Assembly (NCBI GenBank): GCA_029239675.1
Contig: JARBUM010000003.1
Coordinates: 1-64,000 of the forward strand
DNA from: Pelosinus sp.
Lineage (GTDB): Bacteria > Bacillota > Negativicutes > DSM-13327
Direction of reading: 5' to 3'
DNA length: 64,000 nt
The notes beneath the pieces were generated by a model. It was not told the origin of the DNA. It made no database searches and saw only the letters and a program-made list of their open reading frames with translations. This document shows positions 1 to 64,000 of the stretch, one piece after another (position 1 is the stretch's first letter; each line of letters begins with the position of its first letter). Made by a program: the position numbers and the translations under genes.

Positions 1-26
1 AAATTGCGGATATTATTCGTCTTCAT
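1..26 (-). CDS. lepA: Elongation factor 4 (LepA), 5' end only
   Basis: Only the first eight codons are inside the window, reading MKTNNIRN and running off the left edge. They follow a strong ribosome binding site (GAGGAGG, 6 nt before the ATG). The peptide matches the start of LepA, which usually continues with an IRNFCIIAHIDHGKS-type GTPase P-loop. The order gpr, spoIIP, lepA on the same strand is the usual Firmicutes arrangement. LepA is a ribosome-associated GTPase acting on stalled or mistranslocated ribosomes. The identification rests on a short peptide plus gene order. Confidence 0.75.
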
Positions 27-42
27 ATAGGCCTCCTCTCGA

Positions 43-98
43 AATCAATAGCATAATTACTGCTATTGATTATATCACCTGGAACCTAACACCTGCAA
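43..98 (-). promoter_or_regulatory. lepA promoter and leader hairpin
   Basis: Reading the minus strand there is a -35 TTGCAG (93-98), an 18-nt spacer and a perfect -10 TATAAT (69-74). The transcript would start with an 11-bp perfect stem (43-53 pairing with 61-71, loop of 7) placed just before the lepA ribosome binding site. The hairpin may affect lepA translation or mRNA stability, but that is inference. Confidence 0.6.
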
Positions 99-346
99 GC
101 ATTACCTAAATTGACGCAAATAAACATTTTCCGATGACTAAACTACTCTAAGACTTCCATCTTCTATCTCATTAACAGCCTGTAGGCCCTAACCTCGACG
201 GTCAGGAAACAAGGCTGTAGGACTCAAACTAAGTTCACTCTAAGGGTTCCCGGAGCCAAGGTTCACTGATATAAGTGGGATTTAATAGCGGTTAAGTCTC
301 TGAATCAGTACGACTAAGATCAGGTAGAGTTAAAAACCCATCTGAA
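99..346. other. Intergenic region between the small membrane gene and lepA
   Basis: No convincing coding sequence. It contains a copy of a short dispersed repeat at 312-345, immediately after the stop codon of the upstream gene, and several repeated-looking fragments (for example TTCACTCTAA near 233-242, also found near 37720). I see no clear terminator. Confidence 0.4.
312..345 (-). repeat. Dispersed repeat family B, copy 1
   Basis: On the minus strand this begins TCAGATGGGTTT and continues with a segment similar to a second copy at 37733-37766: twelve identical bases, then a partly matching CTC-AC-ATC-AGTC pattern. Both copies lie at the 3' end of a minus-strand gene. Two copies in 64 kb suggest a genome-wide intergenic element. 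Confidence 0.45.
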
Positions 347-784
347 TCAAGTCTTCTTTATCATTTCCCAACCTTGTCTTATATACTGTTCCAGATATTT
401 TAGATGTAAATCCAGCCAAGCCAACTCTTCATGACAATCTATATATAGATATTTAGGGATAATCCAGGTTGCAAAAGGGGTATATATACTTACACTTTTA
501 TCCTGATTTCTAATTTCAGCTACTTCATATACTGCACTTACACGATAGCTGGATCCTAATATTTCTAAGGTATAAACACTTTCATTATTACGGTTCATCG
601 CTAAAATTTGTACAAACTCCTGCCGCTGGGTTAAGGTATTTAATTGTTGTTCTGCTACAGATAAACCTAAGGTTATAGCTGCAATTAAGATCAATAAGCC
701 ACGACCAATCATCAAAACATCCCTATAAGCTAGTAAGCAAAACAAATTCCCACCTCTACTTAAGAGTAGAAAAATAATACTCAT
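347..784 (-). CDS. Small single-pass membrane protein of unknown function
   Basis: Up to 145 residues. One hydrophobic segment near the N terminus (MIGRGLLILIAAITLGLSV, starting at residue 25) is followed by about 100 polar residues, so this is probably an N-terminally anchored protein with an extracytoplasmic domain. The start is uncertain: ATG at 784 lies 3 nt after the spoIIP stop with a weak ribosome site, TTG at 745 follows AGAGGTG, and ATG at 712 gives the most signal-anchor-like N terminus. It is probably co-transcribed with spoIIP, which suggests but does not prove a sporulation role. I do not recognise the family. Confidence 0.55.
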   Translation of the reverse strand: MSIIFLLLSRGGNLFCLLAYRDVLMIGRGLLILIAAITLGLSVAEQQLNTLTQRQEFVQILAMNRNNESVYTLEILGSSYRVSAVYEVAEIRNQDKSVSIYTPFATWIIPKYLYIDCHEELAWLDLHLKYLEQYIRQGWEMIKKT

Positions 785-787
785 TCT

Positions 788-1849
788 CTACTGCACTTTA
801 TTTTCATTAATAATTTCAGCTACTATATCTCCAAACATTTCAATTGCACGCTGGGCTTCTTCTTTGCTATTCTCATGGCACCCTACCTCAAGCAATAGGG
901 CTCGTGGATGAAGATGCTGATTATAGCGCCAATTTTCCATTTGAATCCCAAAAGAAAGACCTGGATAACGTTGATTTAATTTTGCATCAATTAGCTTCGC
1001 AAAGGCATGATTTTGCTGCCAATGGGGCTGAACCAAGCCCTCTTGCCCTATGCATACCAATATCTTGATTTTAGCAACCTCCACCCCATTAACTGTAGCT
1101 GTATGACTCTCTTTTTTGCCAGCATCACGATGAATATCAAAGTACATCTGAATGGATGGATTCTCCGCTATTATTTTCTTTACCGTAGTCTCTGAGGCAT
1201 CGTAAGCTTTCATAAAGCTTGGATAATCATGAATCGTCTTATTTTGAAGTGTGGAAATACCATAAGTGTCTAATCGCTTCGCTAGTGCTCCTCCTACGTC
1301 CACAATATCACCCAGCTGCCCTCCCGGTTTATGAGTAGCCCCCGTATTAGGAACAAAAGATTCTGCAGTATGTGTATAATAAAGACCTACCAAGGGCTTA
1401 CCACTTGGTATAATCTCCTTCATTTGAAATTTCGGGAAATTAGGCAAAGTCATAGCACTTACTGTTTGAGGTACTGATTTAAGCCTTGCCAACAGGGGAA
1501 TTTCAGCTTGCAGTATAGAACGCATATCTTTAATATCCACACCAATAAAAAACCGCATTGCTTCTCGTACTAGCTGCTGTACACTCTGCTCATTTTTTAC
1601 GATTACTGGCGGTTTAGTTTCTGTAGCACGAACCAGGCCGGGAACGCCTAAAAATAATATTTCACGCCATTGTGGCAACACATATTGTTCTTGCCTCAAT
1701 GAGCCATTTGTACTAACTGCTATAACATCCTCAGATATATTTAGATATCGCCATATTACTATACTTAAACAAAGTAAGATAATCATAACAACTCTTATTT
1801 TTATATTCCAAGCATATTTGGCCTGATGGCGTGCGCGTCTTGTTAACAT
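788..1849 (-). CDS. spoIIP: Stage II sporulation protein P (peptidoglycan hydrolase)
   Basis: 353 residues. A single N-terminal membrane segment (VVMIILLCLSIVIW) is followed by a long extracytoplasmic SpoIIP domain. Family-typical motifs are YYTHTAESF, the metal-site region FDIHRDA, and ENWRYNQHLHPRALLLEVGC near the C terminus. SpoIIP works with SpoIID and SpoIIM to degrade septal peptidoglycan during engulfment. The ATG at 1849 is chosen because GGGGAGG lies 5 nt upstream; longer readings of the same frame run through that ribosome site. It lies downstream of gpr, as in other endospore formers. Confidence 0.93.
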   Translation of the reverse strand: MLTRRARHQAKYAWNIKIRVVMIILLCLSIVIWRYLNISEDVIAVSTNGSLRQEQYVLPQWREILFLGVPGLVRATETKPPVIVKNEQSVQQLVREAMRFFIGVDIKDMRSILQAEIPLLARLKSVPQTVSAMTLPNFPKFQMKEIIPSGKPLVGLYYTHTAESFVPNTGATHKPGGQLGDIVDVGGALAKRLDTYGISTLQNKTIHDYPSFMKAYDASETTVKKIIAENPSIQMYFDIHRDAGKKESHTATVNGVEVAKIKILVCIGQEGLVQPHWQQNHAFAKLIDAKLNQRYPGLSFGIQMENWRYNQHLHPRALLLEVGCHENSKEEAQRAIEMFGDIVAEIINENKVQ

Positions 1850-1985
1850 CCTTTCCTCCCCTGACATCTGTGCTAGTACAAAAACAAGCACAGGTTGTCA
1901 CACCTTTTTGTTTACATACAATGTATATGCTTGGGAGGGAAAGGATATTACTGATAATCTGACTAATAAGACTCCTTTGCGTGCT

Positions 1986-2023
1986 ATGGTTATTTAATTG
2001 TATCTCGACAATTAAATAACCAT
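1986..2023. repeat. 16-bp perfect inverted repeat between gpr and spoIIP
   Basis: Arms 1986-2001 and 2008-2023 are perfectly complementary with a 6-nt loop. The stem is A/T-rich (ATGGTTATTTAATTGT) and is not followed by a T run on the minus strand. It could be a weak terminator, a transcript-processing hairpin or an operator ahead of spoIIP. Confidence 0.5.
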
Positions 2024-2089
2024 TCTGGATTAGGACCAAAACCGCTATGTAATTGTGAAATTATAACAGGCTGACTGGATTACATCTTT

Positions 2090-3061
2090 TTAATGTAAAT
2101 AGGTATGTATATTTTCATAATCGATGTGAGGATGCATCGCCTGATTAATGCCTCCAGCAACAGCCACTGCAATATCGTCAATAAAGCGATCTACTTCCTT
2201 AGGAGTTACCATTAAATCGCCTAACACCTCCGGTAAAACCTGACGCACAATCTTGTGACGGTCTTCAGCGGATAAATGCTCCATACTTTTGAAATATCGA
2301 GCAAATGGCGCATGTTCTTGTAATGTATTAATGGTATCCATGGCAATAGTAGAGGCATGCACAACCGTTGGCACTCCAATAGCAATTACAGGCACCCCTA
2401 AGGATTCTTGGGTCAATCCGAATCGTTTATTTCCTACCCCGGAACCAGGGCTAATGCCCGTATTAGCTAACTGTACTGTGGTAATCACTCTACGACTAGA
2501 AGCAGCTGCAAGGGCATCAATGGCAATCACTAGATCTGGTTTTATTTTACTGACTATCCCTTGAACAATTTCTACTGTTTCCATGCCAGTAATACCCAAA
2601 ACGCCAGGTGCAATGGCACAGATTGATCGCACTCCCCCCTTAAGTTCAGGTGACAATAGATCTTGTAAATGACGTGTCACTACAATCTTGTCAATAGCTC
2701 TCGGTCCTAAGGCATCAGGAGTAATGTTCCGATTGCCTAAGCCAATTATTAAAACAGTAGCTTTTTGCGATAACTTCGTCATTGCTACCAATTCATCAGC
2801 CAATATTTTCATTATTTTTTCTTGTAGAGGAGTATTCTTATAGCGAAGCCCTTGGGCCTCTATCGTAACATAAGTACCCTGCCCTTTTCCCATGGTTCTC
2901 TCAGCTTCAGACGTAGTAATATCAACCTTGGTAATAACCACCTCTTCATCTTCTGATGTTTCCACCAAAACACCTGGAATCTCTTCACTAACTTCTTTCG
3001 TTAACATTTCCCTTACTTCTAGCGCTAGATCAGTACGGGATGTTCCAGCAAAACGCTCCAA
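2090..3061 (-). CDS. gpr: GPR spore germination endopeptidase
   Basis: 323 residues, somewhat shorter than the roughly 370 of Bacillus GPR. The N terminus holds the RTDLA motif found near the autoprocessing site of the zymogen. The core has GLGNRNITPDALGP and the IDALAAASSRR segment typical of peptidase family A25. GPR degrades small acid-soluble spore proteins at germination. The start is TTG at 3061, supported by AAGGAG nine bases upstream. A forespore-type promoter is possible upstream (TGTATA, 17 nt, TTAAAATA on the minus strand near 3105-3140), but this is a weak match. Confidence 0.93.
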   Translation of the reverse strand: MERFAGTSRTDLALEVREMLTKEVSEEIPGVLVETSEDEEVVITKVDITTSEAERTMGKGQGTYVTIEAQGLRYKNTPLQEKIMKILADELVAMTKLSQKATVLIIGLGNRNITPDALGPRAIDKIVVTRHLQDLLSPELKGGVRSICAIAPGVLGITGMETVEIVQGIVSKIKPDLVIAIDALAAASSRRVITTVQLANTGISPGSGVGNKRFGLTQESLGVPVIAIGVPTVVHASTIAMDTINTLQEHAPFARYFKSMEHLSAEDRHKIVRQVLPEVLGDLMVTPKEVDRFIDDIAVAVAGGINQAMHPHIDYENIHTYLH

Positions 3062-3219
3062 ATTTTATTCACTCCTTATGTATAAAAATCAAGATTATTT
3101 TAACCTAAATCGATACTGGCTATACAATTCATACCGTTACAATAAAACTATCTTTTTCTCGAGGTAATTCAGCAGTTGAAGAATTCCCAACTTATAGCTA
3201 TAAAATTATCAATTGTTAC

Positions 3220-3248
3220 TTGCATTTTCCATAATCACATGCTAAGAT
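3220..3248 (+). promoter_or_regulatory. rpsT promoter
   Basis: TTGCAT (3220-3225), a 17-nt spacer and TAAGAT (3243-3248) form a sigma-A type promoter about 37 nt before the rpsT start. Confidence 0.55.
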
Positions 3249-3284
3249 ACTATAGGTAACATGCTCTTTAAGGAGGTGAATCAC

Positions 3285-3551
3285 TTGCCAAACATTAAAT
3301 CATCTGAACGTAGCGTAAAAACTGATGCTGAGCGACGTGCTAGAAACTTTGCGGTGAGATCAACCATTAGAACTGTATCTCGCAAAGTTGTTGAGTCTGT
3401 AACTGCTGGTAACACAGATGAAGCGAAAGCTCTTCTAGTTCATGCTAGCAAAACGATTGACAAGGCAGCCAGCAAAGGTGTTGTTCATAAAAATGCGGCA
3501 GCTCGTAAAAAATCAAGGTTAGCTCGTAAACTTAATGCCTTAGCTAAGTAA
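3285..3551 (+). CDS. rpsT: 30S ribosomal protein S20
   Basis: 88 residues, the normal S20 length. The sequence starts LPNIKSSERSVKTDAERRARN and ends with the KKSRLARKLNAL helix typical of S20, a primary 16S rRNA-binding protein. The start is TTG at 3285, directly placed by AAGGAGG with an optimal spacer; a longer reading from 3261 would run through the ribosome site. S20 genes often use non-ATG starts as part of autoregulation, which is general knowledge and not shown here. Confidence 0.97.
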   Translation: MPNIKSSERSVKTDAERRARNFAVRSTIRTVSRKVVESVTAGNTDEAKALLVHASKTIDKAASKGVVHKNAAARKKSRLARKLNALAK

Positions 3552-3560
3552 TTAAGATTA

Positions 3561-3596
3561 AAGCCCCTGTTCATTTCACTATGAACAGGGGCTTTT
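3561..3596. terminator. Bidirectional terminator, rpsT / holA
   Basis: A 14-bp perfect stem (3561-3574 with 3581-3594), 6-nt loop and T run on the plus strand; the minus strand has a shorter T run. It sits between the convergent rpsT and holA genes. Confidence 0.9.
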
Positions 3597-3611
3597 TACG
3601 TTATCCTTCTT

Positions 3612-4646
3612 CTATCTACACATAGCAATAATAATTTCTTCTAAGGCCGATTTGTTAGCTCTACCAGATTTTAAATCATAATCTGCGGTCGCTAAGGCTA
3701 AGCTGGCCTGTTTTAAAACCTCTGGCGTAAAGTTCTTACTCTGTTTAAGCATCTTTTCACCAATAAAAGGTACTAAGCCAAGTTTTTCGGCAATCTCCCT
3801 AGCGCCATACCCATCCTTTGCTAGTTCCTTAGCTTGCCACATAAGGCGCACTTGCCTGGCCAATAAAGCTACGAGCTTCAAGGGATGCTCTCCAGACTTT
3901 ATCTGTTCTCCTATTAACTGTAATGCTTTACCGATTTGTTTTTGACTAACAGCATCAATCATGGAGAATATAGATATTTCCGGTATACTGGACATAATCT
4001 CTATAAGGTCAGACTGACTAATTCTAGTCTTACCTTCTGTAAATAAGGCCGCCTTCTCCAATTCATTGTGTAAAAATCCTAAGGATATCTGGGGCATAAT
4101 ACTTATAACTCCCAAAAAATACTCCATAGCATCACTATCCATTTTTCTATTGAGTTCAGCCAATTTTGAGATAAGCCATCCTCTTACATCTTTTCCTTTT
4201 ATATTAGCAAGCTCTACAGTAGTTCCATACTTTTCTATCATTTTGAAAATTTTACGTCTTTTATCGACTTTATCCGTTGTAGAAAGAATCAGATGAGTAT
4301 AATCCGGCATATTGCTAATAACCTTAAGCAATCGTTCCTCGGATTTATCATTCACTTCTGCCTCTTCATTATTATTCTTCCGCGGACGCAGCAATGCTGT
4401 ACCGCGTATATGAATTACATTCTTCCCACCCATAAATGGAACCGTCTCAATTAAAGCGATTAGTTCATTTATACTGGGATCCTTATCTAATTGCAAAAGA
4501 TTCATATCCAATTCTTCAGGAGCCAAAACAGCCTTAATCACTGCTTGTTCAATCTGTCTAATAAAATAAGCCTCTTCGCCATACAATAGGTAAATTGATT
4601 TTACCTGTCCTTTTTTTAGTGCTTCGAAAATCTCCCCATACCCCAT
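3612..4646 (-). CDS. holA: DNA polymerase III subunit delta
   Basis: 344 residues. It matches the clamp-loader delta subunit of Firmicutes: N-terminal YLLYGEEAYFIRQ, the VVELA-like strand before the lid, and C-terminal GEHPLKLVALLARQVRLMWQAKEL helices. Delta opens the beta sliding clamp. ATG at 4646 is selected because TTGGAGG lies 4 nt upstream; the longer frame from 4658 uses that ribosome site as codons. It follows comEC closely (22 nt), the usual comEC-holA pairing. Confidence 0.93.
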   Translation of the reverse strand: MGYGEIFEALKKGQVKSIYLLYGEEAYFIRQIEQAVIKAVLAPEELDMNLLQLDKDPSINELIALIETVPFMGGKNVIHIRGTALLRPRKNNNEEAEVNDKSEERLLKVISNMPDYTHLILSTTDKVDKRRKIFKMIEKYGTTVELANIKGKDVRGWLISKLAELNRKMDSDAMEYFLGVISIMPQISLGFLHNELEKAALFTEGKTRISQSDLIEIMSSIPEISIFSMIDAVSQKQIGKALQLIGEQIKSGEHPLKLVALLARQVRLMWQAKELAKDGYGAREIAEKLGLVPFIGEKMLKQSKNFTPEVLKQASLALATADYDLKSGRANKSALEEIIIAMCR

Positions 4647-4668
4647 AACTTCCTCCAATATGATTCAA

Positions 4669-7044
4669 TCATTTTATATAAGTATCAACAGACATAATAC
4701 TGCCATCGGTCTTAAATACAATAGCCCCTTGTTGATCGGTGCGATAAATTATACTATGTTGAGCCAACAAGCGGTTAATTGTATCTTCATGAGGGTGTCC
4801 AAAAGAATTGTTTGCCCCTACAGAAATAACTGCATATTCAGGATTAACCTCTTTTAGAAATTCTACTGAAGAAGATGTTTTTGCCCCATGATGCCCCACT
4901 TTTAGTACCACACTAGAGATATCTTTACCCCTCCAAATCATTTCTTCCTCACCTTCAGCTGGAAGATCTCCTGTAAACAAGAAACTATATTTTCCATAGC
5001 GCACCTGCATTACACTAGACACTTCATTACTAGAATGTCCTCTCATTATTCCCGTATCAGCATGTAGTATTTTAATGACAATACCATCAATCTCTATTTT
5101 TTGTCCTTCATAAGCAGCAATGCGAATACTATCGGGTGTTGCATGTAATAAATTCACCACTGCTTGACTATCGTCTTCACGAGACAATACAATATTTTTG
5201 ATCGGTACTTCTTGAGCAATTCCTGCTGCACCACCTGCGTGATCTTGATGACCATGAGTCAAAAAAAGATAATCGATATTTAATATACCATAATGCCTAA
5301 GATAGGGCAAAAGGACTCGGTAACCAACATCAAAATCCGTAGCCTCTCCTATTGTGCCGCCTGTATCCACTAAAATAGCCCGCCCATGGGGCGTTATGAT
5401 CAGAGCTGCATCTCCTTGCCCCACATCAATAAAATGAACAGAAAGAGGAGCAGGGTAAACAATATATATTATTATACATAAAACAAGCACAAATACTGAC
5501 GCAACACTTTTTTGAGGCCATTTTCTTACTGTCTCCCTAAAGGATAACACATTTTTCGGCCTATACCCATACATCCAGCTTAATAAGACATAATATAATG
5601 CACCCCCAACTAATCCAACAGAAGGCACATACAATTTTGCAGCAGGCACAGCAGCCAACCATTCCGTTAATTGCAGTACTAAACTAATCATGAGGCTGCA
5701 CATCACCAAACATAGATTACCAATAAGGCCAATTACCAAACCGCTAAAAGCACCAAATAACCCCAATATGACAATCCCTTCAATAATTGGAACAATGATG
5801 AGATTGGCTACAAAAGAACTAAGAGAAAAGCTATTAAAATACCACGCAATAAAAGGTAACACCCCAACTTGGGCTGCAATAGTAACTGCCAAAGGGCGAG
5901 CCAGCCAAAGAGGAATAAAATTTAATAATTTTATAGTTTTAGTATGCAAGAACACCAAGCCAGCCGTTGAAGAAAACGATAATTGAAAACTCAAATCATA
6001 AATAAGTGTTGGCTGATAAATAAGCATCCCTAGCAAGGATAAGCACAATGCGACTGCCCCGTCTTTCTCTCGCTCAAGGCATATGGCACCTAATCCGATC
6101 AATCCCATAATCAAAGAACGTAATACAGGAGGCGTCAACCCACAAAAGATGGCGTATAGAATGACAAAAAGGGCAGCGGCTAAAGGTATTAATCGATTTG
6201 CGAAAGCAAGTCGTCCCAACAGTCCCTTGCCTAATGCTGTTATAACTCCTGCCACTAAAGCAATATGGGACCCTGATACTGATAAAATATGTACAATTCC
6301 TGTTGTGGCAAAATCAGATACCACTTCACGGGGAATGCCCCCATATCCGCCAAACAGCATCCCTACAAGAATCGCCTTATGGCTTTGGGGCATTACTTTA
6401 GCTATATTTTCAATTATTTTTTCTCGCCATGCTTCCATAGTCTGTTTCCATGATGATCTATTTTCTTCTATTAAGCTTATTGCATTTCCTTGAACAGACA
6501 TGCGTCCCCGAATCCCTTGTAGATTTGCAGCAGCCACACTATCATACTGTCCAGGATTATTGTAACCATGCAGAGCAATAACCTCACCAGTGACTTTTAT
6601 CTTGTCTCCCTGCTTAAAAATTCGCTCCTGATTAGATTGCCTGGCAGAAAGATATAACATCCCTGAAACAGTCGTTATATTATGATTCTTAACTTGCCCT
6701 CCATGAATTACTACTGTGTATCTAATTTTACTTTTCTCTTGCGCTAAATAAGTCACGTGAGGCGTTTCTTCAATCCTGCCATATACAGTCATTGTTTCCC
6801 CTGCATATCGACTAATGTCTCTAGAACTAAGAGCATCATCGTGAATAAAACGCAGCATGCCAACTATAAAAAATAATACAGCCATCAGCCATAAACTTTG
6901 TTTTTGTTTATTAAGTTGCCATAGCAAAATAACAGTTACAATAAAACTGCTCACATACAACAAAGGCAACAACCACATAAAGAAACTCGCACACCAAATA
7001 CCAGCCGTAAATGCTGCTGTAATCCCGATAACTACATTGGGCAT
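4669..7044 (-). CDS. comEC: DNA uptake channel ComEC/Rec2
   Basis: 791 residues. The N-terminal third has membrane segments and an OB-like DUF4131 region. The central competence domain (about 205-490) holds the VHILSVSGSHIAL motif. The C-terminal metallo-beta-lactamase-like domain (from about 535) begins HFIDVGQGDAALI and contains THGHQDHAGG. ComEC forms the channel for transforming single-stranded DNA; the C-terminal domain is proposed to degrade the other strand. The reading frame is intact. Its usual partner comEA lies 9 kb away at 16083, on the same strand. Confidence 0.94.
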   Translation of the reverse strand: MPNVVIGITAAFTAGIWCASFFMWLLPLLYVSSFIVTVILLWQLNKQKQSLWLMAVLFFIVGMLRFIHDDALSSRDISRYAGETMTVYGRIEETPHVTYLAQEKSKIRYTVVIHGGQVKNHNITTVSGMLYLSARQSNQERIFKQGDKIKVTGEVIALHGYNNPGQYDSVAAANLQGIRGRMSVQGNAISLIEENRSSWKQTMEAWREKIIENIAKVMPQSHKAILVGMLFGGYGGIPREVVSDFATTGIVHILSVSGSHIALVAGVITALGKGLLGRLAFANRLIPLAAALFVILYAIFCGLTPPVLRSLIMGLIGLGAICLEREKDGAVALCLSLLGMLIYQPTLIYDLSFQLSFSSTAGLVFLHTKTIKLLNFIPLWLARPLAVTIAAQVGVLPFIAWYFNSFSLSSFVANLIIVPIIEGIVILGLFGAFSGLVIGLIGNLCLVMCSLMISLVLQLTEWLAAVPAAKLYVPSVGLVGGALYYVLLSWMYGYRPKNVLSFRETVRKWPQKSVASVFVLVLCIIIYIVYPAPLSVHFIDVGQGDAALIITPHGRAILVDTGGTIGEATDFDVGYRVLLPYLRHYGILNIDYLFLTHGHQDHAGGAAGIAQEVPIKNIVLSREDDSQAVVNLLHATPDSIRIAAYEGQKIEIDGIVIKILHADTGIMRGHSSNEVSSVMQVRYGKYSFLFTGDLPAEGEEEMIWRGKDISSVVLKVGHHGAKTSSSVEFLKEVNPEYAVISVGANNSFGHPHEDTINRLLAQHSIIYRTDQQGAIVFKTDGSIMSVDTYIK

Positions 7045-7114
7045 ATTTCATTACCCCTTATCTGGTTACTTTCTTCTTTCTTTTTCTAATCCTACAATTT
7101 ACCATTAAAATACA

Positions 7115-7144
7115 AAAATCCTGCATACACTCATGCAGGATTTT
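7115..7144 (-). terminator. Terminator after the patB-like gene
   Basis: 12-bp perfect stem (7115-7126 with 7133-7144), 6-nt loop, followed on the minus strand by a T-rich tail. It closes the sulfur cluster ahead of comEC. Confidence 0.85.
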
Positions 7145-7174
7145 CATAATAGCTTTATTTCAATTCTTTCAAGT

Positions 7175-8383
7175 CTAGTTGTCTACGTCTTCAGCGTGTT
7201 GCTGCAACGCTTTTTCGATTCTTGTTAAGGCTTCCAACAGAACACTTCGCTGTGTGGCAATATTAATGCGTGCAAATCCTTCCCCTTGCGTGCCGAAATT
7301 TTTGCCAGCATTTAGCCCGACTTTTGCTTTATGTATAAGAAACGTCTGTAACTCTTTATCTTTTGGGAAATATGCACGAAAGTCCAGCCACGCCAGATAA
7401 GTCCCCTCTGGCTTACTTACTTTCACATTAGGCAACTTTTTTTGAACAAAATCGATTAATGTGTCTGCATTCTTTTCAAGATATATCAGCAACGCATCCA
7501 ACCATTCATCACCTTCTCTATAAGCTGCTTCCGTACCGATTCCACCAAAGATATTGTTACGGCCAATATGTAATTTCGTAATCCAGGCATGAATCAAAGC
7601 ACGTCTACGCTTGCAAGGAACAATAATAAAAGAAAAATTGAGGCCAGCAATATTGAAGGTCTTGCTAGCAGCCATAAAAGTAACACTTTGTTTACAAACA
7701 GGTGTGCCTAATGAGGCAAAAACCGTATGCTTATGGCCTTGAAACACCAAATCATTATGTATTTCGTCTGATAACACATCAACCTCATATTTTTGGCAGA
7801 GGTCATGTACTTTTGTCAGTTCTTCTCTACTCCACACACGACCAACCGGATTGTGAGGACTACATAATAAGAGCAATTTATTTTGAGGATCTGCCAGTTT
7901 CTGTTCTAAGTCCTCAAAGTCCATCTCATAGCACCCATTTCTAAAAATAAGAGGATTCTCTACAACTTTACGGTCATTATCTCTTATGGATGTAAAAAAG
8001 GGCGGATATACTGGCGGTTGAATAATAATACCGTCTCCAGGTTCTGAAAGGGCAAAAATAGACAGGCTAATGGATGGGACAACACCAGGAGCAAGCAAGA
8101 TCCAGTCCTGTTCAATTTCCCAACCATGGCGTTTTTTAGCCCATTGAATGATGGATTGATAAAGAGATGACTCTTGGATGTTATAAGCATATATGGGATG
8201 TTTGGCCCGTTCTATGATTGCAGCCGATATTGCTTTTGGTGAAGAAAAGTCCATATCAGCAATCCAGAGAGGTAGTACTTCCTCACTACCAAACACATTG
8301 TCTAGTGCATCCCACTTTCGGCTACCAGTCCCTTGACGAGGTATTATCATATCAAAATCAAACGTTACATTATTCGTTGTCAT
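7175..8383 (-). CDS. patB: PLP-dependent C-S lyase, PatB/MalY family
   Basis: 402 residues, fold-type I aminotransferase. The N terminus RKWDALDNVFG and the WIADMDF motif are diagnostic of the MalY/PatB group. The PLP lysine is in AASKTFNIAGL (about residue 241), with SPHNPVGRVW and DEIHNDL upstream. Such enzymes cleave cystathionine or cysteine S-conjugates to a thiol, pyruvate and ammonia. It is the last gene of a same-strand run that starts with cystine-type and sulfonate-type importers, which fits processing of imported sulfur amino acids. The exact substrate cannot be read from sequence. Confidence 0.9.
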   Translation of the reverse strand: MTTNNVTFDFDMIIPRQGTGSRKWDALDNVFGSEEVLPLWIADMDFSSPKAISAAIIERAKHPIYAYNIQESSLYQSIIQWAKKRHGWEIEQDWILLAPGVVPSISLSIFALSEPGDGIIIQPPVYPPFFTSIRDNDRKVVENPLIFRNGCYEMDFEDLEQKLADPQNKLLLLCSPHNPVGRVWSREELTKVHDLCQKYEVDVLSDEIHNDLVFQGHKHTVFASLGTPVCKQSVTFMAASKTFNIAGLNFSFIIVPCKRRRALIHAWITKLHIGRNNIFGGIGTEAAYREGDEWLDALLIYLEKNADTLIDFVQKKLPNVKVSKPEGTYLAWLDFRAYFPKDKELQTFLIHKAKVGLNAGKNFGTQGEGFARINIATQRSVLLEALTRIEKALQQHAEDVDN

Positions 8384-8450
8384 ATTAGCAAATCCTCACT
8401 TGAATGTTTTTTATTCATGCACACATGATCAGTAATTATTCTACCTTATA

Positions 8451-9203
8451 TTATATGGAATAATCAGAGGCAGGTAAAATTCTTTTTAGAAATTGTCTAG
8501 TTCTTTCCTCTTTGGGGTGAAAAAGAACCTCCTCTGCTGTACCTTGCTCCACAATGACTCCGCCATCAATAAATATGACTTTGCTGGCGATATCCCTGGC
8601 AAAAGAAATTTCATGGGTAACGACAATCATTGTTAACCCTTCCTTTGCTACTTTTTTCATAACAGCTAGTACTTCCCCAACCAATTCCGGATCTAAAGCA
8701 GAGGTTGGTTCATCAAAAAGAATAACTTCTGGATTTAAAGCAAGAGCCCTTGCTATTCCCACACGTTGCTGCTGTCCTCCCGACAGTTGACTTGGATATG
8801 CATCGTGCTTAGCCCCTAGCCCAACTTTTTTAAGAATTTTTCGGCTTATTTCTTCCGCCTCGATTTTTGGGATTTTCCGTGGGGTAACCAATCCCTCCAT
8901 TACATTTTCTAGAGCCGTTTTATTTTTAAATAGATTGTACAGCTGGAAAACCATTGCTGTATTTCTTCGAATCTGGAGTATTTCATTCTTTGTGACAGAT
9001 TTGCAATCAACATGAGTATCTCCTATTGTGATTTCTCCAGCATCAGGACGCTCTAAGAAATTTAAACAACGTAAAAAAGTTGTCTTTCCAGAACCACTGG
9101 GACCTAAAAGAACAACGACTTCGCCTTTCTCTACGGTAAGATCTATCCCTTTTAATACTTCCTGTTTTCCAAATGACTTGCATAACCCTTTTACCACTAT
9201 CAT
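8451..9203 (-). CDS. Polar amino acid (probably cystine) ABC transporter, ATPase
   Basis: 250 residues. Walker A is GPSGSGKTT, signature [15 protein letters not shown], Walker [14 protein letters not shown], and H-loop VVTHE. It belongs to the GlnQ/TcyC-type polar amino acid family. ATG at 9203 overlaps the stop of the upstream permease as ATGA and follows AAAGGTGGAG; the longer frame from 9275 is excluded by this. It forms a four-gene importer with the two permeases and the binding protein upstream. Cystine is inferred from the neighbouring sulfur genes. Confidence 0.92.
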
Positions 9204-9916
9204 ACTACTCCACCTTTGCCATATACTCCAACCCGAGTCTCCAAAAATGCTACAATACGCTCTACCAATATACATAATGCCCAGTAAATAATAGCTGCTG
9301 CAAGATACGCCTCAAGGAACTTGTAATTTCCATTGGCCTCAAAGAGTGTTCCATTAATAATCTCAACTACAGAAATTAATGAGGCAATGGCAGACCCTTT
9401 GATAAGGCCTATAAGGTTACTGCCGATTAATGGGATGGCTACTGGCAGTGCTTGAGGGATGACAATTCTTTTTAGCATCTGCAAAGAAGTCATTCCTATG
9501 GAGTAAGCTGCTTCATACTGGCCGCTATTTACAGATTGTAACGCAGCCCTTATTACTTCAGAGAGATATACAGTAGCATTAATGGATAACCCTATCACAG
9601 CAATAAGGGTATAGGAAATATCTTTGGATGTCATATTAAGGTCTAACGTTTGAGCTAAGGAATCAAAACTTAGCGTAACCGTTAGATAAAGAATCGTTAG
9701 TTGTAATAAAAGTGGAACCCCTCTTAGAAAGACTACAACAATTGTAAATAGCTGCGCTAATGCCCTTACCTTGAATAATCTTATAATGGCAATCCCAGTA
9801 CCCAATAATAGTCCTACCATCAGAGGTACTATTGACAGCAGTAGAACAACGGGAATGTATTGTATTGCTATGCCTATTTCATAAACAAAAAAAGAAATAT
9901 CAAACTGAAACCCCAT
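9200..9916 (-). CDS. Polar amino acid (probably cystine) ABC transporter, permease 2
   Basis: 238 residues with about five membrane segments and the BPD_transp_1 EAA loop ([24 protein letters not shown]), typical of the HisM/TcyL-type permeases. ATG at 9916 is taken as the start because a GGGTGG ribosome site lies just upstream; the longer frame from a TTG at 9931 would include that site. It lies 31 nt downstream of the other permease and overlaps the ATPase gene by 4 nt. Confidence 0.88.
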
Positions 9917-9947
9917 ACACCCACCCGCCAATTATCTATTATTAAAA

Positions 9948-10649
9948 TCATCCTTGACCTGAAATTGTCCCTTTTATACCTAATTTTCTGCTAATGATAT
10001 TGAAACATTGTTCTAATATAGAACTCAAGATAAAGAAAATAAATGCCGCTGCCGCATATGCTTCAAGGGAACGATAGGTATTGCTACTAATGGCTTTTAT
10101 TACACCAATGACGTCGATTACTCCTAATGTGTATGCTAAAGAAGTATCTTTAAGCAATGACACTATGGTATTTCCCAAAGCAGGTATTCCAATCTGTATT
10201 GCCTGAGGAGCAATAATACGTCTGAATGTCTGCAAGCGGGTCATACCAACAGAATAGGCAGCTTCCGTCTGCCCCAAATCAACACCAGCAACAGCAGATC
10301 GAATAATTTCCGACAAAAATGCCGCTGTATTCACAACATATGCGATCATAACAAAGATCATTGTATCCCACCGATTAATATTTACGCCAAAAGCCCCTAT
10401 TACTAATGGCAGTCCTATATATACAATATACAGTAAAACAAGTATGGGAATTCCCCTTATGAAGGAGACATAGGCAGTCGCTAGTTGTGACAATACCGGC
10501 ACCTTATACAAGCGAACCACTGCTATATAGGTTCCTAGTAACATGCCAAATAAAAGAGCAATCACAACAATATACAGGGTTATGTGCAATCGAGATAACA
10601 ACTTAGGAAAACAATCAATAAATAGGCTTAGTAAAAATATATTTTCCAT
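9948..10649 (-). CDS. Polar amino acid (probably cystine) ABC transporter, permease 1
   Basis: 233 residues, same family as the following permease but clearly diverged from it. The EAA loop reads TEAAYSVGMTRLQTFRRIIAPQA. The ribosome site AAGGGG precedes ATG at 10649. Two different permeases suggest a heterodimeric channel, as in the TcyJKLMN system of Bacillus subtilis (family knowledge). Confidence 0.88.
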   Translation of the reverse strand: MENIFLLSLFIDCFPKLLSRLHITLYIVVIALLFGMLLGTYIAVVRLYKVPVLSQLATAYVSFIRGIPILVLLYIVYIGLPLVIGAFGVNINRWDTMIFVMIAYVVNTAAFLSEIIRSAVAGVDLGQTEAAYSVGMTRLQTFRRIIAPQAIQIGIPALGNTIVSLLKDTSLAYTLGVIDVIGVIKAISSNTYRSLEAYAAAAFIFFILSSILEQCFNIISRKLGIKGTISGQG

Positions 10650-10666
10650 CTTACATTGCCCCTTTA

Positions 10667-11491
10667 TTAATTTTTAGGAATATAGTCTCCACCTAACCAT
10701 TTTTTAGAAAGTTCGACAAGAGTTCCATCCTCTTTCAATTCTTTGAGCACCTTATCTATATCTTTTTTCAACTGGTCGCCAGTTTCATCACCCTTACGAT
10801 ACAGATAATAAGAATTGGAACGGCTTATAGGTTCTCCCACTGTTTTAATCTTTGCACCATATGTAGCCCTATAAGCATCTACATTTCTTTGAATGTTTAT
10901 AAAAGCATCTGTCTTTCCTGATTCAATATTTTGCAAGGTTATTGTAGTATCGGAAGCTTCTAGAATCAGCTTTAATTTATTTCCATGCTCTTTATTCCAT
11001 CTGTCTACTACTGCTGTTTTATTAGAAGACGCTTTACCAACTTCTACGGTAGCATTAATGGCAGCAAGATCCTCAAGAGACTTTATATCATTGCGATTTT
11101 CTTTCGTAACAATTTTCAGATCATAGATCGTCACGCCTTCATCACCAAATAGATATTTATTCTTTCGGTCTGCATTGATTTCGAATTGATGTGCTGCAAG
11201 ATCTATTTTACCTGTTTCAAGACTTACAAGAATTGCATTAAAATCAAAGGTTTTAAATTCAAATTCGTATTGTGGCAATTTTTCATTCACTTTTTTAAGT
11301 ACTTCTACCTCAAAACCTGTTAGGTTATTCTTTTCGTCTAAGAAGCAATATGGCTTATATTCACTACCTGTTCCTATAATGATTTTTTTAACATTTTTTG
11401 CTGAGTTTGCTGTATTTGAACTGCAACCTACCAAAAGTAGAACCATACTAATCAGAAGCAAGGCCATAACAATTAGTTTATTTTTTTTCAT
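10667..11491 (-). CDS. Amino acid-binding lipoprotein (probably cystine)
   Basis: 274 residues. A type II signal peptide ends in the lipobox LLLVGC (Cys23), followed by an SBP_bac_3 domain: GSEYKPYCFLDEKNNLTGFEVE, then TGKIDLAAHQFEINADRKNKYLFG. The latter resembles TcyJ/TcyK-type cystine receptors. It heads the four-gene importer. Ribosome site GGAGG precedes the ATG. Ligand assignment rests on family resemblance and the sulfur context. Confidence 0.88.
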   Translation of the reverse strand: MKKNKLIVMALLLISMVLLLVGCSSNTANSAKNVKKIIIGTGSEYKPYCFLDEKNNLTGFEVEVLKKVNEKLPQYEFEFKTFDFNAILVSLETGKIDLAAHQFEINADRKNKYLFGDEGVTIYDLKIVTKENRNDIKSLEDLAAINATVEVGKASSNKTAVVDRWNKEHGNKLKLILEASDTTITLQNIESGKTDAFINIQRNVDAYRATYGAKIKTVGEPISRSNSYYLYRKGDETGDQLKKDIDKVLKELKEDGTLVELSKKWLGGDYIPKN

Positions 11492-11505
11492 ACTTTATTC
11501 CTCCA

Positions 11506-12180
11506 TCATTCTTTTTCTTGCAATAGCTTTTTGTAATACGAATGAGCCGTATACAAGGCAGCAACTGGATTATGCCCTGTGATCCGATCTTTGGTTACAA
11601 GGGTGGTAACCAGTGCATCTGAGTATTTTGTAAATAAAGAATCGTGCCCTACGCACAGACCAACTACAACATTTAAATCCGTATGATGATAATTTAAAAT
11701 GCGAGCTTGCAGTATTGGGTTGCACATGGCTTCATGACTACCGGGCTTAATTTTATGTTCTTCCAATATACCAATTTCGGCTTTATCGACTGATCCAACT
11801 TTACAAATAGCACTATAATATTCCAAACCTCTAGCCGTAAGAATATCTGCAAAGATCTTTGATTCCTCTATCAGGCCGGCACAAGTTGCAATGCCAATTT
11901 TTTTAGCACCAATACGTTTGGCAAATTCAATAATTTCCTCAACTCTTGTTAATTTGCCATAAAAAATACCTTCTACCTGAGCCGATGCTCTAGCGACAAT
12001 AGCATCCTGTTCATCCCCCTGCAAATAGCTTTTAATTTCTTCAATGTCATCCGCAATAGAATGCCCATCATTATCTTTCGTGGTCAAACAAAAGCCTGGG
12101 AACTGGTTACTCCTGCTCCTACAATTGTAAATACTGCAATCTGTGCAGCTTAAGCTTTCTAGATTTTTTTCTCTACCCAC
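11506..12180 (-). CDS. DUF1847 putative metal-binding protein
   Basis: 224 residues. The N-terminal Cys cluster CTDCSIYNCRS plus a downstream CLT and later conserved cysteines (ATCAG, ICKVGS, EAMCNP, VGLCVGHDS) match the DUF1847 family of Cys-rich, probably metal- or Fe-S-binding proteins found mainly in anaerobes. GTG at 12180 is chosen because AATGGAGG lies 8 nt upstream; the longer frame overlaps the upstream gene. It sits between the DUF2292 gene and the cystine-type importer. The biochemical function is unknown. Confidence 0.85.
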   Translation of the reverse strand: MGREKNLESLSCTDCSIYNCRSRSNQFPGFCLTTKDNDGHSIADDIEEIKSYLQGDEQDAIVARASAQVEGIFYGKLTRVEEIIEFAKRIGAKKIGIATCAGLIEESKIFADILTARGLEYYSAICKVGSVDKAEIGILEEHKIKPGSHEAMCNPILQARILNYHHTDLNVVVGLCVGHDSLFTKYSDALVTTLVTKDRITGHNPVAALYTAHSYYKKLLQEKE

Positions 12181-12196
12181 AATAATACCTCCATTT

Positions 12197-12586
12197 TTAT
12201 ATACCATCACCATACAAACCTTCTAGTTCATCAAAACGTCTTTTCTCTGTTTTTTCGATTTGTCCCACTTGACCATTATTCACATGAATTACTAATTGCC
12301 CATACTGTATGCTTTGCAAATCAGATAAGATTTTTACTTGTATAGAATGCTTTTTCTTTACTTTTTCTTTTGATGAAATTCTCTTTTCTTGGCTTTTTGC
12401 GGAAATAATAAACTTTTCTATTTTATCTATTTTGACAACAAAACCATCTTGAATTATTAAGATTAAATGTCCAAACTGTACATCTAATAAAAACTGTTCA
12501 ATAATATCAAACACCTGAGAAGGTAAAGGTTTTATCGGCGCCCTTACATTTGCTACATTATTCTTGCTACCGGCATGGGACTGCAA
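12197..12586 (-). CDS. Tandem DUF2292 (YezD-like) protein
   Basis: 129 residues with two copies of the roughly 45-residue DUF2292 motif. The first is around residues 25-65 (FGHLILIIQDGFVVKIDKIEK), the second around 80-120 (YGQLVIHVNNGQVGQIEKTEK). They are joined by a Lys/Ser-rich linker. YezD-type proteins are small, of unknown function, and often sit beside sulfur-uptake genes. The start is TTG at 12586 with AAGGAGG 8 nt upstream. The duplication is unusual because most family members have one copy. Confidence 0.82.
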   Translation of the reverse strand: MQSHAGSKNNVANVRAPIKPLPSQVFDIIEQFLLDVQFGHLILIIQDGFVVKIDKIEKFIISAKSQEKRISSKEKVKKKHSIQVKILSDLQSIQYGQLVIHVNNGQVGQIEKTEKRRFDELEGLYGDGI

Positions 12587-12611
12587 TATAAAAACCTCCT
12601 TAAATAAGGTA

Positions 12612-12664
12612 AAGGCAAAGAAACTCCCTTAGAATTCTTTGCCTTCAGTTTATTTCTGATCAGC
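12612..12664 (-). promoter_or_regulatory. Third copy of the sulfur-leader motif with hairpin
   Basis: On the minus strand GCTGATCAG (12664-12656), a 7-nt A/T loop and CTGAAGGC (12648-12641) are followed by an 11-bp stem (12645-12635 with 12622-12612) and a weak T-rich tail, just before the DUF2292 ribosome site. This matches the two motif-plus-terminator units ahead of the DUF2325 gene (15891-16020). It may regulate the downstream half of the cluster by attenuation or processing. Confidence 0.55.
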
Positions 12665-12687
12665 TTTACCACATATTAAGCTATCGA

Positions 12688-13686
12688 TTATTTTACTCCT
12701 GGCAAGGGAACAAAGATTTTTTTCTTCAATTGCTCAGGATCTGTACTGGGATCTAAAACACCGATCGTTTTCATTTCACGAACAGCATTATCCACAGCTT
12801 TTCTGCCACCATCAACGGATGGTATATAATTGTAACTCTTTAAAAGTTTAGCCACCAACTCTACATTTCCTGGAATATATTTCTTATCAATTATTAATTT
12901 AGCAGCCTCATCTTGATGTTCTTGCACCCATTGAGCACCTTTCATCATACCGCGAGTAATGGCTGCAGCTGTTGCTGGATCTTCACGATAGAGTTTACCG
13001 CTAATGGTTGCCATGCAGCAATATTCATCATGATAAGGCATATCATGTGCACTATTAAGTAGGGCAACAGCCTTACCTTTGACCACAATCAATTCAGCTA
13101 TAGGATCACTTAAGGTAATTGCATCCGCTTCTCCACGTTCCAATACTCCCTCTAGCTCAGCAGCAGGATAGGATTTCCATTGTACATCTTTCTTATAATC
13201 AAGTCCTGCATGTGCCAAAGCGCGAGATGCAAGTATCATAGGTCCATCACCCATACCATTATTGGCAATTATTTTACCCTTTAAATCAGCTACACTCTTA
13301 ATATTGGAATCTGGTTTTACTAAAATTTGCAAACAACCTGTGTGAATACCCGAGGCAAAAACAGCATCTACTCCTTGTTCAAAAGGTTTAACCCACTTCA
13401 TTACCATACCACTTGAAGCATCAACTTTTCCCGTTGCCAAAGATTCTTTTAAAGTCTCAAAATCCACTTTAACAAGTTCAACATCCAATCCTTCCTCTTT
13501 AAATAAACCTTTTTCGTAAGCGCTGAATAGAAAAGCTTCACACGCGCCACCTGAATAACCAATTTTAACCTTTTTGGGTCCTGATGCTGCAGGGGCTGTT
13601 GTCTGACTTTGACCACAGCCACCTATTAAAATTGTCATGAGTAATATAAAAATTAGACCAGTAATCATCAAATACTTCTTTTTCAT
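12688..13686 (-). CDS. Sulfonate/nitrate-type ABC transporter, binding lipoprotein
   Basis: 332 residues. Lipobox TILIGGC with Cys24, then an NMT1/SsuA/TauA-type periplasmic-binding fold (KIGYSGGACEAFLFSAYEKGLF). The mature protein has four extra cysteines in GGACEAF, IHTGCLQ and DEYCCMA, unusual for an exported receptor and possibly ligand- or metal-related. ATG at 13686 follows GGGAGAG; the longer frame lacks a ribosome site. Substrate is inferred to be an organosulfur compound because of the neighbours; nitrate or thiamine precursor cannot be excluded. Confidence 0.85.
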   Translation of the reverse strand: MKKKYLMITGLIFILLMTILIGGCGQSQTTAPAASGPKKVKIGYSGGACEAFLFSAYEKGLFKEEGLDVELVKVDFETLKESLATGKVDASSGMVMKWVKPFEQGVDAVFASGIHTGCLQILVKPDSNIKSVADLKGKIIANNGMGDGPMILASRALAHAGLDYKKDVQWKSYPAAELEGVLERGEADAITLSDPIAELIVVKGKAVALLNSAHDMPYHDEYCCMATISGKLYREDPATAAAITRGMMKGAQWVQEHQDEAAKLIIDKKYIPGNVELVAKLLKSYNYIPSVDGGRKAVDNAVREMKTIGVLDPSTDPEQLKKKIFVPLPGVK

Positions 13687-13726
13687 CTTATCTCTCCCTA
13701 ACTTTTTTATTTTAAAAACATGTAGC

Positions 13727-14536
13727 TTATAAATAGTATTCCGGTTTATTTTTTTCAGCAAAGTGCAGTAATTCTAAAATATCGGACCTAATCTCAAAAA
13801 AATCTGGGTAATTACGACTTCGAGGACGTTCAATACCAATATCAAAAACCTTTGCAATTTTTCCTGGCCGTGGAGTCATAACTACCACTCTATCACTTAA
13901 ATAAATCGCTTCATCAATATCATGTGTAACGAAAACAATGGTAGTACCTCGATCCTTCCAAATACGCAAAATCTCATCTTGCATATTCATACGGGTGAAT
14001 GCATCCAGTGCTCCTAATGGTTCATCCATAAGTAATACTTTAGGATGATTCACTAAAGCTCTCGCTAGTGCGGCTCGCTGAGCCATACCACCTGATAATT
14101 GGTAAGGATATGAACTTTCAAAACCGGCTAAACCTACCAGTTGAATATATTCGTCAACCTCCTCTTCCTTCTCTTTCAAAATACCTCGCGCATCCAGGCC
14201 AACGGCTACATTTTTTCGAATTGTTAACCAAGGGAATAAGGTAGGATCCTGAAATACTAATCCCCTAAAATAATGAGGACCAGCGACTACTTCATTATCT
14301 AGTGCAATACTGCCAGAAGTAGGTGTATCCAATCCTGCAATGAGCCTAAGTAATGTAGACTTCCCACAACCACTGGGGCCAAGTAATGAAATAAATTCAC
14401 CTGGTCTAATGTCCAGGTTTACGGCTTCTAGCGCTGTAATATTCCCACCTGTAGGATCAACAAATAACTTTTGTACATTATTAACTGCTAAAGCTCCGCT
14501 ACCATCAGAGATTTTTTTTACTGCTGCTATTACCAT
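13727..14536 (-). CDS. Sulfonate/nitrate-type ABC transporter, ATPase
   Basis: 269 residues of the SsuB/TauB/NrtD family. Walker A GPSGCGKST, signature LSGGMAQRAALARAL, Walker B VLLMDEPLGALD, H-loop FVTHDIDEA. ATG at 14536 overlaps the permease stop by 7 nt and is preceded by AAAGGAT; the longer GTG frame from 14557 would place that site inside the gene. Translational coupling with the permease is likely. Confidence 0.9.
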   Translation of the reverse strand: MVIAAVKKISDGSGALAVNNVQKLFVDPTGGNITALEAVNLDIRPGEFISLLGPSGCGKSTLLRLIAGLDTPTSGSIALDNEVVAGPHYFRGLVFQDPTLFPWLTIRKNVAVGLDARGILKEKEEEVDEYIQLVGLAGFESSYPYQLSGGMAQRAALARALVNHPKVLLMDEPLGALDAFTRMNMQDEILRIWKDRGTTIVFVTHDIDEAIYLSDRVVVMTPRPGKIAKVFDIGIERPRSRNYPDFFEIRSDILELLHFAEKNKPEYYL

Positions 14537-15552
14537 TTGATCAATCCTTTCTGCCACACTAGCACCTCATCCCGTACTTTAAACAATAAGGTAATAATAC
14601 CTGAGAAAAGCACCGACATTACAATAAGTGCAGCATATACCTTACTAAATTCGGCCCAACCTTGTGCCCAAGTAATGAACCAACCGAGACCAGCTTTTAC
14701 ACCTAGCATTTCACCAACAATTAATGTAACAAAAGCCACACCCATACTCATAAATAATCCAACAAAAATCGATGGCATTGCCGCTGGCAGTGCAACTCTC
14801 GTTATTAAGTAAAATTCACTAGCACCAAGACTTCGAGCAACCTCATAATACGCTTTATTCACATTAGCAATACCAGACCAGGTCATAACTGTAATCGGGA
14901 ACCAGCAAGCCAAAACCAATAAAAATATACTCGCCGTAAAGCTACTTGGAAATGCAACCATGGCAAGAGGAATCCAAGCCGTTGCCGGAATGGGACCAAT
15001 GGAGCGTAGAATTGGATTTACCCAGTAATGAAATCTAGGATACCATCCCATCAATACTCCTGTTGGTAACCCGAGTAAAACGCCTAACCCATAACCAATT
15101 AATAGCAACCTGAGAGAATATAAAGCGCTGATCCCCAGAGTTTCCCATTCATTAATTAATGCAGCTGTCACCGCGGCTGGCGAAGGAAAATAAGGCAGTG
15201 GTAACAATGCCAGTTTTAATGTTACGAAATCCCAAACAATCAAAAACCCTGCGAATGCAGCTAAAAGCGGTGCCTTTTCCAGAAATTTCGACCAGAATGC
15301 AGGAAATTTATTGGCCCCAATTCCAGCTACAGCAAAAATCACAACAAGTACTTCTATAATCCAAGTAAAGTAAGGTTTCTGGAAAAAAGGCTGACGATTC
15401 TGTAATAAGGTATGCTCAGCTAAGAGCAAGGCTACAAAAATAAATGGCAATAGAGCAGATATCTCTCTATTGATGAAGGAAACATTGCTAACAACAATAT
15501 TTTCGTTCACTTTAGCAATCAACGTCTGTTTGACACTTGTAGTATCCGGCAT
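14530..15552 (-). CDS. Sulfonate/nitrate-type ABC transporter, permease
   Basis: 340 residues. It has an N-terminal extension of about 90 residues with two or three membrane segments, then the SsuC/TauC-type BPD_transp_1 domain with the EAA-like loop YEVARSLGASEFYLITRVALPAAMP. AAGGAGG precedes ATG at 15552. The extension makes it longer than the roughly 260 residues of typical SsuC. Confidence 0.88.
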   Translation of the reverse strand: MPDTTSVKQTLIAKVNENIVVSNVSFINREISALLPFIFVALLLAEHTLLQNRQPFFQKPYFTWIIEVLVVIFAVAGIGANKFPAFWSKFLEKAPLLAAFAGFLIVWDFVTLKLALLPLPYFPSPAAVTAALINEWETLGISALYSLRLLLIGYGLGVLLGLPTGVLMGWYPRFHYWVNPILRSIGPIPATAWIPLAMVAFPSSFTASIFLLVLACWFPITVMTWSGIANVNKAYYEVARSLGASEFYLITRVALPAAMPSIFVGLFMSMGVAFVTLIVGEMLGVKAGLGWFITWAQGWAEFSKVYAALIVMSVLFSGIITLLFKVRDEVLVWQKGLIKW

Positions 15553-15573
15553 AAGGCTACCTCCTTTAATGTA

Positions 15574-15870
15574 TTATCCTAGTCTTCTAAAATTTAAAGC
15601 AACTAATTTATCCTGTAATGAGCTCCAAGAGCGATTGGCAAATACCAGGGGAACACCTTGAGATTTGGCCATTTGTTTGATATTCCTGGCTGTCGTATGA
15701 TTAATATAGTCAATAAAAATAACAATTAAAGTTGTAGATAACGGAAACTTAAACCGTTTTCGGTCGGAAACATTTCTACCAGTGACATGATCAATCGAGT
15801 AAATTCCTAAAGTTTGCAAGTTCTTTTCAATATTCCCTAAATGATCGGCGCCGACAAGCATAATTGACAT
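15574..15870 (-). CDS. DUF2325 protein
   Basis: 98 residues. It starts MSIMLVGADHLGNIEKNLQ and has the VTGR and IDYINHTTARNIKQMAKSQ segments of DUF2325, a small Rossmann-like domain of unknown function. It is the first gene of the sulfur cluster and lies 21 nt upstream of the permease. AAGGAGGTGAG precedes the ATG. DUF2325 genes are often found next to transporters and may have a regulatory or sensing role; this is inference. Confidence 0.8.
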   Translation of the reverse strand: MSIMLVGADHLGNIEKNLQTLGIYSIDHVTGRNVSDRKRFKFPLSTTLIVIFIDYINHTTARNIKQMAKSQGVPLVFANRSWSSLQDKLVALNFRRLG

Positions 15871-15890
15871 CTTCTCACCTCCTTAAAATT

Positions 15891-15930
15891 AAAAAAGCTG
15901 ATTTCTTCGCGTTTGCGAAAAAATCAGCCT
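15891..15930 (-). terminator. Leader terminator 2 of the sulfur cluster
   Basis: GCTGATTTCTTCGC (15897-15910) pairs with 15915-15928 with one mismatch; six T residues follow on the minus strand, directly before the DUF2325 ribosome site. Transcripts must read through it to express the cluster, so it is an attenuator rather than the end of comEA, which lies upstream beyond the cluster promoter. Confidence 0.85.
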
Positions 15931-15950
15931 CTGGTTATCCAGTCAGCTTT
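15931..15950 (-). promoter_or_regulatory. Sulfur-leader motif, unit 2
   Basis: Minus strand reads GCTGA-CTGG-ATAA-CCAG-AGGC. The CTGG/CCAG arms form a 4-bp mini-hairpin with a 4-nt loop, abutting the 5' arm of terminator 2. It corresponds to unit 1 at 15998-16019 and to the copy at 12641-12664. Confidence 0.55.
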
Positions 15951-15957
15951 AACATAT

Positions 15958-16000
15958 AAAAAAGACTAAAAGAACCCCTAAAATAGGATTACTTTTAGCC
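15958..16000 (-). terminator. Leader terminator 1 of the sulfur cluster
   Basis: GGCTAAAAG (16000-15992) pairs with CTTTTAGTC (15972-15964), with further inner pairing AATCC/GGGGTT, followed by TTTTTT on the minus strand. It is the first of two tandem terminators in the leader. Confidence 0.75.
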
Positions 16001-16019
16001 TTCAGTTGTCCTGATCAGC
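15998..16019 (-). promoter_or_regulatory. Sulfur-leader motif, unit 1
   Basis: Minus strand reads GCTGATCAG-GACAA-CTGAAGGC. CAG/CTG arms bracket the 5-nt loop, and the terminal GGC begins the 5' arm of terminator 1. Units 1 and 2 are separate copies of the same arrangement within 120 nt. Confidence 0.55.
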
Positions 16020-16042
16020 AATGATTTATTATATTTTTAAAT

Positions 16043-16071
16043 AATGTAACATGAATAGGAATTCATGTCAA
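16043..16071 (-). promoter_or_regulatory. Promoter of the sulfur cluster with palindromic spacer
   Basis: -35 TTGACA (16066-16071), 17-nt spacer, -10 TACATT (16043-16048) on the minus strand. A perfect palindrome, ACATGAAT-TCCT-ATTCATGT (16049-16068), fills the spacer and touches the -35. This is the expected position of a repressor operator. The AATAGGAATT core recalls CymR boxes of Bacillus sulfur genes, from memory and not verified. Confidence 0.65.
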
Positions 16072-16082
16072 TCCTCTATTTA

Positions 16083-16673
16083 TCAGATGCTTATTTTTTC
16101 TTTCATTTTTTCAAATTTAGTTGAGCCAATTCCCGGAACATTTCTTAATTCGTCAATATCTCTAAAACTACCATTCGATTGGCGATATTCTATAATACGT
16201 TCTGCCAATGCAGGGCCCACACCTGGTAGTGTATCTAATTCGCTCTTGTTGGCATGATTAATATTTACTTTATTATCTATTTTAACTTTGCCAGTACCAA
16301 CAGCTACTGTATTATCACTAGAAACTAGGGGCATAGCCACAACATGAATATGCATCCCATCCTTTATGCTCTGAGCTAAATTCGTTTTAGCTACATCAGC
16401 CTCAGCTGTAAGACCACCAGCCATAGCTATAATATCAAAAACTCTAGCATTTGGCGATGCCTTAAATACACCTGGCTTATGAACAGCACCACTTATATAT
16501 ACGAAAATCTCACTAGATTTTTCCTCTGATACAGAAGAGTTCTTTGCCATGACTTCACTAGAAGATGCTGATTCGGATACTGAGCCTTTTTGCCAGAAAC
16601 TATAGAAACTACCTGCTACAATCAGTATCGCTAGCATCACAATAAATAATAACTTATTCCGCTGCTCCACCAT
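16083..16673 (-). CDS. comEA: DNA receptor ComEA
   Basis: 196 residues. An N-terminal membrane anchor (LLFIVMLAILIVAGSFY), an SLBB-type domain (IFVYISGAVHKPGVF to about residue 115), and two helix-hairpin-helix motifs at the C terminus (NINHANKSELDTLPGVGPALAERI and the following DIDELRNVPGIGSTKFEK). ComEA binds incoming double-stranded DNA at the membrane. GGGAGG precedes ATG at 16673. It is separated from comEC by the sulfur cluster. Confidence 0.93.
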   Translation of the reverse strand: MVEQRNKLLFIVMLAILIVAGSFYSFWQKGSVSESASSSEVMAKNSSVSEEKSSEIFVYISGAVHKPGVFKASPNARVFDIIAMAGGLTAEADVAKTNLAQSIKDGMHIHVVAMPLVSSDNTVAVGTGKVKIDNKVNINHANKSELDTLPGVGPALAERIIEYRQSNGSFRDIDELRNVPGIGSTKFEKMKEKISI

Positions 16674-16747
16674 GGATATTCCTCCCTATTGTAACCTGCC
16701 TACTCTTTCGACAAAAACAGTAAATTTCCTTTTTTTACAATAAAGAA

Positions 16748-16791
16748 GACTAAGATTTAGATGAACTTCTAATACCATCTAAATCTTAGTC
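16748..16791 (-). terminator. Terminator after the NAPRTase gene
   Basis: A 16-bp perfect stem (16748-16763 with 16776-16791), 12-nt loop, followed on the minus strand by TCTTCTTTATT. It separates the NAD-salvage pair from comEA. Confidence 0.75.
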
Positions 16792-16840
16792 CCACTTATC
16801 TAGCTTTTAGCCATCGGATAAGAAGTTATATTATTTATAA

Positions 16841-18184
16841 TTACAGCTCAATCTTTTCCAAATTAGGATTCTCACAGACAGAACGACCAATTTTAGCAAG
16901 ATTACACCATTGTTCATTTACTTTTACACGAACAATATCAGCGGTAAAATCATTATTCGTTTCATCGGAATTCTCCAGTAACGAAGAACCTACTCCATAA
17001 ATGTCCACAGGCACATCCATCTCTTCGAACTCTCTTATTTTTTTTGCATTAAATCCTCCTGTGACACAAATTTTAATTTGTTCACACCACTCTTTTGCAA
17101 TTGCAGTTTCCTCTTCATTTAGATCCCATTCCATGTATGCAGTGTCTATTGCTTCTCGCAGATTCCACACGAGTCTCGGTGACACTCCCATATCTTGCTG
17201 CTTATTTCCTGTAGGCACAATGGACTTGTCCCGCATATTTTTAGAAGTATCAGGACGCACCCCATATAGTTTATATTTTTCCGCTTCATCCAACTGGCCT
17301 GCCTTGTAATAAGCAAGATATTTAGTAAACATCTTAGTCATTACAGCCTTCGTCTCACCAACACAATCATTATGAAAATCAACTAATACAAGCCTAGAAA
17401 CCTCTTTTTCAAAAATCCTAGAATATTGCATCATGGTTTCAACAGTATCCCCTAGGAAACAGCATATCGTCGCATGAGCAATGGTGCCGCCACCTTCTCC
17501 ACCCCACCAGGTACCTTGCTCATCTGTACTTACATAACGAGAATTCTTCTTGCTATGTTTTTGATTATAAGCTTGAGTCGCTAAGGAATAGGCATATCCA
17601 TGTAAGGCTTGCATTTTATAGTGAGCAAATCGTGCAGGAAAAAATAAAATATCTTTAGAGCGACTGGCTACTAACGTATTATATACATTGGTCGCAATGC
17701 GAGTTGGTTCTGCAATAACTCCTAGTAGTACGGTTTCCATCTTTGCAAAATCACGATAACGACCACGAATTCTAAGAACGGGCTGAACACTCGATGGATC
17801 ACCATCATAATGGACAAAGGTGCCATCCTGTACAGCTTCGACCTCTAGAAGATGATACGTATTTACAAAGTGTTCCTCTTCATCAAAATATCCAGTACAC
17901 ATTTTTAAAATTGCTAAGGCTTCATCTACTCCTGCAACTAGGCTACATGGCCTTCTGCGAGTAAAAAATTGCATTTCAACTTCTACATCACCAACCTGCA
18001 CTGTCGAGCAATCCATATCTTTAATATCACTATTACCTGCAAAGGTATATCCTTCTTTGGCCAATGCTTCTAACAGGATCACATTATTGCTAAAATATTT
18101 ATCAGAATACCAACCTCTTCGAATTTTATCTGCCTCAATTTTAAAAATTTCTGCTGCTAATCTTTCGCCATTAAATATAGCCAT
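16841..18184 (-). CDS. Nicotinate phosphoribosyltransferase
   Basis: 447 residues. NAPRTase features are an N terminus reaching KYFSNNV, the central FFTRRRPCSL, and the FPARFAHYKMQALHGYA and TWWGGEGGGTIAHA segments. It converts nicotinate and PRPP to nicotinate mononucleotide in NAD salvage. ATG at 18184 has AAAGGGG 8 nt upstream, excluding the longer frame from 18205. It lies directly downstream of an NrtR-type Nudix regulator, matching a role in NAD metabolism. Confidence 0.9.
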   Translation of the reverse strand: MAIFNGERLAAEIFKIEADKIRRGWYSDKYFSNNVILLEALAKEGYTFAGNSDIKDMDCSTVQVGDVEVEMQFFTRRRPCSLVAGVDEALAILKMCTGYFDEEEHFVNTYHLLEVEAVQDGTFVHYDGDPSSVQPVLRIRGRYRDFAKMETVLLGVIAEPTRIATNVYNTLVASRSKDILFFPARFAHYKMQALHGYAYSLATQAYNQKHSKKNSRYVSTDEQGTWWGGEGGGTIAHATICCFLGDTVETMMQYSRIFEKEVSRLVLVDFHNDCVGETKAVMTKMFTKYLAYYKAGQLDEAEKYKLYGVRPDTSKNMRDKSIVPTGNKQQDMGVSPRLVWNLREAIDTAYMEWDLNEEETAIAKEWCEQIKICVTGGFNAKKIREFEEMDVPVDIYGVGSSLLENSDETNNDFTADIVRVKVNEQWCNLAKIGRSVCENPNLEKIEL

Positions 18185-18251
18185 TCTTTTTACCCCTTTC
18201 CACATTCAATAAAAGATCCTGAGTATCTATATTTACAGTTCATGAATATTT

Positions 18252-19154
18252 TTATTCTTCTTCATCCTTCCAGCGAGGATTAAATTGATAGAGTTTCGAA
18301 GGTCTAAAACGCTTCCCTTCTGATAATAATGCTGTTTTGGTAAGCATTCTTTTGACTTTCTTCCGAAAATAGGCATCAGCTAATTCCCGACGATATAAGA
18401 CTTCATATACTTTTTGTAATTCAGTAAGTGTAAATAACTCTGGCATCAAACTAAAAGCGATATCCGTATACATTACTTTATTTTTCATCCTATCAAGAGC
18501 ATATTGAATAACTTTCGCATGATCAAAAGCTAAACCATCTTTATTCTCAATATAAGTATTTTCTGTTTTTGAAATATGTCCTTCTACAGTAGTCTTGACT
18601 ACTACATGATCTTTTATCGTAATCTCTTCATTTTGAGCTACAATTTCAAAAGTTTCTTCAAGAATATAGCCATTTGCCGTTGGACGTTTATTTTTCCCAA
18701 TCACTTTGCTAAAGACATTAAACCACCGTACATCTTCCGCATCCTCACCGGATTTTACAATAAATTTTTTTCGATCTACCAAGGCCATATAAGATGTGCT
18801 GATTACTCTTCTTCGAAAATCAGGATATACTCGCCCCCATGTATAAAGTTGCTCCATATAGACATTTTCTAAATTCGTTTCTTCCTTTAACTCTCGTACA
18901 GCGGCTTCATCAATGCTTTCTTCGTAATTAACAAACCCTCCTGGCAGAGACCATTTCCCTTGTTGGGATTCATTTTCTGTTGCTAACAAGTCTCTTTTTT
19001 TCTTTACTAAAAGGACTTGTAGAACTTTATCAGGAAGTCGTCTAGGATCCTTATCCTCACCATCAATAGCACTGAAAATAACCATATCTACCGTATTTGA
19101 AGACTGTATCTGAACACTATCATCATTAAAAAAACCATTTTTAGATTCATTCAT
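18252..19154 (-). CDS. nrtR: NrtR-type Nudix regulator of NAD metabolism
   Basis: 300 residues. An N-terminal Nudix domain (about 20-175) with PGGFVNYEESIDEAAVREL, and a C-terminal winged-helix domain (about 225-300) with FTLTELQKVYEVLYRREL and the RPSKLYQFNPRW ending. This pairing defines NrtR, an ADP-ribose-responsive repressor of NAD genes. The Nudix box departs from consensus at its penultimate position (EETNL where EEXGU is expected). It is upstream of the NAPRTase gene, and its own promoter carries a tandem operator-like repeat. Confidence 0.88.
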   Translation of the reverse strand: MNESKNGFFNDDSVQIQSSNTVDMVIFSAIDGEDKDPRRLPDKVLQVLLVKKKRDLLATENESQQGKWSLPGGFVNYEESIDEAAVRELKEETNLENVYMEQLYTWGRVYPDFRRRVISTSYMALVDRKKFIVKSGEDAEDVRWFNVFSKVIGKNKRPTANGYILEETFEIVAQNEEITIKDHVVVKTTVEGHISKTENTYIENKDGLAFDHAKVIQYALDRMKNKVMYTDIAFSLMPELFTLTELQKVYEVLYRRELADAYFRKKVKRMLTKTALLSEGKRFRPSKLYQFNPRWKDEEE

Positions 19155-19227
19155 ATTGCTAACCTCCCGCTAATCATCAGGCATATGAAAAACAAAGTAA
19201 TTCGCGGTTTTCATCTAGGTTTATTTT

Positions 19228-19250
19228 GATATTATCTTTTTGATATTATC
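19228..19250 (-). promoter_or_regulatory. Candidate NrtR operator
   Basis: Two copies of the near-palindrome GATAATATC (minus strand), 14 nt apart centre to centre, lie immediately downstream of the -10 box, covering the expected transcription start. Binding there would block transcription of nrtR and the NAPRTase gene. Confidence 0.5.
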
Positions 19251-19261
19251 TTATTAGTGTT

Positions 19262-19290
19262 ATTATACATGTCCTTTATTCCCTTGGCAA
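19262..19290 (-). promoter_or_regulatory. nrtR-NAPRTase promoter
   Basis: -35 TTGCCA (19285-19290), 17-nt spacer and consensus -10 TATAAT (19262-19267) on the minus strand. Confidence 0.75.
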
Positions 19291-19360
19291 TATTTTCAGA
19301 AAACTTTCTTGATTCAGTTACTAGCCATCTCTAATCCATTATCAATATATGGATATAACC

Positions 19361-19392
19361 AAAAACCCGACCACTGAACTGGCCGGGTTTTT
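19361..19392 (-). terminator. leuS terminator
   Basis: AAAAACCCGACCA (19361-19373) pairs with TGGCCGGGTTTTT (19380-19392), one mismatch, 6-nt loop; the minus strand continues into TTTTTGG. Confidence 0.88.
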
Positions 19393-19417
19393 AGCTATAT
19401 TAACTATCAGGTCTTCT

Positions 19418-21898
19418 TTATCGTACTACAATATTAACTAGTTTTCCTGCTACTGCAATTACCTTTACTACTGTTTTTCCTGCTATAAGTGTCTGCACTT
19501 TTTCTTGATCTAAGACTTTTTCTTCCAACTCTTTCGCAGTTAGCATGGCAGAGACAACGATCTTTTCTCGTACTTTTCCATTAATTTGTACAACAATCTC
19601 TACTTCTTCTAATTGAATGGCATTCTCATCAAATATAGGCCATTCTTGTTTATGCACACTGCCTTGTCCAATGGTTTCGCTCCACAATTCTTCCGTAATA
19701 TGCGGTGCAAAGGGGGCTAATAAGCATAATAAACCAGAAACGGTTTCTCGCACTAATCCCGGGTTTAAGGATGTATTTTGATCCTTTATCGTATACATAG
19801 CATTTACCAATTCCATGATGGAGCTAATGGCAGTATTAAAATTAAAACGATCACCAATATCTTCGGTAACTTTCTTAATTGTTGTATGCAATGCACGTCT
19901 AAGATTACGTTCATCCTTGTTAAGAGTATCGCTGTCATACTGAGACTCTTCTCCTGCCATAAAAGCAGCATAATGATCAACAATTCTCCATAGACGCCCT
20001 AAAAAGCGATAGGAACCTTCTACTGCCTGATCATTCCATTCCAAATCACGTTCTGGCGGTGCAGCAAACAAAATAAATAACCGCGCTGTATCAGCACCAT
20101 ATTTGGCAATAATTTCCTCAGGAGAAACTACATTGCCCTTGGATTTTGACATTTTAGAGCCGTCTTTAATAACCATTCCTTGGGTAAGCAGATTTTTAAA
20201 TGGCTCATTCACATTTACTAAACCAGCGTCTTTAAGCACCTTTGTGAAAAATCTGGAATATAGAAGATGTAATATAGCATGTTCAATGCCGCCAATATAT
20301 TGATCTACCGGTGCCCAATAGTCAGCTTTTGATGTATCAAAAGGAGCTGTTGTGTTCTTAGGATCAGCATAACGCATATAATACCAGGAAGAACAAATGA
20401 AAGTATCCATGGTATCTGTCTCACGTTTAGCTGGGCCACCACATTTAGGACAGGTACAATTTACAAACTCTTCTACCTTAGCCAAAGGGGAAACTGATCC
20501 TGCACTAAAATTAACATTTTCCGGCAATAAAACAGGTAATTGATCCTTAGGAACAGGAACAGTACCGCAATCAGCACAATTAATAAGAGGGATCGGTGCA
20601 CCCCAGTAACGCTGACGAGAAACTAACCAATCACGTAGACGGTAATTGACATGACGTTTACCATATCCTTGTTCTTCTAACCATTTTGCAATTGCTACTT
20701 TACCTGCTCCATTCTTCATACCACTAAACTCACCAGAATTAACCATAACACCATCGCCATCATATGCGCCCGTCATAGTTTCAATTGCAAGTTCTTGACC
20801 TTCTGGTTGTACCACTACTTTCTTTGCTAAATTATATTTATTAGCAAACTGCCAGTCTCGTTCATCATGTGCTGGCACCCCCATTACAGCTCCAGTACCA
20901 TATTCCACTAGCACATAATTAGCTACCCATATTGGTACTTCTTGACCAGTAAAAGGATTTATAGCATAAGCTCCGGTGAACATACCTTCTTTTTCAAATT
21001 CGCTGGAAGTACGGCTAATCTCGCTCATATTCCGCACACGATCGATAAATTGACGAATCTCTTGTTCATTGTCTTTACCTGCAATGAGTTTTTCTACCAG
21101 TTTATGTTCAGGTGCTAGTACCACATAGCTCACGCCAAAAACCGTATCATGACGTGTTGTATACACAGCAATTTTTTCCTCAGAATTAGCTACAGTAAAG
21201 CTAAACTCCGCCCCTTCACTACGGCCAATCCAATTCTCCTGCATGGTTTTAACTCGTTCAGGCCAACCTTTCAACTCACTAAGATCATTTAAAAGTCGAT
21301 CCGCATACTCTGTAATTTTAAAGAACCACTGTTCCAATTCCTTTTTAACTACGACAGAGTCGCAACGCCAGCAAGTACCATCAATTACTTGTTCATTCGC
21401 CAGTACTGTATTACATTCATTACACCAATTTACCGCAGCTTTTTTCTTATATGCAAGTCCACGTTCAACGAATAATAAGAATAACCATTGAGTCCAGCGA
21501 TAATAATCGGGATGACATGTGGCTAATTCTCGATCCCAATCATAAGATAAGCCCAATTCTTGCTGTTGCCGACGCATATTCTCAATATTTTCCCATGTCC
21601 ACTCTGCAGGGTGGACACCATGCTTAATAGCTGCATTTTCTGCAGGCATACCAAATGAATCCCATCCCATAGGATGAAGTACATTGTATCCTTGCATACT
21701 TTTAAATCTTGCAATTACATCACCGATGGAATAATTGCGAACATGACCCATATGTAAATTGCCAGAAGGATACGGAAACATTTCTAAAACATAATACTCT
21801 GGGCGCTGACGATTGAGTTCAGCCTTAAATGTATTATGCTCAGCCCAATTTTTTTGCCATTTGGATTCAATTTCTTTAGGATTATATCTCTCGTTCAT
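19418..21898 (-). CDS. leuS: Leucyl-tRNA synthetase
   Basis: 826 residues, the usual bacterial length. Class I motifs are [12 protein letters not shown] (HIGH box, near residue 49) and [10 protein letters not shown] (KMSKS box). The CP1 editing domain contains [19 protein letters not shown], close to the conserved threonine-rich editing site, and a zinc-like [19 protein letters not shown] region is present. It charges tRNA-Leu in the cytoplasm. Expression is controlled by the leucyl T-box directly upstream. Confidence 0.97.
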
Positions 21899-21919
21899 CT
21901 AAAATCCCCCTATTTATAA

Positions 21920-22160
21920 AAAATAAAAAACCGTCCCATGGCTTGTTAGCCAGGGACGAGTTATACACACCCGCGATACCACCCTGATTGATAGCAACTG
22001 CCATCCTCTCCATGATTTTATAACGCTAATCAAGCGTCAGCCACTACTAATTTATGACTGCTCCTCCACAGTGAGTTCAACACATTTGAGGATTGGCTCG
22101 CATCATCCGCCAACTTTCTGCACCACAAATAAAGCCTACTACTCTGTCTCTTAGGACTTG
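21920..22160 (-). promoter_or_regulatory. Leucyl T-box riboswitch
   Basis: The leader reads stem I with CAGAAAGTTGG and a GAACTCA specifier loop whose CTC codon (22073-22075) designates leucine. The T-box sequence is GGTGGTATCGCGGG (21970-21983) and the terminator is CGTCCC-TGGC / GCCA-GGGACG (21932-21958) with a T run before leuS. Uncharged tRNA-Leu would stabilise the antiterminator. Confidence 0.95.
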
Positions 22161-22166
22161 AATAAT

Positions 22167-22195
22167 ATTATATCCCACCCTATCTTGAAAGTCAA
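22167..22195 (-). promoter_or_regulatory. leuS promoter
   Basis: -35 TTGACT (22190-22195), 17-nt spacer, -10 TATAAT (22167-22172) on the minus strand, placed just ahead of the T-box. Confidence 0.85.
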
Positions 22196-22280
22196 ATTAG
22201 CACTATTCTGTTTATTTTTTTAGTACAGAGTTCTACATTTGGGAAAAACTGCATACATTTTTTCTTGGGAGGTGTATTTT

Positions 22281-22673
22281 ATGTATAAATTAATCATTGG
22301 CAATATCAGAATTACGGTATCCGATGATAGTATTAATCATGATCAAGCTGCAACCGCTGCTAGACAGTCCATTTCCGCAGCCCAAGCTCAAGGCAAAGTC
22401 CTATCTCATATTGAAATTAGCAAGGGGGAAATGGGTCTTGAAGTAACCCCTACAGAGAAAATAGGTCACAGAACATTACGTAAGACTATTAAACAAAGTC
22501 TCTTAGATGGCATGCATATAGCCATCCAAGAGAAATTATACCCTACAGGTACTTTTAGCAATAAAGACCTCTGGTATGATGGTGATACGGGTCAAGAATG
22601 GGGCGGTGAAGCCGTGCAAGTTGCCCGGGAGGAAATAGTAGAGGCATTTGAAAAGTGGATGAAAACAGTTTGA
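22281..22673 (+). CDS. Hypothetical protein
   Basis: 130 residues, no membrane segment and no signal peptide. It looks like an alpha/beta cytoplasmic protein with a C-terminal segment WYDGDTGQEWGGEAVQVAREE. ATG at 22281 is chosen because TTGGGAGGTG precedes it; a longer frame from 22239 has no ribosome site. It stands alone on the plus strand between leuS and the DUF1858 gene. I do not recognise the family. Confidence 0.65.
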   Translation: MYKLIIGNIRITVSDDSINHDQAATAARQSISAAQAQGKVLSHIEISKGEMGLEVTPTEKIGHRTLRKTIKQSLLDGMHIAIQEKLYPTGTFSNKDLWYDGDTGQEWGGEAVQVAREEIVEAFEKWMKTV

Positions 22674-22711
22674 CACTCCTCATGCATGAATACAGAAGAT
22701 TCTTATTAGCT

Positions 22712-22760
22712 AAGAAAGTATTACGTTTCTTTTGGCTCTCAGCTTAAGCGACTATTCAGG
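22712..22760 (+). repeat. Dispersed repeat family A, diverged copy
   Basis: Contains AGAAAGTAT-TACG-TTTCTTTTGG and downstream TTAAGCGACTA, similar to the copies at 46944-47026 and 63697-63784 (AGAAAGTATAT-TGCTTTCT followed by TAAGAACGACTA). It is intergenic. Confidence 0.4.
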
Positions 22761-22861
22761 TTTATAACTAGGTTAGAACTAATGGCGAAGAGTTAATCAA
22801 ATGAGCCTGATGTGATCTAAAATCAACAACATTCACCTAGAAATTATGATACTATAAAAAA

Positions 22862-22901
22862 AGAGGTTCTGGAAACGATGTTTACCGTTTTCAGAACCTC
22901 T
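22862..22901 (-). terminator. Terminator of the DUF1858 gene
   Basis: A 16-bp stem with one G-T pair (22862-22877 with 22886-22901), 8-nt loop and seven T residues on the minus strand, 12 nt after the stop codon. Confidence 0.9.
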
Positions 22902-22913
22902 AGTCACATTGGC

Positions 22914-23105
22914 TCATATAACTTTATTGAGATCAGCGATTAATGCATTAATATCGATACCATGAGCTGCTGCTCCTTGCTCAATATTTTCAAATCTTGC
23001 AGAAGCGCAACCAAAGCATCCCATGCCATAATTACGAAACACTGCTACAGTGCCCGGGTATTGTTCAACCACTTCAATAATACTTTGCTCTTTGGTTATT
23101 GCCAT
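22914..23105 (-). CDS. DUF1858 domain protein
   Basis: 63 residues forming a single DUF1858 domain: IIEVVEQYPGTVAVFRNYGMGCFGCASA. The CFGC cysteines are conserved in this family, which occurs alone or fused to hybrid-cluster and redox proteins. Its role is unknown, probably redox- or metal-related. GGAGG precedes the ATG. Confidence 0.88.
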   Translation of the reverse strand: MAITKEQSIIEVVEQYPGTVAVFRNYGMGCFGCASARFENIEQGAAAHGIDINALIADLNKVI

Positions 23106-23180
23106 AATAACACCTCCATTCTTAAATGTGTAAGACTTAATATGTTTTTATTTATTTATCAAAATACTTTTTTATAGGAT

Positions 23181-23717
23181 TTAATTTTTCATTGAATCTT
23201 TATCTTGATTTGACGCAAGCAGTTCCTGCGCTAAGGTACTGACTAAAGGATTAGAATGCCCCGAGGCCTTCTTCAAACACTCCACAAATTTAGGAAAAAT
23301 CCATTCCTTCTGCCTAGCCAGTTTATAAAGAGACTCCATGGAGTTTTTGATACAGTCCTCATTTTCTTCCGCATCAATCCATTTACTTAGCAATACAACA
23401 GCTTGCTTCATTTCCCATTCATCCCACATTACGCGCCCATAGAGTACCGCAACATGCTGACGTACTTCAGGCTGTTCTATCGTCGAGAATTCAGTAAGCA
23501 AAACCCTTTTATAGGGTGTTAAAAATAAAGGCCTGACACGCGTAACCTTTTCTACCATAGATGCTGCTTGCATCTTAATACAAGGTTCTTCGTGTAACAC
23601 TCCTCGCATAATTTCATCCAATATAAGAGGATCACTAGCTCCGATCTCCAATAATCTTTCTAGAAGGTTGCGCGATTCTTCACTATCCTCAGATAATATT
23701 TCCCATGGTATTAACAA
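23181..23717 (-). CDS. Hypothetical helical (HEAT-like) protein
   Basis: 178 residues, almost all predicted helix by eye, with repeating segments such as LLERLLEIGASDPLILDEIM, QHVAVLYGRVMWDEWEM and ESLYKLARQKEWIFPKFVECL. This resembles HEAT/ARM-like repeats used as binding scaffolds. The start is TTG at 23717 with AAGGAGG 9 nt upstream. No partner is evident. Confidence 0.6.
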   Translation of the reverse strand: MLIPWEILSEDSEESRNLLERLLEIGASDPLILDEIMRGVLHEEPCIKMQAASMVEKVTRVRPLFLTPYKRVLLTEFSTIEQPEVRQHVAVLYGRVMWDEWEMKQAVVLLSKWIDAEENEDCIKNSMESLYKLARQKEWIFPKFVECLKKASGHSNPLVSTLAQELLASNQDKDSMKN

Positions 23718-23857
23718 AACCCATTTCCTCCTTACAAGTGGCTTTCCGCTTCTTTAAAATAGCGCCTATATAATATTTTGCACAAGCTAAGGCTTTAATT
23801 AGTATTACATATATTTGAATGGATATAACCTATTATGCCACAGCAAGGACTTAATTT

Positions 23858-24718
23858 TTAGGGCTTTTTAGAAATCTCTACTAATTCCAAACCGACATTA
23901 CGAATATCTTCAATCATAGAAGCCATTTCTTGTATGCTGGAAGCTTGCTGTTGAGCGACTTCATTATTTTCTTCACTCACTTTTATTACCACATCAATGG
24001 ATGATCGAAGATTTCTTAATATGTCATTAATTGAAGCTGTCGACTTTTTACTTTCATCGGATAATTTGCGTACTTCTTCTGCAACAACAGCAAAGCCTCG
24101 TCCATATTCCCCTGCTCTTGCAGCCTCTATAGCAGCATTTAGTCCTAACAAATTTGTTTGATTTGCTACTTGCTGGATAAATTGCAGAATATCATAAGTA
24201 TCTTTAATACTTTTGTTCACGTCACCTGTTACGGCCGTAGCCTGTTGGCTGGAGCTAGCAAGTCGCTGGGAAGCCATTAACAATTGCTGAATCGTTGTGG
24301 ATGCCTTTTCTAAAGAAGATGCAACATCAATAGAGCATTTTTGTAAGTTCATTTTATTCTCTTTATCACGCAAACGGGATATAACTAACTCTGACGCTAT
24401 ATTGGCCAGCATTTGGCTTTGCTCTGGATCACCAGCAATACCAAAAGTTCCAATTTTCTCTTGACCATCTTTAATGGCTAAATTAGTTCCGGCCTTTACT
24501 TTTCCTCCCAATCTTTCAACATCAGCATTTGTAATCATTGAACAATCCGTATTTGTAGTTAAGATTTGCTTGGAACCCTGGTGGACAACTCCTAATCTTG
24601 TTTTTGCGGAATCTGCAATTATAGTCCCACTTTCGTCACAAACAATAGCATGATGACCCGATCGAGAATAAATGAAATTTACAATATCCTCAGCAGTTGC
24701 TAAATCAACTTTCAGCAC
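23858..24718 (-). CDS. Soluble chemoreceptor-like protein with diacid-sensing domain
   Basis: 286 residues and no membrane segment. Residues 1-120 resemble the sugar-diacid recognition domain of CdaR ([31 protein letters not shown]). Residues 150-286 are a short methyl-accepting signalling domain with the conserved hairpin tip [22 protein letters not shown]. It would sense a cytoplasmic small molecule and signal to CheA. GTG at 24718 is preferred because AAGGAG lies 8 nt upstream. The sensor kinase at 54933 carries a related N-terminal domain. Confidence 0.82.
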
Positions 24719-25118
24719 AATTCTCACTCCTTATTTTTAATATATCGCATTCAACATCTAGCCATGTATCTTTACAATCTTCTGACTGTAAATGTAGAGT
24801 TTTCCTTTACAAAATCTTAATTAACATTTTTAATACTTCTAATAATGATGTAGAATAATGAAATACGAAGTTCAAATGAATAGCATCAAGGACCAATATA
24901 GTCATTTCTTGTAATATTCGCAAATACGATAAAAGTATCCTGCATATAATCATCCCATAATCTATATTTTTTTTAATTTAAAGCAACGACTATAATCGCT
25001 AAATAAGGTAGATATCTTGCTAGTTTGTAGTAAGAAACGTTAAAACTCGCGTATACAATATGAAGATAAACAGGTATACTAGGTCATATTGATAAAAATA
25101 TAGTAGGAGATTATACTG
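24719..25118. other. 400-bp intergenic region between divergent genes
   Basis: A/T-rich. I see no reading frame, repeat or strong hairpin. Promoters for both flanking genes must lie here; TATACAAT-like sequences occur near 25054 and 25075 on the plus strand, without a convincing -35. Confidence 0.35.
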
Positions 25119-25571
25119 ATGCTATTTCGCAAGAAAAAGATATATGAAGATGTTTATAAGTGGAATCGTCATAATAATGGTACATGCTTTTATTGTTATG
25201 AGGATAAACCCGTAGCAGTGGCTTTCGTTGGGAAGAAAGGTATCTGCCTAGAATGCTTGAATCATTTTAAAGTGGGACATGCTGGCACAGATCGGCACGT
25301 TATCGCTCATCTTACAAAAGGTATTCGTACTCACGAAGAAGCCGTTACATGGTTAAAGAAACATGGTGTAAAGTTAGCACCTAACGGTTATAAAAATAAT
25401 GTCCATTATTATATGGCGATTAATAATCCAGGAACCTTTGACCACTATCATAAGATTATTTATGGTAATGCTGATCTTACTACCGTAAGCAGTGATACAG
25501 CTAAGAGAGTATTGGACAGCTATAATGATATTGAGATATATAACGATGGTACTATTCGTATTATTTATTAA
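25119..25571 (+). CDS. Hypothetical protein with zinc-ribbon-like cysteines
   Basis: 150 residues. Two CxxC pairs near the N terminus (CFYC at about 23-26 and CLEC at about 43-46) suggest a zinc ribbon. They are followed by a His-rich segment (HAGTDRHVIAHL) and a C-terminal alpha/beta region. No known family recognised. AGGAG precedes the ATG. It is followed 35 nt downstream by another small hypothetical gene and probably co-transcribed with it. Confidence 0.65.
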   Translation: MLFRKKKIYEDVYKWNRHNNGTCFYCYEDKPVAVAFVGKKGICLECLNHFKVGHAGTDRHVIAHLTKGIRTHEEAVTWLKKHGVKLAPNGYKNNVHYYMAINNPGTFDHYHKIIYGNADLTTVSSDTAKRVLDSYNDIEIYNDGTIRIIY

Positions 25572-25606
25572 TACGTCTAACCACGATTCGAGAGGAGAAA
25601 ATACTT

Positions 25607-25903
25607 ATGGAAAATAGCCAAGACAAAAAAATAGATCCTATTAATTTATGCGAGTCATCTCTCATTGAAGAGATGAAGCTAGCAGTGGATGCAGAAATGC
25701 TACCTACGCAATTTACAGTTTTCGATGTAAAAAAATGGATGACAGAGGATCATATTACTAAACGAGATGGTACGCCATATCAGGAAATATCTACTGAATT
25801 ACTAGCTAATTACTCACAGCATACCCCTGTAACGAAAAAAAGAAAACAAAAAGTATTATATGCCAGCCCCAATTTTCGCGTTTTTTCATTTAATCCTTTT
25901 TAA
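25607..25903 (+). CDS. Hypothetical protein
   Basis: 98 residues, hydrophilic, with no recognised domain. The central segment FTVFDVKKWMTEDHITKRDGTPY may be a small helical DNA- or protein-binding region, but that is a guess. GAGAGGAG precedes the ATG. It is the second gene of a two-gene plus-strand unit that ends at a strong terminator. Confidence 0.6.
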   Translation: MENSQDKKIDPINLCESSLIEEMKLAVDAEMLPTQFTVFDVKKWMTEDHITKRDGTPYQEISTELLANYSQHTPVTKKRKQKVLYASPNFRVFSFNPF

Positions 25904-25909
25904 TCCATA

Positions 25910-25947
25910 AAACAAACTGACTGCCAATTACGGCAGTCAGTTTGTTT
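25910..25947. terminator. Bidirectional terminator, hypothetical gene / mglC
   Basis: 16-bp perfect stem (25910-25925 with 25932-25947), 6-nt loop, A-run and T-run on the two sides; lies between convergent genes. Confidence 0.92.
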
Positions 25948-25959
25948 ATTATCATATCA

Positions 25960-26973
25960 TTATGTTTTAGAAATATATTTCCGAATATCCACTGCAACGG
26001 CTGAAACAATAATAAGACCTTTTATAATAAGTTGCCAATAAGGATTCATGCCTACGAAAGTTAAACCATAATTAATAACAGTAAAAATCACAACACCTAC
26101 CAAGATGCCAGGAACTGTACCAATACCACCTGTTGTAGAAACACCACCTACAACACATGCAGCAATCGCATCTAGCTCATACATGTTTCCATAATTATTC
26201 GTAGCACCACCTGTTCTGGCAGCTTCCAACACACCAGCAAATCCATAAAGTGCCCCAGCAATTGCGTAGATCATAACTAGGTTAAGACCAACGTTAATAC
26301 CTGAAACTTTAGCAGCATTGATATTGCCACCAATGGCATACATATTTTTGCCCAGTTTGGTCTTGTTAAATATAATCCAAACAACAAAGGCTACTATCAA
26401 TGCAATTAGAACGATATAAGGAATAGAATAAGGACCGCTTCCGATTGAACCAGAGCCTATTACTGTAAAGTCAGGCCTGAGTCCACCAATGGGCTGTGAT
26501 TCATTGGGCTTCATATCAAAATAAATGGAGTTTACACCATAAACCATTACATAGGTGCCTAATGTTGCAATAAAAGGTGGCACACTGAATTTGGCTACAA
26601 TCCACCCATTTAGAATACCAACAATTAGCCCTGCAAGAACAGCTATGACAATAGGTATCCATATTGGCAGATCAGGTAAGTTTGGGAAAAATCTTCGTGA
26701 ATAATCTGCTACCTGTAACATAGAACCAGATATTACAGCGGCTAAACCAACAACCCGACCAGCCGAAAGGTCAACACCTGCCGTTATCAACACAAAGCCA
26801 GCCCCAAGAGCAATGATTACTCGGGTGGAAGACTGCATTAAAATATCACGCAAGGTATTTACCGATAAAAAATTTGAATTATAGACGGCAATTGCTATGA
26901 TAAGAACGAGTAAGACACCATAAATTGCATACTCCAAAAGGAATTCATTCAATTTCTTCGTATCAAAGTTCAT
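25960..26973 (-). CDS. mglC: Galactose/methyl-galactoside ABC transporter permease
   Basis: 337 residues with about nine or ten membrane segments, of the RbsC/MglC (BPD_transp_2) family. The GVDLSAGRVVGLAAVI and AACVVGGVSTTGGIGTVPG segments are typical. It is close to E. coli MglC in character, including the SQPIGGLRPDF periplasmic loop. It is the last gene of mglBAC, 16 nt after mglA. Confidence 0.92.
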   Translation of the reverse strand: MNFDTKKLNEFLLEYAIYGVLLVLIIAIAVYNSNFLSVNTLRDILMQSSTRVIIALGAGFVLITAGVDLSAGRVVGLAAVISGSMLQVADYSRRFFPNLPDLPIWIPIVIAVLAGLIVGILNGWIVAKFSVPPFIATLGTYVMVYGVNSIYFDMKPNESQPIGGLRPDFTVIGSGSIGSGPYSIPYIVLIALIVAFVVWIIFNKTKLGKNMYAIGGNINAAKVSGINVGLNLVMIYAIAGALYGFAGVLEAARTGGATNNYGNMYELDAIAACVVGGVSTTGGIGTVPGILVGVVIFTVINYGLTFVGMNPYWQLIIKGLIIVSAVAVDIRKYISKT

Positions 26974-26989
26974 TTTTTAACCTCCCTGT

Positions 26990-28507
26990 TTACGCCAAGT
27001 ATAACGTCGCATGGCGCATAATTTCTCGTTCAGTAGCATTCTTCTGATCAAGTATACCCGTCAGTCGACCTTCACACATTACCATTATGCGATCAGACAT
27101 ACCTAATATTTCAGGCATTTCCGAAGAAATCATAATAATACTCTTCCCCTGTTTAGCAAGTTCTGTAATAATCGTGTAAATTTCAAACTTTGCACCAACG
27201 TCAATACCACGAGTTGGTTCATCAAGCAGTAAGATATCAGGATCAGTAAGTAGCCAACGACCGATAAGGACTTTCTGCTGGTTACCGCCAGACAAATTTT
27301 TAATTAGCTCCTTGACAGAAGGTGTTTTTATCCTAAGTTTTTCTACACTTTTAGCCGTATCCTCTTTCATTTTCTTTTCATCGAGCAAAAAGTAAGCTGT
27401 CTGATAGGCATTCAGGTCGGCAATCGCTGTATTCTCTACTATAGGCAAAACTGGAAATATTCCTGTAGCACGTCGTTCTTCCGTAAGCAAAGCAATTCTA
27501 AATTTTTTGGCATCAGCTGGTGATTTGATTTTGATCTCTTTTCCATTGAGAATAAATTTCCCTTCTGCAATTGAGCGTAAGCCAAAAATAGCTTCAATGA
27601 GCTCTGTCCGCTGTGCACCTACGAGTCCACTGATTCCTAGTACTTCTCCTTTGCGTAGATCAAAGGAAATATTCTTAAAAGACCGTGGATTAGGCGATGT
27701 AAGATTTTCTACTCTAAGCACCACTTCTCCAGGTACATTACTACGTTCTGGAAAACGTTGGGTAAGATCACGTCCGACCATTTTAGAAATGATGAGATCA
27801 GTGGTCAGTTCTGAGGCATCCCATGTGCCAATATATTTACCATCACGCATAATGGTCACATCATCTGATATTTGGAGAATTTCTTCCATTTTATGAGATA
27901 TATAAATGATCGAAACTCCTCTTTTTCGTAAGTCACGTATAATTTTAAATAACTGTTCTACTTCATTACCAGTCAAAGAAGATGTTGGTTCATCCATAAC
28001 GATAATCTTTGAATTAAAGGATACAGCTTTGGCAATTTCAATTGACTGTATCTTAGATACAGACAAGGTTTTAACCAATGCGTTTGGGTCGATATCAATC
28101 TCAAGTTGTTGAAATAAAGCTGCCGTATCAGCATACATTTTTTTATGGTCTACAAACTGAAAAGGTCCAATACCTGTCATGGGAAAACGTCCTAACCATA
28201 CATTTTCCATTACATCTCGATGAGGAACAGGATGCAATTCTTGATGAATCATAGAGATTCCATAATTCAGAGCATCCTTAGAATTATGAATTTCGAGCTT
28301 TTGTCCATTTAGAATAATTTCACCAGCATCCTGTTTATATATTCCAAAAAGACATTTCATTAACGTTGATTTGCCTGCACCATTTTCACCCATAAGGGCA
28401 TGGACTGTGCCAGGTCGCACTTTCAATGTTACATCATCAAGCGCCTTGACTCCAGGAAATTCTTTGGAAATATGATTCATTTCAAGCAAAAAATCAGATT
28501 CTGTCAT
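26990..28507 (-). CDS. mglA: Galactose/methyl-galactoside ABC transporter ATPase
   Basis: 505 residues with two ABC domains, as in the sugar importers RbsA/MglA. The first has Walker A GENGAGKST and VMDEPTSSL. The second has a degenerate Walker A (GLVGAQRTE) with LSGGNQQKVLIGRWL and LLLDEPTRGIDVG, as is normal for this family. ATG at 28507 follows GAGAGG. The longer frame from 28600 extends through an mglB-mglA intergenic hairpin and is rejected. Confidence 0.93.
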   Translation of the reverse strand: MTESDFLLEMNHISKEFPGVKALDDVTLKVRPGTVHALMGENGAGKSTLMKCLFGIYKQDAGEIILNGQKLEIHNSKDALNYGISMIHQELHPVPHRDVMENVWLGRFPMTGIGPFQFVDHKKMYADTAALFQQLEIDIDPNALVKTLSVSKIQSIEIAKAVSFNSKIIVMDEPTSSLTGNEVEQLFKIIRDLRKRGVSIIYISHKMEEILQISDDVTIMRDGKYIGTWDASELTTDLIISKMVGRDLTQRFPERSNVPGEVVLRVENLTSPNPRSFKNISFDLRKGEVLGISGLVGAQRTELIEAIFGLRSIAEGKFILNGKEIKIKSPADAKKFRIALLTEERRATGIFPVLPIVENTAIADLNAYQTAYFLLDEKKMKEDTAKSVEKLRIKTPSVKELIKNLSGGNQQKVLIGRWLLTDPDILLLDEPTRGIDVGAKFEIYTIITELAKQGKSIIMISSEMPEILGMSDRIMVMCEGRLTGILDQKNATEREIMRHATLYLA

Positions 28508-28559
28508 GATGAGCGCCTCTCTTTCTCTCGAAGGCTTTTTGAATGTTTCTTTTAATAAG

Positions 28560-28601
28560 AATGGCAAGGGTTCAACGTTAGATCCATTGGCCCTTGCCAT
28601 T
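28560..28601 (-). terminator. mglB-mglA intergenic hairpin
   Basis: An 11-bp perfect stem (28560-28570 with 28591-28601) with a 20-nt loop and no long T run follows mglB. Such hairpins commonly give partial termination or protect the abundant binding-protein mRNA. Confidence 0.6.
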
Positions 28602-28640
28602 TTCTAACTTTAGTTTTTAACGCTAATCAACCTCGATAAA

Positions 28641-29666
28641 TTACTTAGCTTCGTTCATATTAGCTTTCGTAATTTTCTTATAGTCAATCCAGACATATTT
28701 GCCGTCTGTAATAGTATAACCAGTATTTTCTTTACTAGGTACTAAACCTTGAGCCAATACATCAGCCAAATTGAAGGTTGCTTTGCCTTGGTTATTAGCA
28801 TCATTCAAGACTGTACCATATAGGGTTCCTTCTTCCAATGCTTTTAATGCAGGAGCAGTAGCATCAACGCCAACTACAGGCATGAATTTACCATCTTTAA
28901 AATAACCTTTAGCTTTTAATGCTTCAATAGCACCTAAAGCCATGTCATCATTATTTGCAAGAACAACATCAATCTTATCTCCATGAGCTGCTAAGAAGGC
29001 TGCCATTTTTTCTTGTCCCTTTACACGATCCCACATTGCAGTATCTTCAGCTACTTTTTCAACTTTTAAACCTGCATCTTCAATTGCTTTAATTGCGAAT
29101 TTAGTACGCATTTCAGCATCTTGATGACCTGGCTCACCTTTTAACATAACATAGCGAATTACACCATCTTTTGTAGGATGAGCTTTAAAGTAGTCTACTA
29201 CTAATTGTCCTTCCATGATACCAGATTGCTCAGCTTTCGCTCCAACATAATATACTTTATCCCACTTTTTCATATCTTCAGGTAAAGGTTCACGGTTTAA
29301 GAATACTACAGGGGTGTTGGCAGCTTTGGCTTTGTCAATAATTACACCAGCAGCATTACGGTCAACTGGATTAATGGCAAGAGCTTTTGCTTTTTTGTTA
29401 ATGAACAAATCAACTTTGTCATTTTGAGTTGGCTGTGAATTTTGGCTATCAACAATTTCCAATTGAGCCTTGCCTTCAGCAGCTTTAGAGATAGCACTAC
29501 GTACACCACTCATAAATGTGTCATCAAATTTATAAATTGCGACACCAATTAAATTTTTACCACCTTTGTTTGCATCTGCAGCAGGTGGTGTTGAGCTTGA
29601 ACATCCAGCTACCAATGCCCCAGCTAACAACGTTGCCATCATGAGTCCCTTCCAATTCTTCTTCAT
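28641..29666 (-). CDS. mglB: Galactose-binding lipoprotein
   Basis: 341 residues. Lipobox GALVAGC with Cys22, then a Peripla_BP_4 domain with GVAIYKFDDTFMSGVRSAI and AINPVDRNAAGVIIDKA, and a galactose/glucose-receptor hinge segment DVVLANNDDMALGAIEAL. As a lipoprotein it differs from soluble E. coli MglB. GGAGGAGGG precedes the ATG. It heads mglBAC. Confidence 0.93.
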   Translation of the reverse strand: MKKNWKGLMMATLLAGALVAGCSSSTPPAADANKGGKNLIGVAIYKFDDTFMSGVRSAISKAAEGKAQLEIVDSQNSQPTQNDKVDLFINKKAKALAINPVDRNAAGVIIDKAKAANTPVVFLNREPLPEDMKKWDKVYYVGAKAEQSGIMEGQLVVDYFKAHPTKDGVIRYVMLKGEPGHQDAEMRTKFAIKAIEDAGLKVEKVAEDTAMWDRVKGQEKMAAFLAAHGDKIDVVLANNDDMALGAIEALKAKGYFKDGKFMPVVGVDATAPALKALEEGTLYGTVLNDANNQGKATFNLADVLAQGLVPSKENTGYTITDGKYVWIDYKKITKANMNEAK

Positions 29667-29757
29667 AGATTACCCTCCTCCAATAAATTATGTGGAATAT
29701 TACATATTATAAAACCAGAACACCTTATTGGCCTTATAATAATGCCACCATTAGTAA

Positions 29758-30969
29758 CTAGCGCTGACCCAGCCATATGGATTCTGTAATTTCAGCAAAC
29801 ACAATATCAGCTACACCTTTTAGTGTATTTTCCGTCGTTGTAGTTAAAAAATTTATTTCTAACACATCGCTAGAACTTTCGAAAGATCTATCCCTGATGG
29901 TCTGTCTGACTATATCTTCAATATATTGACGGCCTCTGACTATTCCACCGCCAATGATAAGGACTTCAGGATTAAAAATATTAACGAAGTTCGCAATACC
30001 AATGCCCAGATACCTTGCTACCTGCTCTAGCATACGGATTGCTAACTCATCACTAGTATCTGCGGCATCATAAATGATCTCAGGGGTTAGCTTTTCTAGA
30101 TTTCCTTCAACCATGTCATAAATTGAAGAAACCTGTCCTTCCTTAATAGCCTTTGCTACAGCATCCACTAAAGCATTCTCAGAAGCTAATGCTTCTAAAC
30201 AACCATAATTCCCACAACTACATATGGGGCCGGCAATATCAATGGTAGTATGGCCGACTTCACCGGCACTGTCATTTATACCCCGATAGAGACTACCATT
30301 AAAAATAATACCACCACCAATCCCATGACTTACTTTTAGTAAAATCATACTACTAGCATCTTTTACAGATCCATAGTAATATTCGCCATTGCTTAATGCC
30401 TTTACGTCATTTTCAATAAAGGCAGGTAAGCCAGTATTGCCTTCTATAATATCCTTTAATGGTGCATTCTTCCACCCAATATTAGGTACAAATACGGCAA
30501 TCCCATCTTTTCTTCGTACTGGACCGCGCACCACAACGCCCACAGCAAGCACAGGAACAACGGCCTTACTACGACAGTCACTGATAATTTCCAGCAGCAT
30601 CCTTAAAACTTCGTCCTCTTTCTGCCCCTTGATACTTCTGCTATATTCCCATTCTATGTTAAATTGAGGATTTATCACATATCCTATCATTCTCTCAGAG
30701 CGAATATATACAACAATGACAGTAGCTAAGAGGTTGTTAATTTTTAATAACAATGGACGGCGACCGCCACTGGATTCACCAATACTATCTTCCACAATTA
30801 AGCCCAGCTCCAATAATTTAGTCGTAATATTGGTAACTGTCGGCGGAGTCAAGCCAGTCAATTTGGCTATTTCCACTCTAGAAATGGGCCCCTGACGCCT
30901 AATAACATTCATCGTTAATGCATCATTGCTGCTTCCTTGTCTAAAAGTATTTACTATTACATTTTCCAC
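29758..30969 (-). CDS. ROK-family transcriptional repressor
   Basis: 403 residues. An N-terminal winged helix-turn-helix (GPISRVEIAKLTGLTPPTVTNI, about 27-48) is followed by a ROK domain with the zinc-type motif CSCGNYGCLEALAS and an ATP-site-like DVKALSNGEYYYG. Its place between galM and mglB suggests control of galactose uptake and use. The start is GTG at 30969 after AGGGG. The sugar effector is unproven. Confidence 0.9.
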   Translation of the reverse strand: MENVIVNTFRQGSSNDALTMNVIRRQGPISRVEIAKLTGLTPPTVTNITTKLLELGLIVEDSIGESSGGRRPLLLKINNLLATVIVVYIRSERMIGYVINPQFNIEWEYSRSIKGQKEDEVLRMLLEIISDCRSKAVVPVLAVGVVVRGPVRRKDGIAVFVPNIGWKNAPLKDIIEGNTGLPAFIENDVKALSNGEYYYGSVKDASSMILLKVSHGIGGGIIFNGSLYRGINDSAGEVGHTTIDIAGPICSCGNYGCLEALASENALVDAVAKAIKEGQVSSIYDMVEGNLEKLTPEIIYDAADTSDELAIRMLEQVARYLGIGIANFVNIFNPEVLIIGGGIVRGRQYIEDIVRQTIRDRSFESSSDVLEINFLTTTTENTLKGVADIVFAEITESIWLGQR

Positions 30970-30998
30970 TCTATCCCCTACCCTTTATTGGCGCACCA

Positions 30999-31952
30999 TT
31001 AGATTTTCTTTGTAAGTAAGTCGTCCGCTAGTTCAATATCTAAATACCATTCCATGGTTTGCCCTGGCGCAAGCGGTGACACGCTATTGTATTGCTTGGC
31101 GATCTCTAACGAGTCATAATAACCTGTAGAAGGTTCTAATGCGCAATTATATTCTCCTTTAAAACCACCTTCATTTATCCAGATTCCGAGGTAAGGCACC
31201 GTATGTAATGGAAAAGATAATTTATATACCAATTTACCCTGATTTAAAGTTAATGCAGCTTCGCCCTGCTTTACTGCTCCTTCTACATAAAATTTTTCTG
31301 TTTTCCCACAATATTGGGGAGCAATATGATCTAAACAATATTCTTGGTCATTCTTACCTATCGTTAGAGGAAAAGAGTGCTTTGTTCCCATTTTACCAAG
31401 TATGTTACTGTTATGAACAGTAACAATATTTTCGCAATTAGGAATATTCAAAATCGTCTTCTCATCGCAAGCAACCAGGCCATGAAATGCCCATAATCCA
31501 AATAAGGGCTGATCTCCTGTATTTTTGACTTTATATTTCAAATGAACGGTTTTACCGTCTAACACAATGACTCTACTAAATAAATAGGGGAGAACTCTAC
31601 CTTCCCTCACCATCTGTAAACTATCATCTGCTTTTGTTACTAGCCAAGGAAGACTCCATAATTCTCCATGGTCAGGAAGTTTACCTTCATGACCTGCATA
31701 GGGATATATACAGGTATCAATGGTAGGAAACATTTCATCAGCACCAGATGTATCATAATGAGAAAAATCTCCGCCATATTCCGGTAACTTATAAGTCTCC
31801 TCTGTGGGTTGGAAAAACACTTCAAAATTTTGCGGTTTATATAGTAAAGAAGCAATTTTGCCTCCTATATCTGGCAACACAATCATTTTTAAGCTTTCAT
31901 TCTCCAAATGATAAGCATCAAATCCCTTATATGTTTGATTATAGATTTTCAT
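30999..31952 (-). CDS. Aldose 1-epimerase-like protein
   Basis: 317 residues. It has a galactose-mutarotase-like beta-sandwich: LPDIGGKIASL near the N terminus, GADEMFPTID, LPDHGELWSLPW and ALEPSTGYYDSL near the C terminus. It probably interconverts anomers of galactose for the kinase encoded upstream. ATG at 31952 follows GAGGAATGCA; galK ends 8 nt upstream, so the pair is translationally close. Confidence 0.85.
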   Translation of the reverse strand: MKIYNQTYKGFDAYHLENESLKMIVLPDIGGKIASLLYKPQNFEVFFQPTEETYKLPEYGGDFSHYDTSGADEMFPTIDTCIYPYAGHEGKLPDHGELWSLPWLVTKADDSLQMVREGRVLPYLFSRVIVLDGKTVHLKYKVKNTGDQPLFGLWAFHGLVACDEKTILNIPNCENIVTVHNSNILGKMGTKHSFPLTIGKNDQEYCLDHIAPQYCGKTEKFYVEGAVKQGEAALTLNQGKLVYKLSFPLHTVPYLGIWINEGGFKGEYNCALEPSTGYYDSLEIAKQYNSVSPLAPGQTMEWYLDIELADDLLTKKI

Positions 31953-31960
31953 TGCATTCC

Positions 31961-33130
31961 TCAGCAATCAATGGCTTTTACGCCATCTACAATACTTGCT
32001 ACATAAAACTCAGGCCTTAAGTTCGTCACTTCTTCATATCTTTGGGCGACTGCAACTTTAAACGCATCTATTTGATCCGTTGCAACCAATGCAATAGCAC
32101 ACCCACCGAATCCGGCACCAGTCATACGTGCTCCAATACATCCTCTTGTCTTAAGAGCATTTTCAACAAGAGAATCCAATTCTAAGCCTGTCACCTCATA
32201 GTCATCTTTCAAAGATATATGAGACTGAGTCATAAGGTCGGCAAATCCACCAATATCGCCTTGTTCTAAGAGGGAAACTGCTAATAAAACCCTATTATTC
32301 TCAGAAATGACATGTCGTGCTCTACGCTGTAATACATCATCTTTCACATAAGTATCTATCTCAAGAAGAGACACTTGGCAAAGATTCGTTACTTGACGAT
32401 GCTGGTTTATAATATCTAGTACAGCTTCACATTCGCCACGGCGTTGATTATATTTTGACTCTGCTAATTCCCTTTTCTTATTGGTATTCATAATGACTAA
32501 GCTATATTCTCCTAAAGCAAATGGAGTATATTTATATTGTAAAGTATCACAATCTAGCAATATCGCATAGTCTTGCTTTCCCATAGCCACTGAGAATTGA
32601 TCCATGATACCACAATTCACTCTCATGAATTGGTTTTCGATTTTTTGACAGAACTTAGCTAATTCAACCCTGTCAATATTTCTTTCTCCACCAGCATAGC
32701 GCAACATGAAGGTAACTAAAACTAAGAGAGCTGCGGAGGAGGAAAGACCTGCCCCATCTGGAAGATTACCTGAAAATAAAATTTCACAGCCTTTTAGCGA
32801 ATATCCATCATCTAGCAAATGTTTAATGGCCCCTTTTGGGTAATTCGCCCAGCCGTCTTCTGTTTTAAATATAATGGGTTGTTTCAAATCTATAGTAACA
32901 GCCAGTGATGCATTGGTGGATTTTAATTGGATTACATTATCTGAGCGAAAACGCATTGCACCATATATCCCTAGAGACAATGCTGCCGGAAATACATATC
33001 CCCCATTATAATCAATATGTTCACCAATCAAATTAACCCTGCCAGGCGCAAAGAAACAATGTACAGTCTGATTACTATCATCTTCTCCATACTCTTCATA
33101 AAATCTATCCTTAAAGCGAAGAACATCCAC
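31961..33130 (-). CDS. galK: Galactokinase
   Basis: 389 residues. The galactokinase signature is GRVNLIGEHIDYNGG, and the GHMP ATP motif LPDGAGLSSSAALLV and the C-terminal RMTGAGFGGCAIALV are intact. It phosphorylates galactose at C1. The start is GTG at 33130 because AGGAGGGG lies 7 nt upstream; the longer frame crosses this site. No galT or galE is present in the window, so the rest of the Leloir pathway must be elsewhere. Confidence 0.95.
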   Translation of the reverse strand: MDVLRFKDRFYEEYGEDDSNQTVHCFFAPGRVNLIGEHIDYNGGYVFPAALSLGIYGAMRFRSDNVIQLKSTNASLAVTIDLKQPIIFKTEDGWANYPKGAIKHLLDDGYSLKGCEILFSGNLPDGAGLSSSAALLVLVTFMLRYAGGERNIDRVELAKFCQKIENQFMRVNCGIMDQFSVAMGKQDYAILLDCDTLQYKYTPFALGEYSLVIMNTNKKRELAESKYNQRRGECEAVLDIINQHRQVTNLCQVSLLEIDTYVKDDVLQRRARHVISENNRVLLAVSLLEQGDIGGFADLMTQSHISLKDDYEVTGLELDSLVENALKTRGCIGARMTGAGFGGCAIALVATDQIDAFKVAVAQRYEEVTNLRPEFYVASIVDGVKAIDC

Positions 33131-33352
33131 GATTGAACCCCTCCTATTAAATAGATATTTTATCACACAAAACTATGGCACGAACCCAAGTGCGCTTCTC
33201 CAAAAGGAAATAATTGACTTCTTCTATTTAAATGTTAAACATCAAATACTTTTTTAAATGTTTTATTAAGTTAAATGATGTATTCGCCATTATTTAACAA
33301 ATCCCTTTTTCAACCCTCGTATTATTCAGTTTTTTTCAATAACTTTTTTATA
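33131..33352. other. galK upstream region with ATTTAA repeats
   Basis: Holds the galactose operon promoter, which I cannot place confidently (TGATAAAAT near 33157 is a candidate -10). Several ATTTAA and ATGTTAAACAT palindromic elements cluster at 33225-33300 and could be operators for the ROK repressor. Confidence 0.35.
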
Positions 33353-33391
33353 AATAAAAATAACTTAACAAAATGCTAAGTTATTTTTATT
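33353..33391 (-). terminator. Terminator of the aldo-keto reductase gene
   Basis: 15-bp perfect A/T-rich stem (33353-33367 with 33377-33391), 9-nt loop, T-rich on the minus strand, 11 nt after the stop codon. Confidence 0.75.
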
Positions 33392-33401
33392 ATTTATATT
33401 A

Positions 33402-34397
33402 CTATTGATCTTTTAAAATACTATCAATCTTCTCTAGCTCTTCTGTACTAAAATCTAGTCGTTGTAACGCTCCTACACAATCATCGATTTGACTAACCCT
33501 GCTGGCTCCGATCAAAACCGAAGTCATTTGCTTATTACGCAGTACCCAAGCTAAAGCCATCTGTGCCATGCTCTGCTCTCTTTGCTTAGCAATTTCATTT
33601 AACCTAGCAACTTTCGAAATTAAGGCTTCTGTAATATCCTCTGATTTTAGAAAAGCACTTTGACTAGCTACCCGAGAATCTTCAGGTATGCCATGTAAAT
33701 ATCGATTTGTCAGTACACCCTTGCCTAAAGGAGAGAAAGCGATACAACCAACTCCCTCATCTTCTAAGAGAGTGAGCAGTCCATTTTCAATCCATCGATC
33801 TACCATAGAATATCTCGGCTGATGTATCAAACAAGGAGTACCTAAATTTTTAAGAATCGCAAAGGCTTTTTTCCCTTGCTCAGGCTTATAATTGGAGAGA
33901 CCAACATATAGTGCCTTCCCTTGACGCACTGCCAGATCAAGAGCTCCCATCGTCTCCTCCAATGGAGTATTTTCATCTGGACGATGGTGATAAAAAATAT
34001 CAACATAATCCAGCCCCATACGTTTTAAGCTTTGATCAAGGCTTGCCAAAAGATATTTCTTAGAACCAAAATCACCGTATGGACCTGGCCACATGGTATA
34101 ACCAGCCTTAGTGGAAATCACCAGTTCATCTCTATATGCTTTAAAGTCATCCCGTAAAATTCTTCCGAAAGTTTCTTCTGCCGCCCCTGGAGGAGGACCA
34201 TAGTTATTAGCAAGATCAAAATGAGTAATACCCAAATCAAAAGCCCGTCGAATCATAGCTTGGCTATTTTCGTAACTATTTACATCTCCAAAGTTATGCC
34301 AAAGCCCCAGGGAAATTGCAGAAAGCTTTAAACCATTCTTTCCGCAATAATTATATTTCATGGTGTCATATCTTCCATTGCACGGTATATATGTCAT
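33402..34397 (-). CDS. Aldo-keto reductase, YghZ-like
   Basis: 331 residues. The N terminus reads YDTMKYNYCGKNGLKLSAISLGLWHNFGD, matching the YghZ/GprA group (L-glyceraldehyde 3-phosphate reductase, methylglyoxal detoxification). The catalytic tetrad residues are visible in FDLANNYG, STKAGYT and FYHHRPD. ATG at 34397 follows GGGAGAAGG. It is a single gene with its own terminator. Confidence 0.88.
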   Translation of the reverse strand: MTYIPCNGRYDTMKYNYCGKNGLKLSAISLGLWHNFGDVNSYENSQAMIRRAFDLGITHFDLANNYGPPPGAAEETFGRILRDDFKAYRDELVISTKAGYTMWPGPYGDFGSKKYLLASLDQSLKRMGLDYVDIFYHHRPDENTPLEETMGALDLAVRQGKALYVGLSNYKPEQGKKAFAILKNLGTPCLIHQPRYSMVDRWIENGLLTLLEDEGVGCIAFSPLGKGVLTNRYLHGIPEDSRVASQSAFLKSEDITEALISKVARLNEIAKQREQSMAQMALAWVLRNKQMTSVLIGASRVSQIDDCVGALQRLDFSTEELEKIDSILKDQ

Positions 34398-34449
34398 TTT
34401 ACCTTCTCCCATCCTAATAAGATGATAAATAGAAAATATAAGTAAATAA

Positions 34450-35589
34450 CTACCGAACCTTAATCAACATCATAGAAATATCATCAATTGCTTTTTCATC
34501 CGCAATACCAGCAAATAACCGTAGCATGATCGTAAAAAATCCTTCTGGATTTTCTTGAATAATATGCTTATAGGTCATAAAGGAACTACATAGATCTTGA
34601 TAATTCATTTCTATATTATATAGTTCCCTGGTATTAAATAGCCCATCTGTATACAGAAAAAGAATATCCTCCTTAGCAACTATAATCTTCTGAGATTTAT
34701 ATTCCGCCTTCTCAACTAGACCAAGAGGGTTATCTTTAAAATGAATACTATGTATACTGTCCATCTTTCTCGTATAAACAATAGGCTGACTATGGCCTGC
34801 ATTAGCTAAGGTAAGGACGTTTCCTTGGATTCTTCCCACAACAGCAGTAAAAGAATAATCACCCTTCATCATAGAATAAAATGTACCATTCATCTGTTGC
34901 AAAATTTCTGCGGGGCAAGGCAAACTTTTAATAGAATTATTAAAATCTACCTTAATCATGGAAGCAATCATAGCTGCTGCCACTCCATGGCTTGATACAT
35001 CGGCCATAATAAACCATGTACTATCCTCAAACTGCACACACTCATAGAAATTCCCGCCAATTTCATCGCAAGGAAGGTATTTACCGTACATATCAACCAG
35101 CGGACCTTGTTTTGATGTTGCTATCAAGGTTTGTTGCAAAATATTTGCCAGCATTAATTCTAACTTCGTCTTTTCATGCAAGCGCATCAACGCTTTGCGC
35201 TGGACATAACTTTCCAGTGCATTTTTAACTTTTACTGGCACGATAAATTTTATCTGCTCTGAAGTCAATGGTTTGCTAAAAAAATCATAGGCACCAAGCT
35301 CTAATGCTTGATTTACACTATCAATATTATCCATGCCAGAGTAAACAATAATAGGAATATCCTTGAATGTAACTTCAGACTTTAATTCTCTAAGTACATC
35401 AAATCCATCTTTGCCTGGCATCATTAAATCCAATATGATTAAATCAATATCATTGTCTTCCACTTCTTTGATTGCCTGAAAACCATCTTCCGCCTCATAG
35501 AACTCTATCCCCTGCATATCTTTTAGTACGTCTTTAATCTGAATTCTATTAAGCTTTATATCATCCACTATCAAGATACTATTTTTCAT
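34450..35589 (-). CDS. Response regulator with SpoIIE/PP2C phosphatase output
   Basis: 379 residues. A receiver domain (1-120) with VDDIKLNR, LDLMMPGKDGFD and a phospho-acceptor Asp near 54, then a PP2C-type SpoIIE domain (about 175-379) with DEIGGNFYECV, MADVSSHGVAAAM and LFLYTDGLFNTRE. In the aligned GGDFYD-type motif the second metal-binding residue reads N rather than D (GGNFYE). Such RsbU-like proteins dephosphorylate anti-sigma antagonists. No partner gene lies nearby. Confidence 0.88.
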   Translation of the reverse strand: MKNSILIVDDIKLNRIQIKDVLKDMQGIEFYEAEDGFQAIKEVEDNDIDLIILDLMMPGKDGFDVLRELKSEVTFKDIPIIVYSGMDNIDSVNQALELGAYDFFSKPLTSEQIKFIVPVKVKNALESYVQRKALMRLHEKTKLELMLANILQQTLIATSKQGPLVDMYGKYLPCDEIGGNFYECVQFEDSTWFIMADVSSHGVAAAMIASMIKVDFNNSIKSLPCPAEILQQMNGTFYSMMKGDYSFTAVVGRIQGNVLTLANAGHSQPIVYTRKMDSIHSIHFKDNPLGLVEKAEYKSQKIIVAKEDILFLYTDGLFNTRELYNIEMNYQDLCSSFMTYKHIIQENPEGFFTIMLRLFAGIADEKAIDDISMMLIKVR

Positions 35590-35715
35590 CTAGCTACCTC
35601 CTCATCATGGATCGAAACTATTCCCAAGGAAAAACTCATTACTTTTATCCTTCTACCTGGCTGTAAATATTCCTTCAATCACTATAAAATAAAATCGCGA
35701 AACAACATCTACCTC

Positions 35716-36237
35716 CTACAAACTATTTATGATTCCTTCTAATTCATTCATTGTCATAGCACCAGATTGACGATGCTTTATAAGTCCATTTTTATCAACG
35801 ATAATCGTAGTAGGAATCGCAGCAATTTGAAATTGTTTGGCTACCGCTCCATCTTTATCTAACAACACTGGCATGGTATACTTATGTTTATTCATAAAGT
35901 CACTTACTTTCCCATTAGACTCTTGTAAATTTACAGCGTAGAAATCTATCTTTTGCTTATTTTTCTTCGCAAATTCTTCTAATTCAGGCATTTCTTCTAA
36001 GCAAGGTGGACACCAGGTAGCCCAGAAATTAATAACAGTGATTTTACCAGGTTGCCCTATAGTAACTTGAGTTCCCTGCAAGCTATCCAGAGTAAAAGTT
36101 GGTATTTTTTTCCCTACTCTTGCACCAAGATCAGCTGTTGGCTGTAGTTTTGGATTGGTAGCAGAAAAACCGACATACCAAACTCCCGCAGCAACCAGAA
36201 TAATCCCTAACAGAATCACAAGCATTCTTCTTCCCAT
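35716..36237 (-). CDS. TlpA/ResA-like membrane thioredoxin
   Basis: 173 residues. An N-terminal membrane anchor (MLVILLGIILVAAGVWYV) and an AhpC/TSA-type thioredoxin fold with active-site WCPPC in NFWATWCPPCLEEMPELEEF and the cis-proline loop AIPTT. It reduces disulfides outside the cytoplasmic membrane. It is divergent from lgt, with a palindrome in the shared region. Confidence 0.9.
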   Translation of the reverse strand: MGRRMLVILLGIILVAAGVWYVGFSATNPKLQPTADLGARVGKKIPTFTLDSLQGTQVTIGQPGKITVINFWATWCPPCLEEMPELEEFAKKNKQKIDFYAVNLQESNGKVSDFMNKHKYTMPVLLDKDGAVAKQFQIAAIPTTIIVDKNGLIKHRQSGAMTMNELEGIINSL

Positions 36238-36263
36238 TTTATCAACCCCACTTCATCAATATC

Positions 36264-36301
36264 ATCTGGTTATTTGTTTAATAACCAGATTTTGTTATAC
36301 T
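36264..36301 (+). promoter_or_regulatory. lgt promoter with overlapping palindrome
   Basis: A perfect 11-bp inverted repeat (36264-36274 with 36280-36290, loop of 5) overlaps the -35 TTGTTT (36274-36279) and spacer of a promoter whose -10 is TATACT (36296-36301). It lies between divergent tlpA-like and lgt genes and could be an operator or a terminator-like hairpin. Confidence 0.5.
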
Positions 36302-36357
36302 ATAGATAATACAATCGTGAATGTAACGAAACTAGAACTCATTATTAGGAGGACTTT

Positions 36358-37161
36358 ATGCATCAATATCTTTTTTTTATCGGAGATTTTCCGATTAGAG
36401 CCTATGGCTTAATACTTAGCCTAAGTATTATTCTAGCTACAGGCACAGCGTACTTTTTAGCAAAACAAGATGGTCGCTGGCATGATCATGTTGTGGATGT
36501 AGGAATTTATGGTGGTCTATCTGGCATTGTCGGTGCCCGTTTATGGGATGTCTTTTTCTTTGACTGGGGTTATTATCAACACCATCTCTTAGAAATCCCC
36601 TTTGTCTGGCAAGGGGGAATGGCTATACAAGGCGGTATCCTTTTTGGTTTCCTTGCTGGATATGTTTATACTAAACGCCATAATATTGATACTTGGGCTT
36701 TTGCCGATATTGTGGCCCCCGCAATCATTATGGGACAATCTATTGGGCGTATGGCTAATTTATTAAACGGTGATGCTTTTGGACATCCTACTGGCGGCCC
36801 CTTCGGTATTATTTATCCTGCAACAACCTTAGCGTATCAAGTGTATGGAGATAAACCTCTTTGGCCTGCCGAAATCTGGGAAGGACAAATTGATATCATT
36901 ATCTTTGTCTTACTGTTACTATTTCGTACTACAAATCATGCCAAAGGTCAAGTCTTTATTCTCTACACTATTTTATACTCCATCGCTCGTTTTTTCTTAG
37001 AGTTTCTGCGCGGCGACTATGGAACATTACTGTGGGGCTTAAAATCAGCCCAATTGACTAGCCTAAGCGTGATAATTATAGGCAGTATTTTTTTTATTTG
37101 GTGTGGTTTGAAACAAAAATCTCAACCTCCAAAAACTAAAGTAAAAAACAAGAATAAATAA
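36358..37161 (+). CDS. lgt: Prolipoprotein diacylglyceryl transferase
   Basis: 267 residues, seven membrane segments. The Lgt signature appears as GQSIGRMANLLNGDAFG, preceded by the GGMAIQGGILFGFLAGY segment. It attaches diacylglycerol to lipobox cysteines, and so serves the lipoproteins encoded in this window. AGGAGG precedes the ATG. The Lys-rich C terminus is normal. Confidence 0.95.
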   Translation: MHQYLFFIGDFPIRAYGLILSLSIILATGTAYFLAKQDGRWHDHVVDVGIYGGLSGIVGARLWDVFFFDWGYYQHHLLEIPFVWQGGMAIQGGILFGFLAGYVYTKRHNIDTWAFADIVAPAIIMGQSIGRMANLLNGDAFGHPTGGPFGIIYPATTLAYQVYGDKPLWPAEIWEGQIDIIIFVLLLLFRTTNHAKGQVFILYTILYSIARFFLEFLRGDYGTLLWGLKSAQLTSLSVIIIGSIFFIWCGLKQKSQPPKTKVKNKNK

Positions 37162-37177
37162 TTAGCAGGTTCTTAAA

Positions 37178-37216
37178 AAATACAGCCTCAAAACCCAGTG
37201 TTTTGAGGCTGTATTT
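37178..37216. terminator. Bidirectional terminator, lgt / ridA
   Basis: 17-bp perfect stem (37178-37194 with 37200-37216), 5-nt loop, flanked by A and T runs between convergent genes. Confidence 0.92.
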
Positions 37217-37217
37217 C

Positions 37218-37601
37218 TTACTTTTCGTATACGGCAATCAGTTCAATTTCCACACTCACATCACGAGGAAGTCTGGCTACTTGTACGCAAGCCCTAGCTG
37301 GCGGTTCTGTTTTAAAATACCCAGCGTAAACCTTATTCATGACTGCAAAATCTTCCATATCTTTTAGAAATACGCTAGTCTTTACCACATTTTCAAATAA
37401 CAGGCCCTCCTTCTCTAAAATTGCTTTTAAATTATTCAGTACCTGATACGTTTGTGATTCAATCCCACCATAAACAATCTGTCCAGTTGTCGGATCTAAA
37501 GGTATTTGCCCTGAAACAAATAAGAAGCCATTTGCCTTAATTGCCTGTGAATAGGGCCCAATAGCTTGAGGCGCAAAATCCGTATTAACTACAGTCTTCA
37601 T
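37218..37601 (-). CDS. ridA: RidA enamine/imine deaminase
   Basis: 127 residues, exact RidA/YjgF length. Signature region [24 protein letters not shown] with the conserved Arg, and N-terminal [23 protein letters not shown]. It removes reactive 2-aminoacrylate-type intermediates, which arise from PLP enzymes and serine dehydratases. It is a single gene. Confidence 0.95.
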
Positions 37602-37732
37602 AAAAATAGTCTCCTTTAGCTTTTTAGCTTTACTATTTTATTATTTTCGTTATAAAGAAAATAAATCCTGTATTTTATGCCCAATATATACCTTTTTATT
37701 TATAAATATTGATGACCGATTCACTCTAATAC

Positions 37733-37766
37733 TCAGATGGGTTTAAAGCTCCACTTAGATCAAGTC
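37733..37766 (+). repeat. Dispersed repeat family B, copy 2
   Basis: Starts TCAGATGGGTTTAAAGCTCC and resembles copy 1 at 312-345 on the opposite strand. Its last 12 nt overlap the stop codon and final codons of the hyfI-like gene, so part of the similarity may be coding coincidence. Confidence 0.4.
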
Positions 37767-38489
37767 TTCTTTATTTAATCCTAACAATAAGGCATATATA
37801 AGTGCTTGGGGACGAGGTGGACAACCAGGTACATAAATATCTACAGGTACAAACTCATCAACTGATCCATTTATGGCATATGTATTGCCAAAAACCTGAC
37901 CACTAGCTGCACATGCACCAACGGCCATAACCAAATTAGGAGTTGGCATAGCCTCATATGTCATAAATAAGGCTTGGGTTAAATTCCGTGTCACTACCCC
38001 TGTAATCATAAGCATATCTGCGTGCCTGGGTGATGCTACAAAATCAATACCGTACTGCCCGATATCAAAAAAGGGATTACTCAACGCATTCATTTCAAAA
38101 TCACAAGCATTACAAGAACCAATATCTACATGTCGTATATGTAACGATCGACCAAATATAGTTCTAATCTTTTCCTTTAATAAGGTACCTGTTTCAGCCA
38201 AGTTATCTGACAAGGTCGCAAGCTTGTAATGAGTACTGTGTCGTAATTGCTGCGCTTCACAATGTTTTACACATTCTCCGCAAAAAATACAAGCCTTGTG
38301 ATCAATGACCAAGCATCCACCTTGCTGAGATATAGCTTTGGTCGGACAACTGGCAAGACAGGCACAACAATTCTTACATGAGTCATTTCCGATCACCACT
38401 TGCCCACGAAAGCGGGATGGTATCTGCCTTTTATCATATGGTTCTGTTACCATTCCAATTGACGTAATCTGTTTTAAAATATTGATCAT
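37755..38489 (-). CDS. hyfI: Hydrogenase-4 small subunit fused to a ferredoxin domain (HyfH/HyfI-like)
   Basis: 244 residues. Residues 35-80 carry two [4Fe-4S] motifs (CKNCCACLASCP and CIFCGECVKHC). Residues 115-240 are a NuoB/HycG-type subunit with GSCNACDFEM, VGACAASG and PGCPPRPQ supplying the proximal cluster. In E. coli these are separate proteins (HyfH and HyfI). The fusion would carry electrons directly to the large subunit encoded upstream. It is the last gene of the operon. Confidence 0.88.
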   Translation of the reverse strand: MINILKQITSIGMVTEPYDKRQIPSRFRGQVVIGNDSCKNCCACLASCPTKAISQQGGCLVIDHKACIFCGECVKHCEAQQLRHSTHYKLATLSDNLAETGTLLKEKIRTIFGRSLHIRHVDIGSCNACDFEMNALSNPFFDIGQYGIDFVASPRHADMLMITGVVTRNLTQALFMTYEAMPTPNLVMAVGACAASGQVFGNTYAINGSVDEFVPVDIYVPGCPPRPQALIYALLLGLNKEDLI

Positions 38490-38504
38490 TTTCTTTATCT
38501 CCCC

Positions 38505-40007
38505 CTAGCGATCAAGACACGCATAACATAATTCAAAACTCTTATTGATTAAAGGAAAGTCAGGAATAATATTATCAATAACAGCTATCGTTACAGCTGG
38601 CCAATTAGGATACGATGCTGATCTAATAAAGTAGCGATACACCTTATTGTTTTCTCCTACCATTAGCCAATGAAAATTACAACCTCGGGGCGATTCACTC
38701 CAACCAAAACCACTGCTGTAAGGTTTTATTTCTGGGATAGACACAAGAAGATTCTCTTGTTTAGAAGATACCTTTTCTAATACTTCTTTAACAATTTTTA
38801 TTGACTCTTCAACTTCCATCTTTCTTACCCACAAACGTGCCGCTACATCACCACTCGTATATAAGGGCACTCTAAAATGTAACTCATTATAGATTGAATA
38901 TGCATAATCTTGCCGCATGTCTACATTGATGCCAGAAGCTCTTGCTGCTACACCTACCACACCTAAATCACGGCATGCCTGAGAGGATAATACACCCGTA
39001 CTTTCAACTCGATCTAGAAAAGCGCTATTATTCTGTAATAGTCCTATAATTTCTGTAAATTCACTAGCTAAATGTTCTAAATCCTTCCGGATTCTCCAAA
39101 CTAGTTCTGGAGTTACATCCATACTTACGCCACCGGGTATCACGATTCCCCGTAAAAAACGATTACCCGCTACACTTTCATTCAAGCGCATAAGAATTTC
39201 CTTTAGACGTGAGCCATTACTAATACCTACAGCTAAACCTACACCTGCACACAAATTACCAATATCACCTACATGATTATATAAACGCTCTAATTCTGCA
39301 ACCAAAACTCGTATGGCCTCCGCCTCTTTGGGAATTTCCACATTGGCAATAGACTCTACCGCCTGAGCATAGGATATGGCATGGGACACACTACAAGCAC
39401 CACAAATACGTTCAGCTTGATAAGCTGCCATTTTTAAAGATAATCCTTCTACTGCCTTTTCAATTCCTCTATGGGTATAAAATAATTTTGCATCTAAATG
39501 AATTATTTGTTCCCCAGCTTGGCTAAATCTAAAATGCCCTGGTTCAATAATGCCAGCATGGATCGGTCCTACTGGTACTTGAAAAACACCTTCGCCTTGT
39601 ACGCCCAGCATATTATACGGCTTCTCTCCCATAGGGACATGCATATCTATTGCAAAATCCTTGCGCATAGGATAAAGCCCTTCTGGCCAGTTTTCATGTA
39701 ACACTAAGGGGCGTAAATCAGGATGTCCAACAGGCAAAATACCAAATAAGTCATGTATTTCTCTCTCATACCAGGCCGCCGATGGAAAAAATGGGGTTAA
39801 TGAAGGAAATTGTAGTGCTTCTTGGCCTATTACTGCCTTCAGGCCTTTAAACCTACCTGCACCTGCAAAAATACAATAGATCGCGAAATATCCCTTCATA
39901 TTACGTTCATCATTAGCAAACATGGCGGTAAGCCTATATTCTCCCTGATTATAGATATCCTTTACTTCTTTCACTAAACTATGAGCAGCTATTTCTTGAT
40001 ATTGCAT
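38505..40007 (-). CDS. hyfG: Hydrogenase-4 large subunit (HyfG/HycE-like)
   Basis: 500 residues. An N-terminal NuoC-like domain (about 1-125) is fused to a NuoD-like catalytic domain, as in HycE. The first [NiFe] motif is RICGACSVSH. The C-terminal motif is CYACLDR, so both CxxC pairs for nickel and iron are present, but the usual DPC is replaced by ELC. No C-terminal processing peptide follows. It should exchange H2 and protons with the membrane subunits encoded upstream. No formate dehydrogenase or maturation gene lies in the window. Confidence 0.88.
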   Translation of the reverse strand: MQYQEIAAHSLVKEVKDIYNQGEYRLTAMFANDERNMKGYFAIYCIFAGAGRFKGLKAVIGQEALQFPSLTPFFPSAAWYEREIHDLFGILPVGHPDLRPLVLHENWPEGLYPMRKDFAIDMHVPMGEKPYNMLGVQGEGVFQVPVGPIHAGIIEPGHFRFSQAGEQIIHLDAKLFYTHRGIEKAVEGLSLKMAAYQAERICGACSVSHAISYAQAVESIANVEIPKEAEAIRVLVAELERLYNHVGDIGNLCAGVGLAVGISNGSRLKEILMRLNESVAGNRFLRGIVIPGGVSMDVTPELVWRIRKDLEHLASEFTEIIGLLQNNSAFLDRVESTGVLSSQACRDLGVVGVAARASGINVDMRQDYAYSIYNELHFRVPLYTSGDVAARLWVRKMEVEESIKIVKEVLEKVSSKQENLLVSIPEIKPYSSGFGWSESPRGCNFHWLMVGENNKVYRYFIRSASYPNWPAVTIAVIDNIIPDFPLINKSFELCYACLDR

Positions 40008-40010
40008 CCC

Positions 40011-41480
40011 CTAACCTCCCATTACAATTCTTACAGCCTTATGTAAAATATGATTTAACCATGATGGGATAAATAGGCCAAGCACTACTAATAAACTTGT
40101 TGAAAGAATTAGCGATACAAGAGCTGGCTTACCTACATTCCTAGAAAATACCTTATGCTTTGGTTTTCTACTAAAAAGGATAGCTAGACAATAGTACATC
40201 ATACCAGCGAAAATACCTGCAAGTAACAATAGTACACCTGCTCCTAATATAAATCTTCCCTCATTAAAAAAAGCCCAAATAATAGTGAATTTACTTATGA
40301 AAATATTAAAGGGCGGAGTGCCCGTAATTGCTAAGATAGCCATCATAAACAAGGTTCCTATTAAAGGCATCGTACTAATTAACCCCTTAATACGCATGAT
40401 ACTTTTTGTTTTGTATTCCTGTGTGATGACTCCCGCCAGATAGAATAAGGCAGATTTAGCTATAGCATGATTGATAATGTGAAGCAGAGCACCATAAATC
40501 GCCAAGGGTGTAAAAAGACCTATTCCCAATATTACAATTCCCATATGCTCCATGCTGGAATAGGCCAATAATCGTTTTATATCATGTTGCACTAAAATAA
40601 ATGGCAGCGCTATTCCTATGGAAAATACGCCAAAACTAATCAATAAATATTGCAAGAATTCACCATTTAGAATTTGCTGCACCACAATTAAATTACGTAT
40701 AATAACATAAATTGCACAACTTAACAGTGCCCCCGACAATAATCCGCTGACAGGTGACGGTGCCTGGCTGTGAGCATCTGGCAACCAAGTATGCATAGGT
40801 GCTAAGCCTGCTTTCGTTCCATACCCTATTAAGATAAAAATAAAGGCCAATTTTGTAATTGCCGGATCAAGCTGATAACCAATTCCTTTTAGCTCTAACC
40901 AACTCAATGCTTGTACCCCTGTGCCCACAACATTTACCTGAGCATAATACAATAGAATGGTGCCTAAAAGTGCTAAACAGATTCCCACCGTACATACCAT
41001 CACATATTTCCAAGCTGCCTCCAGCGCTGAATGATTAAAATAAAATGCTACTAACAAAGCGGATGCTAATGTGGTAGCTTCTACAGACACCCACATTAAA
41101 CCTAGATTTTCTACAATTAATACACTAATCATCGTAAAAATAAATAAGTTTAACAGCCCATAATATCGCCTTAGCATTTTAAAGGTAATATGGCCATCAA
41201 GTAATTCCTTTTCCATATAAGAAATAGAAAAGAACATAGATGTAACTGTTAATACTGCCACCACACTTAGTAAGACAGCACTTAAATCATCAACATACAA
41301 CATGTCACTGCAAAAAGCACCTTGTACACCGATTCGGTAGATAATGGATGATAGTACAAAACATGTCAGAATACTACCAGATAGATTTACAATTTTAATG
41401 GACACTGTTTTGACCAGAAACATGGATATCAAACCAGTCAAGATCGGAATAAACAGTGCCAATAACAGTAATTCCCTCAC
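40011..41480 (-). CDS. hyfF: Hydrogenase-4 membrane subunit HyfF-like
   Basis: 489 residues, about 13 or 14 membrane segments, of the proton-conducting NuoL/M/N antiporter-like family. TM-embedded charged motifs include MWVSVEATTLASALL, GYGTKAGLAPMHTWLPDAHSQAPSPVS and AYSSMEHMGIVILG. It is expected to pump protons or sodium when electrons flow. It lies 4 nt upstream of hyfG. Confidence 0.9.
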   Translation of the reverse strand: MRELLLLALFIPILTGLISMFLVKTVSIKIVNLSGSILTCFVLSSIIYRIGVQGAFCSDMLYVDDLSAVLLSVVAVLTVTSMFFSISYMEKELLDGHITFKMLRRYYGLLNLFIFTMISVLIVENLGLMWVSVEATTLASALLVAFYFNHSALEAAWKYVMVCTVGICLALLGTILLYYAQVNVVGTGVQALSWLELKGIGYQLDPAITKLAFIFILIGYGTKAGLAPMHTWLPDAHSQAPSPVSGLLSGALLSCAIYVIIRNLIVVQQILNGEFLQYLLISFGVFSIGIALPFILVQHDIKRLLAYSSMEHMGIVILGIGLFTPLAIYGALLHIINHAIAKSALFYLAGVITQEYKTKSIMRIKGLISTMPLIGTLFMMAILAITGTPPFNIFISKFTIIWAFFNEGRFILGAGVLLLLAGIFAGMMYYCLAILFSRKPKHKVFSRNVGKPALVSLILSTSLLVVLGLFIPSWLNHILHKAVRIVMGG

Positions 41481-41484
41481 AACA

Positions 41485-42111
41485 TCATCCCTTTAGTTTT
41501 TTAAGTCGACTAATATCCGTTGACATCCCTGACAATTTTAAGCGCCGCGTCAAAATGACTAGCACAACAACTGCTACTAAGACATCAAAGAAAATTCCCA
41601 TCTCAATAATAAGCGGCAATCCCTTGGTCACGGATAGTCCTACTAAATAAATGCCATTTTCCATAGTGATCAATCCTACAATTTGCATAATAGCCTGTCT
41701 TCTTGTCATGATAAGCAATAAACCAATCAAGGTCATGGCTACAGCAGTAGCCAATGCATCACGACTGTCAGCACCAGGCAAAGCTTGATCAATAAGACCA
41801 TAGGCTAACACAATAGCAATGCAAGCTACTATAGAAGATGCATCCACAGTCAAAATCGGATGATCCTCTTTTTCATATTGCAACTTTTCAACCATATTCA
41901 ATAGGGCATAGGGTATGATACCCACTTTGATAATAGCAGTGAGTATGGCTGCAATATACATATGCAGTTCACCAGCTTCCATACCCTCTATGCCACAGGC
42001 CAAAGCCACCATAAAAGATTGAATTAAAATAATATTCACAGCTGTCTTCAATAAAGCAACTCTAGTTAATAACAAAGAGGTTATTAATAATATAATAATT
42101 AATAGATTCAT
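41485..42111 (-). CDS. hyfE: Hydrogenase-4 membrane subunit HyfE
   Basis: 208 residues with six or so membrane segments. It is a NuoK-like subunit of the HyfE family (QIVGLITMENGIYLVGLSVTKGLP is the diagnostic region). It lies 5 nt upstream of hyfF and 25 nt downstream of hyfC. Confidence 0.88.
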   Translation of the reverse strand: MNLLIIILLITSLLLTRVALLKTAVNIILIQSFMVALACGIEGMEAGELHMYIAAILTAIIKVGIIPYALLNMVEKLQYEKEDHPILTVDASSIVACIAIVLAYGLIDQALPGADSRDALATAVAMTLIGLLLIMTRRQAIMQIVGLITMENGIYLVGLSVTKGLPLIIEMGIFFDVLVAVVVLVILTRRLKLSGMSTDISRLKKLKG

Positions 42112-42135
42112 AGCCTCTTCTCCCTTATCTATTTT

Positions 42136-43026
42136 CTATTGAGCAACTAAGGCTAATAAGGATAATAAACAAGATACTGCTAAAAAATTAGGCACCCTAA
42201 ATAAACGCATTTTATTGGTACTAGTTTCCCCTATAGCAATCACTACCGTCATGATTAAAACTTTCATCACCAACCAAAGAAAATTAGCAGAATCATATAA
42301 ATTCCATGGTAGGAATAATACTACAAACAGCAAAATCATAACCATTTGTTTCACTGCCGATGCCCACAAAATTAGTGCTAAATTACGGCCTGAATATTCT
42401 AATACCATACCTTCATGAATCATTGTCAGCTCTAAATGAGTATCAGGATTATCTATAGGAATACGCCCTGTTTCCGCGATAAGTACTATAAAAAAAGCAA
42501 CAGCAGAAAAAATATAAGCTAGAGAAAAAGGACTATCCGCCGCACTAGCAGCCATAATCGTAAGATTGCTTGTTTGGGCTTTTAAAGCAATGGTACACAT
42601 AGAAAGTAGTAGAGCTGGCTCCACCATTATTGCAATGAACATTTCTCGTGCTCCCCCCATGCCGCCAAAAGCACTGCCTGCATCCAGTGATGCCAAAACC
42701 AAAAAAAAGCGTCCAATTGCTAATACATAAATTAAAACAAAAAAGTCGCCAAGACCTTTACCTGAGAAAGAGAATATTGGTAGGAACGAACTAGCAACCA
42801 GAGCCCCTGCAAAATAGATATAAGGCGCTGCTGTAAAGATCCAAGAAACGGTAGAAGATATTACACTATCCTTATTTAGTAATTTCACTAAATCAAAATA
42901 CACCTGCAAAATACTTGAACCTTTTCTATTTTGCAGCCTTGCTTTGATTTTTTTGATCATTCCTGCCACTAGGGGTGCACATAGGATAAATCCCAACGCC
43001 TGAATGAAACTAAGAAGAATTTCCAT
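42136..43026 (-). CDS. hyfC: Hydrogenase-4 membrane subunit HyfC (NuoH-like)
   Basis: 296 residues. It is a NuoH/HycD family subunit linking the peripheral catalytic arm to the membrane arm. Motifs are GMIKKIKARLQNRKGSSILQVYFDLVKLL, GGMGGAREMFIA and ETGRIPIDNPDTHLELTMIHEG, the last forming the conserved quinone-like cavity loop. It lies 8 nt after hyfB. Confidence 0.92.
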   Translation of the reverse strand: MEILLSFIQALGFILCAPLVAGMIKKIKARLQNRKGSSILQVYFDLVKLLNKDSVISSTVSWIFTAAPYIYFAGALVASSFLPIFSFSGKGLGDFFVLIYVLAIGRFFLVLASLDAGSAFGGMGGAREMFIAIMVEPALLLSMCTIALKAQTSNLTIMAASAADSPFSLAYIFSAVAFFIVLIAETGRIPIDNPDTHLELTMIHEGMVLEYSGRNLALILWASAVKQMVMILLFVVLFLPWNLYDSANFLWLVMKVLIMTVVIAIGETSTNKMRLFRVPNFLAVSCLLSLLALVAQ

Positions 43027-43033
43027 ACCAAAC

Positions 43034-45055
43034 TCACCACCTTGTACTCCAAATTAAAACGATCACAGTAATAACCATAATGTATCCGACATATAACTGC
43101 ACACTACCCGTCTGAATGGACTTCATAAAAGTAGCAGTTCTAATAATAGCCTCATTGATAGGACGATATACCACCGAAACAAAAAAATATTGGATACGCA
43201 CATGATAAAATAACTCCCGGCCATAGTACTTATTATCACTAGTACTTACCAAGATTTCATCATAGGTATGAACAATATTTTTAAATACGGTACGTATTGA
43301 TTTTGAAAAACCCATAGCAGTGTACGCCATATGGGAATTGGGTACAATCCCACAGGTCCATGTCTCGCCAGTAGCTTTTATCTCCTTACCGAACTTACGA
43401 TGTAATATATAAGCCACCACAATTCCACATAGTAGTAACATTCCAATCCCAACTATTGAAATACTGCCTCTTACTTGCCCTTGGTCAAAAGATAGCAAAT
43501 ACCATTCTTGAAGCTTTAATCCTGTCACATCAATGCTGGTAAAACCAACTAAGGCTTGCTGCAAGATCCTAAGCATTATTTGAGGCCACATACCAAATAT
43601 AATGCACAAGCCTGCTAACATCCCCATGGCGATTACCATAGAAGGCATGACTTCAACCGCCTCTTGTGCTTTCTTACTTCTTGGTTTCGCCAAGAAGGTA
43701 ATACCAAAAGCCTGAATAAAACAAGCTGCTGCTAATGCACCTGTTAAACCCAGCAAGGCAATCAGTAAGGCACTACCTATTTTTCCAATCATTCCAGACC
43801 AAGCCTGGGGTAAAAATAGTAAGGCTTGAAAAGTCAACCACTCACTTACAAAGCCATTTAACGTCGGCAGCGCAACAATAGCCCCAGCGGCAATTAAACA
43901 GCATACGGCAGTGTAAGGCATTTTCTTGATTAATCCACCCAACTGTTCCATATTCTTGGTATGTGCCGACTGCATTACTGCACCTGCCCCCATAAAGAAT
44001 AATGACTTAAATACAGCATGGTTAAATACATGATATAAAGCCGCACTAAAGGCTATGCCTGCCAAGATCGTTTGCTGGCAACTTAAAAACACCATGCCAG
44101 CACCAATTCCTAATAAAATAATCCCCATATTCTCCACCGTACTATATGCCAGTAATCGTTTTATATCATGTTCTATAAACGCATAAAGAGCACCTAAAGC
44201 AGCAGTAATAATAGCAAAAACTAAGATCATCACTCCCCACCACATCGGCCCTGTCCCAAGAAAATCCAAAAAGAATCTACACATACCATAAATTGCAGTT
44301 TTTAGCATGACTCCAGACATTAAAGCGGAAATGTGACTAGGTGCAGCAGGATGAGCACGTGGTAACCAAATATGTAATGGAACAATTCCTGCCTTGGTAC
44401 CAAAACCAAGGAATACACATAAAAAGATTATATTTCTCATGAAATCACTGACTAAAACACCTTTTAACTGACCGAAATCCATACTACCAGCTGCTACAGC
44501 CAGTAGTAGAAAGGCGCTAATAATAAAAACGGTGCCAACATGGGTCATTAAAATATAAATATAAGCAGCCCTAGTACTGGTCTTTTTCTCATATTCTTGA
44601 TTTACCAAGAAAAAAGAAACTAAGCTCATTATTTCCCAAACAATAATAAAACCTGCTACATGATGAACGGTTACTACCAACGCCATAGATAGCAAAAAGG
44701 CATTATACAAACTTACCATTAAAGGTAAGCGACATCCATAATATTCCCGACTATATCCATATGCATAGATACTGGTAGCAGCTCCTATTACTCCAATAAT
44801 CAGTAGAAAAAAAGCAGATAAACCATCCACTCTGACTCTCATATCTCCAAAGAGCAATAGGATAGGTAAAACAAGATTCAATTCTCCTTGAAAAAAAACA
44901 AAAAATGCACATAGTATGGCCATGAAACATCCCATGAACGCAATACTATGTGCAATATAATTTGTAACTTTTACATTCCTTTTAGTGAAGATAACTGACA
45001 ATATGCCTGTGCTAAAGAATAACAGTATCCCATAATACAAATATTCTGCAACCAT
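43034..45055 (-). CDS. hyfB: Hydrogenase-4 membrane subunit HyfB
   Basis: 673 residues with about 16 membrane segments. It is a HyfB/HycC antiporter-like subunit with VIVWEIMSLVSFFLV, GFGTKAGIVPLHIWLPRAHPAAPSHISALMSG and AYSTVENMGIILLG. It is the first gene of the hydrogenase operon. ATG at 45055 follows AGGTGG; the ATG at 45073 has no ribosome site. No HyfD-type subunit is found between it and hyfC or later. Confidence 0.9.
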   Translation of the reverse strand: MVAEYLYYGILLFFSTGILSVIFTKRNVKVTNYIAHSIAFMGCFMAILCAFFVFFQGELNLVLPILLLFGDMRVRVDGLSAFFLLIIGVIGAATSIYAYGYSREYYGCRLPLMVSLYNAFLLSMALVVTVHHVAGFIIVWEIMSLVSFFLVNQEYEKKTSTRAAYIYILMTHVGTVFIISAFLLLAVAAGSMDFGQLKGVLVSDFMRNIIFLCVFLGFGTKAGIVPLHIWLPRAHPAAPSHISALMSGVMLKTAIYGMCRFFLDFLGTGPMWWGVMILVFAIITAALGALYAFIEHDIKRLLAYSTVENMGIILLGIGAGMVFLSCQQTILAGIAFSAALYHVFNHAVFKSLFFMGAGAVMQSAHTKNMEQLGGLIKKMPYTAVCCLIAAGAIVALPTLNGFVSEWLTFQALLFLPQAWSGMIGKIGSALLIALLGLTGALAAACFIQAFGITFLAKPRSKKAQEAVEVMPSMVIAMGMLAGLCIIFGMWPQIMLRILQQALVGFTSIDVTGLKLQEWYLLSFDQGQVRGSISIVGIGMLLLCGIVVAYILHRKFGKEIKATGETWTCGIVPNSHMAYTAMGFSKSIRTVFKNIVHTYDEILVSTSDNKYYGRELFYHVRIQYFFVSVVYRPINEAIIRTATFMKSIQTGSVQLYVGYIMVITVIVLIWSTRW

Positions 45056-45197
45056 TAGCCTACCACCTATCATACTAAATATAATAATTATAGTATAACA
45101 TAAATTAATAGTTACAACTGGTAAATTTATTCAATTTAATATTTTTTTGTGAAAAATGTACAATATTCAGAAAACAGTCTTATTACAATTACTCACT

Positions 45198-46106
45198 CTA
45201 CTTTTTCTCTGGTTCCACCTTAGCAAATAAATGGTTGGCCACAGCCACTCCTGTAGGAGATACGGCCAAACCGCCTTGAGCCGTTTCTTTCAAGGTGCAA
45301 GACATAGCATTACCAACTGCAGCCATTGCATCAATCACTTCATCAACAGGTATTACACTGGAAATTCCCGCTAATGCCATTTCAGCGGCTACCATAGCCT
45401 GAGCGGCAGCTCCGGCATTACGTTTTACACAAGGAACTTCCACCAGTCCAGCTACAGGATCGCAAACCAAGCCTAACATGTTTTTTAAAGTAAGCGCTAC
45501 CCCTTGCCCCACTTGCCTAGGGTTGCCACCATAGAGTTCTACCGCCGCACCAGCCGCCATCGCCGCAGCCGAACCACACTCTGCCTGGCAGCCACCAGCA
45601 GCTCCCGATAAAGAAGCCCGTGAAGCAATCACCATACCAATAACACCTGCTACCACTAAAGCTTTAGCCAGTTCCAACTTGCTAAAGCCTCTGGCTTCCG
45701 CCAAAGAAAATAAAACGGCAGGCAAGGTACCACTAGCGCCTGCTGTAGGAGCAGCCACGATACGTCCCATAGATGCATTTGCTTCTCCTATGGCCAAGGC
45801 AATCATGATGGCCTTCGACATTACACTACCAACAATGCTCTTATCAGGAGATTCTGTTCTATAAGCCTCTATCTTTTTTCCATTGCCACCAACTAGTCCC
45901 CCCATTGAGGTAATGCCTGTAAGGCCAATCTCAACAGACTGTTCCATCACATCAAGCATTTCCTCCATACGCCCTAATAATGTTGCTTTATCAATTTCTA
46001 GTTCTTTTACTTGAAACTCTATACAAAAATCACCAAACCCCTTATTTTCCTGTTCAGCTAAGTCAATCCATTCTTGTAAAGATAATTTTTCTTCCATAGT
46101 ATCCAC
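45198..46106 (-). CDS. sdaAA: L-serine dehydratase, alpha subunit
   Basis: 302 residues. It has the Fe-S serine dehydratase alpha-chain pattern: cysteines in GGCQAECGSA, LVCDPVAGL and VPCVKRNAG hold an oxygen-sensitive [4Fe-4S] cluster. It deaminates serine to pyruvate. It lies 17 nt downstream of the beta-subunit gene. Confidence 0.95.
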   Translation of the reverse strand: MDTMEEKLSLQEWIDLAEQENKGFGDFCIEFQVKELEIDKATLLGRMEEMLDVMEQSVEIGLTGITSMGGLVGGNGKKIEAYRTESPDKSIVGSVMSKAIMIALAIGEANASMGRIVAAPTAGASGTLPAVLFSLAEARGFSKLELAKALVVAGVIGMVIASRASLSGAAGGCQAECGSAAAMAAGAAVELYGGNPRQVGQGVALTLKNMLGLVCDPVAGLVEVPCVKRNAGAAAQAMVAAEMALAGISSVIPVDEVIDAMAAVGNAMSCTLKETAQGGLAVSPTGVAVANHLFAKVEPEKK

Positions 46107-46123
46107 CTCATCATTTTACCGTC

Positions 46124-46786
46124 TTAAATTAACTGAATACGACGCACCGCTTGTATATGAGGCAATTTACCAATGACTTCAAATGCTGCATCATCAATTG
46201 GTTGATCTGTCTCAACAATCATAGCTGCTAAGCCGCCTTTTTGTTTACGAAATACCTTCATTTGTGCAACATTTACACCTTGTGTAGATAAAATGCTTGT
46301 CACTAAGGCGATAGCACCAGGCCGATCACGGTGCATTGTCAAGATGGCCGGAAAATCCCCACTAAATTCTACGGGAAAATCATCTATGTTTGTAACAACA
46401 ACACGCCCCCCGCCAACAGAAGTACCTGTCACCGCACAGGTATTGCCATTAGCTCCTGTCAACCAAAAGCGAACAGAATTAGGATGAGCCAAGTCGCCTA
46501 GATTAACGGTAGAAAAAGAAATTACAATTCCAGCCTCTTTTGCTAACTCTAAAGATTTGGGAATGCGTGTGTCATCTGTAGCCCATCCCTGTAGCCCTGC
46601 TGCCAAAGCTAAATCTGTTCCATGTCCTCGATAGGTTTGGGCAAAAGAACCATGTAAGCCAATTACAGCCTCCTTCACTGCTTCACCTAAAATTGCTAGA
46701 GCTAGATTTCCTAATCTTACTGCACCAGCCGTATGAGAACTAGAAGGGCCAATCATTATTGGGCCAATTACATCAAAAATATTCAT
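46124..46786 (-). CDS. sdaAB: L-serine dehydratase, beta subunit
   Basis: 220 residues. An N-terminal SDH_beta domain with FDVIGPIMIGPSSSHTAGAVRLG and a C-terminal ACT domain (from about 148) with HRDRPGAIALVTSIL. Together with SdaAA it makes the two-subunit enzyme found in Firmicutes. AAGGAG precedes the ATG. Confidence 0.95.
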   Translation of the reverse strand: MNIFDVIGPIMIGPSSSHTAGAVRLGNLALAILGEAVKEAVIGLHGSFAQTYRGHGTDLALAAGLQGWATDDTRIPKSLELAKEAGIVISFSTVNLGDLAHPNSVRFWLTGANGNTCAVTGTSVGGGRVVVTNIDDFPVEFSGDFPAILTMHRDRPGAIALVTSILSTQGVNVAQMKVFRKQKGGLAAMIVETDQPIDDAAFEVIGKLPHIQAVRRIQLI

Positions 46787-46854
46787 TTAAAATTCATCTC
46801 CTTCAAGATGCTATCAAACTACCAAAGGAAAAAATTTACTAATTTCTTAGTATC

Positions 46855-46883
46855 ATATTAACATGTTTACTGTCAGAGGACAA
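46855..46883 (-). promoter_or_regulatory. sdaAB-sdaAA promoter
   Basis: -35 TTGTCC (46878-46883), 17-nt spacer, -10 TAATAT (46855-46860) on the minus strand. Confidence 0.6.
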
Positions 46884-46943
46884 TAACACCATACCAATTA
46901 GGTTTACTCTCTTTTTTAAATATGTTACAGTATAATAAAGACT

Positions 46944-47026
46944 CCCTTGTACTAGGTTGTCAGACACAGGCAAAAGCCTTCGTCGTTCTTACTTGGACTC
47001 AAGAAAGTATATACTTTCTGATTCCG
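46944..47026 (+). repeat. Dispersed repeat family A, copy 1
   Basis: About 83 bp. It shares an ordered series of blocks with the reverse-strand copy at 63697-63784: CTTGTACTA, CAGGCA-AAGCCTT, GTCGTTCTTAC-TGG, then AGAAAGTATATACTTTCTGAT. The last block is an 18-bp perfect palindrome (AGAAAGTATATACTTTCT). It ends 37 nt before the response-regulator gene. Confidence 0.6.
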
Positions 47027-47062
47027 TAAAAAAGTTTTATACACTAATAATGGGGAAGTGTT

Positions 47063-47722
47063 ATTATAAAGAAAATCCGCATTATCTTAGCCGATGATCA
47101 CGCTGTGCTGCGATCAGGATTAAAATCCTTACTTAATAGTGCCCCTCAATTTGAAGTAGTGGGAGAAGCTGAAAATGGCATTGAGGCTATAGCCTTAGTG
47201 AAAGCTCTCAATCCTGATGTTCTAATTCTTGATTTATCCATGCCAGATATGAATGGTATGGATTGTATCAAGGAAATTCGATCTCGGGGTATGACATGTC
47301 CTATATTAGTGTTAAGTATGTATGATGATGAAGAGTATATTAAGGAAGTCATGCGTTCTGGAGCCAATAGCTATGTTCTAAAAAAATCCGCTGATACAGA
47401 ATTGATGGAAAGCATTATTAAAATCCATACGGGTAAACGCTATCTAAGTGAAAATCTTTCACAGTCATTATTGAATAATTTACTTTATACCGATTCTAGT
47501 GCACCTGATCAACAACATCCATATAAAGTATTAAGTGTACGCGAACGTGAAGTACTCCGTTTTTTAGCTCTTGGTCATACCAATAGCGAAATTGCCAATA
47601 CCCTTTCCCTTAGCCCTAAAACCATTGACACTTACCGTTCACGTATCATGAATAAGCTTAATATCCATAAAAAATCAGATTTAGTGAATTATGCTATTCA
47701 ATATAAATTAATAAAAATTTAG
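47063..47722 (+). CDS. NarL-type response regulator, non-canonical start codon
   Basis: 219 residues if started at the ATT at 47063. The receiver domain needs KKIRIILADDHAVLRSGLK upstream of the first GTG (47105), but no ATG, GTG or TTG exists between the in-frame TAA at 47048 and that GTG. GGGGAAG (47052-47058) places initiation at ATT 47063 or ATA 47066. Phospho-Asp is in LILDLSMPDM. The C terminus is a LuxR-type helix-turn-helix (LSVREREVLRFLALGHTNSEIANTLSLS). It is upstream of glcD-glcF. A sequencing error in the start codon is the alternative. Confidence 0.85.
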   Translation: MIKKIRIILADDHAVLRSGLKSLLNSAPQFEVVGEAENGIEAIALVKALNPDVLILDLSMPDMNGMDCIKEIRSRGMTCPILVLSMYDDEEYIKEVMRSGANSYVLKKSADTELMESIIKIHTGKRYLSENLSQSLLNNLLYTDSSAPDQQHPYKVLSVREREVLRFLALGHTNSEIANTLSLSPKTIDTYRSRIMNKLNIHKKSDLVNYAIQYKLIKI

Positions 47723-47734
47723 CTCTGCTTATTT

Positions 47735-47785
47735 TTGTAGGGATGAATCCTACAAACTTGTAGGATTCATCCCTACAAGTTTTTA
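47735..47785 (+). terminator. Response-regulator terminator with alternative folds
   Basis: A 21-bp perfect stem (47735-47755 with 47758-47778) with a 2-nt gap, then GTTTTTA. Each arm is itself a 7-bp hairpin (TTGTAGG/CCTACAA), so the region can form one long or two short hairpins. Confidence 0.75.
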
Positions 47786-47917
47786 CTGTATATACCCTAT
47801 TTACATTTCCTCCTATTTAAGTGAAAATACAAATAGTTTATATTATTCAAACATGTGAAAAAAAGGACGCTATTTTATTACCAAAGTTCCAAGTAAAAGA
47901 TAAAGGGGTATAAAAAA

Positions 47918-49300
47918 ATGGAAAAACACCACATCAATGCGTTGAAAGAGATTGTTGGAGAAGAAAATGTATTGACAAGCGCCGAGGATTTATACTGTTA
48001 CTCCTACGATGCAACACCTGGTCATGCTCATATGCCTGATGCCGTTGTATCACCAGCTAATACTACAGAAACTTCTAAGATCTTAAAACTAGCTAATGAA
48101 AATCGTATTCCAGTTTACACTAGAGGGTCAGGCACAAACCTTAGTGCGGGCTGTGTTCCTACAAAAGGCGGCATTGTATTATTAATGACTCGTCTGAACC
48201 AAATTTTAGAAGTAGATTTAGAAAACCTGGTAGCGGTAGCAGGACCTGGTGTTGTTGTGGCTGATTTAAATAAAGAAGTGGCTTCCTTCGGTCTTATTTA
48301 TCCGCCAGATCCTGGAACTGTCGCAACTGCAACCTTGGGTGGTACTGTAGCAGAGAATGCAGGTGGCCTACGAGGTCTTAAGTACGGCGTTTCTAAGCAT
48401 TATATTATGGGTCTAGAAGTTGTACTAGCAAATGGGGACATTATTAATACAGGTGGAAAAAATGTAAAAGATGTTTCTGGTTATGATATGACCAAACTCT
48501 TTACTGGATCAGAAGGAACTTTATGTGTCATCACTAAAATAATTGCAAAACTTGTACCTGCTCCAGAAGCCAAGAAAGCTATGATGGCCATCTTTAAGGA
48601 TCTTGATAATGCCGGCAAGGCTGTTTCTGCTATTATTGCAGCAAAAATTATCCCTGCAACTCTAGAAATTATGGATAACGCTACCATTCGCACGGTAGAA
48701 GATTACGCCAAAGTAGGTCTGCCATTAGACGCAGAAGCTGTACTTCTTATTGAAGTTGACGGTAATCCTATCGTTGTAGAACAAGAAGCCGCTAAGGTTA
48801 TGGAAGCTCTTAAAGCTAACCATGCCGATTTTGTCCAAATCGCCAAAGATGACGCTGAGCGGGATAAGTTATGGGCTGCTCGTCGTGCTGCTTTACCAGC
48901 TTTAGCAAAACTTCGCCCTACCACCTATGTAGAAGATGCAACTGTTCCTCGTAATAAAGTACCTGATTTTCTTCGCGAAGTAAGTGAAATCGCTAAAAGA
49001 AATAATGTAACTATCGGTACCTTCGGTCACGCTGGCGATGGCAATATGCATCCTACTATTGTATGTGATATTCGCCAACCAGAAGAAATGGAACGTGTTT
49101 ATAAAGCTATGGATGAGATGTTTAAAGCTGCAATTGCCTTAAATGGCACATTAAGTGGCGAACATGGAATTGGCCTTGGTAAGTTACCATGGATGGAACA
49201 GCAACATGGCACTGTAGCCATGAATGCAATGAAATCCATCAAGCGCGCACTTGACCCTAACTTGATTTTAAACCCAGGAAAATTAGTGGGAGAGTGTTAA
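47918..49300 (+). CDS. glcD: FAD-linked glycolate/lactate oxidase subunit
   Basis: 460 residues. FAD_binding_4 domain with VYTRGSGTNLSAG, ATLGGTVAENAGGLRGLKYG and DVSGYDMTKLFTGSEGTL, and a C-terminal FAD-oxidase domain ending with GHAGDGNMHPT and GTLSGEHGIGLGKLPW. It oxidises a 2-hydroxyacid (glycolate or D-lactate) and passes electrons to GlcF. AAGGGG precedes the ATG. The next gene starts 1 nt after its stop codon. Confidence 0.92.
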   Translation: MEKHHINALKEIVGEENVLTSAEDLYCYSYDATPGHAHMPDAVVSPANTTETSKILKLANENRIPVYTRGSGTNLSAGCVPTKGGIVLLMTRLNQILEVDLENLVAVAGPGVVVADLNKEVASFGLIYPPDPGTVATATLGGTVAENAGGLRGLKYGVSKHYIMGLEVVLANGDIINTGGKNVKDVSGYDMTKLFTGSEGTLCVITKIIAKLVPAPEAKKAMMAIFKDLDNAGKAVSAIIAAKIIPATLEIMDNATIRTVEDYAKVGLPLDAEAVLLIEVDGNPIVVEQEAAKVMEALKANHADFVQIAKDDAERDKLWAARRAALPALAKLRPTTYVEDATVPRNKVPDFLREVSEIAKRNNVTIGTFGHAGDGNMHPTIVCDIRQPEEMERVYKAMDEMFKAAIALNGTLSGEHGIGLGKLPWMEQQHGTVAMNAMKSIKRALDPNLILNPGKLVGEC

Positions 49301-49301
49301 T

Positions 49302-50618
49302 ATGAGTGAAACAATTACTGCTAAGGATATAAACGAACAAGATAAAGCCCTATTATCAGATCTCCAAGATGCCCTTGCCAATTGCATGAAGTGCGGCAAC
49401 TGCATGGAAGTCTGCCCAGTGTATAAAGAAGTTGGCAAAGAAGCAGCTGTGGCCCGTGGAAAATTATCCTTAATGGAAGGGGTCTTAAAAGGAGCCATTC
49501 CCCTATCTGCTGCTTTTGACACCGCCATGTCCAAATGTGTTTCCTGTAAAGCTTGTACTGCAAAATGTCCTTGTGGCGTACCAGCTGATGAGTTAATCCT
49601 CCGTGGACGCCAAGCGGCTGTAAAAGCACGAGGTTTGCATCCTATTAAGAAAAAAGTTTTTGCTCTTTTAAAAAGCAGACATTTATTTGATTTTTCTCTG
49701 CGTATGGCAGGCATCTTTGGTCCAATAACCTTCAAGAAAATCCCTGGTAAAATGGCAGCCTTAGCTCGCTTCCCTATGCCAGGAATGGACTATAAAAGAG
49801 TAACAGCTCCTTTTGCCTCTACTCCTCTTAGAAGCCAATACCCTGAAGTAATCAAAGTTGATAGACCTACAATGAGAGTTGGTTTCTTTACTGGTTGTAC
49901 AATCAACTATATTTATACTGATGTTGGACAATCGGTCATTAATGTCCTAAAAGAAAATAATATTGAAGTGACTATGCCTAGTATGCAGCATTGTTGTGGC
50001 ACACCAGTATACATGTCTGGTGACGTAGATTCTGCTAAAATACTAGCCAAACACAATATTGAAACTTTTGACAGCTACAACTTTGACTATATTGTTTCCG
50101 CTTGCGGTTCCTGTACAGAAGCTTTCCGTATTGAATTCCCTCATCTCTTTCATGATGATCCAAAGATGAGTGCAATGACTGAAAAACTTGCTAAAAAAAC
50201 CTATGAAATCAGTGAGTTCCTCATTGATATTGTAAAAATTGATAAGACAAAATTAGGCCCAGTAGATGTTACTGTGACTATGCACGATCCATGTCACATG
50301 GCTCGTGGCATTAAAGTTACAAAACAACCTCGTGAAGTTTTAAAATCCATTCCTGGTTTAAAGTTTGTAGAAATGAAAGCACCTGATCGCTGCTGCGGTT
50401 CAGGAGGTTCCTTTAGCTTGGGTAACTATGAGTTATCCCGTAAGATTAACGATAAAAAAATTGTTGATATTGCATCGACCAATGCAGATACGGTAGTTAC
50501 CAGCTGTGGTACTTGCCGAATGCATTTGACGGACGGTTTGTTCCAGAACAACATGAATCAGGATGCTCTTCATGTTATTCAAGTCTTAGATCGATCTTAC
50601 AAAGCTGGTAAAAAATAG
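49302..50618 (+). CDS. glcF: Fe-S subunit of glycolate/lactate oxidase
   Basis: 438 residues. Two [4Fe-4S] motifs (CMKCGNCMEVCPV and CVSCKACTAKCPC) are followed by two CCG-type domains (QHCCGTPVYMSG and DRCCGSGGSFSLG). It carries electrons from GlcD onward. A GGGAGAG site inside the end of glcD drives translation. The response regulator upstream is a plausible controller. Confidence 0.92.
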   Translation: MSETITAKDINEQDKALLSDLQDALANCMKCGNCMEVCPVYKEVGKEAAVARGKLSLMEGVLKGAIPLSAAFDTAMSKCVSCKACTAKCPCGVPADELILRGRQAAVKARGLHPIKKKVFALLKSRHLFDFSLRMAGIFGPITFKKIPGKMAALARFPMPGMDYKRVTAPFASTPLRSQYPEVIKVDRPTMRVGFFTGCTINYIYTDVGQSVINVLKENNIEVTMPSMQHCCGTPVYMSGDVDSAKILAKHNIETFDSYNFDYIVSACGSCTEAFRIEFPHLFHDDPKMSAMTEKLAKKTYEISEFLIDIVKIDKTKLGPVDVTVTMHDPCHMARGIKVTKQPREVLKSIPGLKFVEMKAPDRCCGSGGSFSLGNYELSRKINDKKIVDIASTNADTVVTSCGTCRMHLTDGLFQNNMNQDALHVIQVLDRSYKAGKK

Positions 50619-50638
50619 TATAAAACAGCTTCTTATAC

Positions 50639-50677
50639 AAGAAAACTCCTCTACCCCGTCGGTAGAGGAGTTTTCTT
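50639..50677. terminator. Bidirectional terminator, glcF / cooS
   Basis: 17-bp perfect stem (50639-50655 with 50661-50677) with 5-nt loop, between convergent genes. Confidence 0.92.
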
Positions 50678-50683
50678 AACATC

Positions 50684-52819
50684 TTACAATCCAAGTTCCT
50701 TACGTTTTTTCTCAATATGGTTTACATAAATTTGAATCGTTTTTTCTGCATCAGTTTCTACTGTTAATTTTCCTAAACCTAAAGTCTCAGTTGTTTCTGT
50801 TAAGGTTTTTACCACTAACTCACTACCTGTAACGGAAGGAACTGGCGCAACATGTACCAACCAGCCAAGAGCAATAGCAGTACATGCATCAGCCACCGCC
50901 TTTTGCTCTAAATATTCTGGAGCACCTATTACAATTGGTAGCTTATTAGTATCTACATCTAATGCATCTGCAATTTCCATCGCTGTCTGTGTCATTTTAC
51001 CAATATCAACACAAGCACCATAGGAAAGCACTGGTGGAATTCCTAAAGCTTTGCAGACAGCCTGCAGGCCAGCTCCGGCCTCATCAGCTGCTTTAGGGTT
51101 TGTTAAGCCCGTGTACTCCATTACGGATGAAGTACAACCGCCAGACAAGACTAAAATATCCTTTTCAATTAGTCCCTTTGTTATCTTAAAGATATTACTG
51201 CCACCTTGTCCATAGCGAGCAGTAGTACAACCTACAATAGTGGCAATACCACGAATCTTCCCTGCAACAATGGCATCAATCAGTGGTTTCCAAGAGCCAC
51301 CTAAAGCCGCTTTTACCGACTCTGTGCTGAATCCTATCATGCATTCTGAGGAAACATAAGGTGGAATATAAACTTCTCGATTTTCAGCCTTACGTTTCGA
51401 ATAGGCTTTAATTGCCATATCAAGGATTGTCTCTGCCTGTTTGCGCATTTCTTCCGGCTTAAATTCTACTATCTGAGTATCTGGCATCCGAATTACTTCA
51501 TGAGTACTGACCATAGTAGTACCAAACCGTTTGGCATATAGAGGCAGTGTAGGAATTGTACAGTTATAATCAAACATAAATAAATCTACTGCACCTGTTG
51601 CTAAAAGATATTCTTCAGATAGCCACTCCCCTTCCTGACCACCATAAGCGCTCATTTTTCCTGTATCTTCATAGTTAAGCAATTGCTGCCCTTCGCAAAC
51701 ATGACCTAATACCTGTAGGCCACTTGCACCCACTTGGCGGGCTTTTTCCTGCCACTCTGGGGTAGAAGCCAATTCAATAACAATATGAGCAGCAAGAGGC
51801 ATATGACCATTGGTAATAATATTAATTTTATCTTTTTGCAGTAATCCCATATTCTGTTTCGCAGTTCTTATTTTTTGTGTACCCATTAATATTTCTTGCA
51901 GTATATCCAGAGCAAATAAGCCTTGATATTCATTTGCAATTCCTAGACGTACAGAAGTGAGTAGAAAATCAACTGGATCCGCATTCAGATTGGTCATACA
52001 TTTTGTCTGAGCAAAAGCTACTTCACTAAAACCACCACCAGGGAATATGTTTAGCTTACGCCATAACTCCTGACGTTTAGGCGGTGCAAAGACCTTTGCC
52101 ATTGCTGATTCTTCCCAATACGGTCTGCTAATATCTTCAAGTACCCAATTAGCGAAATTAACTGCAACTTTCTTCACATCTTCATGACTATTTAAACCAG
52201 CCATTTCAGCGTATTTGAGTAATTTGTCTTTATCACGAATCTTTAAACCACTCTCTTGTGGATACTCTGCTGCCGCTTTTAACGTTCTAGCAACCTGTTG
52301 AGCATGAAAAATATTGGCCGATGTTCCAATAGTAACATGACGATAAACAAAGTTTCTCGACACCATTACATCAGCATCAACCCCACAAGCTCCCCGAGGT
52401 ACTTTAGCATTAATGCGACAAGGACCATTGGCGCATAGTTGGCAAGATAGGCCTTGTACACAGAAATTACAACGAATCTTCTCCTGTTGGTCAAATCGGT
52501 CAAAAACGTTGGTTAGTCCTTGGGCATGAACATGTTGGTACATTTCTCGCATGGCTGGATCGATAATCACATTAAGAGGAAAGCCTTCCTTACCCTGATC
52601 TGCTACCTGAATATGCTTACGTTGCCATTTATGTACTTCTTCCATGGAATCAGGGCCTTTCTCAATATCGTAGTATTTTTTAGCATTTTGATGAATATCA
52701 AAATGACGGTTTGGATCATTACTACCGCTGGCATCTCCCTTTCCTGAAATGGACTCTACATCACCCCGAGTAGTTTCATCCGTGCTTTTAATTAGTTTTT
52801 CATTATCATTATTAGGCAT
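50684..52819 (-). CDS. cooS: Carbon monoxide dehydrogenase catalytic subunit
   Basis: 711 residues, slightly longer than the usual 630-640 because of a polar N-terminal extension of about 80. The cysteine-rich region CNFCVQGLSCQLCANGPCRI supplies the B- and D-type clusters. C-cluster-type motifs are GHVCEGQ, IVGCTTARYG, SGGCTSSVMEY and YGACVDIGKM. It oxidises CO or reduces CO2. ATG at 52819 has GGAGG 8 nt upstream; ATG at 52825 is too close to it. No cooC, cooF or acetyl-CoA synthase gene lies nearby, so the electron partner is unknown. Confidence 0.93.
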   Translation of the reverse strand: MPNNDNEKLIKSTDETTRGDVESISGKGDASGSNDPNRHFDIHQNAKKYYDIEKGPDSMEEVHKWQRKHIQVADQGKEGFPLNVIIDPAMREMYQHVHAQGLTNVFDRFDQQEKIRCNFCVQGLSCQLCANGPCRINAKVPRGACGVDADVMVSRNFVYRHVTIGTSANIFHAQQVARTLKAAAEYPQESGLKIRDKDKLLKYAEMAGLNSHEDVKKVAVNFANWVLEDISRPYWEESAMAKVFAPPKRQELWRKLNIFPGGGFSEVAFAQTKCMTNLNADPVDFLLTSVRLGIANEYQGLFALDILQEILMGTQKIRTAKQNMGLLQKDKINIITNGHMPLAAHIVIELASTPEWQEKARQVGASGLQVLGHVCEGQQLLNYEDTGKMSAYGGQEGEWLSEEYLLATGAVDLFMFDYNCTIPTLPLYAKRFGTTMVSTHEVIRMPDTQIVEFKPEEMRKQAETILDMAIKAYSKRKAENREVYIPPYVSSECMIGFSTESVKAALGGSWKPLIDAIVAGKIRGIATIVGCTTARYGQGGSNIFKITKGLIEKDILVLSGGCTSSVMEYTGLTNPKAADEAGAGLQAVCKALGIPPVLSYGACVDIGKMTQTAMEIADALDVDTNKLPIVIGAPEYLEQKAVADACTAIALGWLVHVAPVPSVTGSELVVKTLTETTETLGLGKLTVETDAEKTIQIYVNHIEKKRKELGL

Positions 52820-52949
52820 TAGCATGACCTCCCTCTTTTCCTGTAGTTTTTCTCATTTCTTTCTAAGGTATACCCGAATCCAAGCATTTTTTTCAAGCTC
52901 ACTGAAAATCTCAGAAACAACAAGATCACTTAAACTTATAACTTGTTGA

Positions 52950-53015
52950 TACTAAGAATAAAAAGAACAGGAAGTCTGCCAATAGGCAGACTTCCTGTTC
53001 TTTTTATTCTTAGTA
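52950..53015 (-). terminator. Long perfect inverted repeat / RNase J terminator
   Basis: 31-bp perfect arms (52950-52980 and 52985-53015) with a 4-nt loop, including internal T runs. It follows the RNase J gene on the minus strand by 22 nt and is unusually long for a terminator. Confidence 0.85.
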
Positions 53016-53036
53016 CCTTAACGGTAATTATGCTTT

Positions 53037-54710
53037 TTACACTTCCATAATAATGGGAAGAATCATTGGGCTACGACGAGTCTTTTCATAAACAAATTTG
53101 CTTAATGCATCTCGTACGCTACCTTTTATGGATGCCCACTCTATCACTTTATTGGCTTCGCAATTAGCCAGAACTTGCTTAACTTTTTGTTTAGCCTCAA
53201 CCATCAAATGACCAGATTCCCTGACATACACAAAGCCACGAGAAACTAAATCCGGACCAGCTACCACACAGCCACTTTCTTTGTCCATGGTAATTACAAC
53301 AATCAGCACCCCATCCTGAGACAATTTACTGCGATCGCGCATAACAATATTACCTACATCTCCTACGCCCAAACCATCAACGAAGACTTTGCCCGAGGTT
53401 ACCTTACCAGCTAATTTTCCTGTTACAATGCCAGTATCTTTGCTAAATTCGAAAACCTGTCCATTGCTACCAATAAAAATATTTTCCTTAGCCACTCCTA
53501 AATCTTGGGCCAGCTTTCCATGGCTCATCAACATGCGATATTCCCCATGCACTGGTATAAAATACTGAGGACGAACTAGGGTTAGCATTAGTTTCAGTTC
53601 TTCTTGGCTAGCATGACCAGAAACATGAATACCTGCAGAACGTTCATGAATGACTTCTGCTCCTAGGCGCAATAAGGCATCAATGGTCTTCGACACAGAC
53701 TTTTCATTTCCTGGAATGGGTGAAGCGGAAATAATAACAGTATCACTAGGATATATTTCAACTTTTCGGTGATCATTCATCGCCATACGTGTCAAGGCTG
53801 ACATAGGTTCACCTTGGCTACCTGTAGATAAAATCAAAATTTGATTTCCTGGATAATTTTTGATTTCATCAATGTCAATTAACACACCTTCAGGAACTGT
53901 TAAGTATCCAAGTTCCGTGGCAATATTGACAACATTGATCATACTTCGACCGATAATTGCCACTTTTCGGCCATACTTACAAGCAGAGGTAATCGCTTGC
54001 TGCACACGTAATACATTTGACGCAAAGGTTGCCAAAAGGATTCGCCCTTTCGCTGCGCTAAAAGCCTCATCCAGAGCAATGCCAACCTGACGTTCTGATT
54101 TCGTAAAACCTGGTCTTTCCGCATTCGTACTATCGGACATCAAAACCATTACGCCTTCATCACCCAGTTCGGCAAACTTATGCAGATCCATCACTTTTCC
54201 ATCTACTGGCGTATAATCAATTTTAAAGTCGCCTGTATGGACAATCGTACCAACCGGCGTTTTAAAATACATTCCTACAGAATCAGGAATGGAATGACTC
54301 ACCCGAATAAATCCAACTTGAATCTTGCCAAATGTGATTTGATCTCCTGGCTGTATCGGAATCAATTTATAATTTGCTACGTTGTTTTCTTTTAACCGGC
54401 ACTCAGCCAGTCCCATTGCGAGGCGAGTACCATAAACAGGAACATCAATTTGCTTTAGTAAATAAGATAAAGATCCTATATGATCCTCATGACCATGAGT
54501 AATAACCACTGCCCTTATCTTATCTTGATTCTCAAGAAGATAGGATATATCAGGTATAACTAAATCAATTCCTAACATATCATCCTCTGGGAATGCTAAC
54601 CCAGAATCAAGTATGACAATATCATCCTCATATTGAATAACCGTCATGTTCTTGCCTATTTCGCCTAATCCACCCAGTGGAATAATAGCGAGCTTATTTT
54701 GTTTTTCCAA
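53037..54710 (-). CDS. rnj: Ribonuclease J
   Basis: 557 residues. Metallo-beta-lactamase domain with THGHEDHIG, GGLGEIGKNM, HTGDFKIDYTPV, and the beta-CASP segment (SDSTNAERPGFTKSE, HVSGHASQEELKLML). It is a 5'-3' exonuclease and endonuclease of mRNA decay. The start is TTG at 54710: GGAGG lies 10 nt upstream across a T-rich spacer, and no ATG is available. Confidence 0.94.
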   Translation of the reverse strand: MEKQNKLAIIPLGGLGEIGKNMTVIQYEDDIVILDSGLAFPEDDMLGIDLVIPDISYLLENQDKIRAVVITHGHEDHIGSLSYLLKQIDVPVYGTRLAMGLAECRLKENNVANYKLIPIQPGDQITFGKIQVGFIRVSHSIPDSVGMYFKTPVGTIVHTGDFKIDYTPVDGKVMDLHKFAELGDEGVMVLMSDSTNAERPGFTKSERQVGIALDEAFSAAKGRILLATFASNVLRVQQAITSACKYGRKVAIIGRSMINVVNIATELGYLTVPEGVLIDIDEIKNYPGNQILILSTGSQGEPMSALTRMAMNDHRKVEIYPSDTVIISASPIPGNEKSVSKTIDALLRLGAEVIHERSAGIHVSGHASQEELKLMLTLVRPQYFIPVHGEYRMLMSHGKLAQDLGVAKENIFIGSNGQVFEFSKDTGIVTGKLAGKVTSGKVFVDGLGVGDVGNIVMRDRSKLSQDGVLIVVITMDKESGCVVAGPDLVSRGFVYVRESGHLMVEAKQKVKQVLANCEANKVIEWASIKGSVRDALSKFVYEKTRRSPMILPIIMEV

Positions 54711-54932
54711 AAAAAAATACCTCCATTATTTGAGTTTGTATATTTAACTTTGTTTTCACTAATAGACGTTCCGTAAATCAGCCCTGAACCTAACTGGCTG
54801 ACTCCATCCAAATGTTCATAAAATGAAAATATCCGCTCACAAACCATTAATTACATTGTACTTTATCTTACTAAAATATACAAGCATTCCCTTATATAAC
54901 AATATTTTTTCTTAAAATACTATCTATTTTTC

Positions 54933-56018
54933 TCACAATACCCTATTATTTTTCCCCCTCAAGGGGATTTCTACAAAAAGCTTAGTCCCTTGACCAATGG
55001 CTGACTTGATATTAAAAGTCCCTTCTACCAATGCAACTCGTTCCCCCATACCATATATGCCCAAACAAGTATGACTATGTGTATTCTTAACTATTTCTGT
55101 ATTAAATCCTACACCATTATCATGAACCATTAGAATAAGTTTATCCTGTCGTTTATTTAATGATACGCAAACTTCTGTTGCTTGTGCATGTTTTACAATA
55201 TTCGTTAACGCCTCTTGCAAAATTCGATATAAGGTAATCTCGATTTCTGGCGAAAATCGCTCTCTAGATAAATTGCTAAAATCAATATGCATAGAAATTC
55301 CATATTGCTTTGCATAATTTTCTATATATTTTTTTGCTGCTGCTACTAATCCTAAATCATCTAATAATACGGGACGTAACTCTACAGCAATATGATGAAC
55401 TGCTTCTAGAGTTGTAACAGCAAGATCACGCATTTTCAATATTTTCTCTTTATCTTCACTACTTTGCACTTGCTCAGCAAGCATACGCAGACCCACAATA
55501 ATGGACGTTAGGGACTGGCTTGTTTCATCATGTAACTCTCGGGAAATTCTTTTTCGTTCTTCTTCTTGTATCGTAATAATTTTATTTAAGAACACAGAAC
55601 GTAACTCTTCTTTCTCTTGTAATGCTCTGACTAACTTTTCCTGTTGAGCATTCGACTGCACATTAGCCTCGACAAAACGTGCTGCTAATCTAGCATAAGG
55701 CTCTGCCATTTCTTGATTGCCTGTAACACCAATGACCCCAATACACCTGTTTTCAAACATAATAGGTACATTAAACCCCTGCCTTATACCGCTTAAGTAA
55801 CGTTCCTCTTCCTTGCTAACATAGAATTCTTTTATAATACCTGCTTTAAGCATTCTAGCTCCCGACTCATGAACCTGCCCAATCCGTTCTCTACTAAAAG
55901 AGGCAATAATTACCCCGCGATCATCTAGGATATTTACATTTTTATTTAATTCTGCAGCAACGATATCAACTAAAGACTGAGCAAATTTTGCGTCCAATCT
56001 TCCATATGCATTGTTCAT
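54933..56018 (-). CDS. Histidine kinase with sugar-diacid-type sensing domain
   Basis: 361 residues without a membrane segment. Residues 1-125 form a CdaR-like sugar-diacid recognition domain (FAQSLVDIVAAELNKNVNILDDRGVIIASFS). A HisKA_3 dimerisation domain follows with ISRELHDETSQSLTSIIVGL, then an HATPase with LQEALTNIVKHA, DNGVGFN and LGIYGMGERVALVEG. It is a NarL-family kinase; the only NarL-type regulator in the window is the one at 47063, next to glcD-glcF, which suggests a pair. GGGGGT precedes the ATG. Confidence 0.88.
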   Translation of the reverse strand: MNNAYGRLDAKFAQSLVDIVAAELNKNVNILDDRGVIIASFSRERIGQVHESGARMLKAGIIKEFYVSKEEERYLSGIRQGFNVPIMFENRCIGVIGVTGNQEMAEPYARLAARFVEANVQSNAQQEKLVRALQEKEELRSVFLNKIITIQEEERKRISRELHDETSQSLTSIIVGLRMLAEQVQSSEDKEKILKMRDLAVTTLEAVHHIAVELRPVLLDDLGLVAAAKKYIENYAKQYGISMHIDFSNLSRERFSPEIEITLYRILQEALTNIVKHAQATEVCVSLNKRQDKLILMVHDNGVGFNTEIVKNTHSHTCLGIYGMGERVALVEGTFNIKSAIGQGTKLFVEIPLRGKNNRVL

Positions 56019-56098
56019 TATAATACCCCCATAAAAACTTTAGGTTGAATCTTTGTTCTATCTTTCTGCAAAGGTTAGTATTTTTCCTATGATATTGG

Positions 56099-56127
56099 TT
56101 GACAACTAATCTTATATTTAATAAAAT
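56099..56127 (+). promoter_or_regulatory. lysP promoter
   Basis: TTGACA (56099-56104), 17-nt spacer, TAAAAT (56122-56127), about 30 nt before the lysine riboswitch. Confidence 0.85.
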
Positions 56128-56156
56128 AAGCAAGAAATTAAATATGTTGTGATTAT

Positions 56157-56325
56157 AGAGGCGCAAGTATTATTAGTATATATAGTGAGCTGGCAGCAAT
56201 GAACTATATTGAAAGGAATAATTGCCGAAACAAAAAAAATGCCGTTTTTTTTTGTTGGGCTTGTATTCAATAAGTACAAGACTGTCACCTAAAATGCATT
56301 TAGGTGAAGTGCTATCTCACACAAG
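56157..56325 (+). promoter_or_regulatory. Lysine riboswitch (L-box)
   Basis: Conserved L-box blocks appear in order: GAGGCGCAAG, AGTATATATAG, GAAAGGAATAATTGCCGAA, TGTTGGGCTTG, ACTGTCACC and GAAGTGCTATCTC. The 3' strand CTATCTCACAC can pair with GTGTGAGAT-like sequence of the downstream terminator (56357-56380), giving a lysine-dependent attenuator. Confidence 0.93.
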
Positions 56326-56356
56326 CGCTGATTTATTCTTTTAGGGTAAATTTTTT

Positions 56357-56392
56357 GGTTGTGAGATGGATCTCACAACCATTTTTTATTTT
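56357..56392 (+). terminator. Lysine riboswitch terminator
   Basis: GGTTGTGAGAT (56357-56367) pairs with ATCTCACAACC (56370-56380) and is followed by ATTTTTTATTTT. It lies directly before the lysP ribosome site. Confidence 0.9.
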
Positions 56393-56413
56393 GCAATAAT
56401 TAGGAGGTTAACT

Positions 56414-57841
56414 ATGTCAAATCCTACAGTGAATCTTAAAGATCTATGCCCTGAAAAAGAAGGACTTAAACGTGGTATGAACTCACGTCATCTAATGATG
56501 ATATCCATTGGTGGCACAATTGGTACTGGATTGTTTCTAGGTTCAGGTCAAACCCTTAATCAAGCAGGTCCTTTGGGTGCCGTTCTTGCCTACTTAACAG
56601 GCGGTTTCATTATGTATCTGGTGCTACTATGTTTAGGAGAGCTCACCTCAGCCATGCCTGTTTCCGGCTCTTTCCAGAGTTATGCTTCACGCTTTATTTC
56701 CCCTGGTGCTGGTTTTACTACCGGTTGGCTCTATTGGATCAACTGGGCAATTTGTATTGCTGCAGACTTTACTGCTGCAGGCATTATCATGCACAATTGG
56801 TTTCCTCAAGTAGCCATTTGGATATGGTGCGGATTTTTTGCTATTATGCTAGCTTTATTAAACATGGTTTCCGTAAAGGCTTATGGAGAGGCAGAATTCT
56901 GGTTTGCTAGTATTAAGGTAGTTGCAATTTTAGCTTTTATAGTTGCTGGAGCCGGCTTACTCTTCGGTTTCTCTAGCCATTCAGTACCTATTGTTGGACT
57001 CTCTAATTTCAATACTGAATCTGGTCTCTTTCCAAATGGGTTTCAAGCAGTATTCTTAACCATGATTGCTGTAGTGTACTCTTTTCAGGGTGCTGAACTT
57101 GTAGGTATTGCAGCAGGTGAATGCGAAGATGCTAGCAAAAATGTTCCCCGCGTCATTAAAGGTATTACGTTTCGGATCATTTTTTTCTATGTATTAGCAA
57201 TGATTGTATTGGCTGGTATTATTCCCTGGCAAGAAGCAAGTGTTCTAGAAAGTCCTTTTGCTCACGTATTTGGCATCCTAGGCTTCCCATTGGCACAAGA
57301 TATTATGAGTTTCGTTGTTATGACCTCTGCCTTATCAGCAGGTAATTCAGCCTTATATGCCTGTTCACGTCTTCTTTGGTCCATGTCTAAAGAAGGTTTA
57401 GCACCTAAATTCCTAAGTACATTAAATTCTCGTGGTGTACCGACAAATGGTGTATTAATAACCCTCGTATTAGCTTGTATGTCTTTACTCACTAGCGAAT
57501 ATGCTGCTGATACTGTATATCTGTGGCTTATGTCTAGCACTGGGCTTACAGGATGCCTTATATGGGTTATTATTGCTTGGTGTCAAATCAACTTCCGCCG
57601 AGAATTTTCTCGCCTTGGTGGGAAATTAGAACAACTCAAATTTCGTACTCCCCTATACCCCCTTGTCCCAATACTAGCTTTAGCATTAAATATCGGCGTT
57701 ATAGTCAGTTTGTATTTTGATGAATCCCAACAAATTGTTCTATTTACTGGTATTCCTGCACTAATTGGCATCTATTTATACTATATAATCTTTTTAGATA
57801 AAAAAATTAAAGCATCCAACGCACAAGAAAAAGCAATTTAA
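56414..57841 (+). CDS. lysP: Lysine permease (APC family)
   Basis: 475 residues with 12 membrane segments, AAT subgroup of APC transporters: RGMNSRHLMMISIGGTIGTGLFLGSG at the N terminus and SFQGAELVGIAAGE in TM6. Sequence alone would give only a cationic or neutral amino acid permease; the upstream lysine riboswitch makes lysine the substrate. ATG at 56414 follows AGGAGG; the longer frame from 56366 starts inside the leader terminator. Confidence 0.92.
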   Translation: MSNPTVNLKDLCPEKEGLKRGMNSRHLMMISIGGTIGTGLFLGSGQTLNQAGPLGAVLAYLTGGFIMYLVLLCLGELTSAMPVSGSFQSYASRFISPGAGFTTGWLYWINWAICIAADFTAAGIIMHNWFPQVAIWIWCGFFAIMLALLNMVSVKAYGEAEFWFASIKVVAILAFIVAGAGLLFGFSSHSVPIVGLSNFNTESGLFPNGFQAVFLTMIAVVYSFQGAELVGIAAGECEDASKNVPRVIKGITFRIIFFYVLAMIVLAGIIPWQEASVLESPFAHVFGILGFPLAQDIMSFVVMTSALSAGNSALYACSRLLWSMSKEGLAPKFLSTLNSRGVPTNGVLITLVLACMSLLTSEYAADTVYLWLMSSTGLTGCLIWVIIAWCQINFRREFSRLGGKLEQLKFRTPLYPLVPILALALNIGVIVSLYFDESQQIVLFTGIPALIGIYLYYIIFLDKKIKASNAQEKAI

Positions 57842-57877
57842 AAAATGGTGACCTCACTACCGAGGTCACCATTTTTT
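57840..57877 (+). terminator. lysP terminator
   Basis: GGTGACCTC (57847-57855) pairs with GAGGTCACC (57862-57870), extended by A6 and T6 flanks. Confidence 0.92.
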
Positions 57878-57992
57878 ATTCTATGTCTAAACTAACGTTC
57901 CTTCATCGAAAGGCAAAACTTACTATGAGAGAACGTCTCTATTTTTATGTTATAATATTATGTAAATAAGAATAAAAAATTGGAGGGACATT

Positions 57993-58946
57993 ATGGATTC
58001 TTTATCCCATGCACTAATTGGCATGGCTATAGCTGGATTATCTGGTCATCCTTTATCCTTTTATGACCCCATATACCTAGCTGCCGTTCTGGGGGCGCAA
58101 GCACCAGATTTTGATATTATTGCACAAGTGAAAGGAAATTTTTCCTACCTTAGACAGCATCGTGCTTTTTCCCATTCGATTCCTGGATTAATCCTTTGGT
58201 CCATAGTGATTAGCTCTGGACTATTTATTATTATGCCGCAAACTACCTTACTCTCCTTATTAGGATGGTCTTTTGCAGGTAGCTTATCTCATATCCTTAT
58301 TGATTATTTTAACACTCATGGTGCTGCTATTTTATGGCCTTTTCGGAAAGAGCGCAAAAGCTTACAACTTTTAAACGTATTTGATCCAATACTTTTAGTG
58401 CTCTTACTCAGTATTTATATGTTAGATTTCACTATGCTCACTTTATCATGTATTACTTTTTTTATTCTGATATCATATATAGCTTTTAGAATTATCTTAC
58501 GCAGAAAAGGAAAAAAGCAACTGTTAGAGTTATTCTCCCAACGTGATATCCTGCAAATCACAGTAATGCCTTCACTAAAGCATATATTCTTTTGGGATTT
58601 TGTCATCGAGACTAAAGATTCTTACTTAGTTGGCCAAGTCGGAGCAATCTCTCCTATATTAAAAGTTCATGCCGATTTAGCAAAACCAAAAGATATTTCT
58701 AACTTTACTCAACAAGCCCAAAAAACGCTAATTGGAGACTTTTTTGCCACCTTTACGCCCTTCATTTATTTTGAAGAAGAAAAAAGTACTCATTCTATTT
58801 CCGTCACCATCTATGATCTTCGTTATGTCCTGAATAAAGAATTTATCCATCGAGCAACGGTTATATTTGATAATAATAACCGTCCCATTTCTTCTTATCT
58901 CCATTCCTACGGCAGCACTACGAAAATTCCTTGCGAGCTAAATTAA
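57993..58946 (+). CDS. YdjM-like membrane-bound metal-dependent hydrolase
   Basis: 317 residues. N-terminal half with four or five membrane segments carries the family's metal-type residues: MDSLSHALIGMAIAG, APDFDII, HRAFSHSIPG and HILIDYFNTHG. The C-terminal 130 residues are soluble and look like a beta-rich domain. These match the YdjM/DUF457 group. The substrate is unknown. TTGGAGGG precedes the ATG. Confidence 0.82.
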   Translation: MDSLSHALIGMAIAGLSGHPLSFYDPIYLAAVLGAQAPDFDIIAQVKGNFSYLRQHRAFSHSIPGLILWSIVISSGLFIIMPQTTLLSLLGWSFAGSLSHILIDYFNTHGAAILWPFRKERKSLQLLNVFDPILLVLLLSIYMLDFTMLTLSCITFFILISYIAFRIILRRKGKKQLLELFSQRDILQITVMPSLKHIFFWDFVIETKDSYLVGQVGAISPILKVHADLAKPKDISNFTQQAQKTLIGDFFATFTPFIYFEEEKSTHSISVTIYDLRYVLNKEFIHRATVIFDNNNRPISSYLHSYGSTTKIPCELN

Positions 58947-58975
58947 AAGAAATAGCTTCTCTCACTATTTCCCCC

Positions 58976-59395
58976 TCATTTTATTCCTTTATCATTAAAA
59001 AACTGTCCATACTCTTTATCACTTCTTAGGATATGCTTAATGATCCAGTCTTTAAGAAACATAAAGGTTGGAAAAGACAATGCCACTGCACCATTATTAT
59101 GTTGATTTACAAATTTATTAACTTCGTCTATGTAATATTCATGCTGTTTTTTATGTTCTAGGTATTCAGGATAAGCAAACTGTATCATTAATTTCTCTTC
59201 CGCTAACAGATGGTACTTCACATATTCTAACAATTCCACCAAGGTTGTCTCCGTCAAATTCCTTTCTTCTTCCAAATCCCCACACTCAAAAACTTGCTGA
59301 TACACCTTGTTAAATAAATTGAGCAATTCTTTATGATGATCATCAAATTCTTGAACATTAGTGGTAAATTTTTCATCCCATTCCCAGAAATCCAT
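58976..59395 (-). CDS. Bacteriohemerythrin
   Basis: 139 residues, standard single-domain size. Di-iron ligands are seen in FDDHHKELLNLFN, VKYHLLAEEKLM, LEHKKQHEYYIDEV and IKHILRSDKEY. It binds O2 and may deliver or scavenge it in this anaerobe. ATG at 59395 has GGAGG 7 nt upstream, so the longer frame from 59455 is rejected. Confidence 0.92.
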   Translation of the reverse strand: MDFWEWDEKFTTNVQEFDDHHKELLNLFNKVYQQVFECGDLEEERNLTETTLVELLEYVKYHLLAEEKLMIQFAYPEYLEHKKQHEYYIDEVNKFVNQHNNGAVALSFPTFMFLKDWIIKHILRSDKEYGQFFNDKGIK

Positions 59396-59605
59396 ATTTA
59401 TCCTCCATTCTACTGCTTTCGCTCTTCCATTGGCCCGATAATAATCCAAATCCATACTTGCATATTATATAATTTTTTGCACAAAATATAAAGGAAGTAT
59501 CTTGATAAAAACACAATCTCTACTACCTTTTCTTAAAACCAATTTCCTATATTTCCAAAAAAAATAAATTTTTATAATTTTTTTAAAAAATATTATAAAA
59601 AACTC

Positions 59606-59634
59606 TTTACTTTTTTGCCAATTCAGCGTATAGT
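59606..59634 (+). promoter_or_regulatory. Promoter of the zinc-ribbon gene
   Basis: TTTACT (59606-59611), 17-nt spacer, TATAGT (59629-59634). The transcript would have a leader of roughly 100 nt with a small hairpin (CTCTCTTTTATAAGAGA near 59672), as seen in cold-shock-type mRNAs. The rest of the region 59396-59605 is A/T-rich with nothing recognisable. Confidence 0.55.
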
Positions 59635-59743
59635 TTAGAAGCACTCAAATAGATCGTTTGGATTTGTCATCTCTCTTTTATAAGAGAAAATGAATCTTCT
59701 CATTACCTATTTTAGTAACAGATATTAGGAGGCTATACAACAC

Positions 59744-60043
59744 ATGAACCAAGACAAAACTTTAACTTGCCGCGATTGCGCAGACCAATTCGTATTCTCA
59801 GCTTCAGAACAAGATTTCTTCGCTGAAAAAGGGTTCACCAACGAACCAGGACGTTGCCCTTCATGTAGAGCAGCTCACAAACAAAGAAATGGTAACGGCG
59901 GTGGCCGTGGTAACAGCAACTTCCAACAACGTGAAATGCATGATGCAACCTGTGCTGCATGTGGCATTCAAACACAAGTTCCTTTCCGTCCAAGCGGCGA
60001 TCGTCCTGTTTATTGCAGAGATTGCTTTAGCCAGAACCGCTAG
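59744..60043 (+). CDS. Double zinc-ribbon protein
   Basis: 99 residues. N-terminal zf-trcl-type ribbon: CRDC, FVFSASEQDFFAEKGF and CPSC. A Gly/Arg/Asn-rich linker (GNGGGRGNSNFQQRE) resembles RNA-binding RGG tracts. The C-terminal ribbon has CAACG and CRDCF. Probably binds nucleic acid; such genes are often highly expressed and cold- or stress-induced. AGGAGG is 11 nt before the ATG. Confidence 0.85.
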   Translation: MNQDKTLTCRDCADQFVFSASEQDFFAEKGFTNEPGRCPSCRAAHKQRNGNGGGRGNSNFQQREMHDATCAACGIQTQVPFRPSGDRPVYCRDCFSQNR

Positions 60044-60050
60044 GATGTCA

Positions 60051-60082
60051 GAAGTCCCTGTCTATGACAGGGACTTTTTTTA
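60051..60082 (+). terminator. Terminator of the zinc-ribbon gene
   Basis: AAGTCCCTGTC (60051-60061) pairs with GACAGGGACTT (60065-60075) and is followed by seven T residues. It overlaps the 3' end of the convergent DMT gene. Confidence 0.92.
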
Positions 60083-60988
60083 TTTACTTACTTGCACTTG
60101 CCTATCTGATCTTGTGGCCATATATACCCCTGTGATAATGCTCAAAGCACCTATACATTTAAAGAATGTAAACGATTCACCTAAAATAAAAACTGATTGA
60201 ATAATTGTAAAAATTGGTACCAAATTAACAAACACTGCAGCGCGAGATGCACCGATCTTTTCAATAGCAAACAATTGAATCAAATATCCGAGTACTGAGG
60301 CAAAAATACTCATATACAGAATTGATAACCAACCATAGACACTAGTCTTAGGCAAATAGGATGCAGGATTTTCTCCTATGACAAAAGGTATGGATATAAG
60401 TACACAGATTAAAAAGGTATATGACGTTACCATTAGTGGTGATAAGGAATATTTCTGCATATAAGAGCGACTAAGGAGAGCATATAATGCCCAGCTCATC
60501 ACGGCACTAAACATTAGCACATCCCCGGGATTAAAACTAAAAGTAGAAATCAGTTGCCAATCAGCATTGGTTACAATAAGAAACACACCGCTAAAAGAAA
60601 ATATAATGCCTATTAATCGTTTTTTAGTGAGGCTTTCATTGAAAAATAAAACAGCCATCAGAGTAGTCAATACAGGATTGGTTGCCCCAATTAACGAAGA
60701 ATTAATTGCTGTAGTATAGCGTAAAGCACTAAAAAATAAGACATGATAGAAAAAAGTACCCACAACACCTAATATCATCAAAGCTATCCATTGCCTGCCT
60801 TTAGGCAGCCATTTTTCTTTCTCTCGGCTATATAATAAAAAGAAAATAAAAGGTAATGCAAAAAGAAACCGGAAAAAAGTCAGAGCAAATGGTGGAAATT
60901 CCAGCACTGCCATTTTTCCTGTTATAAATGCACCCGACCAAAAAAGAGCAGTAAAAACCATTAGTAAACAAACTTTATTTTCGGACAT
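60080..60988 (-). CDS. DMT/EamA-family transporter
   Basis: 302 residues, ten membrane segments in two EamA halves (ALFWSGAFITGKMAV at the start of the first; MSWALYALLSRSYMQKY at the start of the second). Likely exporter of amino acids or metabolites; substrate unknown. ATG at 60988 is chosen because AAGGAG lies 7 nt upstream, whereas the ATG at 60994 is only 1 nt from it. Confidence 0.88.
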   Translation of the reverse strand: MSENKVCLLMVFTALFWSGAFITGKMAVLEFPPFALTFFRFLFALPFIFFLLYSREKEKWLPKGRQWIALMILGVVGTFFYHVLFFSALRYTTAINSSLIGATNPVLTTLMAVLFFNESLTKKRLIGIIFSFSGVFLIVTNADWQLISTFSFNPGDVLMFSAVMSWALYALLSRSYMQKYSLSPLMVTSYTFLICVLISIPFVIGENPASYLPKTSVYGWLSILYMSIFASVLGYLIQLFAIEKIGASRAAVFVNLVPIFTIIQSVFILGESFTFFKCIGALSIITGVYMATRSDRQVQVSK

Positions 60989-61156
60989 CCACATTCTCCT
61001 TATTTTTGCATATATTATATCTTTATAAAACTTTTCTTCATTCCTTTATAAAAACCTTTACACTATCCAAAAAATCTTCCCGGGTAAAATAGATGTTTTA
61101 CATCCACTCTTATTTTGTATTAAAATAAGAATGAAATAAAAATGTGGAGGTAATGT

Positions 61157-61297
61157 ATGGCTGGATGTAATGAGAAAAACTGTACCTGCCCAAAAACAGA
61201 GTGTGCCAGACATGGTAAATGCTGTGAGTGCATCAACTTTCACCGCGAGAAAGAAAATCTTGTCTACTGTCTACGTGATTTAGAAAAAAAGAGCTGA
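61157..61297 (+). CDS. 46-residue cysteine-rich protein (DUF6485-like)
   Basis: A small gene: MAGCNEKNCTC at the start, then CPKTECARHGKCCECINF and a final YCLRDLEKKS. Eight cysteines in 46 residues suggest one or two metal sites. GGAGG lies 6 nt before the ATG, and a strong terminator follows. The pattern resembles small DUF6485-type proteins of anaerobes, as far as I can recall. Function unknown. Confidence 0.75.
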   Translation: MAGCNEKNCTCPKTECARHGKCCECINFHREKENLVYCLRDLEKKS

Positions 61298-61328
61298 AAG
61301 TTCTAATACCTAAGTATTTCATCTATGA

Positions 61329-61376
61329 ATAATCAAGACTCTTACTTAGATTAGTAAGAGTCTTGATTATTTTTTA
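61329..61376 (+). terminator. Terminator of the Cys-rich gene
   Basis: 17-bp perfect stem (61329-61345 with 61354-61370) and T6 downstream; also usable by the convergent MFS gene. Confidence 0.92.
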
Positions 61377-61392
61377 CATACCTCTTCCACTT

Positions 61393-62616
61393 TTAGCTTT
61401 GAGTCGTCGAGTATATTTTATAACGTATTTCTTTAAACAAAAGCAGGGTTGAGAATACCAATGCCAGCATAAGAGCAAAGCCAATTAAAAAGACAACCCC
61501 TTCCCATCCATACCAGCTTAAAAACTGTCCTCCCATTGTCCCTAAGATACTAGCTCCCCCATAGTAAAAGAGCAAATATAAGGACGCTGCCTGAGCTTTA
61601 TCAAAAAGGGCACACTTTCCCACCCAACTACTTGCAACAGAATGACTGCCAAAAAAACCAAAAGTTAACATTGCAACACCGATAATTTTTATATATAAAT
61701 TACTGTGTAAGGTAATCAGACAACCCAAAAGCATAATACCAATAGACAAGCATAAAATTCTCGAACTACCGTGATCATCAGCAAGCTTTCCCATATAGGT
61801 AGAACTAAATGTTCCAATTAGATATACCACAAAAATACAACCAACGACCGTCTGACTCAAGTTATATGGTGGAGACATCAAAGAATAGCCAATATAATTG
61901 TATAAGGTTACAAACCCGCCCATAATTAAAAAGCCAATCCCATTCAATAATAATAACTCTGTATTTCGTAAATTCCTAGCCAGGGCAGAAAATACTTCTT
62001 TTAATTCTCTTTTTTCTGGTGAAAAGTTAGAAGACTCTGGTAGACCAACCCAAAACCAAATACTAGCCAAAAGGCTAATCACACCAATACCAGCTAATGC
62101 AATATGCCAAGAAAACAAGTCTGTTAATGTACTAACAATAATACGGCCAGCCAAGCCACCAACAGAGTTACCACTAATATAAATGCCCATAACCAAGCCT
62201 GCAACCTTCGGATCAAACTCCTCATTCACATATGCCATAGCAATGGCGGGATATCCTGCTAGCATGATTCCCTGTAAAGCCCGTAACGCTAATAATAATT
62301 CAAAGTTATGAGTAAAAGAAATTATAATGGCCAAGACTGCAGAGCTTAGTAAGGCCATAACCATTACTGTTTTTCTCCCTCTTATATCTGATAGCCATGA
62401 CATAAATAGCATACACGCAGCCAGAAATCCTGTCACGAAGGATATGGATAAGCTAGCATAAGATGGTGCTACTTTAAATTCGGCTGAGAAAGCTGGAATT
62501 AAGGGTTGGGTGCAATAGAGCAATGCAAAAGTAACAAAACTTCCCCAAAACAGAGCTGATATTCCTCGCCAATAACGTCTGCTGCCTTTTTGTATATATT
62601 CTCTCATAACATTCAA
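61393..62616 (-). CDS. MFS exporter, YnfM-like
   Basis: 407 residues, 12 membrane segments. The MFS loop 2-3 signature is WLSDIRGRKTVMVMALL. Segment FVTFALLYCTQPLIPAFSAEF resembles the YnfM/arabinose-efflux-like group. It is divergent from a LysR gene, as with ynfM and ynfL of E. coli. Substrate unknown. AGGAAGG precedes the ATG. Confidence 0.88.
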   Translation of the reverse strand: MNVMREYIQKGSRRYWRGISALFWGSFVTFALLYCTQPLIPAFSAEFKVAPSYASLSISFVTGFLAACMLFMSWLSDIRGRKTVMVMALLSSAVLAIIISFTHNFELLLALRALQGIMLAGYPAIAMAYVNEEFDPKVAGLVMGIYISGNSVGGLAGRIIVSTLTDLFSWHIALAGIGVISLLASIWFWVGLPESSNFSPEKRELKEVFSALARNLRNTELLLLNGIGFLIMGGFVTLYNYIGYSLMSPPYNLSQTVVGCIFVVYLIGTFSSTYMGKLADDHGSSRILCLSIGIMLLGCLITLHSNLYIKIIGVAMLTFGFFGSHSVASSWVGKCALFDKAQAASLYLLFYYGGASILGTMGGQFLSWYGWEGVVFLIGFALMLALVFSTLLLFKEIRYKIYSTTQS

Positions 62617-62687
62617 TCCTTCCTACGTCGTAAAACCCTCTTTCTTTATCTTAAACCTATAGCCATCATCCGTCCAATGCATCATAT

Positions 62688-62717
62688 ATATATAATCAAT
62701 GTGTTATAATTATATAT
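62688..62717. promoter_or_regulatory. Candidate LysR operator
   Basis: Inverted repeat ATATATAAT (62688-62696) and ATTATATAT (62709-62717), 12-nt spacer, in the divergent MFS/LysR intergenic region. A/T richness makes chance occurrence possible. Confidence 0.4.
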
Positions 62718-62767
62718 AATACGCAATCCTTTATCTTATCAAAAACTGTTAAAAGGTAGTGAATTCT

Positions 62768-63658
62768 ATGGAATGGCACCAACTTGAATATTTTAAATTA
62801 GTGGCTGAGCTACAGCATGTAACTCATGCCGCAGAACAATTATCGATTTCTCAACCTGCCCTTAGTCGTTCCATCGCAAAACTAGAAGAGGAATTAGGTT
62901 TTCCCCTCTTTGAACGTCGCGGCAAACACGTTGTTCTCAATCGTTATGGCGCCATCTTTCTGCAATATGTGGAAAGATCAATACAAGAGATTATCGCTGG
63001 AAAACAAGTTATTTACGATTTAATCCACCCTGATTACGGCAGCGTGTCTCTCTCTTTCCTACACTCCCTTGGTTCTAATCTAGTGCCTGGTCTACTAAGT
63101 AAATTCCGCTCCAAATATCCCACTATACAGTTTAAGCTTTATCAAAACGCTACCACTCTTCTTTTAGATCAATTAGAAGCAGGTGAAGTTGACTTATGCC
63201 TCTGCTCTCCAGTGACAAAAAGAGAACATATGGAGTGGGAGCCCCTCTTTACCGAAGAACTTTTTGTTGTCGTTCCACAGGGACATCGACTTGCTCATCG
63301 AAATTCCATTGAACTCAAAGAGATTGCTAATGATCCCATTATTACTTTTAAGAAGGATTATGGATTACGCATTTTAACAGACCATCTCTTTAATGAGGCA
63401 GAGTTAAATCCATTTATCACCTTTGAGGGCGAAGAAATTATGACTGTTGCTGGCCTTGTCGAAGCCAAATTAGGAGTGGCATTGATTCCCCATGTCTTTG
63501 GTTTAGATAACACTAATATTTCTTTTTTACCAGTCTCTAAACCTCAATGCCAGCGAGTTATTGGAATTGCTTGGGCAAAAGAACGTTATTTATCTCCCGC
63601 CGCCCAGAAGTTTAAAAACTTCGTGATACAATCTTTTTCAGTGAATTCATTTACCTAA
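62768..63658 (+). CDS. LysR-family regulator
   Basis: 296 residues. N-terminal helix-turn-helix (HVTHAAEQLSISQPALSRSIAKLEEEL) and a periplasmic-binding-like effector domain (SVSLSFLHSLGSNLVPGLLSKF onward). It probably controls the divergent MFS exporter and itself. ATG at 62768 is chosen; a GTG at 62759 is too close to AAAAGG. Confidence 0.9.
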   Translation: MEWHQLEYFKLVAELQHVTHAAEQLSISQPALSRSIAKLEEELGFPLFERRGKHVVLNRYGAIFLQYVERSIQEIIAGKQVIYDLIHPDYGSVSLSFLHSLGSNLVPGLLSKFRSKYPTIQFKLYQNATTLLLDQLEAGEVDLCLCSPVTKREHMEWEPLFTEELFVVVPQGHRLAHRNSIELKEIANDPIITFKKDYGLRILTDHLFNEAELNPFITFEGEEIMTVAGLVEAKLGVALIPHVFGLDNTNISFLPVSKPQCQRVIGIAWAKERYLSPAAQKFKNFVIQSFSVNSFT

Positions 63659-63696
63659 AGCTAAATAAGAGAAACACGCTATGCGTCCTTTTTGTT

Positions 63697-63784
63697 CCGG
63701 GATCAGAAAGTATATTGCTTTCTTTATTCCATGTAAGAACGACTAAGGCTTCTGCCTGCTTCTGAGGACTTAGTACAAGCCAAG
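63697..63784 (-). repeat. Dispersed repeat family A, copy 2
   Basis: Read on the minus strand it matches the copy at 46944-47026 along its length: GCTTGTACTAAG, CAGGCAGAAGCCTT, AGTCGTTCTTACATGG, then AGAAAGCAATATACTTTCTGAT. The AGAAAG/CTTTCT palindromic core is kept. Confidence 0.6.
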
Positions 63785-63923
63785 CCTTTCTTATCCAACC
63801 TAAGCAACAGGTTTATGCTATTATAATCGTAGGTTAGATATTAATAGGGTCGCGTTAATAACTATGTACCTGACGCGATCCTAAAAGCAATATGATTCAT
63901 CTTATACTTTCTCACATAATAAA

Positions 63924-63962
63924 CAAAAGACTTCTTCGCTTTTTCAGCGAAGAAGTCTTTTG
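63924..63962 (-). terminator. Terminator of the gene entering from the right edge
   Basis: 17-bp perfect stem (63924-63940 with 63946-63962), 5-nt loop, ending in TTTTG on both strands; on the minus strand it begins 2 nt after a likely stop codon. Confidence 0.8.
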
Positions 63963-63963
63963 C

Positions 63964-64000
63964 TTATGTAACTGCCACTCTTTTTACTTTTAGAAATATA
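63964..64000 (-). CDS. 3' end of an unidentified gene
   Basis: On the minus strand the last codons read IFLKVKRVAVT and a TAA stop (63964-63966), immediately followed by a strong terminator. The position fits the end of a gene that lies beyond the window. The fragment is too short to identify. Confidence 0.4.
   Translation of the reverse strand, partial: IFLKVKRVAVT

Follow-up and report, generated by a model that had tools for sequence, protein, structure and literature searches.

A short internal-loop hairpin ahead of intrinsic terminators of sulfur genes in Pelosinus and its relatives, and DUF2292 as its candidate reader

The units and their gene cluster

The window, that is, the whole stretch of 64,000 nucleotides of Pelosinus sp. 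DNA that was analysed, carries on its minus strand a cluster that is opened by a DUF2325 gene and includes an NMT1-type ABC transporter. The genes that matter here are:

15574–15870, minus: DUF2325 gene, 98 aa, first behind the double unit (PF10087, E 7e-13)
14530–15552, minus: ABC permease (BPD_transp_1, profile search)
13727–14557, minus: ABC ATPase (profile search)
12688–13761, minus: NMT1-like substrate-binding protein (PF09084/PF13379)
12197–12586, minus: DUF2292 gene with two DUF2292 domains, behind unit 3 (PF10055, E 1.3e-16)
11506–12213, minus: DUF1847 gene, next in the cluster after DUF2292 (PF08901)

The PF10055 match to the DUF2292 gene scores 60.3 bits against a curated cut-off of 22 and falls into two stretches. 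The substrate-binding protein, which we take to be of the sulfonate/taurine type, has TTG as its listed ORF start, and the true start probably lies further in. DUF1847 is followed by a family-3 solute-binding protein, transporter-like ORFs, and a class I/II aminotransferase-family protein.

Three short hairpins, each running into an intrinsic terminator, lie in this cluster, two of them (units 1 and 2) in series before the DUF2325 gene and the third before the DUF2292 gene. Each begins with GCTGA and ends with AGGC:

16043–16071, minus: promoter-like TTGACA and TACATT, 17 nt apart, with TG ahead of the second hexamer, some 23 nt upstream of unit 1 (consensus scan)
15998–16019, minus: candidate antiterminator hairpin of unit 1, stem TCAG/CTGA, loop GACAA, GCTGATCAGGACAACTGAAGGC (sequence, pattern scan, fold)
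15963–16001, minus: terminator stem of unit 1, T-run to 15958, AGGC shared with the hairpin (fold)
15927–15947, minus: candidate antiterminator hairpin of unit 2, stem CTGG/CCAG, loop ATAA, GCTGACTGGATAACCAGAGGC (sequence, fold)
15895–15930, minus: terminator stem of unit 2 (fold and consensus terminator scan)
12641–12664, minus: candidate antiterminator hairpin of unit 3, stem TCAG/CTGA, loop AAATAAA, GCTGATCAGAAATAAACTGAAGGC (sequence, pattern scan, fold)
12610–12647, minus: terminator of unit 3, with a stem that extends into the hairpin's 3′ arm, CTGAAGGC (minimum-energy fold)

The element measures 21–24 nt. It is built from an outer helix (GCY/RGC), an internal loop of GA/A, and an inner helix of 4 bp in which compensatory changes occur. 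Folded in isolation, all three window units place 90–95% of their ensemble in the structure (((..((((...)))).))), as does a Pseudomonas copy with 83%, while a copy from genome G065 forms the inner helix only; the intended fold was thus reached in silico by four of the five copies. The terminator z-scores are −3.9, −6.1, and −2.9 for units 1, 2, and 3, and in all three the 5′ arm of the terminator starts at or just before AGGC. The terminator of unit 1 was not among the matches of the consensus terminator scan, though it was found by folding. Sequence and fold bear out the initial annotation, which had described two serial terminators in the DUF2325 leader, each after the same short element. 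Its account of that element as GCTGA, a mini-hairpin, and an AGGC whose GGC starts the terminator also stands, except that the mini-hairpin is not alone, the 3-bp outer helix and the GA/A loop being part of the structure too. Since the outer helix uses GGC as well, this triplet can pair in either of two alternative helices.

Within the window, the letters alone carry little weight as evidence, because the loose pattern GCTGA-N9-20-AGGC is barely above chance there (9 matches against 4.3 expected, with 2 of 100 shuffles reaching 9). The promoter-like site matches 10 of 12 consensus positions and is only suggestive of a promoter for the unit 1 leader, as two such sites occur in the region where 1.1 are expected from shuffles. 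By eye, a perfect 7-bp inverted repeat (CATGAAT and ATTCATG around TCCT; 16067–16050, minus) lies inside the −35/−10 spacer of this site and may be a repressor operator.

With regard to known RNA classes, Rfam 15 (4227 families) gave no match between 11400 and 16300 at E<=10, SAM-I (S box, RF00162) included, in keeping with the original statement that the units fit no known leader RNA. A scan of six other loci (E<=5) detected three SAM riboswitches beside motif copies, together with six weak matches (E 0.3–4, far below gathering score), of which P26 in one locus (L042, E 2.9) overlaps a motif copy. Known Rfam classes were rejected as the identity of the element on the basis of these scans.

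Conservation of the element and the genes behind it

A stem pattern derived solely from the window, GCTGATCAGN{3,10}CTGAAGGC, was found in 26 of 40 genomes, its own genome counted, and the pattern read backward in 0 of 40. Up to 13 copies per genome were detected with the exact pattern, and up to 29 in relatives with the model R1. In a relaxed scan of the fetched loci (paired stem, at most one mismatch), 127 instances were obtained, compared with 5 in reversed sequences. The inner stems include TCAG/CTGA, CTGG/CCAG, CCAG/CTGG, TTAG/CTAA, TTGG/CCAA, TCGG/CCGA, CTAG/CTAG, and GCAG/CTGC. For the structure given above, an alignment of 93 rows (95 unique motifs minus L106, L152, and L174, plus L010) that had been preselected for a 4-bp stem contains 53 double-change cells, against 10.5 in shuffles. 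Among instances taken blind to the stem, 95 of 103 have four of four pairs and the reversed sequence yields a single instance; 25 stems of this set differ from TCAG/CTGA, of which 17 keep four pairs and 5 keep three. The outer helix shows one-sided changes that preserve pairing (U-G 7, C-G 4, and U-A 1 in the 93 rows), and its first pair is broken in five rows.

The coupling to terminators is also recurrent. A strong hairpin (score >=7) directly before a T-run follows 62 of 82 exact sites, and 50 of these 62 terminators begin within −2 to +1 of the A of AGGC, compared with a terminator at any offset for 41 of 2000 random positions; a strict terminator is absent at the remaining 20 sites. Double units before DUF2325 were found in four other genomes as well (L003/L031, L039, L042, and L048). 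It was considered whether the units are simply terminators of the usual sort whose flank arose by chance or from a repeat, such as a mobile one. Many copies occur per genome and an identical motif pair stands 148 nt apart in one contig (G000:C265), as a repeat might. However, flanks and terminator stems differ between copies, compensatory changes are seen in the inner stems, and the copies sit before unrelated sulfur genes, by which this reading, now very remote, is already contradicted.

Chance matches do exist among the sites scanned. In the named-genome scan with the exact pattern, 28 of 120 sites among the matches listed passed the terminator test, and many matches, mostly from Proteobacteria and other phyla, were set aside as chance. 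Four loci that passed the test (L106, L152, L174, and L185) were rejected as coding or GC-rich chance by eye. The identical pair in G000:C265 (L322, 321–345 and 469–493) has near-identical terminators and seems to have arisen when the switch was duplicated in tandem not long ago.

The target list, from which the four rejected loci were left out, holds 121 distinct downstream genes in 47 clusters. Representatives of 30 clusters were put to NCBIfam, 2 of them without a match, and 15 further clusters are unnamed. For 14 clusters (52 of the 121 genes) the best match of the representative is a sulfur-assimilation protein, and 9 of these clusters (39 genes) exceed the curated cut-off, namely cysK (17 genes), sulfate-binding protein (7), O-acetylhomoserine sulfhydrylase (3), LarE (3), CysH (3), PatB (2), Sat (2), MetA (1), and sulfopropanediol dehydratase (1); NifH (4) and NifB (4) are above it as well. 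Best matches below the cut-off are MetN (5), NifE-like (5), YeiH (4), SsuA (3, in two clusters), sulfite reductase C (3), and cystine-binding protein (2), while the DUF2292 (7) and DUF2325 (6) clusters were named by eye or with their own profiles. The motif thus also precedes cystine- and sulfonate-type transporters and nitrogenase-like genes, and there are targets with no obvious sulfur link, such as corrinoid and MtaA-type proteins, DapA-like, TrmO, and others. In the genome of the window itself, R1 finds 16 copies. Of the eleven that were read outside the window, eight precede a gene that could be placed by eye, namely cysK, a binding protein and a permease of the cystine type, a TcyP-like symporter, two PLP sulfhydrylase-like genes, one resembling sulfite reductase, and one for an adenylate-forming enzyme.

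Both the element and its sulfur regulon are firmly supported. Relatives show conservation as well as covariation, the absence of which had been named beforehand as a ground for giving up the idea; a match to a known Rfam class, a second such ground, did not turn up in the scans either. Together with the targets, these findings agree with the earlier proposal of a cis-regulatory attenuator of no assigned class that has sulfur genes as its regulon. As a separate observation, the motif stands before NifH-, NifB-, and NifE-type genes at four loci (L032, L034, L037, and L096); such targets may, we presume, be sulfur-salvage relatives of nitrogenase, e.g., methylthio-alkane reductase, rather than nitrogenase.

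Association with DUF2292

Of the 40 genomes, 28 have DUF2292 (PF10055). It occurs together with the exact pattern in 25 and alone in 3, while the motif alone is found in 1 and neither of them in 11 (Fisher p 2e-6); R1, which matches 27 of the 40, gives 26 genomes with both, 2 with DUF2292 only, 1 with the motif only, and 11 with neither (p 4e-7), values that overstate independence because the genomes are related. Two genomes of the same class (G019 and G036) have DUF2292 without the motif. The single match in G029, GC-rich and with no terminator seen, was treated as chance, yet is still counted as a mismatch. In a sample of 299 genomes of the phylum, 6 of the 7 with the exact pattern carry DUF2292, compared with 46 of 299 overall (p 6e-5). 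At E<1e-4, R1 matches 26 genomes of the sample, 20 of them with DUF2292, an agreement that is inflated since some of the loci used to train R1 had been picked for their DUF2292 genes and that includes one genome (G125) resting on a match without a terminator. As for the six R1 genomes lacking DUF2292, three show no terminator, two are incomplete (93% and 85%) and have genus mates with DUF2292, and one is G115, where by eye the motif and terminator (L233) lie in phage-like sequence and DUF2292 is undetected. Among the named matches listed, seven Bacillota and two Deltaproteobacteria MAGs have motif and terminator, and 9 of 9 have DUF2292; two Pseudomonas with pattern matches but no terminator carry it too.

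A motif lies within 300 nt of 33 of 79 distinct DUF2292 ORFs (25 downstream, 12 upstream; 46 without), a set that leaves out Pseudomonas and one further set of loci. When all 119 ORFs are taken, the figure is 34, with none of 119 on the opposite strand; DUF2292 is directly upstream of the motif in 26 and behind it in 12. In the former arrangement, the gene stands where a regulator, and not a gene under its control, would be expected. The shortest distances from DUF2292 to a downstream motif are 3–33 nt, Sat-, CysH-, or SsuC-like genes come next in several cases, and at one locus (L250) motif and DUF2292 stop codon overlap. Twenty DUF2292 regions from 19 genomes were picked because R1 had no match beside the gene; in 3 of them the same architecture directly follows the stop codon, where 0.45 such cases are expected, and in the other 17, three genomes of 6–7 Mb among them, it was not found.

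In two Bacillaceae loci, L249 and L251, the order is SAM riboswitch, DUF2292, motif, terminator, cysH-like gene, and in a third locus the riboswitch has another place (all by Rfam scan):

L249 1834–1727, minus: SAM riboswitch upstream of DUF2292
L251 1256–1368, plus: SAM riboswitch upstream of DUF2292
L085 9162–9055, minus: SAM riboswitch shortly behind a same-strand DUF2292 ORF

This proximity suggests a cascade of sensors.

DUF2292 proteins have roughly 50–160 aa, and in this class the domains are mostly paired, either in adjacent genes (L051 in G011, L052/L080 in G022, and L053/L079 in G031) or fused, as if a dimer had been fused. A predicted model of the window protein (pLDDT 67.5, five sequences) has two helix-strand-strand repeats; it matched no PDB structure at E<=0.001, its sequence had no PDB relative at E<=1, and the predicted fold gave no hint of RNA binding. 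The function of DUF2292 is not described in the open literature searched, most subscription papers being beyond that search. In the accessible parts of PMC3862929 and PMC6385201, yezD is mentioned only in expression tables and as one of five genes that could be deleted with viability retained.

In Pseudomonas, one DUF2292 gene was found in each of 31 genomes searched. In the 31 loci read (30 of the searched genomes plus L252), a sulfate-binding protein gene always comes next after DUF2292. The DUF2292 gene of Pseudomonas is presumably oscA, given its position. GA/A hairpins such as CCCGACTGGACAACCGGAGGG, CCCGACTGGACAACCAGAGGG, CTCGACTGGACAACCGGAGAG, and CCCGACCGGACCACCGGAGGG lie 10–23 nt behind the DUF2292 stop codon in 7 of the 31, where shuffles lead one to expect 0.18; the full hairpin is absent behind oscA in the other 24, one of which (L272) is a near miss. 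Compared with unit 2, the GA/A loop and inner stem match, and the outer helix is different yet paired. The mode of control in Pseudomonas may differ from a terminator switch. Loss of oscA in Pseudomonas corrugata is said, after Viti in 2009, to impair the use of organosulfur compounds. In the accessible part of PMC2996968, inactivation of oscA in this species is cited as causing Cr(VI) susceptibility, and the oscA-sbp unit as overexpressed after chromate. OscA as portrayed there resembles the protein considered here in being small, of unknown function, encoded in an oscA-sbp unit, and linked to sulfate starvation and Cr(VI); on the other hand, that part of the source mentions neither an RNA element nor an RNA-binding role.

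A possible antitermination switch

Taken as a whole, the units are probably sites of a transcription antiterminator of sulfur starvation, with DUF2292 (YezD/OscA) as the most likely binder. As the sequences show, the hairpin follows either a promoter-like site or a DUF2292 gene. In this scheme, the protein would bind the internal loop and hold the hairpin closed, by which GGC would be kept from pairing and polymerase would read through into the sulfur genes; without bound protein, the terminator would win. What carries the signal may be the quantity of DUF2292 and not a ligand bound to RNA, a possibility raised by the SAM riboswitch upstream of DUF2292 in the two Bacillaceae loci. Two serial units before DUF2325 would tighten the off state.

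The switch logic follows from the letters themselves. GGC serves as the 3′ side of the outer helix and the 5′ foot of the terminator, so the outer helix and the terminator base are mutually exclusive. In unit 3 the 3′ arm of the hairpin is also taken by the terminator in the minimum-energy fold, which makes hairpin and terminator mutually exclusive, and the letters of the G065 copy let its terminator take CTGGAGATA whole. As GGC is shared and these two terminators take the 3′ arm, closing of the hairpin should hinder termination, as judged from sequence and predicted folds. By structure prediction there is thus a leader terminator with a mutually exclusive upstream structure, the mark of an intrinsic-terminator attenuator. 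The sign could be reversed, with bound protein stabilising the terminator and attenuation occurring when sulfur is ample. The minimum-energy fold of units 1 and 2, in which inner hairpin and terminator can coexist, stacked, would suit such an arrangement; however, it is made improbable by the outer helix taking GGC from the terminator, by the terminators of unit 3 and G065 taking the hairpin arm, and by the harm that oscA loss does in P. corrugata under chromate, as cited in the accessible part of PMC2996968.

DUF2292 as reader of the element is the best-supported step of the antiterminator scheme, and is likely in view of co-occurrence and position. Another RNA-binding protein might read the site, with DUF2292 merely a co-regulated sulfur protein. 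DUF2292, lying behind the motif in 12 of 119 cases, could itself be controlled by the switch instead of reading it, and DUF2325, a frequent target (6 of 121), is missing from six motif genomes (G008, G013, G022, G028, G031, and G037), which indicates that targets come and go and for which DUF2325 was rejected as binder. Yet the motif is tracked more closely by DUF2292 than by DUF2325, the two families that were compared for co-occurrence, the link extends to two Deltaproteobacteria MAGs and to Pseudomonas, and the gene often occupies the regulator position directly upstream (26 of 119), so that this alternative appears rather unlikely.

Small-ligand aptamers are as a rule larger than this element. 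A very small riboswitch that directly binds a sulfur metabolite (cysteine, OAS, sulfide, or SAM) would account for the highly conserved internal loop and the mainly sulfur-themed regulon, but seems quite unlikely, for only 11 of 27 alignment columns are at least 90% conserved, no junction or pseudoknot was seen, the hairpin loop is variable in both length (4 to 10 nt) and letters, and presence follows a protein family across phyla. The initial suggestion of an RNA or protein-binding attenuator that senses a sulfur metabolite accordingly survives in its protein-binding half, which the genomic partnership with a small protein family indicates; its other half, an RNA that itself senses the metabolite, fits poorly with a conserved part made up of the internal loop and flanking pairs around a free loop.

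In kind, the element is a known one, a leader attenuator probably governed by a protein. RAT sites of the BglG/SacY/LicT type are short internal-loop hairpins just before a terminator, overlapping the foot of its 5′ arm, and confer protein-dependent readthrough in sugar regulons; the regulator gene often adjoins the site. The units share this layout, but have a sulfur regulon and a candidate DUF2292 protein that is not of the BglG type, and RAT letters and size differ from theirs, as compared by description rather than alignment. PyrR-type attenuators, which belong to the pyrimidine regulon, are alike in having a protein-bound hairpin that competes with a terminator, and no PyrR match was found at the motif in the Rfam scans of the window and six other loci. 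SAM-I riboswitches are likewise leader attenuators of sulfur genes in Bacillota, and both occur in one cysH-type operon at L249 and L251; however, the S box measures about 108 nt and is readily found by Rfam, whereas the motif is a separate element downstream.

In 2010, Naville and Gautheret (PMC2965389) described an attenuator of bacilli that stands before both an unknown gene and a sulfonate ABC operon. In the accessible part of that paper, it is alike in being a premature terminator common to a sulfonate transporter and an unknown gene, and different in that no protein is named; it may be this element, by comparison of descriptions and not of sequences. Apart from that possible glimpse, neither the element nor an RNA class with DUF2292 as partner was described as far as the literature search reached, most subscription papers being beyond it.

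A broader proposal, which falls somewhat short of probable, is that DUF2292/YezD/OscA is an ancient RNA-binding regulator of sulfur starvation in Bacillota, some Deltaproteobacteria, and Pseudomonas, which would read the GA/A hairpin at up to about 29 attenuators per genome, could be chained under a SAM riboswitch, and would use its dose as the signal. If true, the switch would explain the control of sulfur assimilation in many anaerobic and soil Bacillota, provide the first proposed function for DUF2292, and suggest how the OscA phenotype of Pseudomonas, with respect to sulfur and chromate, comes about; a nameless domain and a nameless hairpin would become one testable pair.

Known leader RNAs occur elsewhere in the window. 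T-box leaders (RF00230) are not at the units; the only one at gathering score in the window lies at 22161–21949 (minus), upstream of an ORF reading as leucyl-tRNA synthetase. In addition, a lysine riboswitch is located at 56148–56322 (plus).
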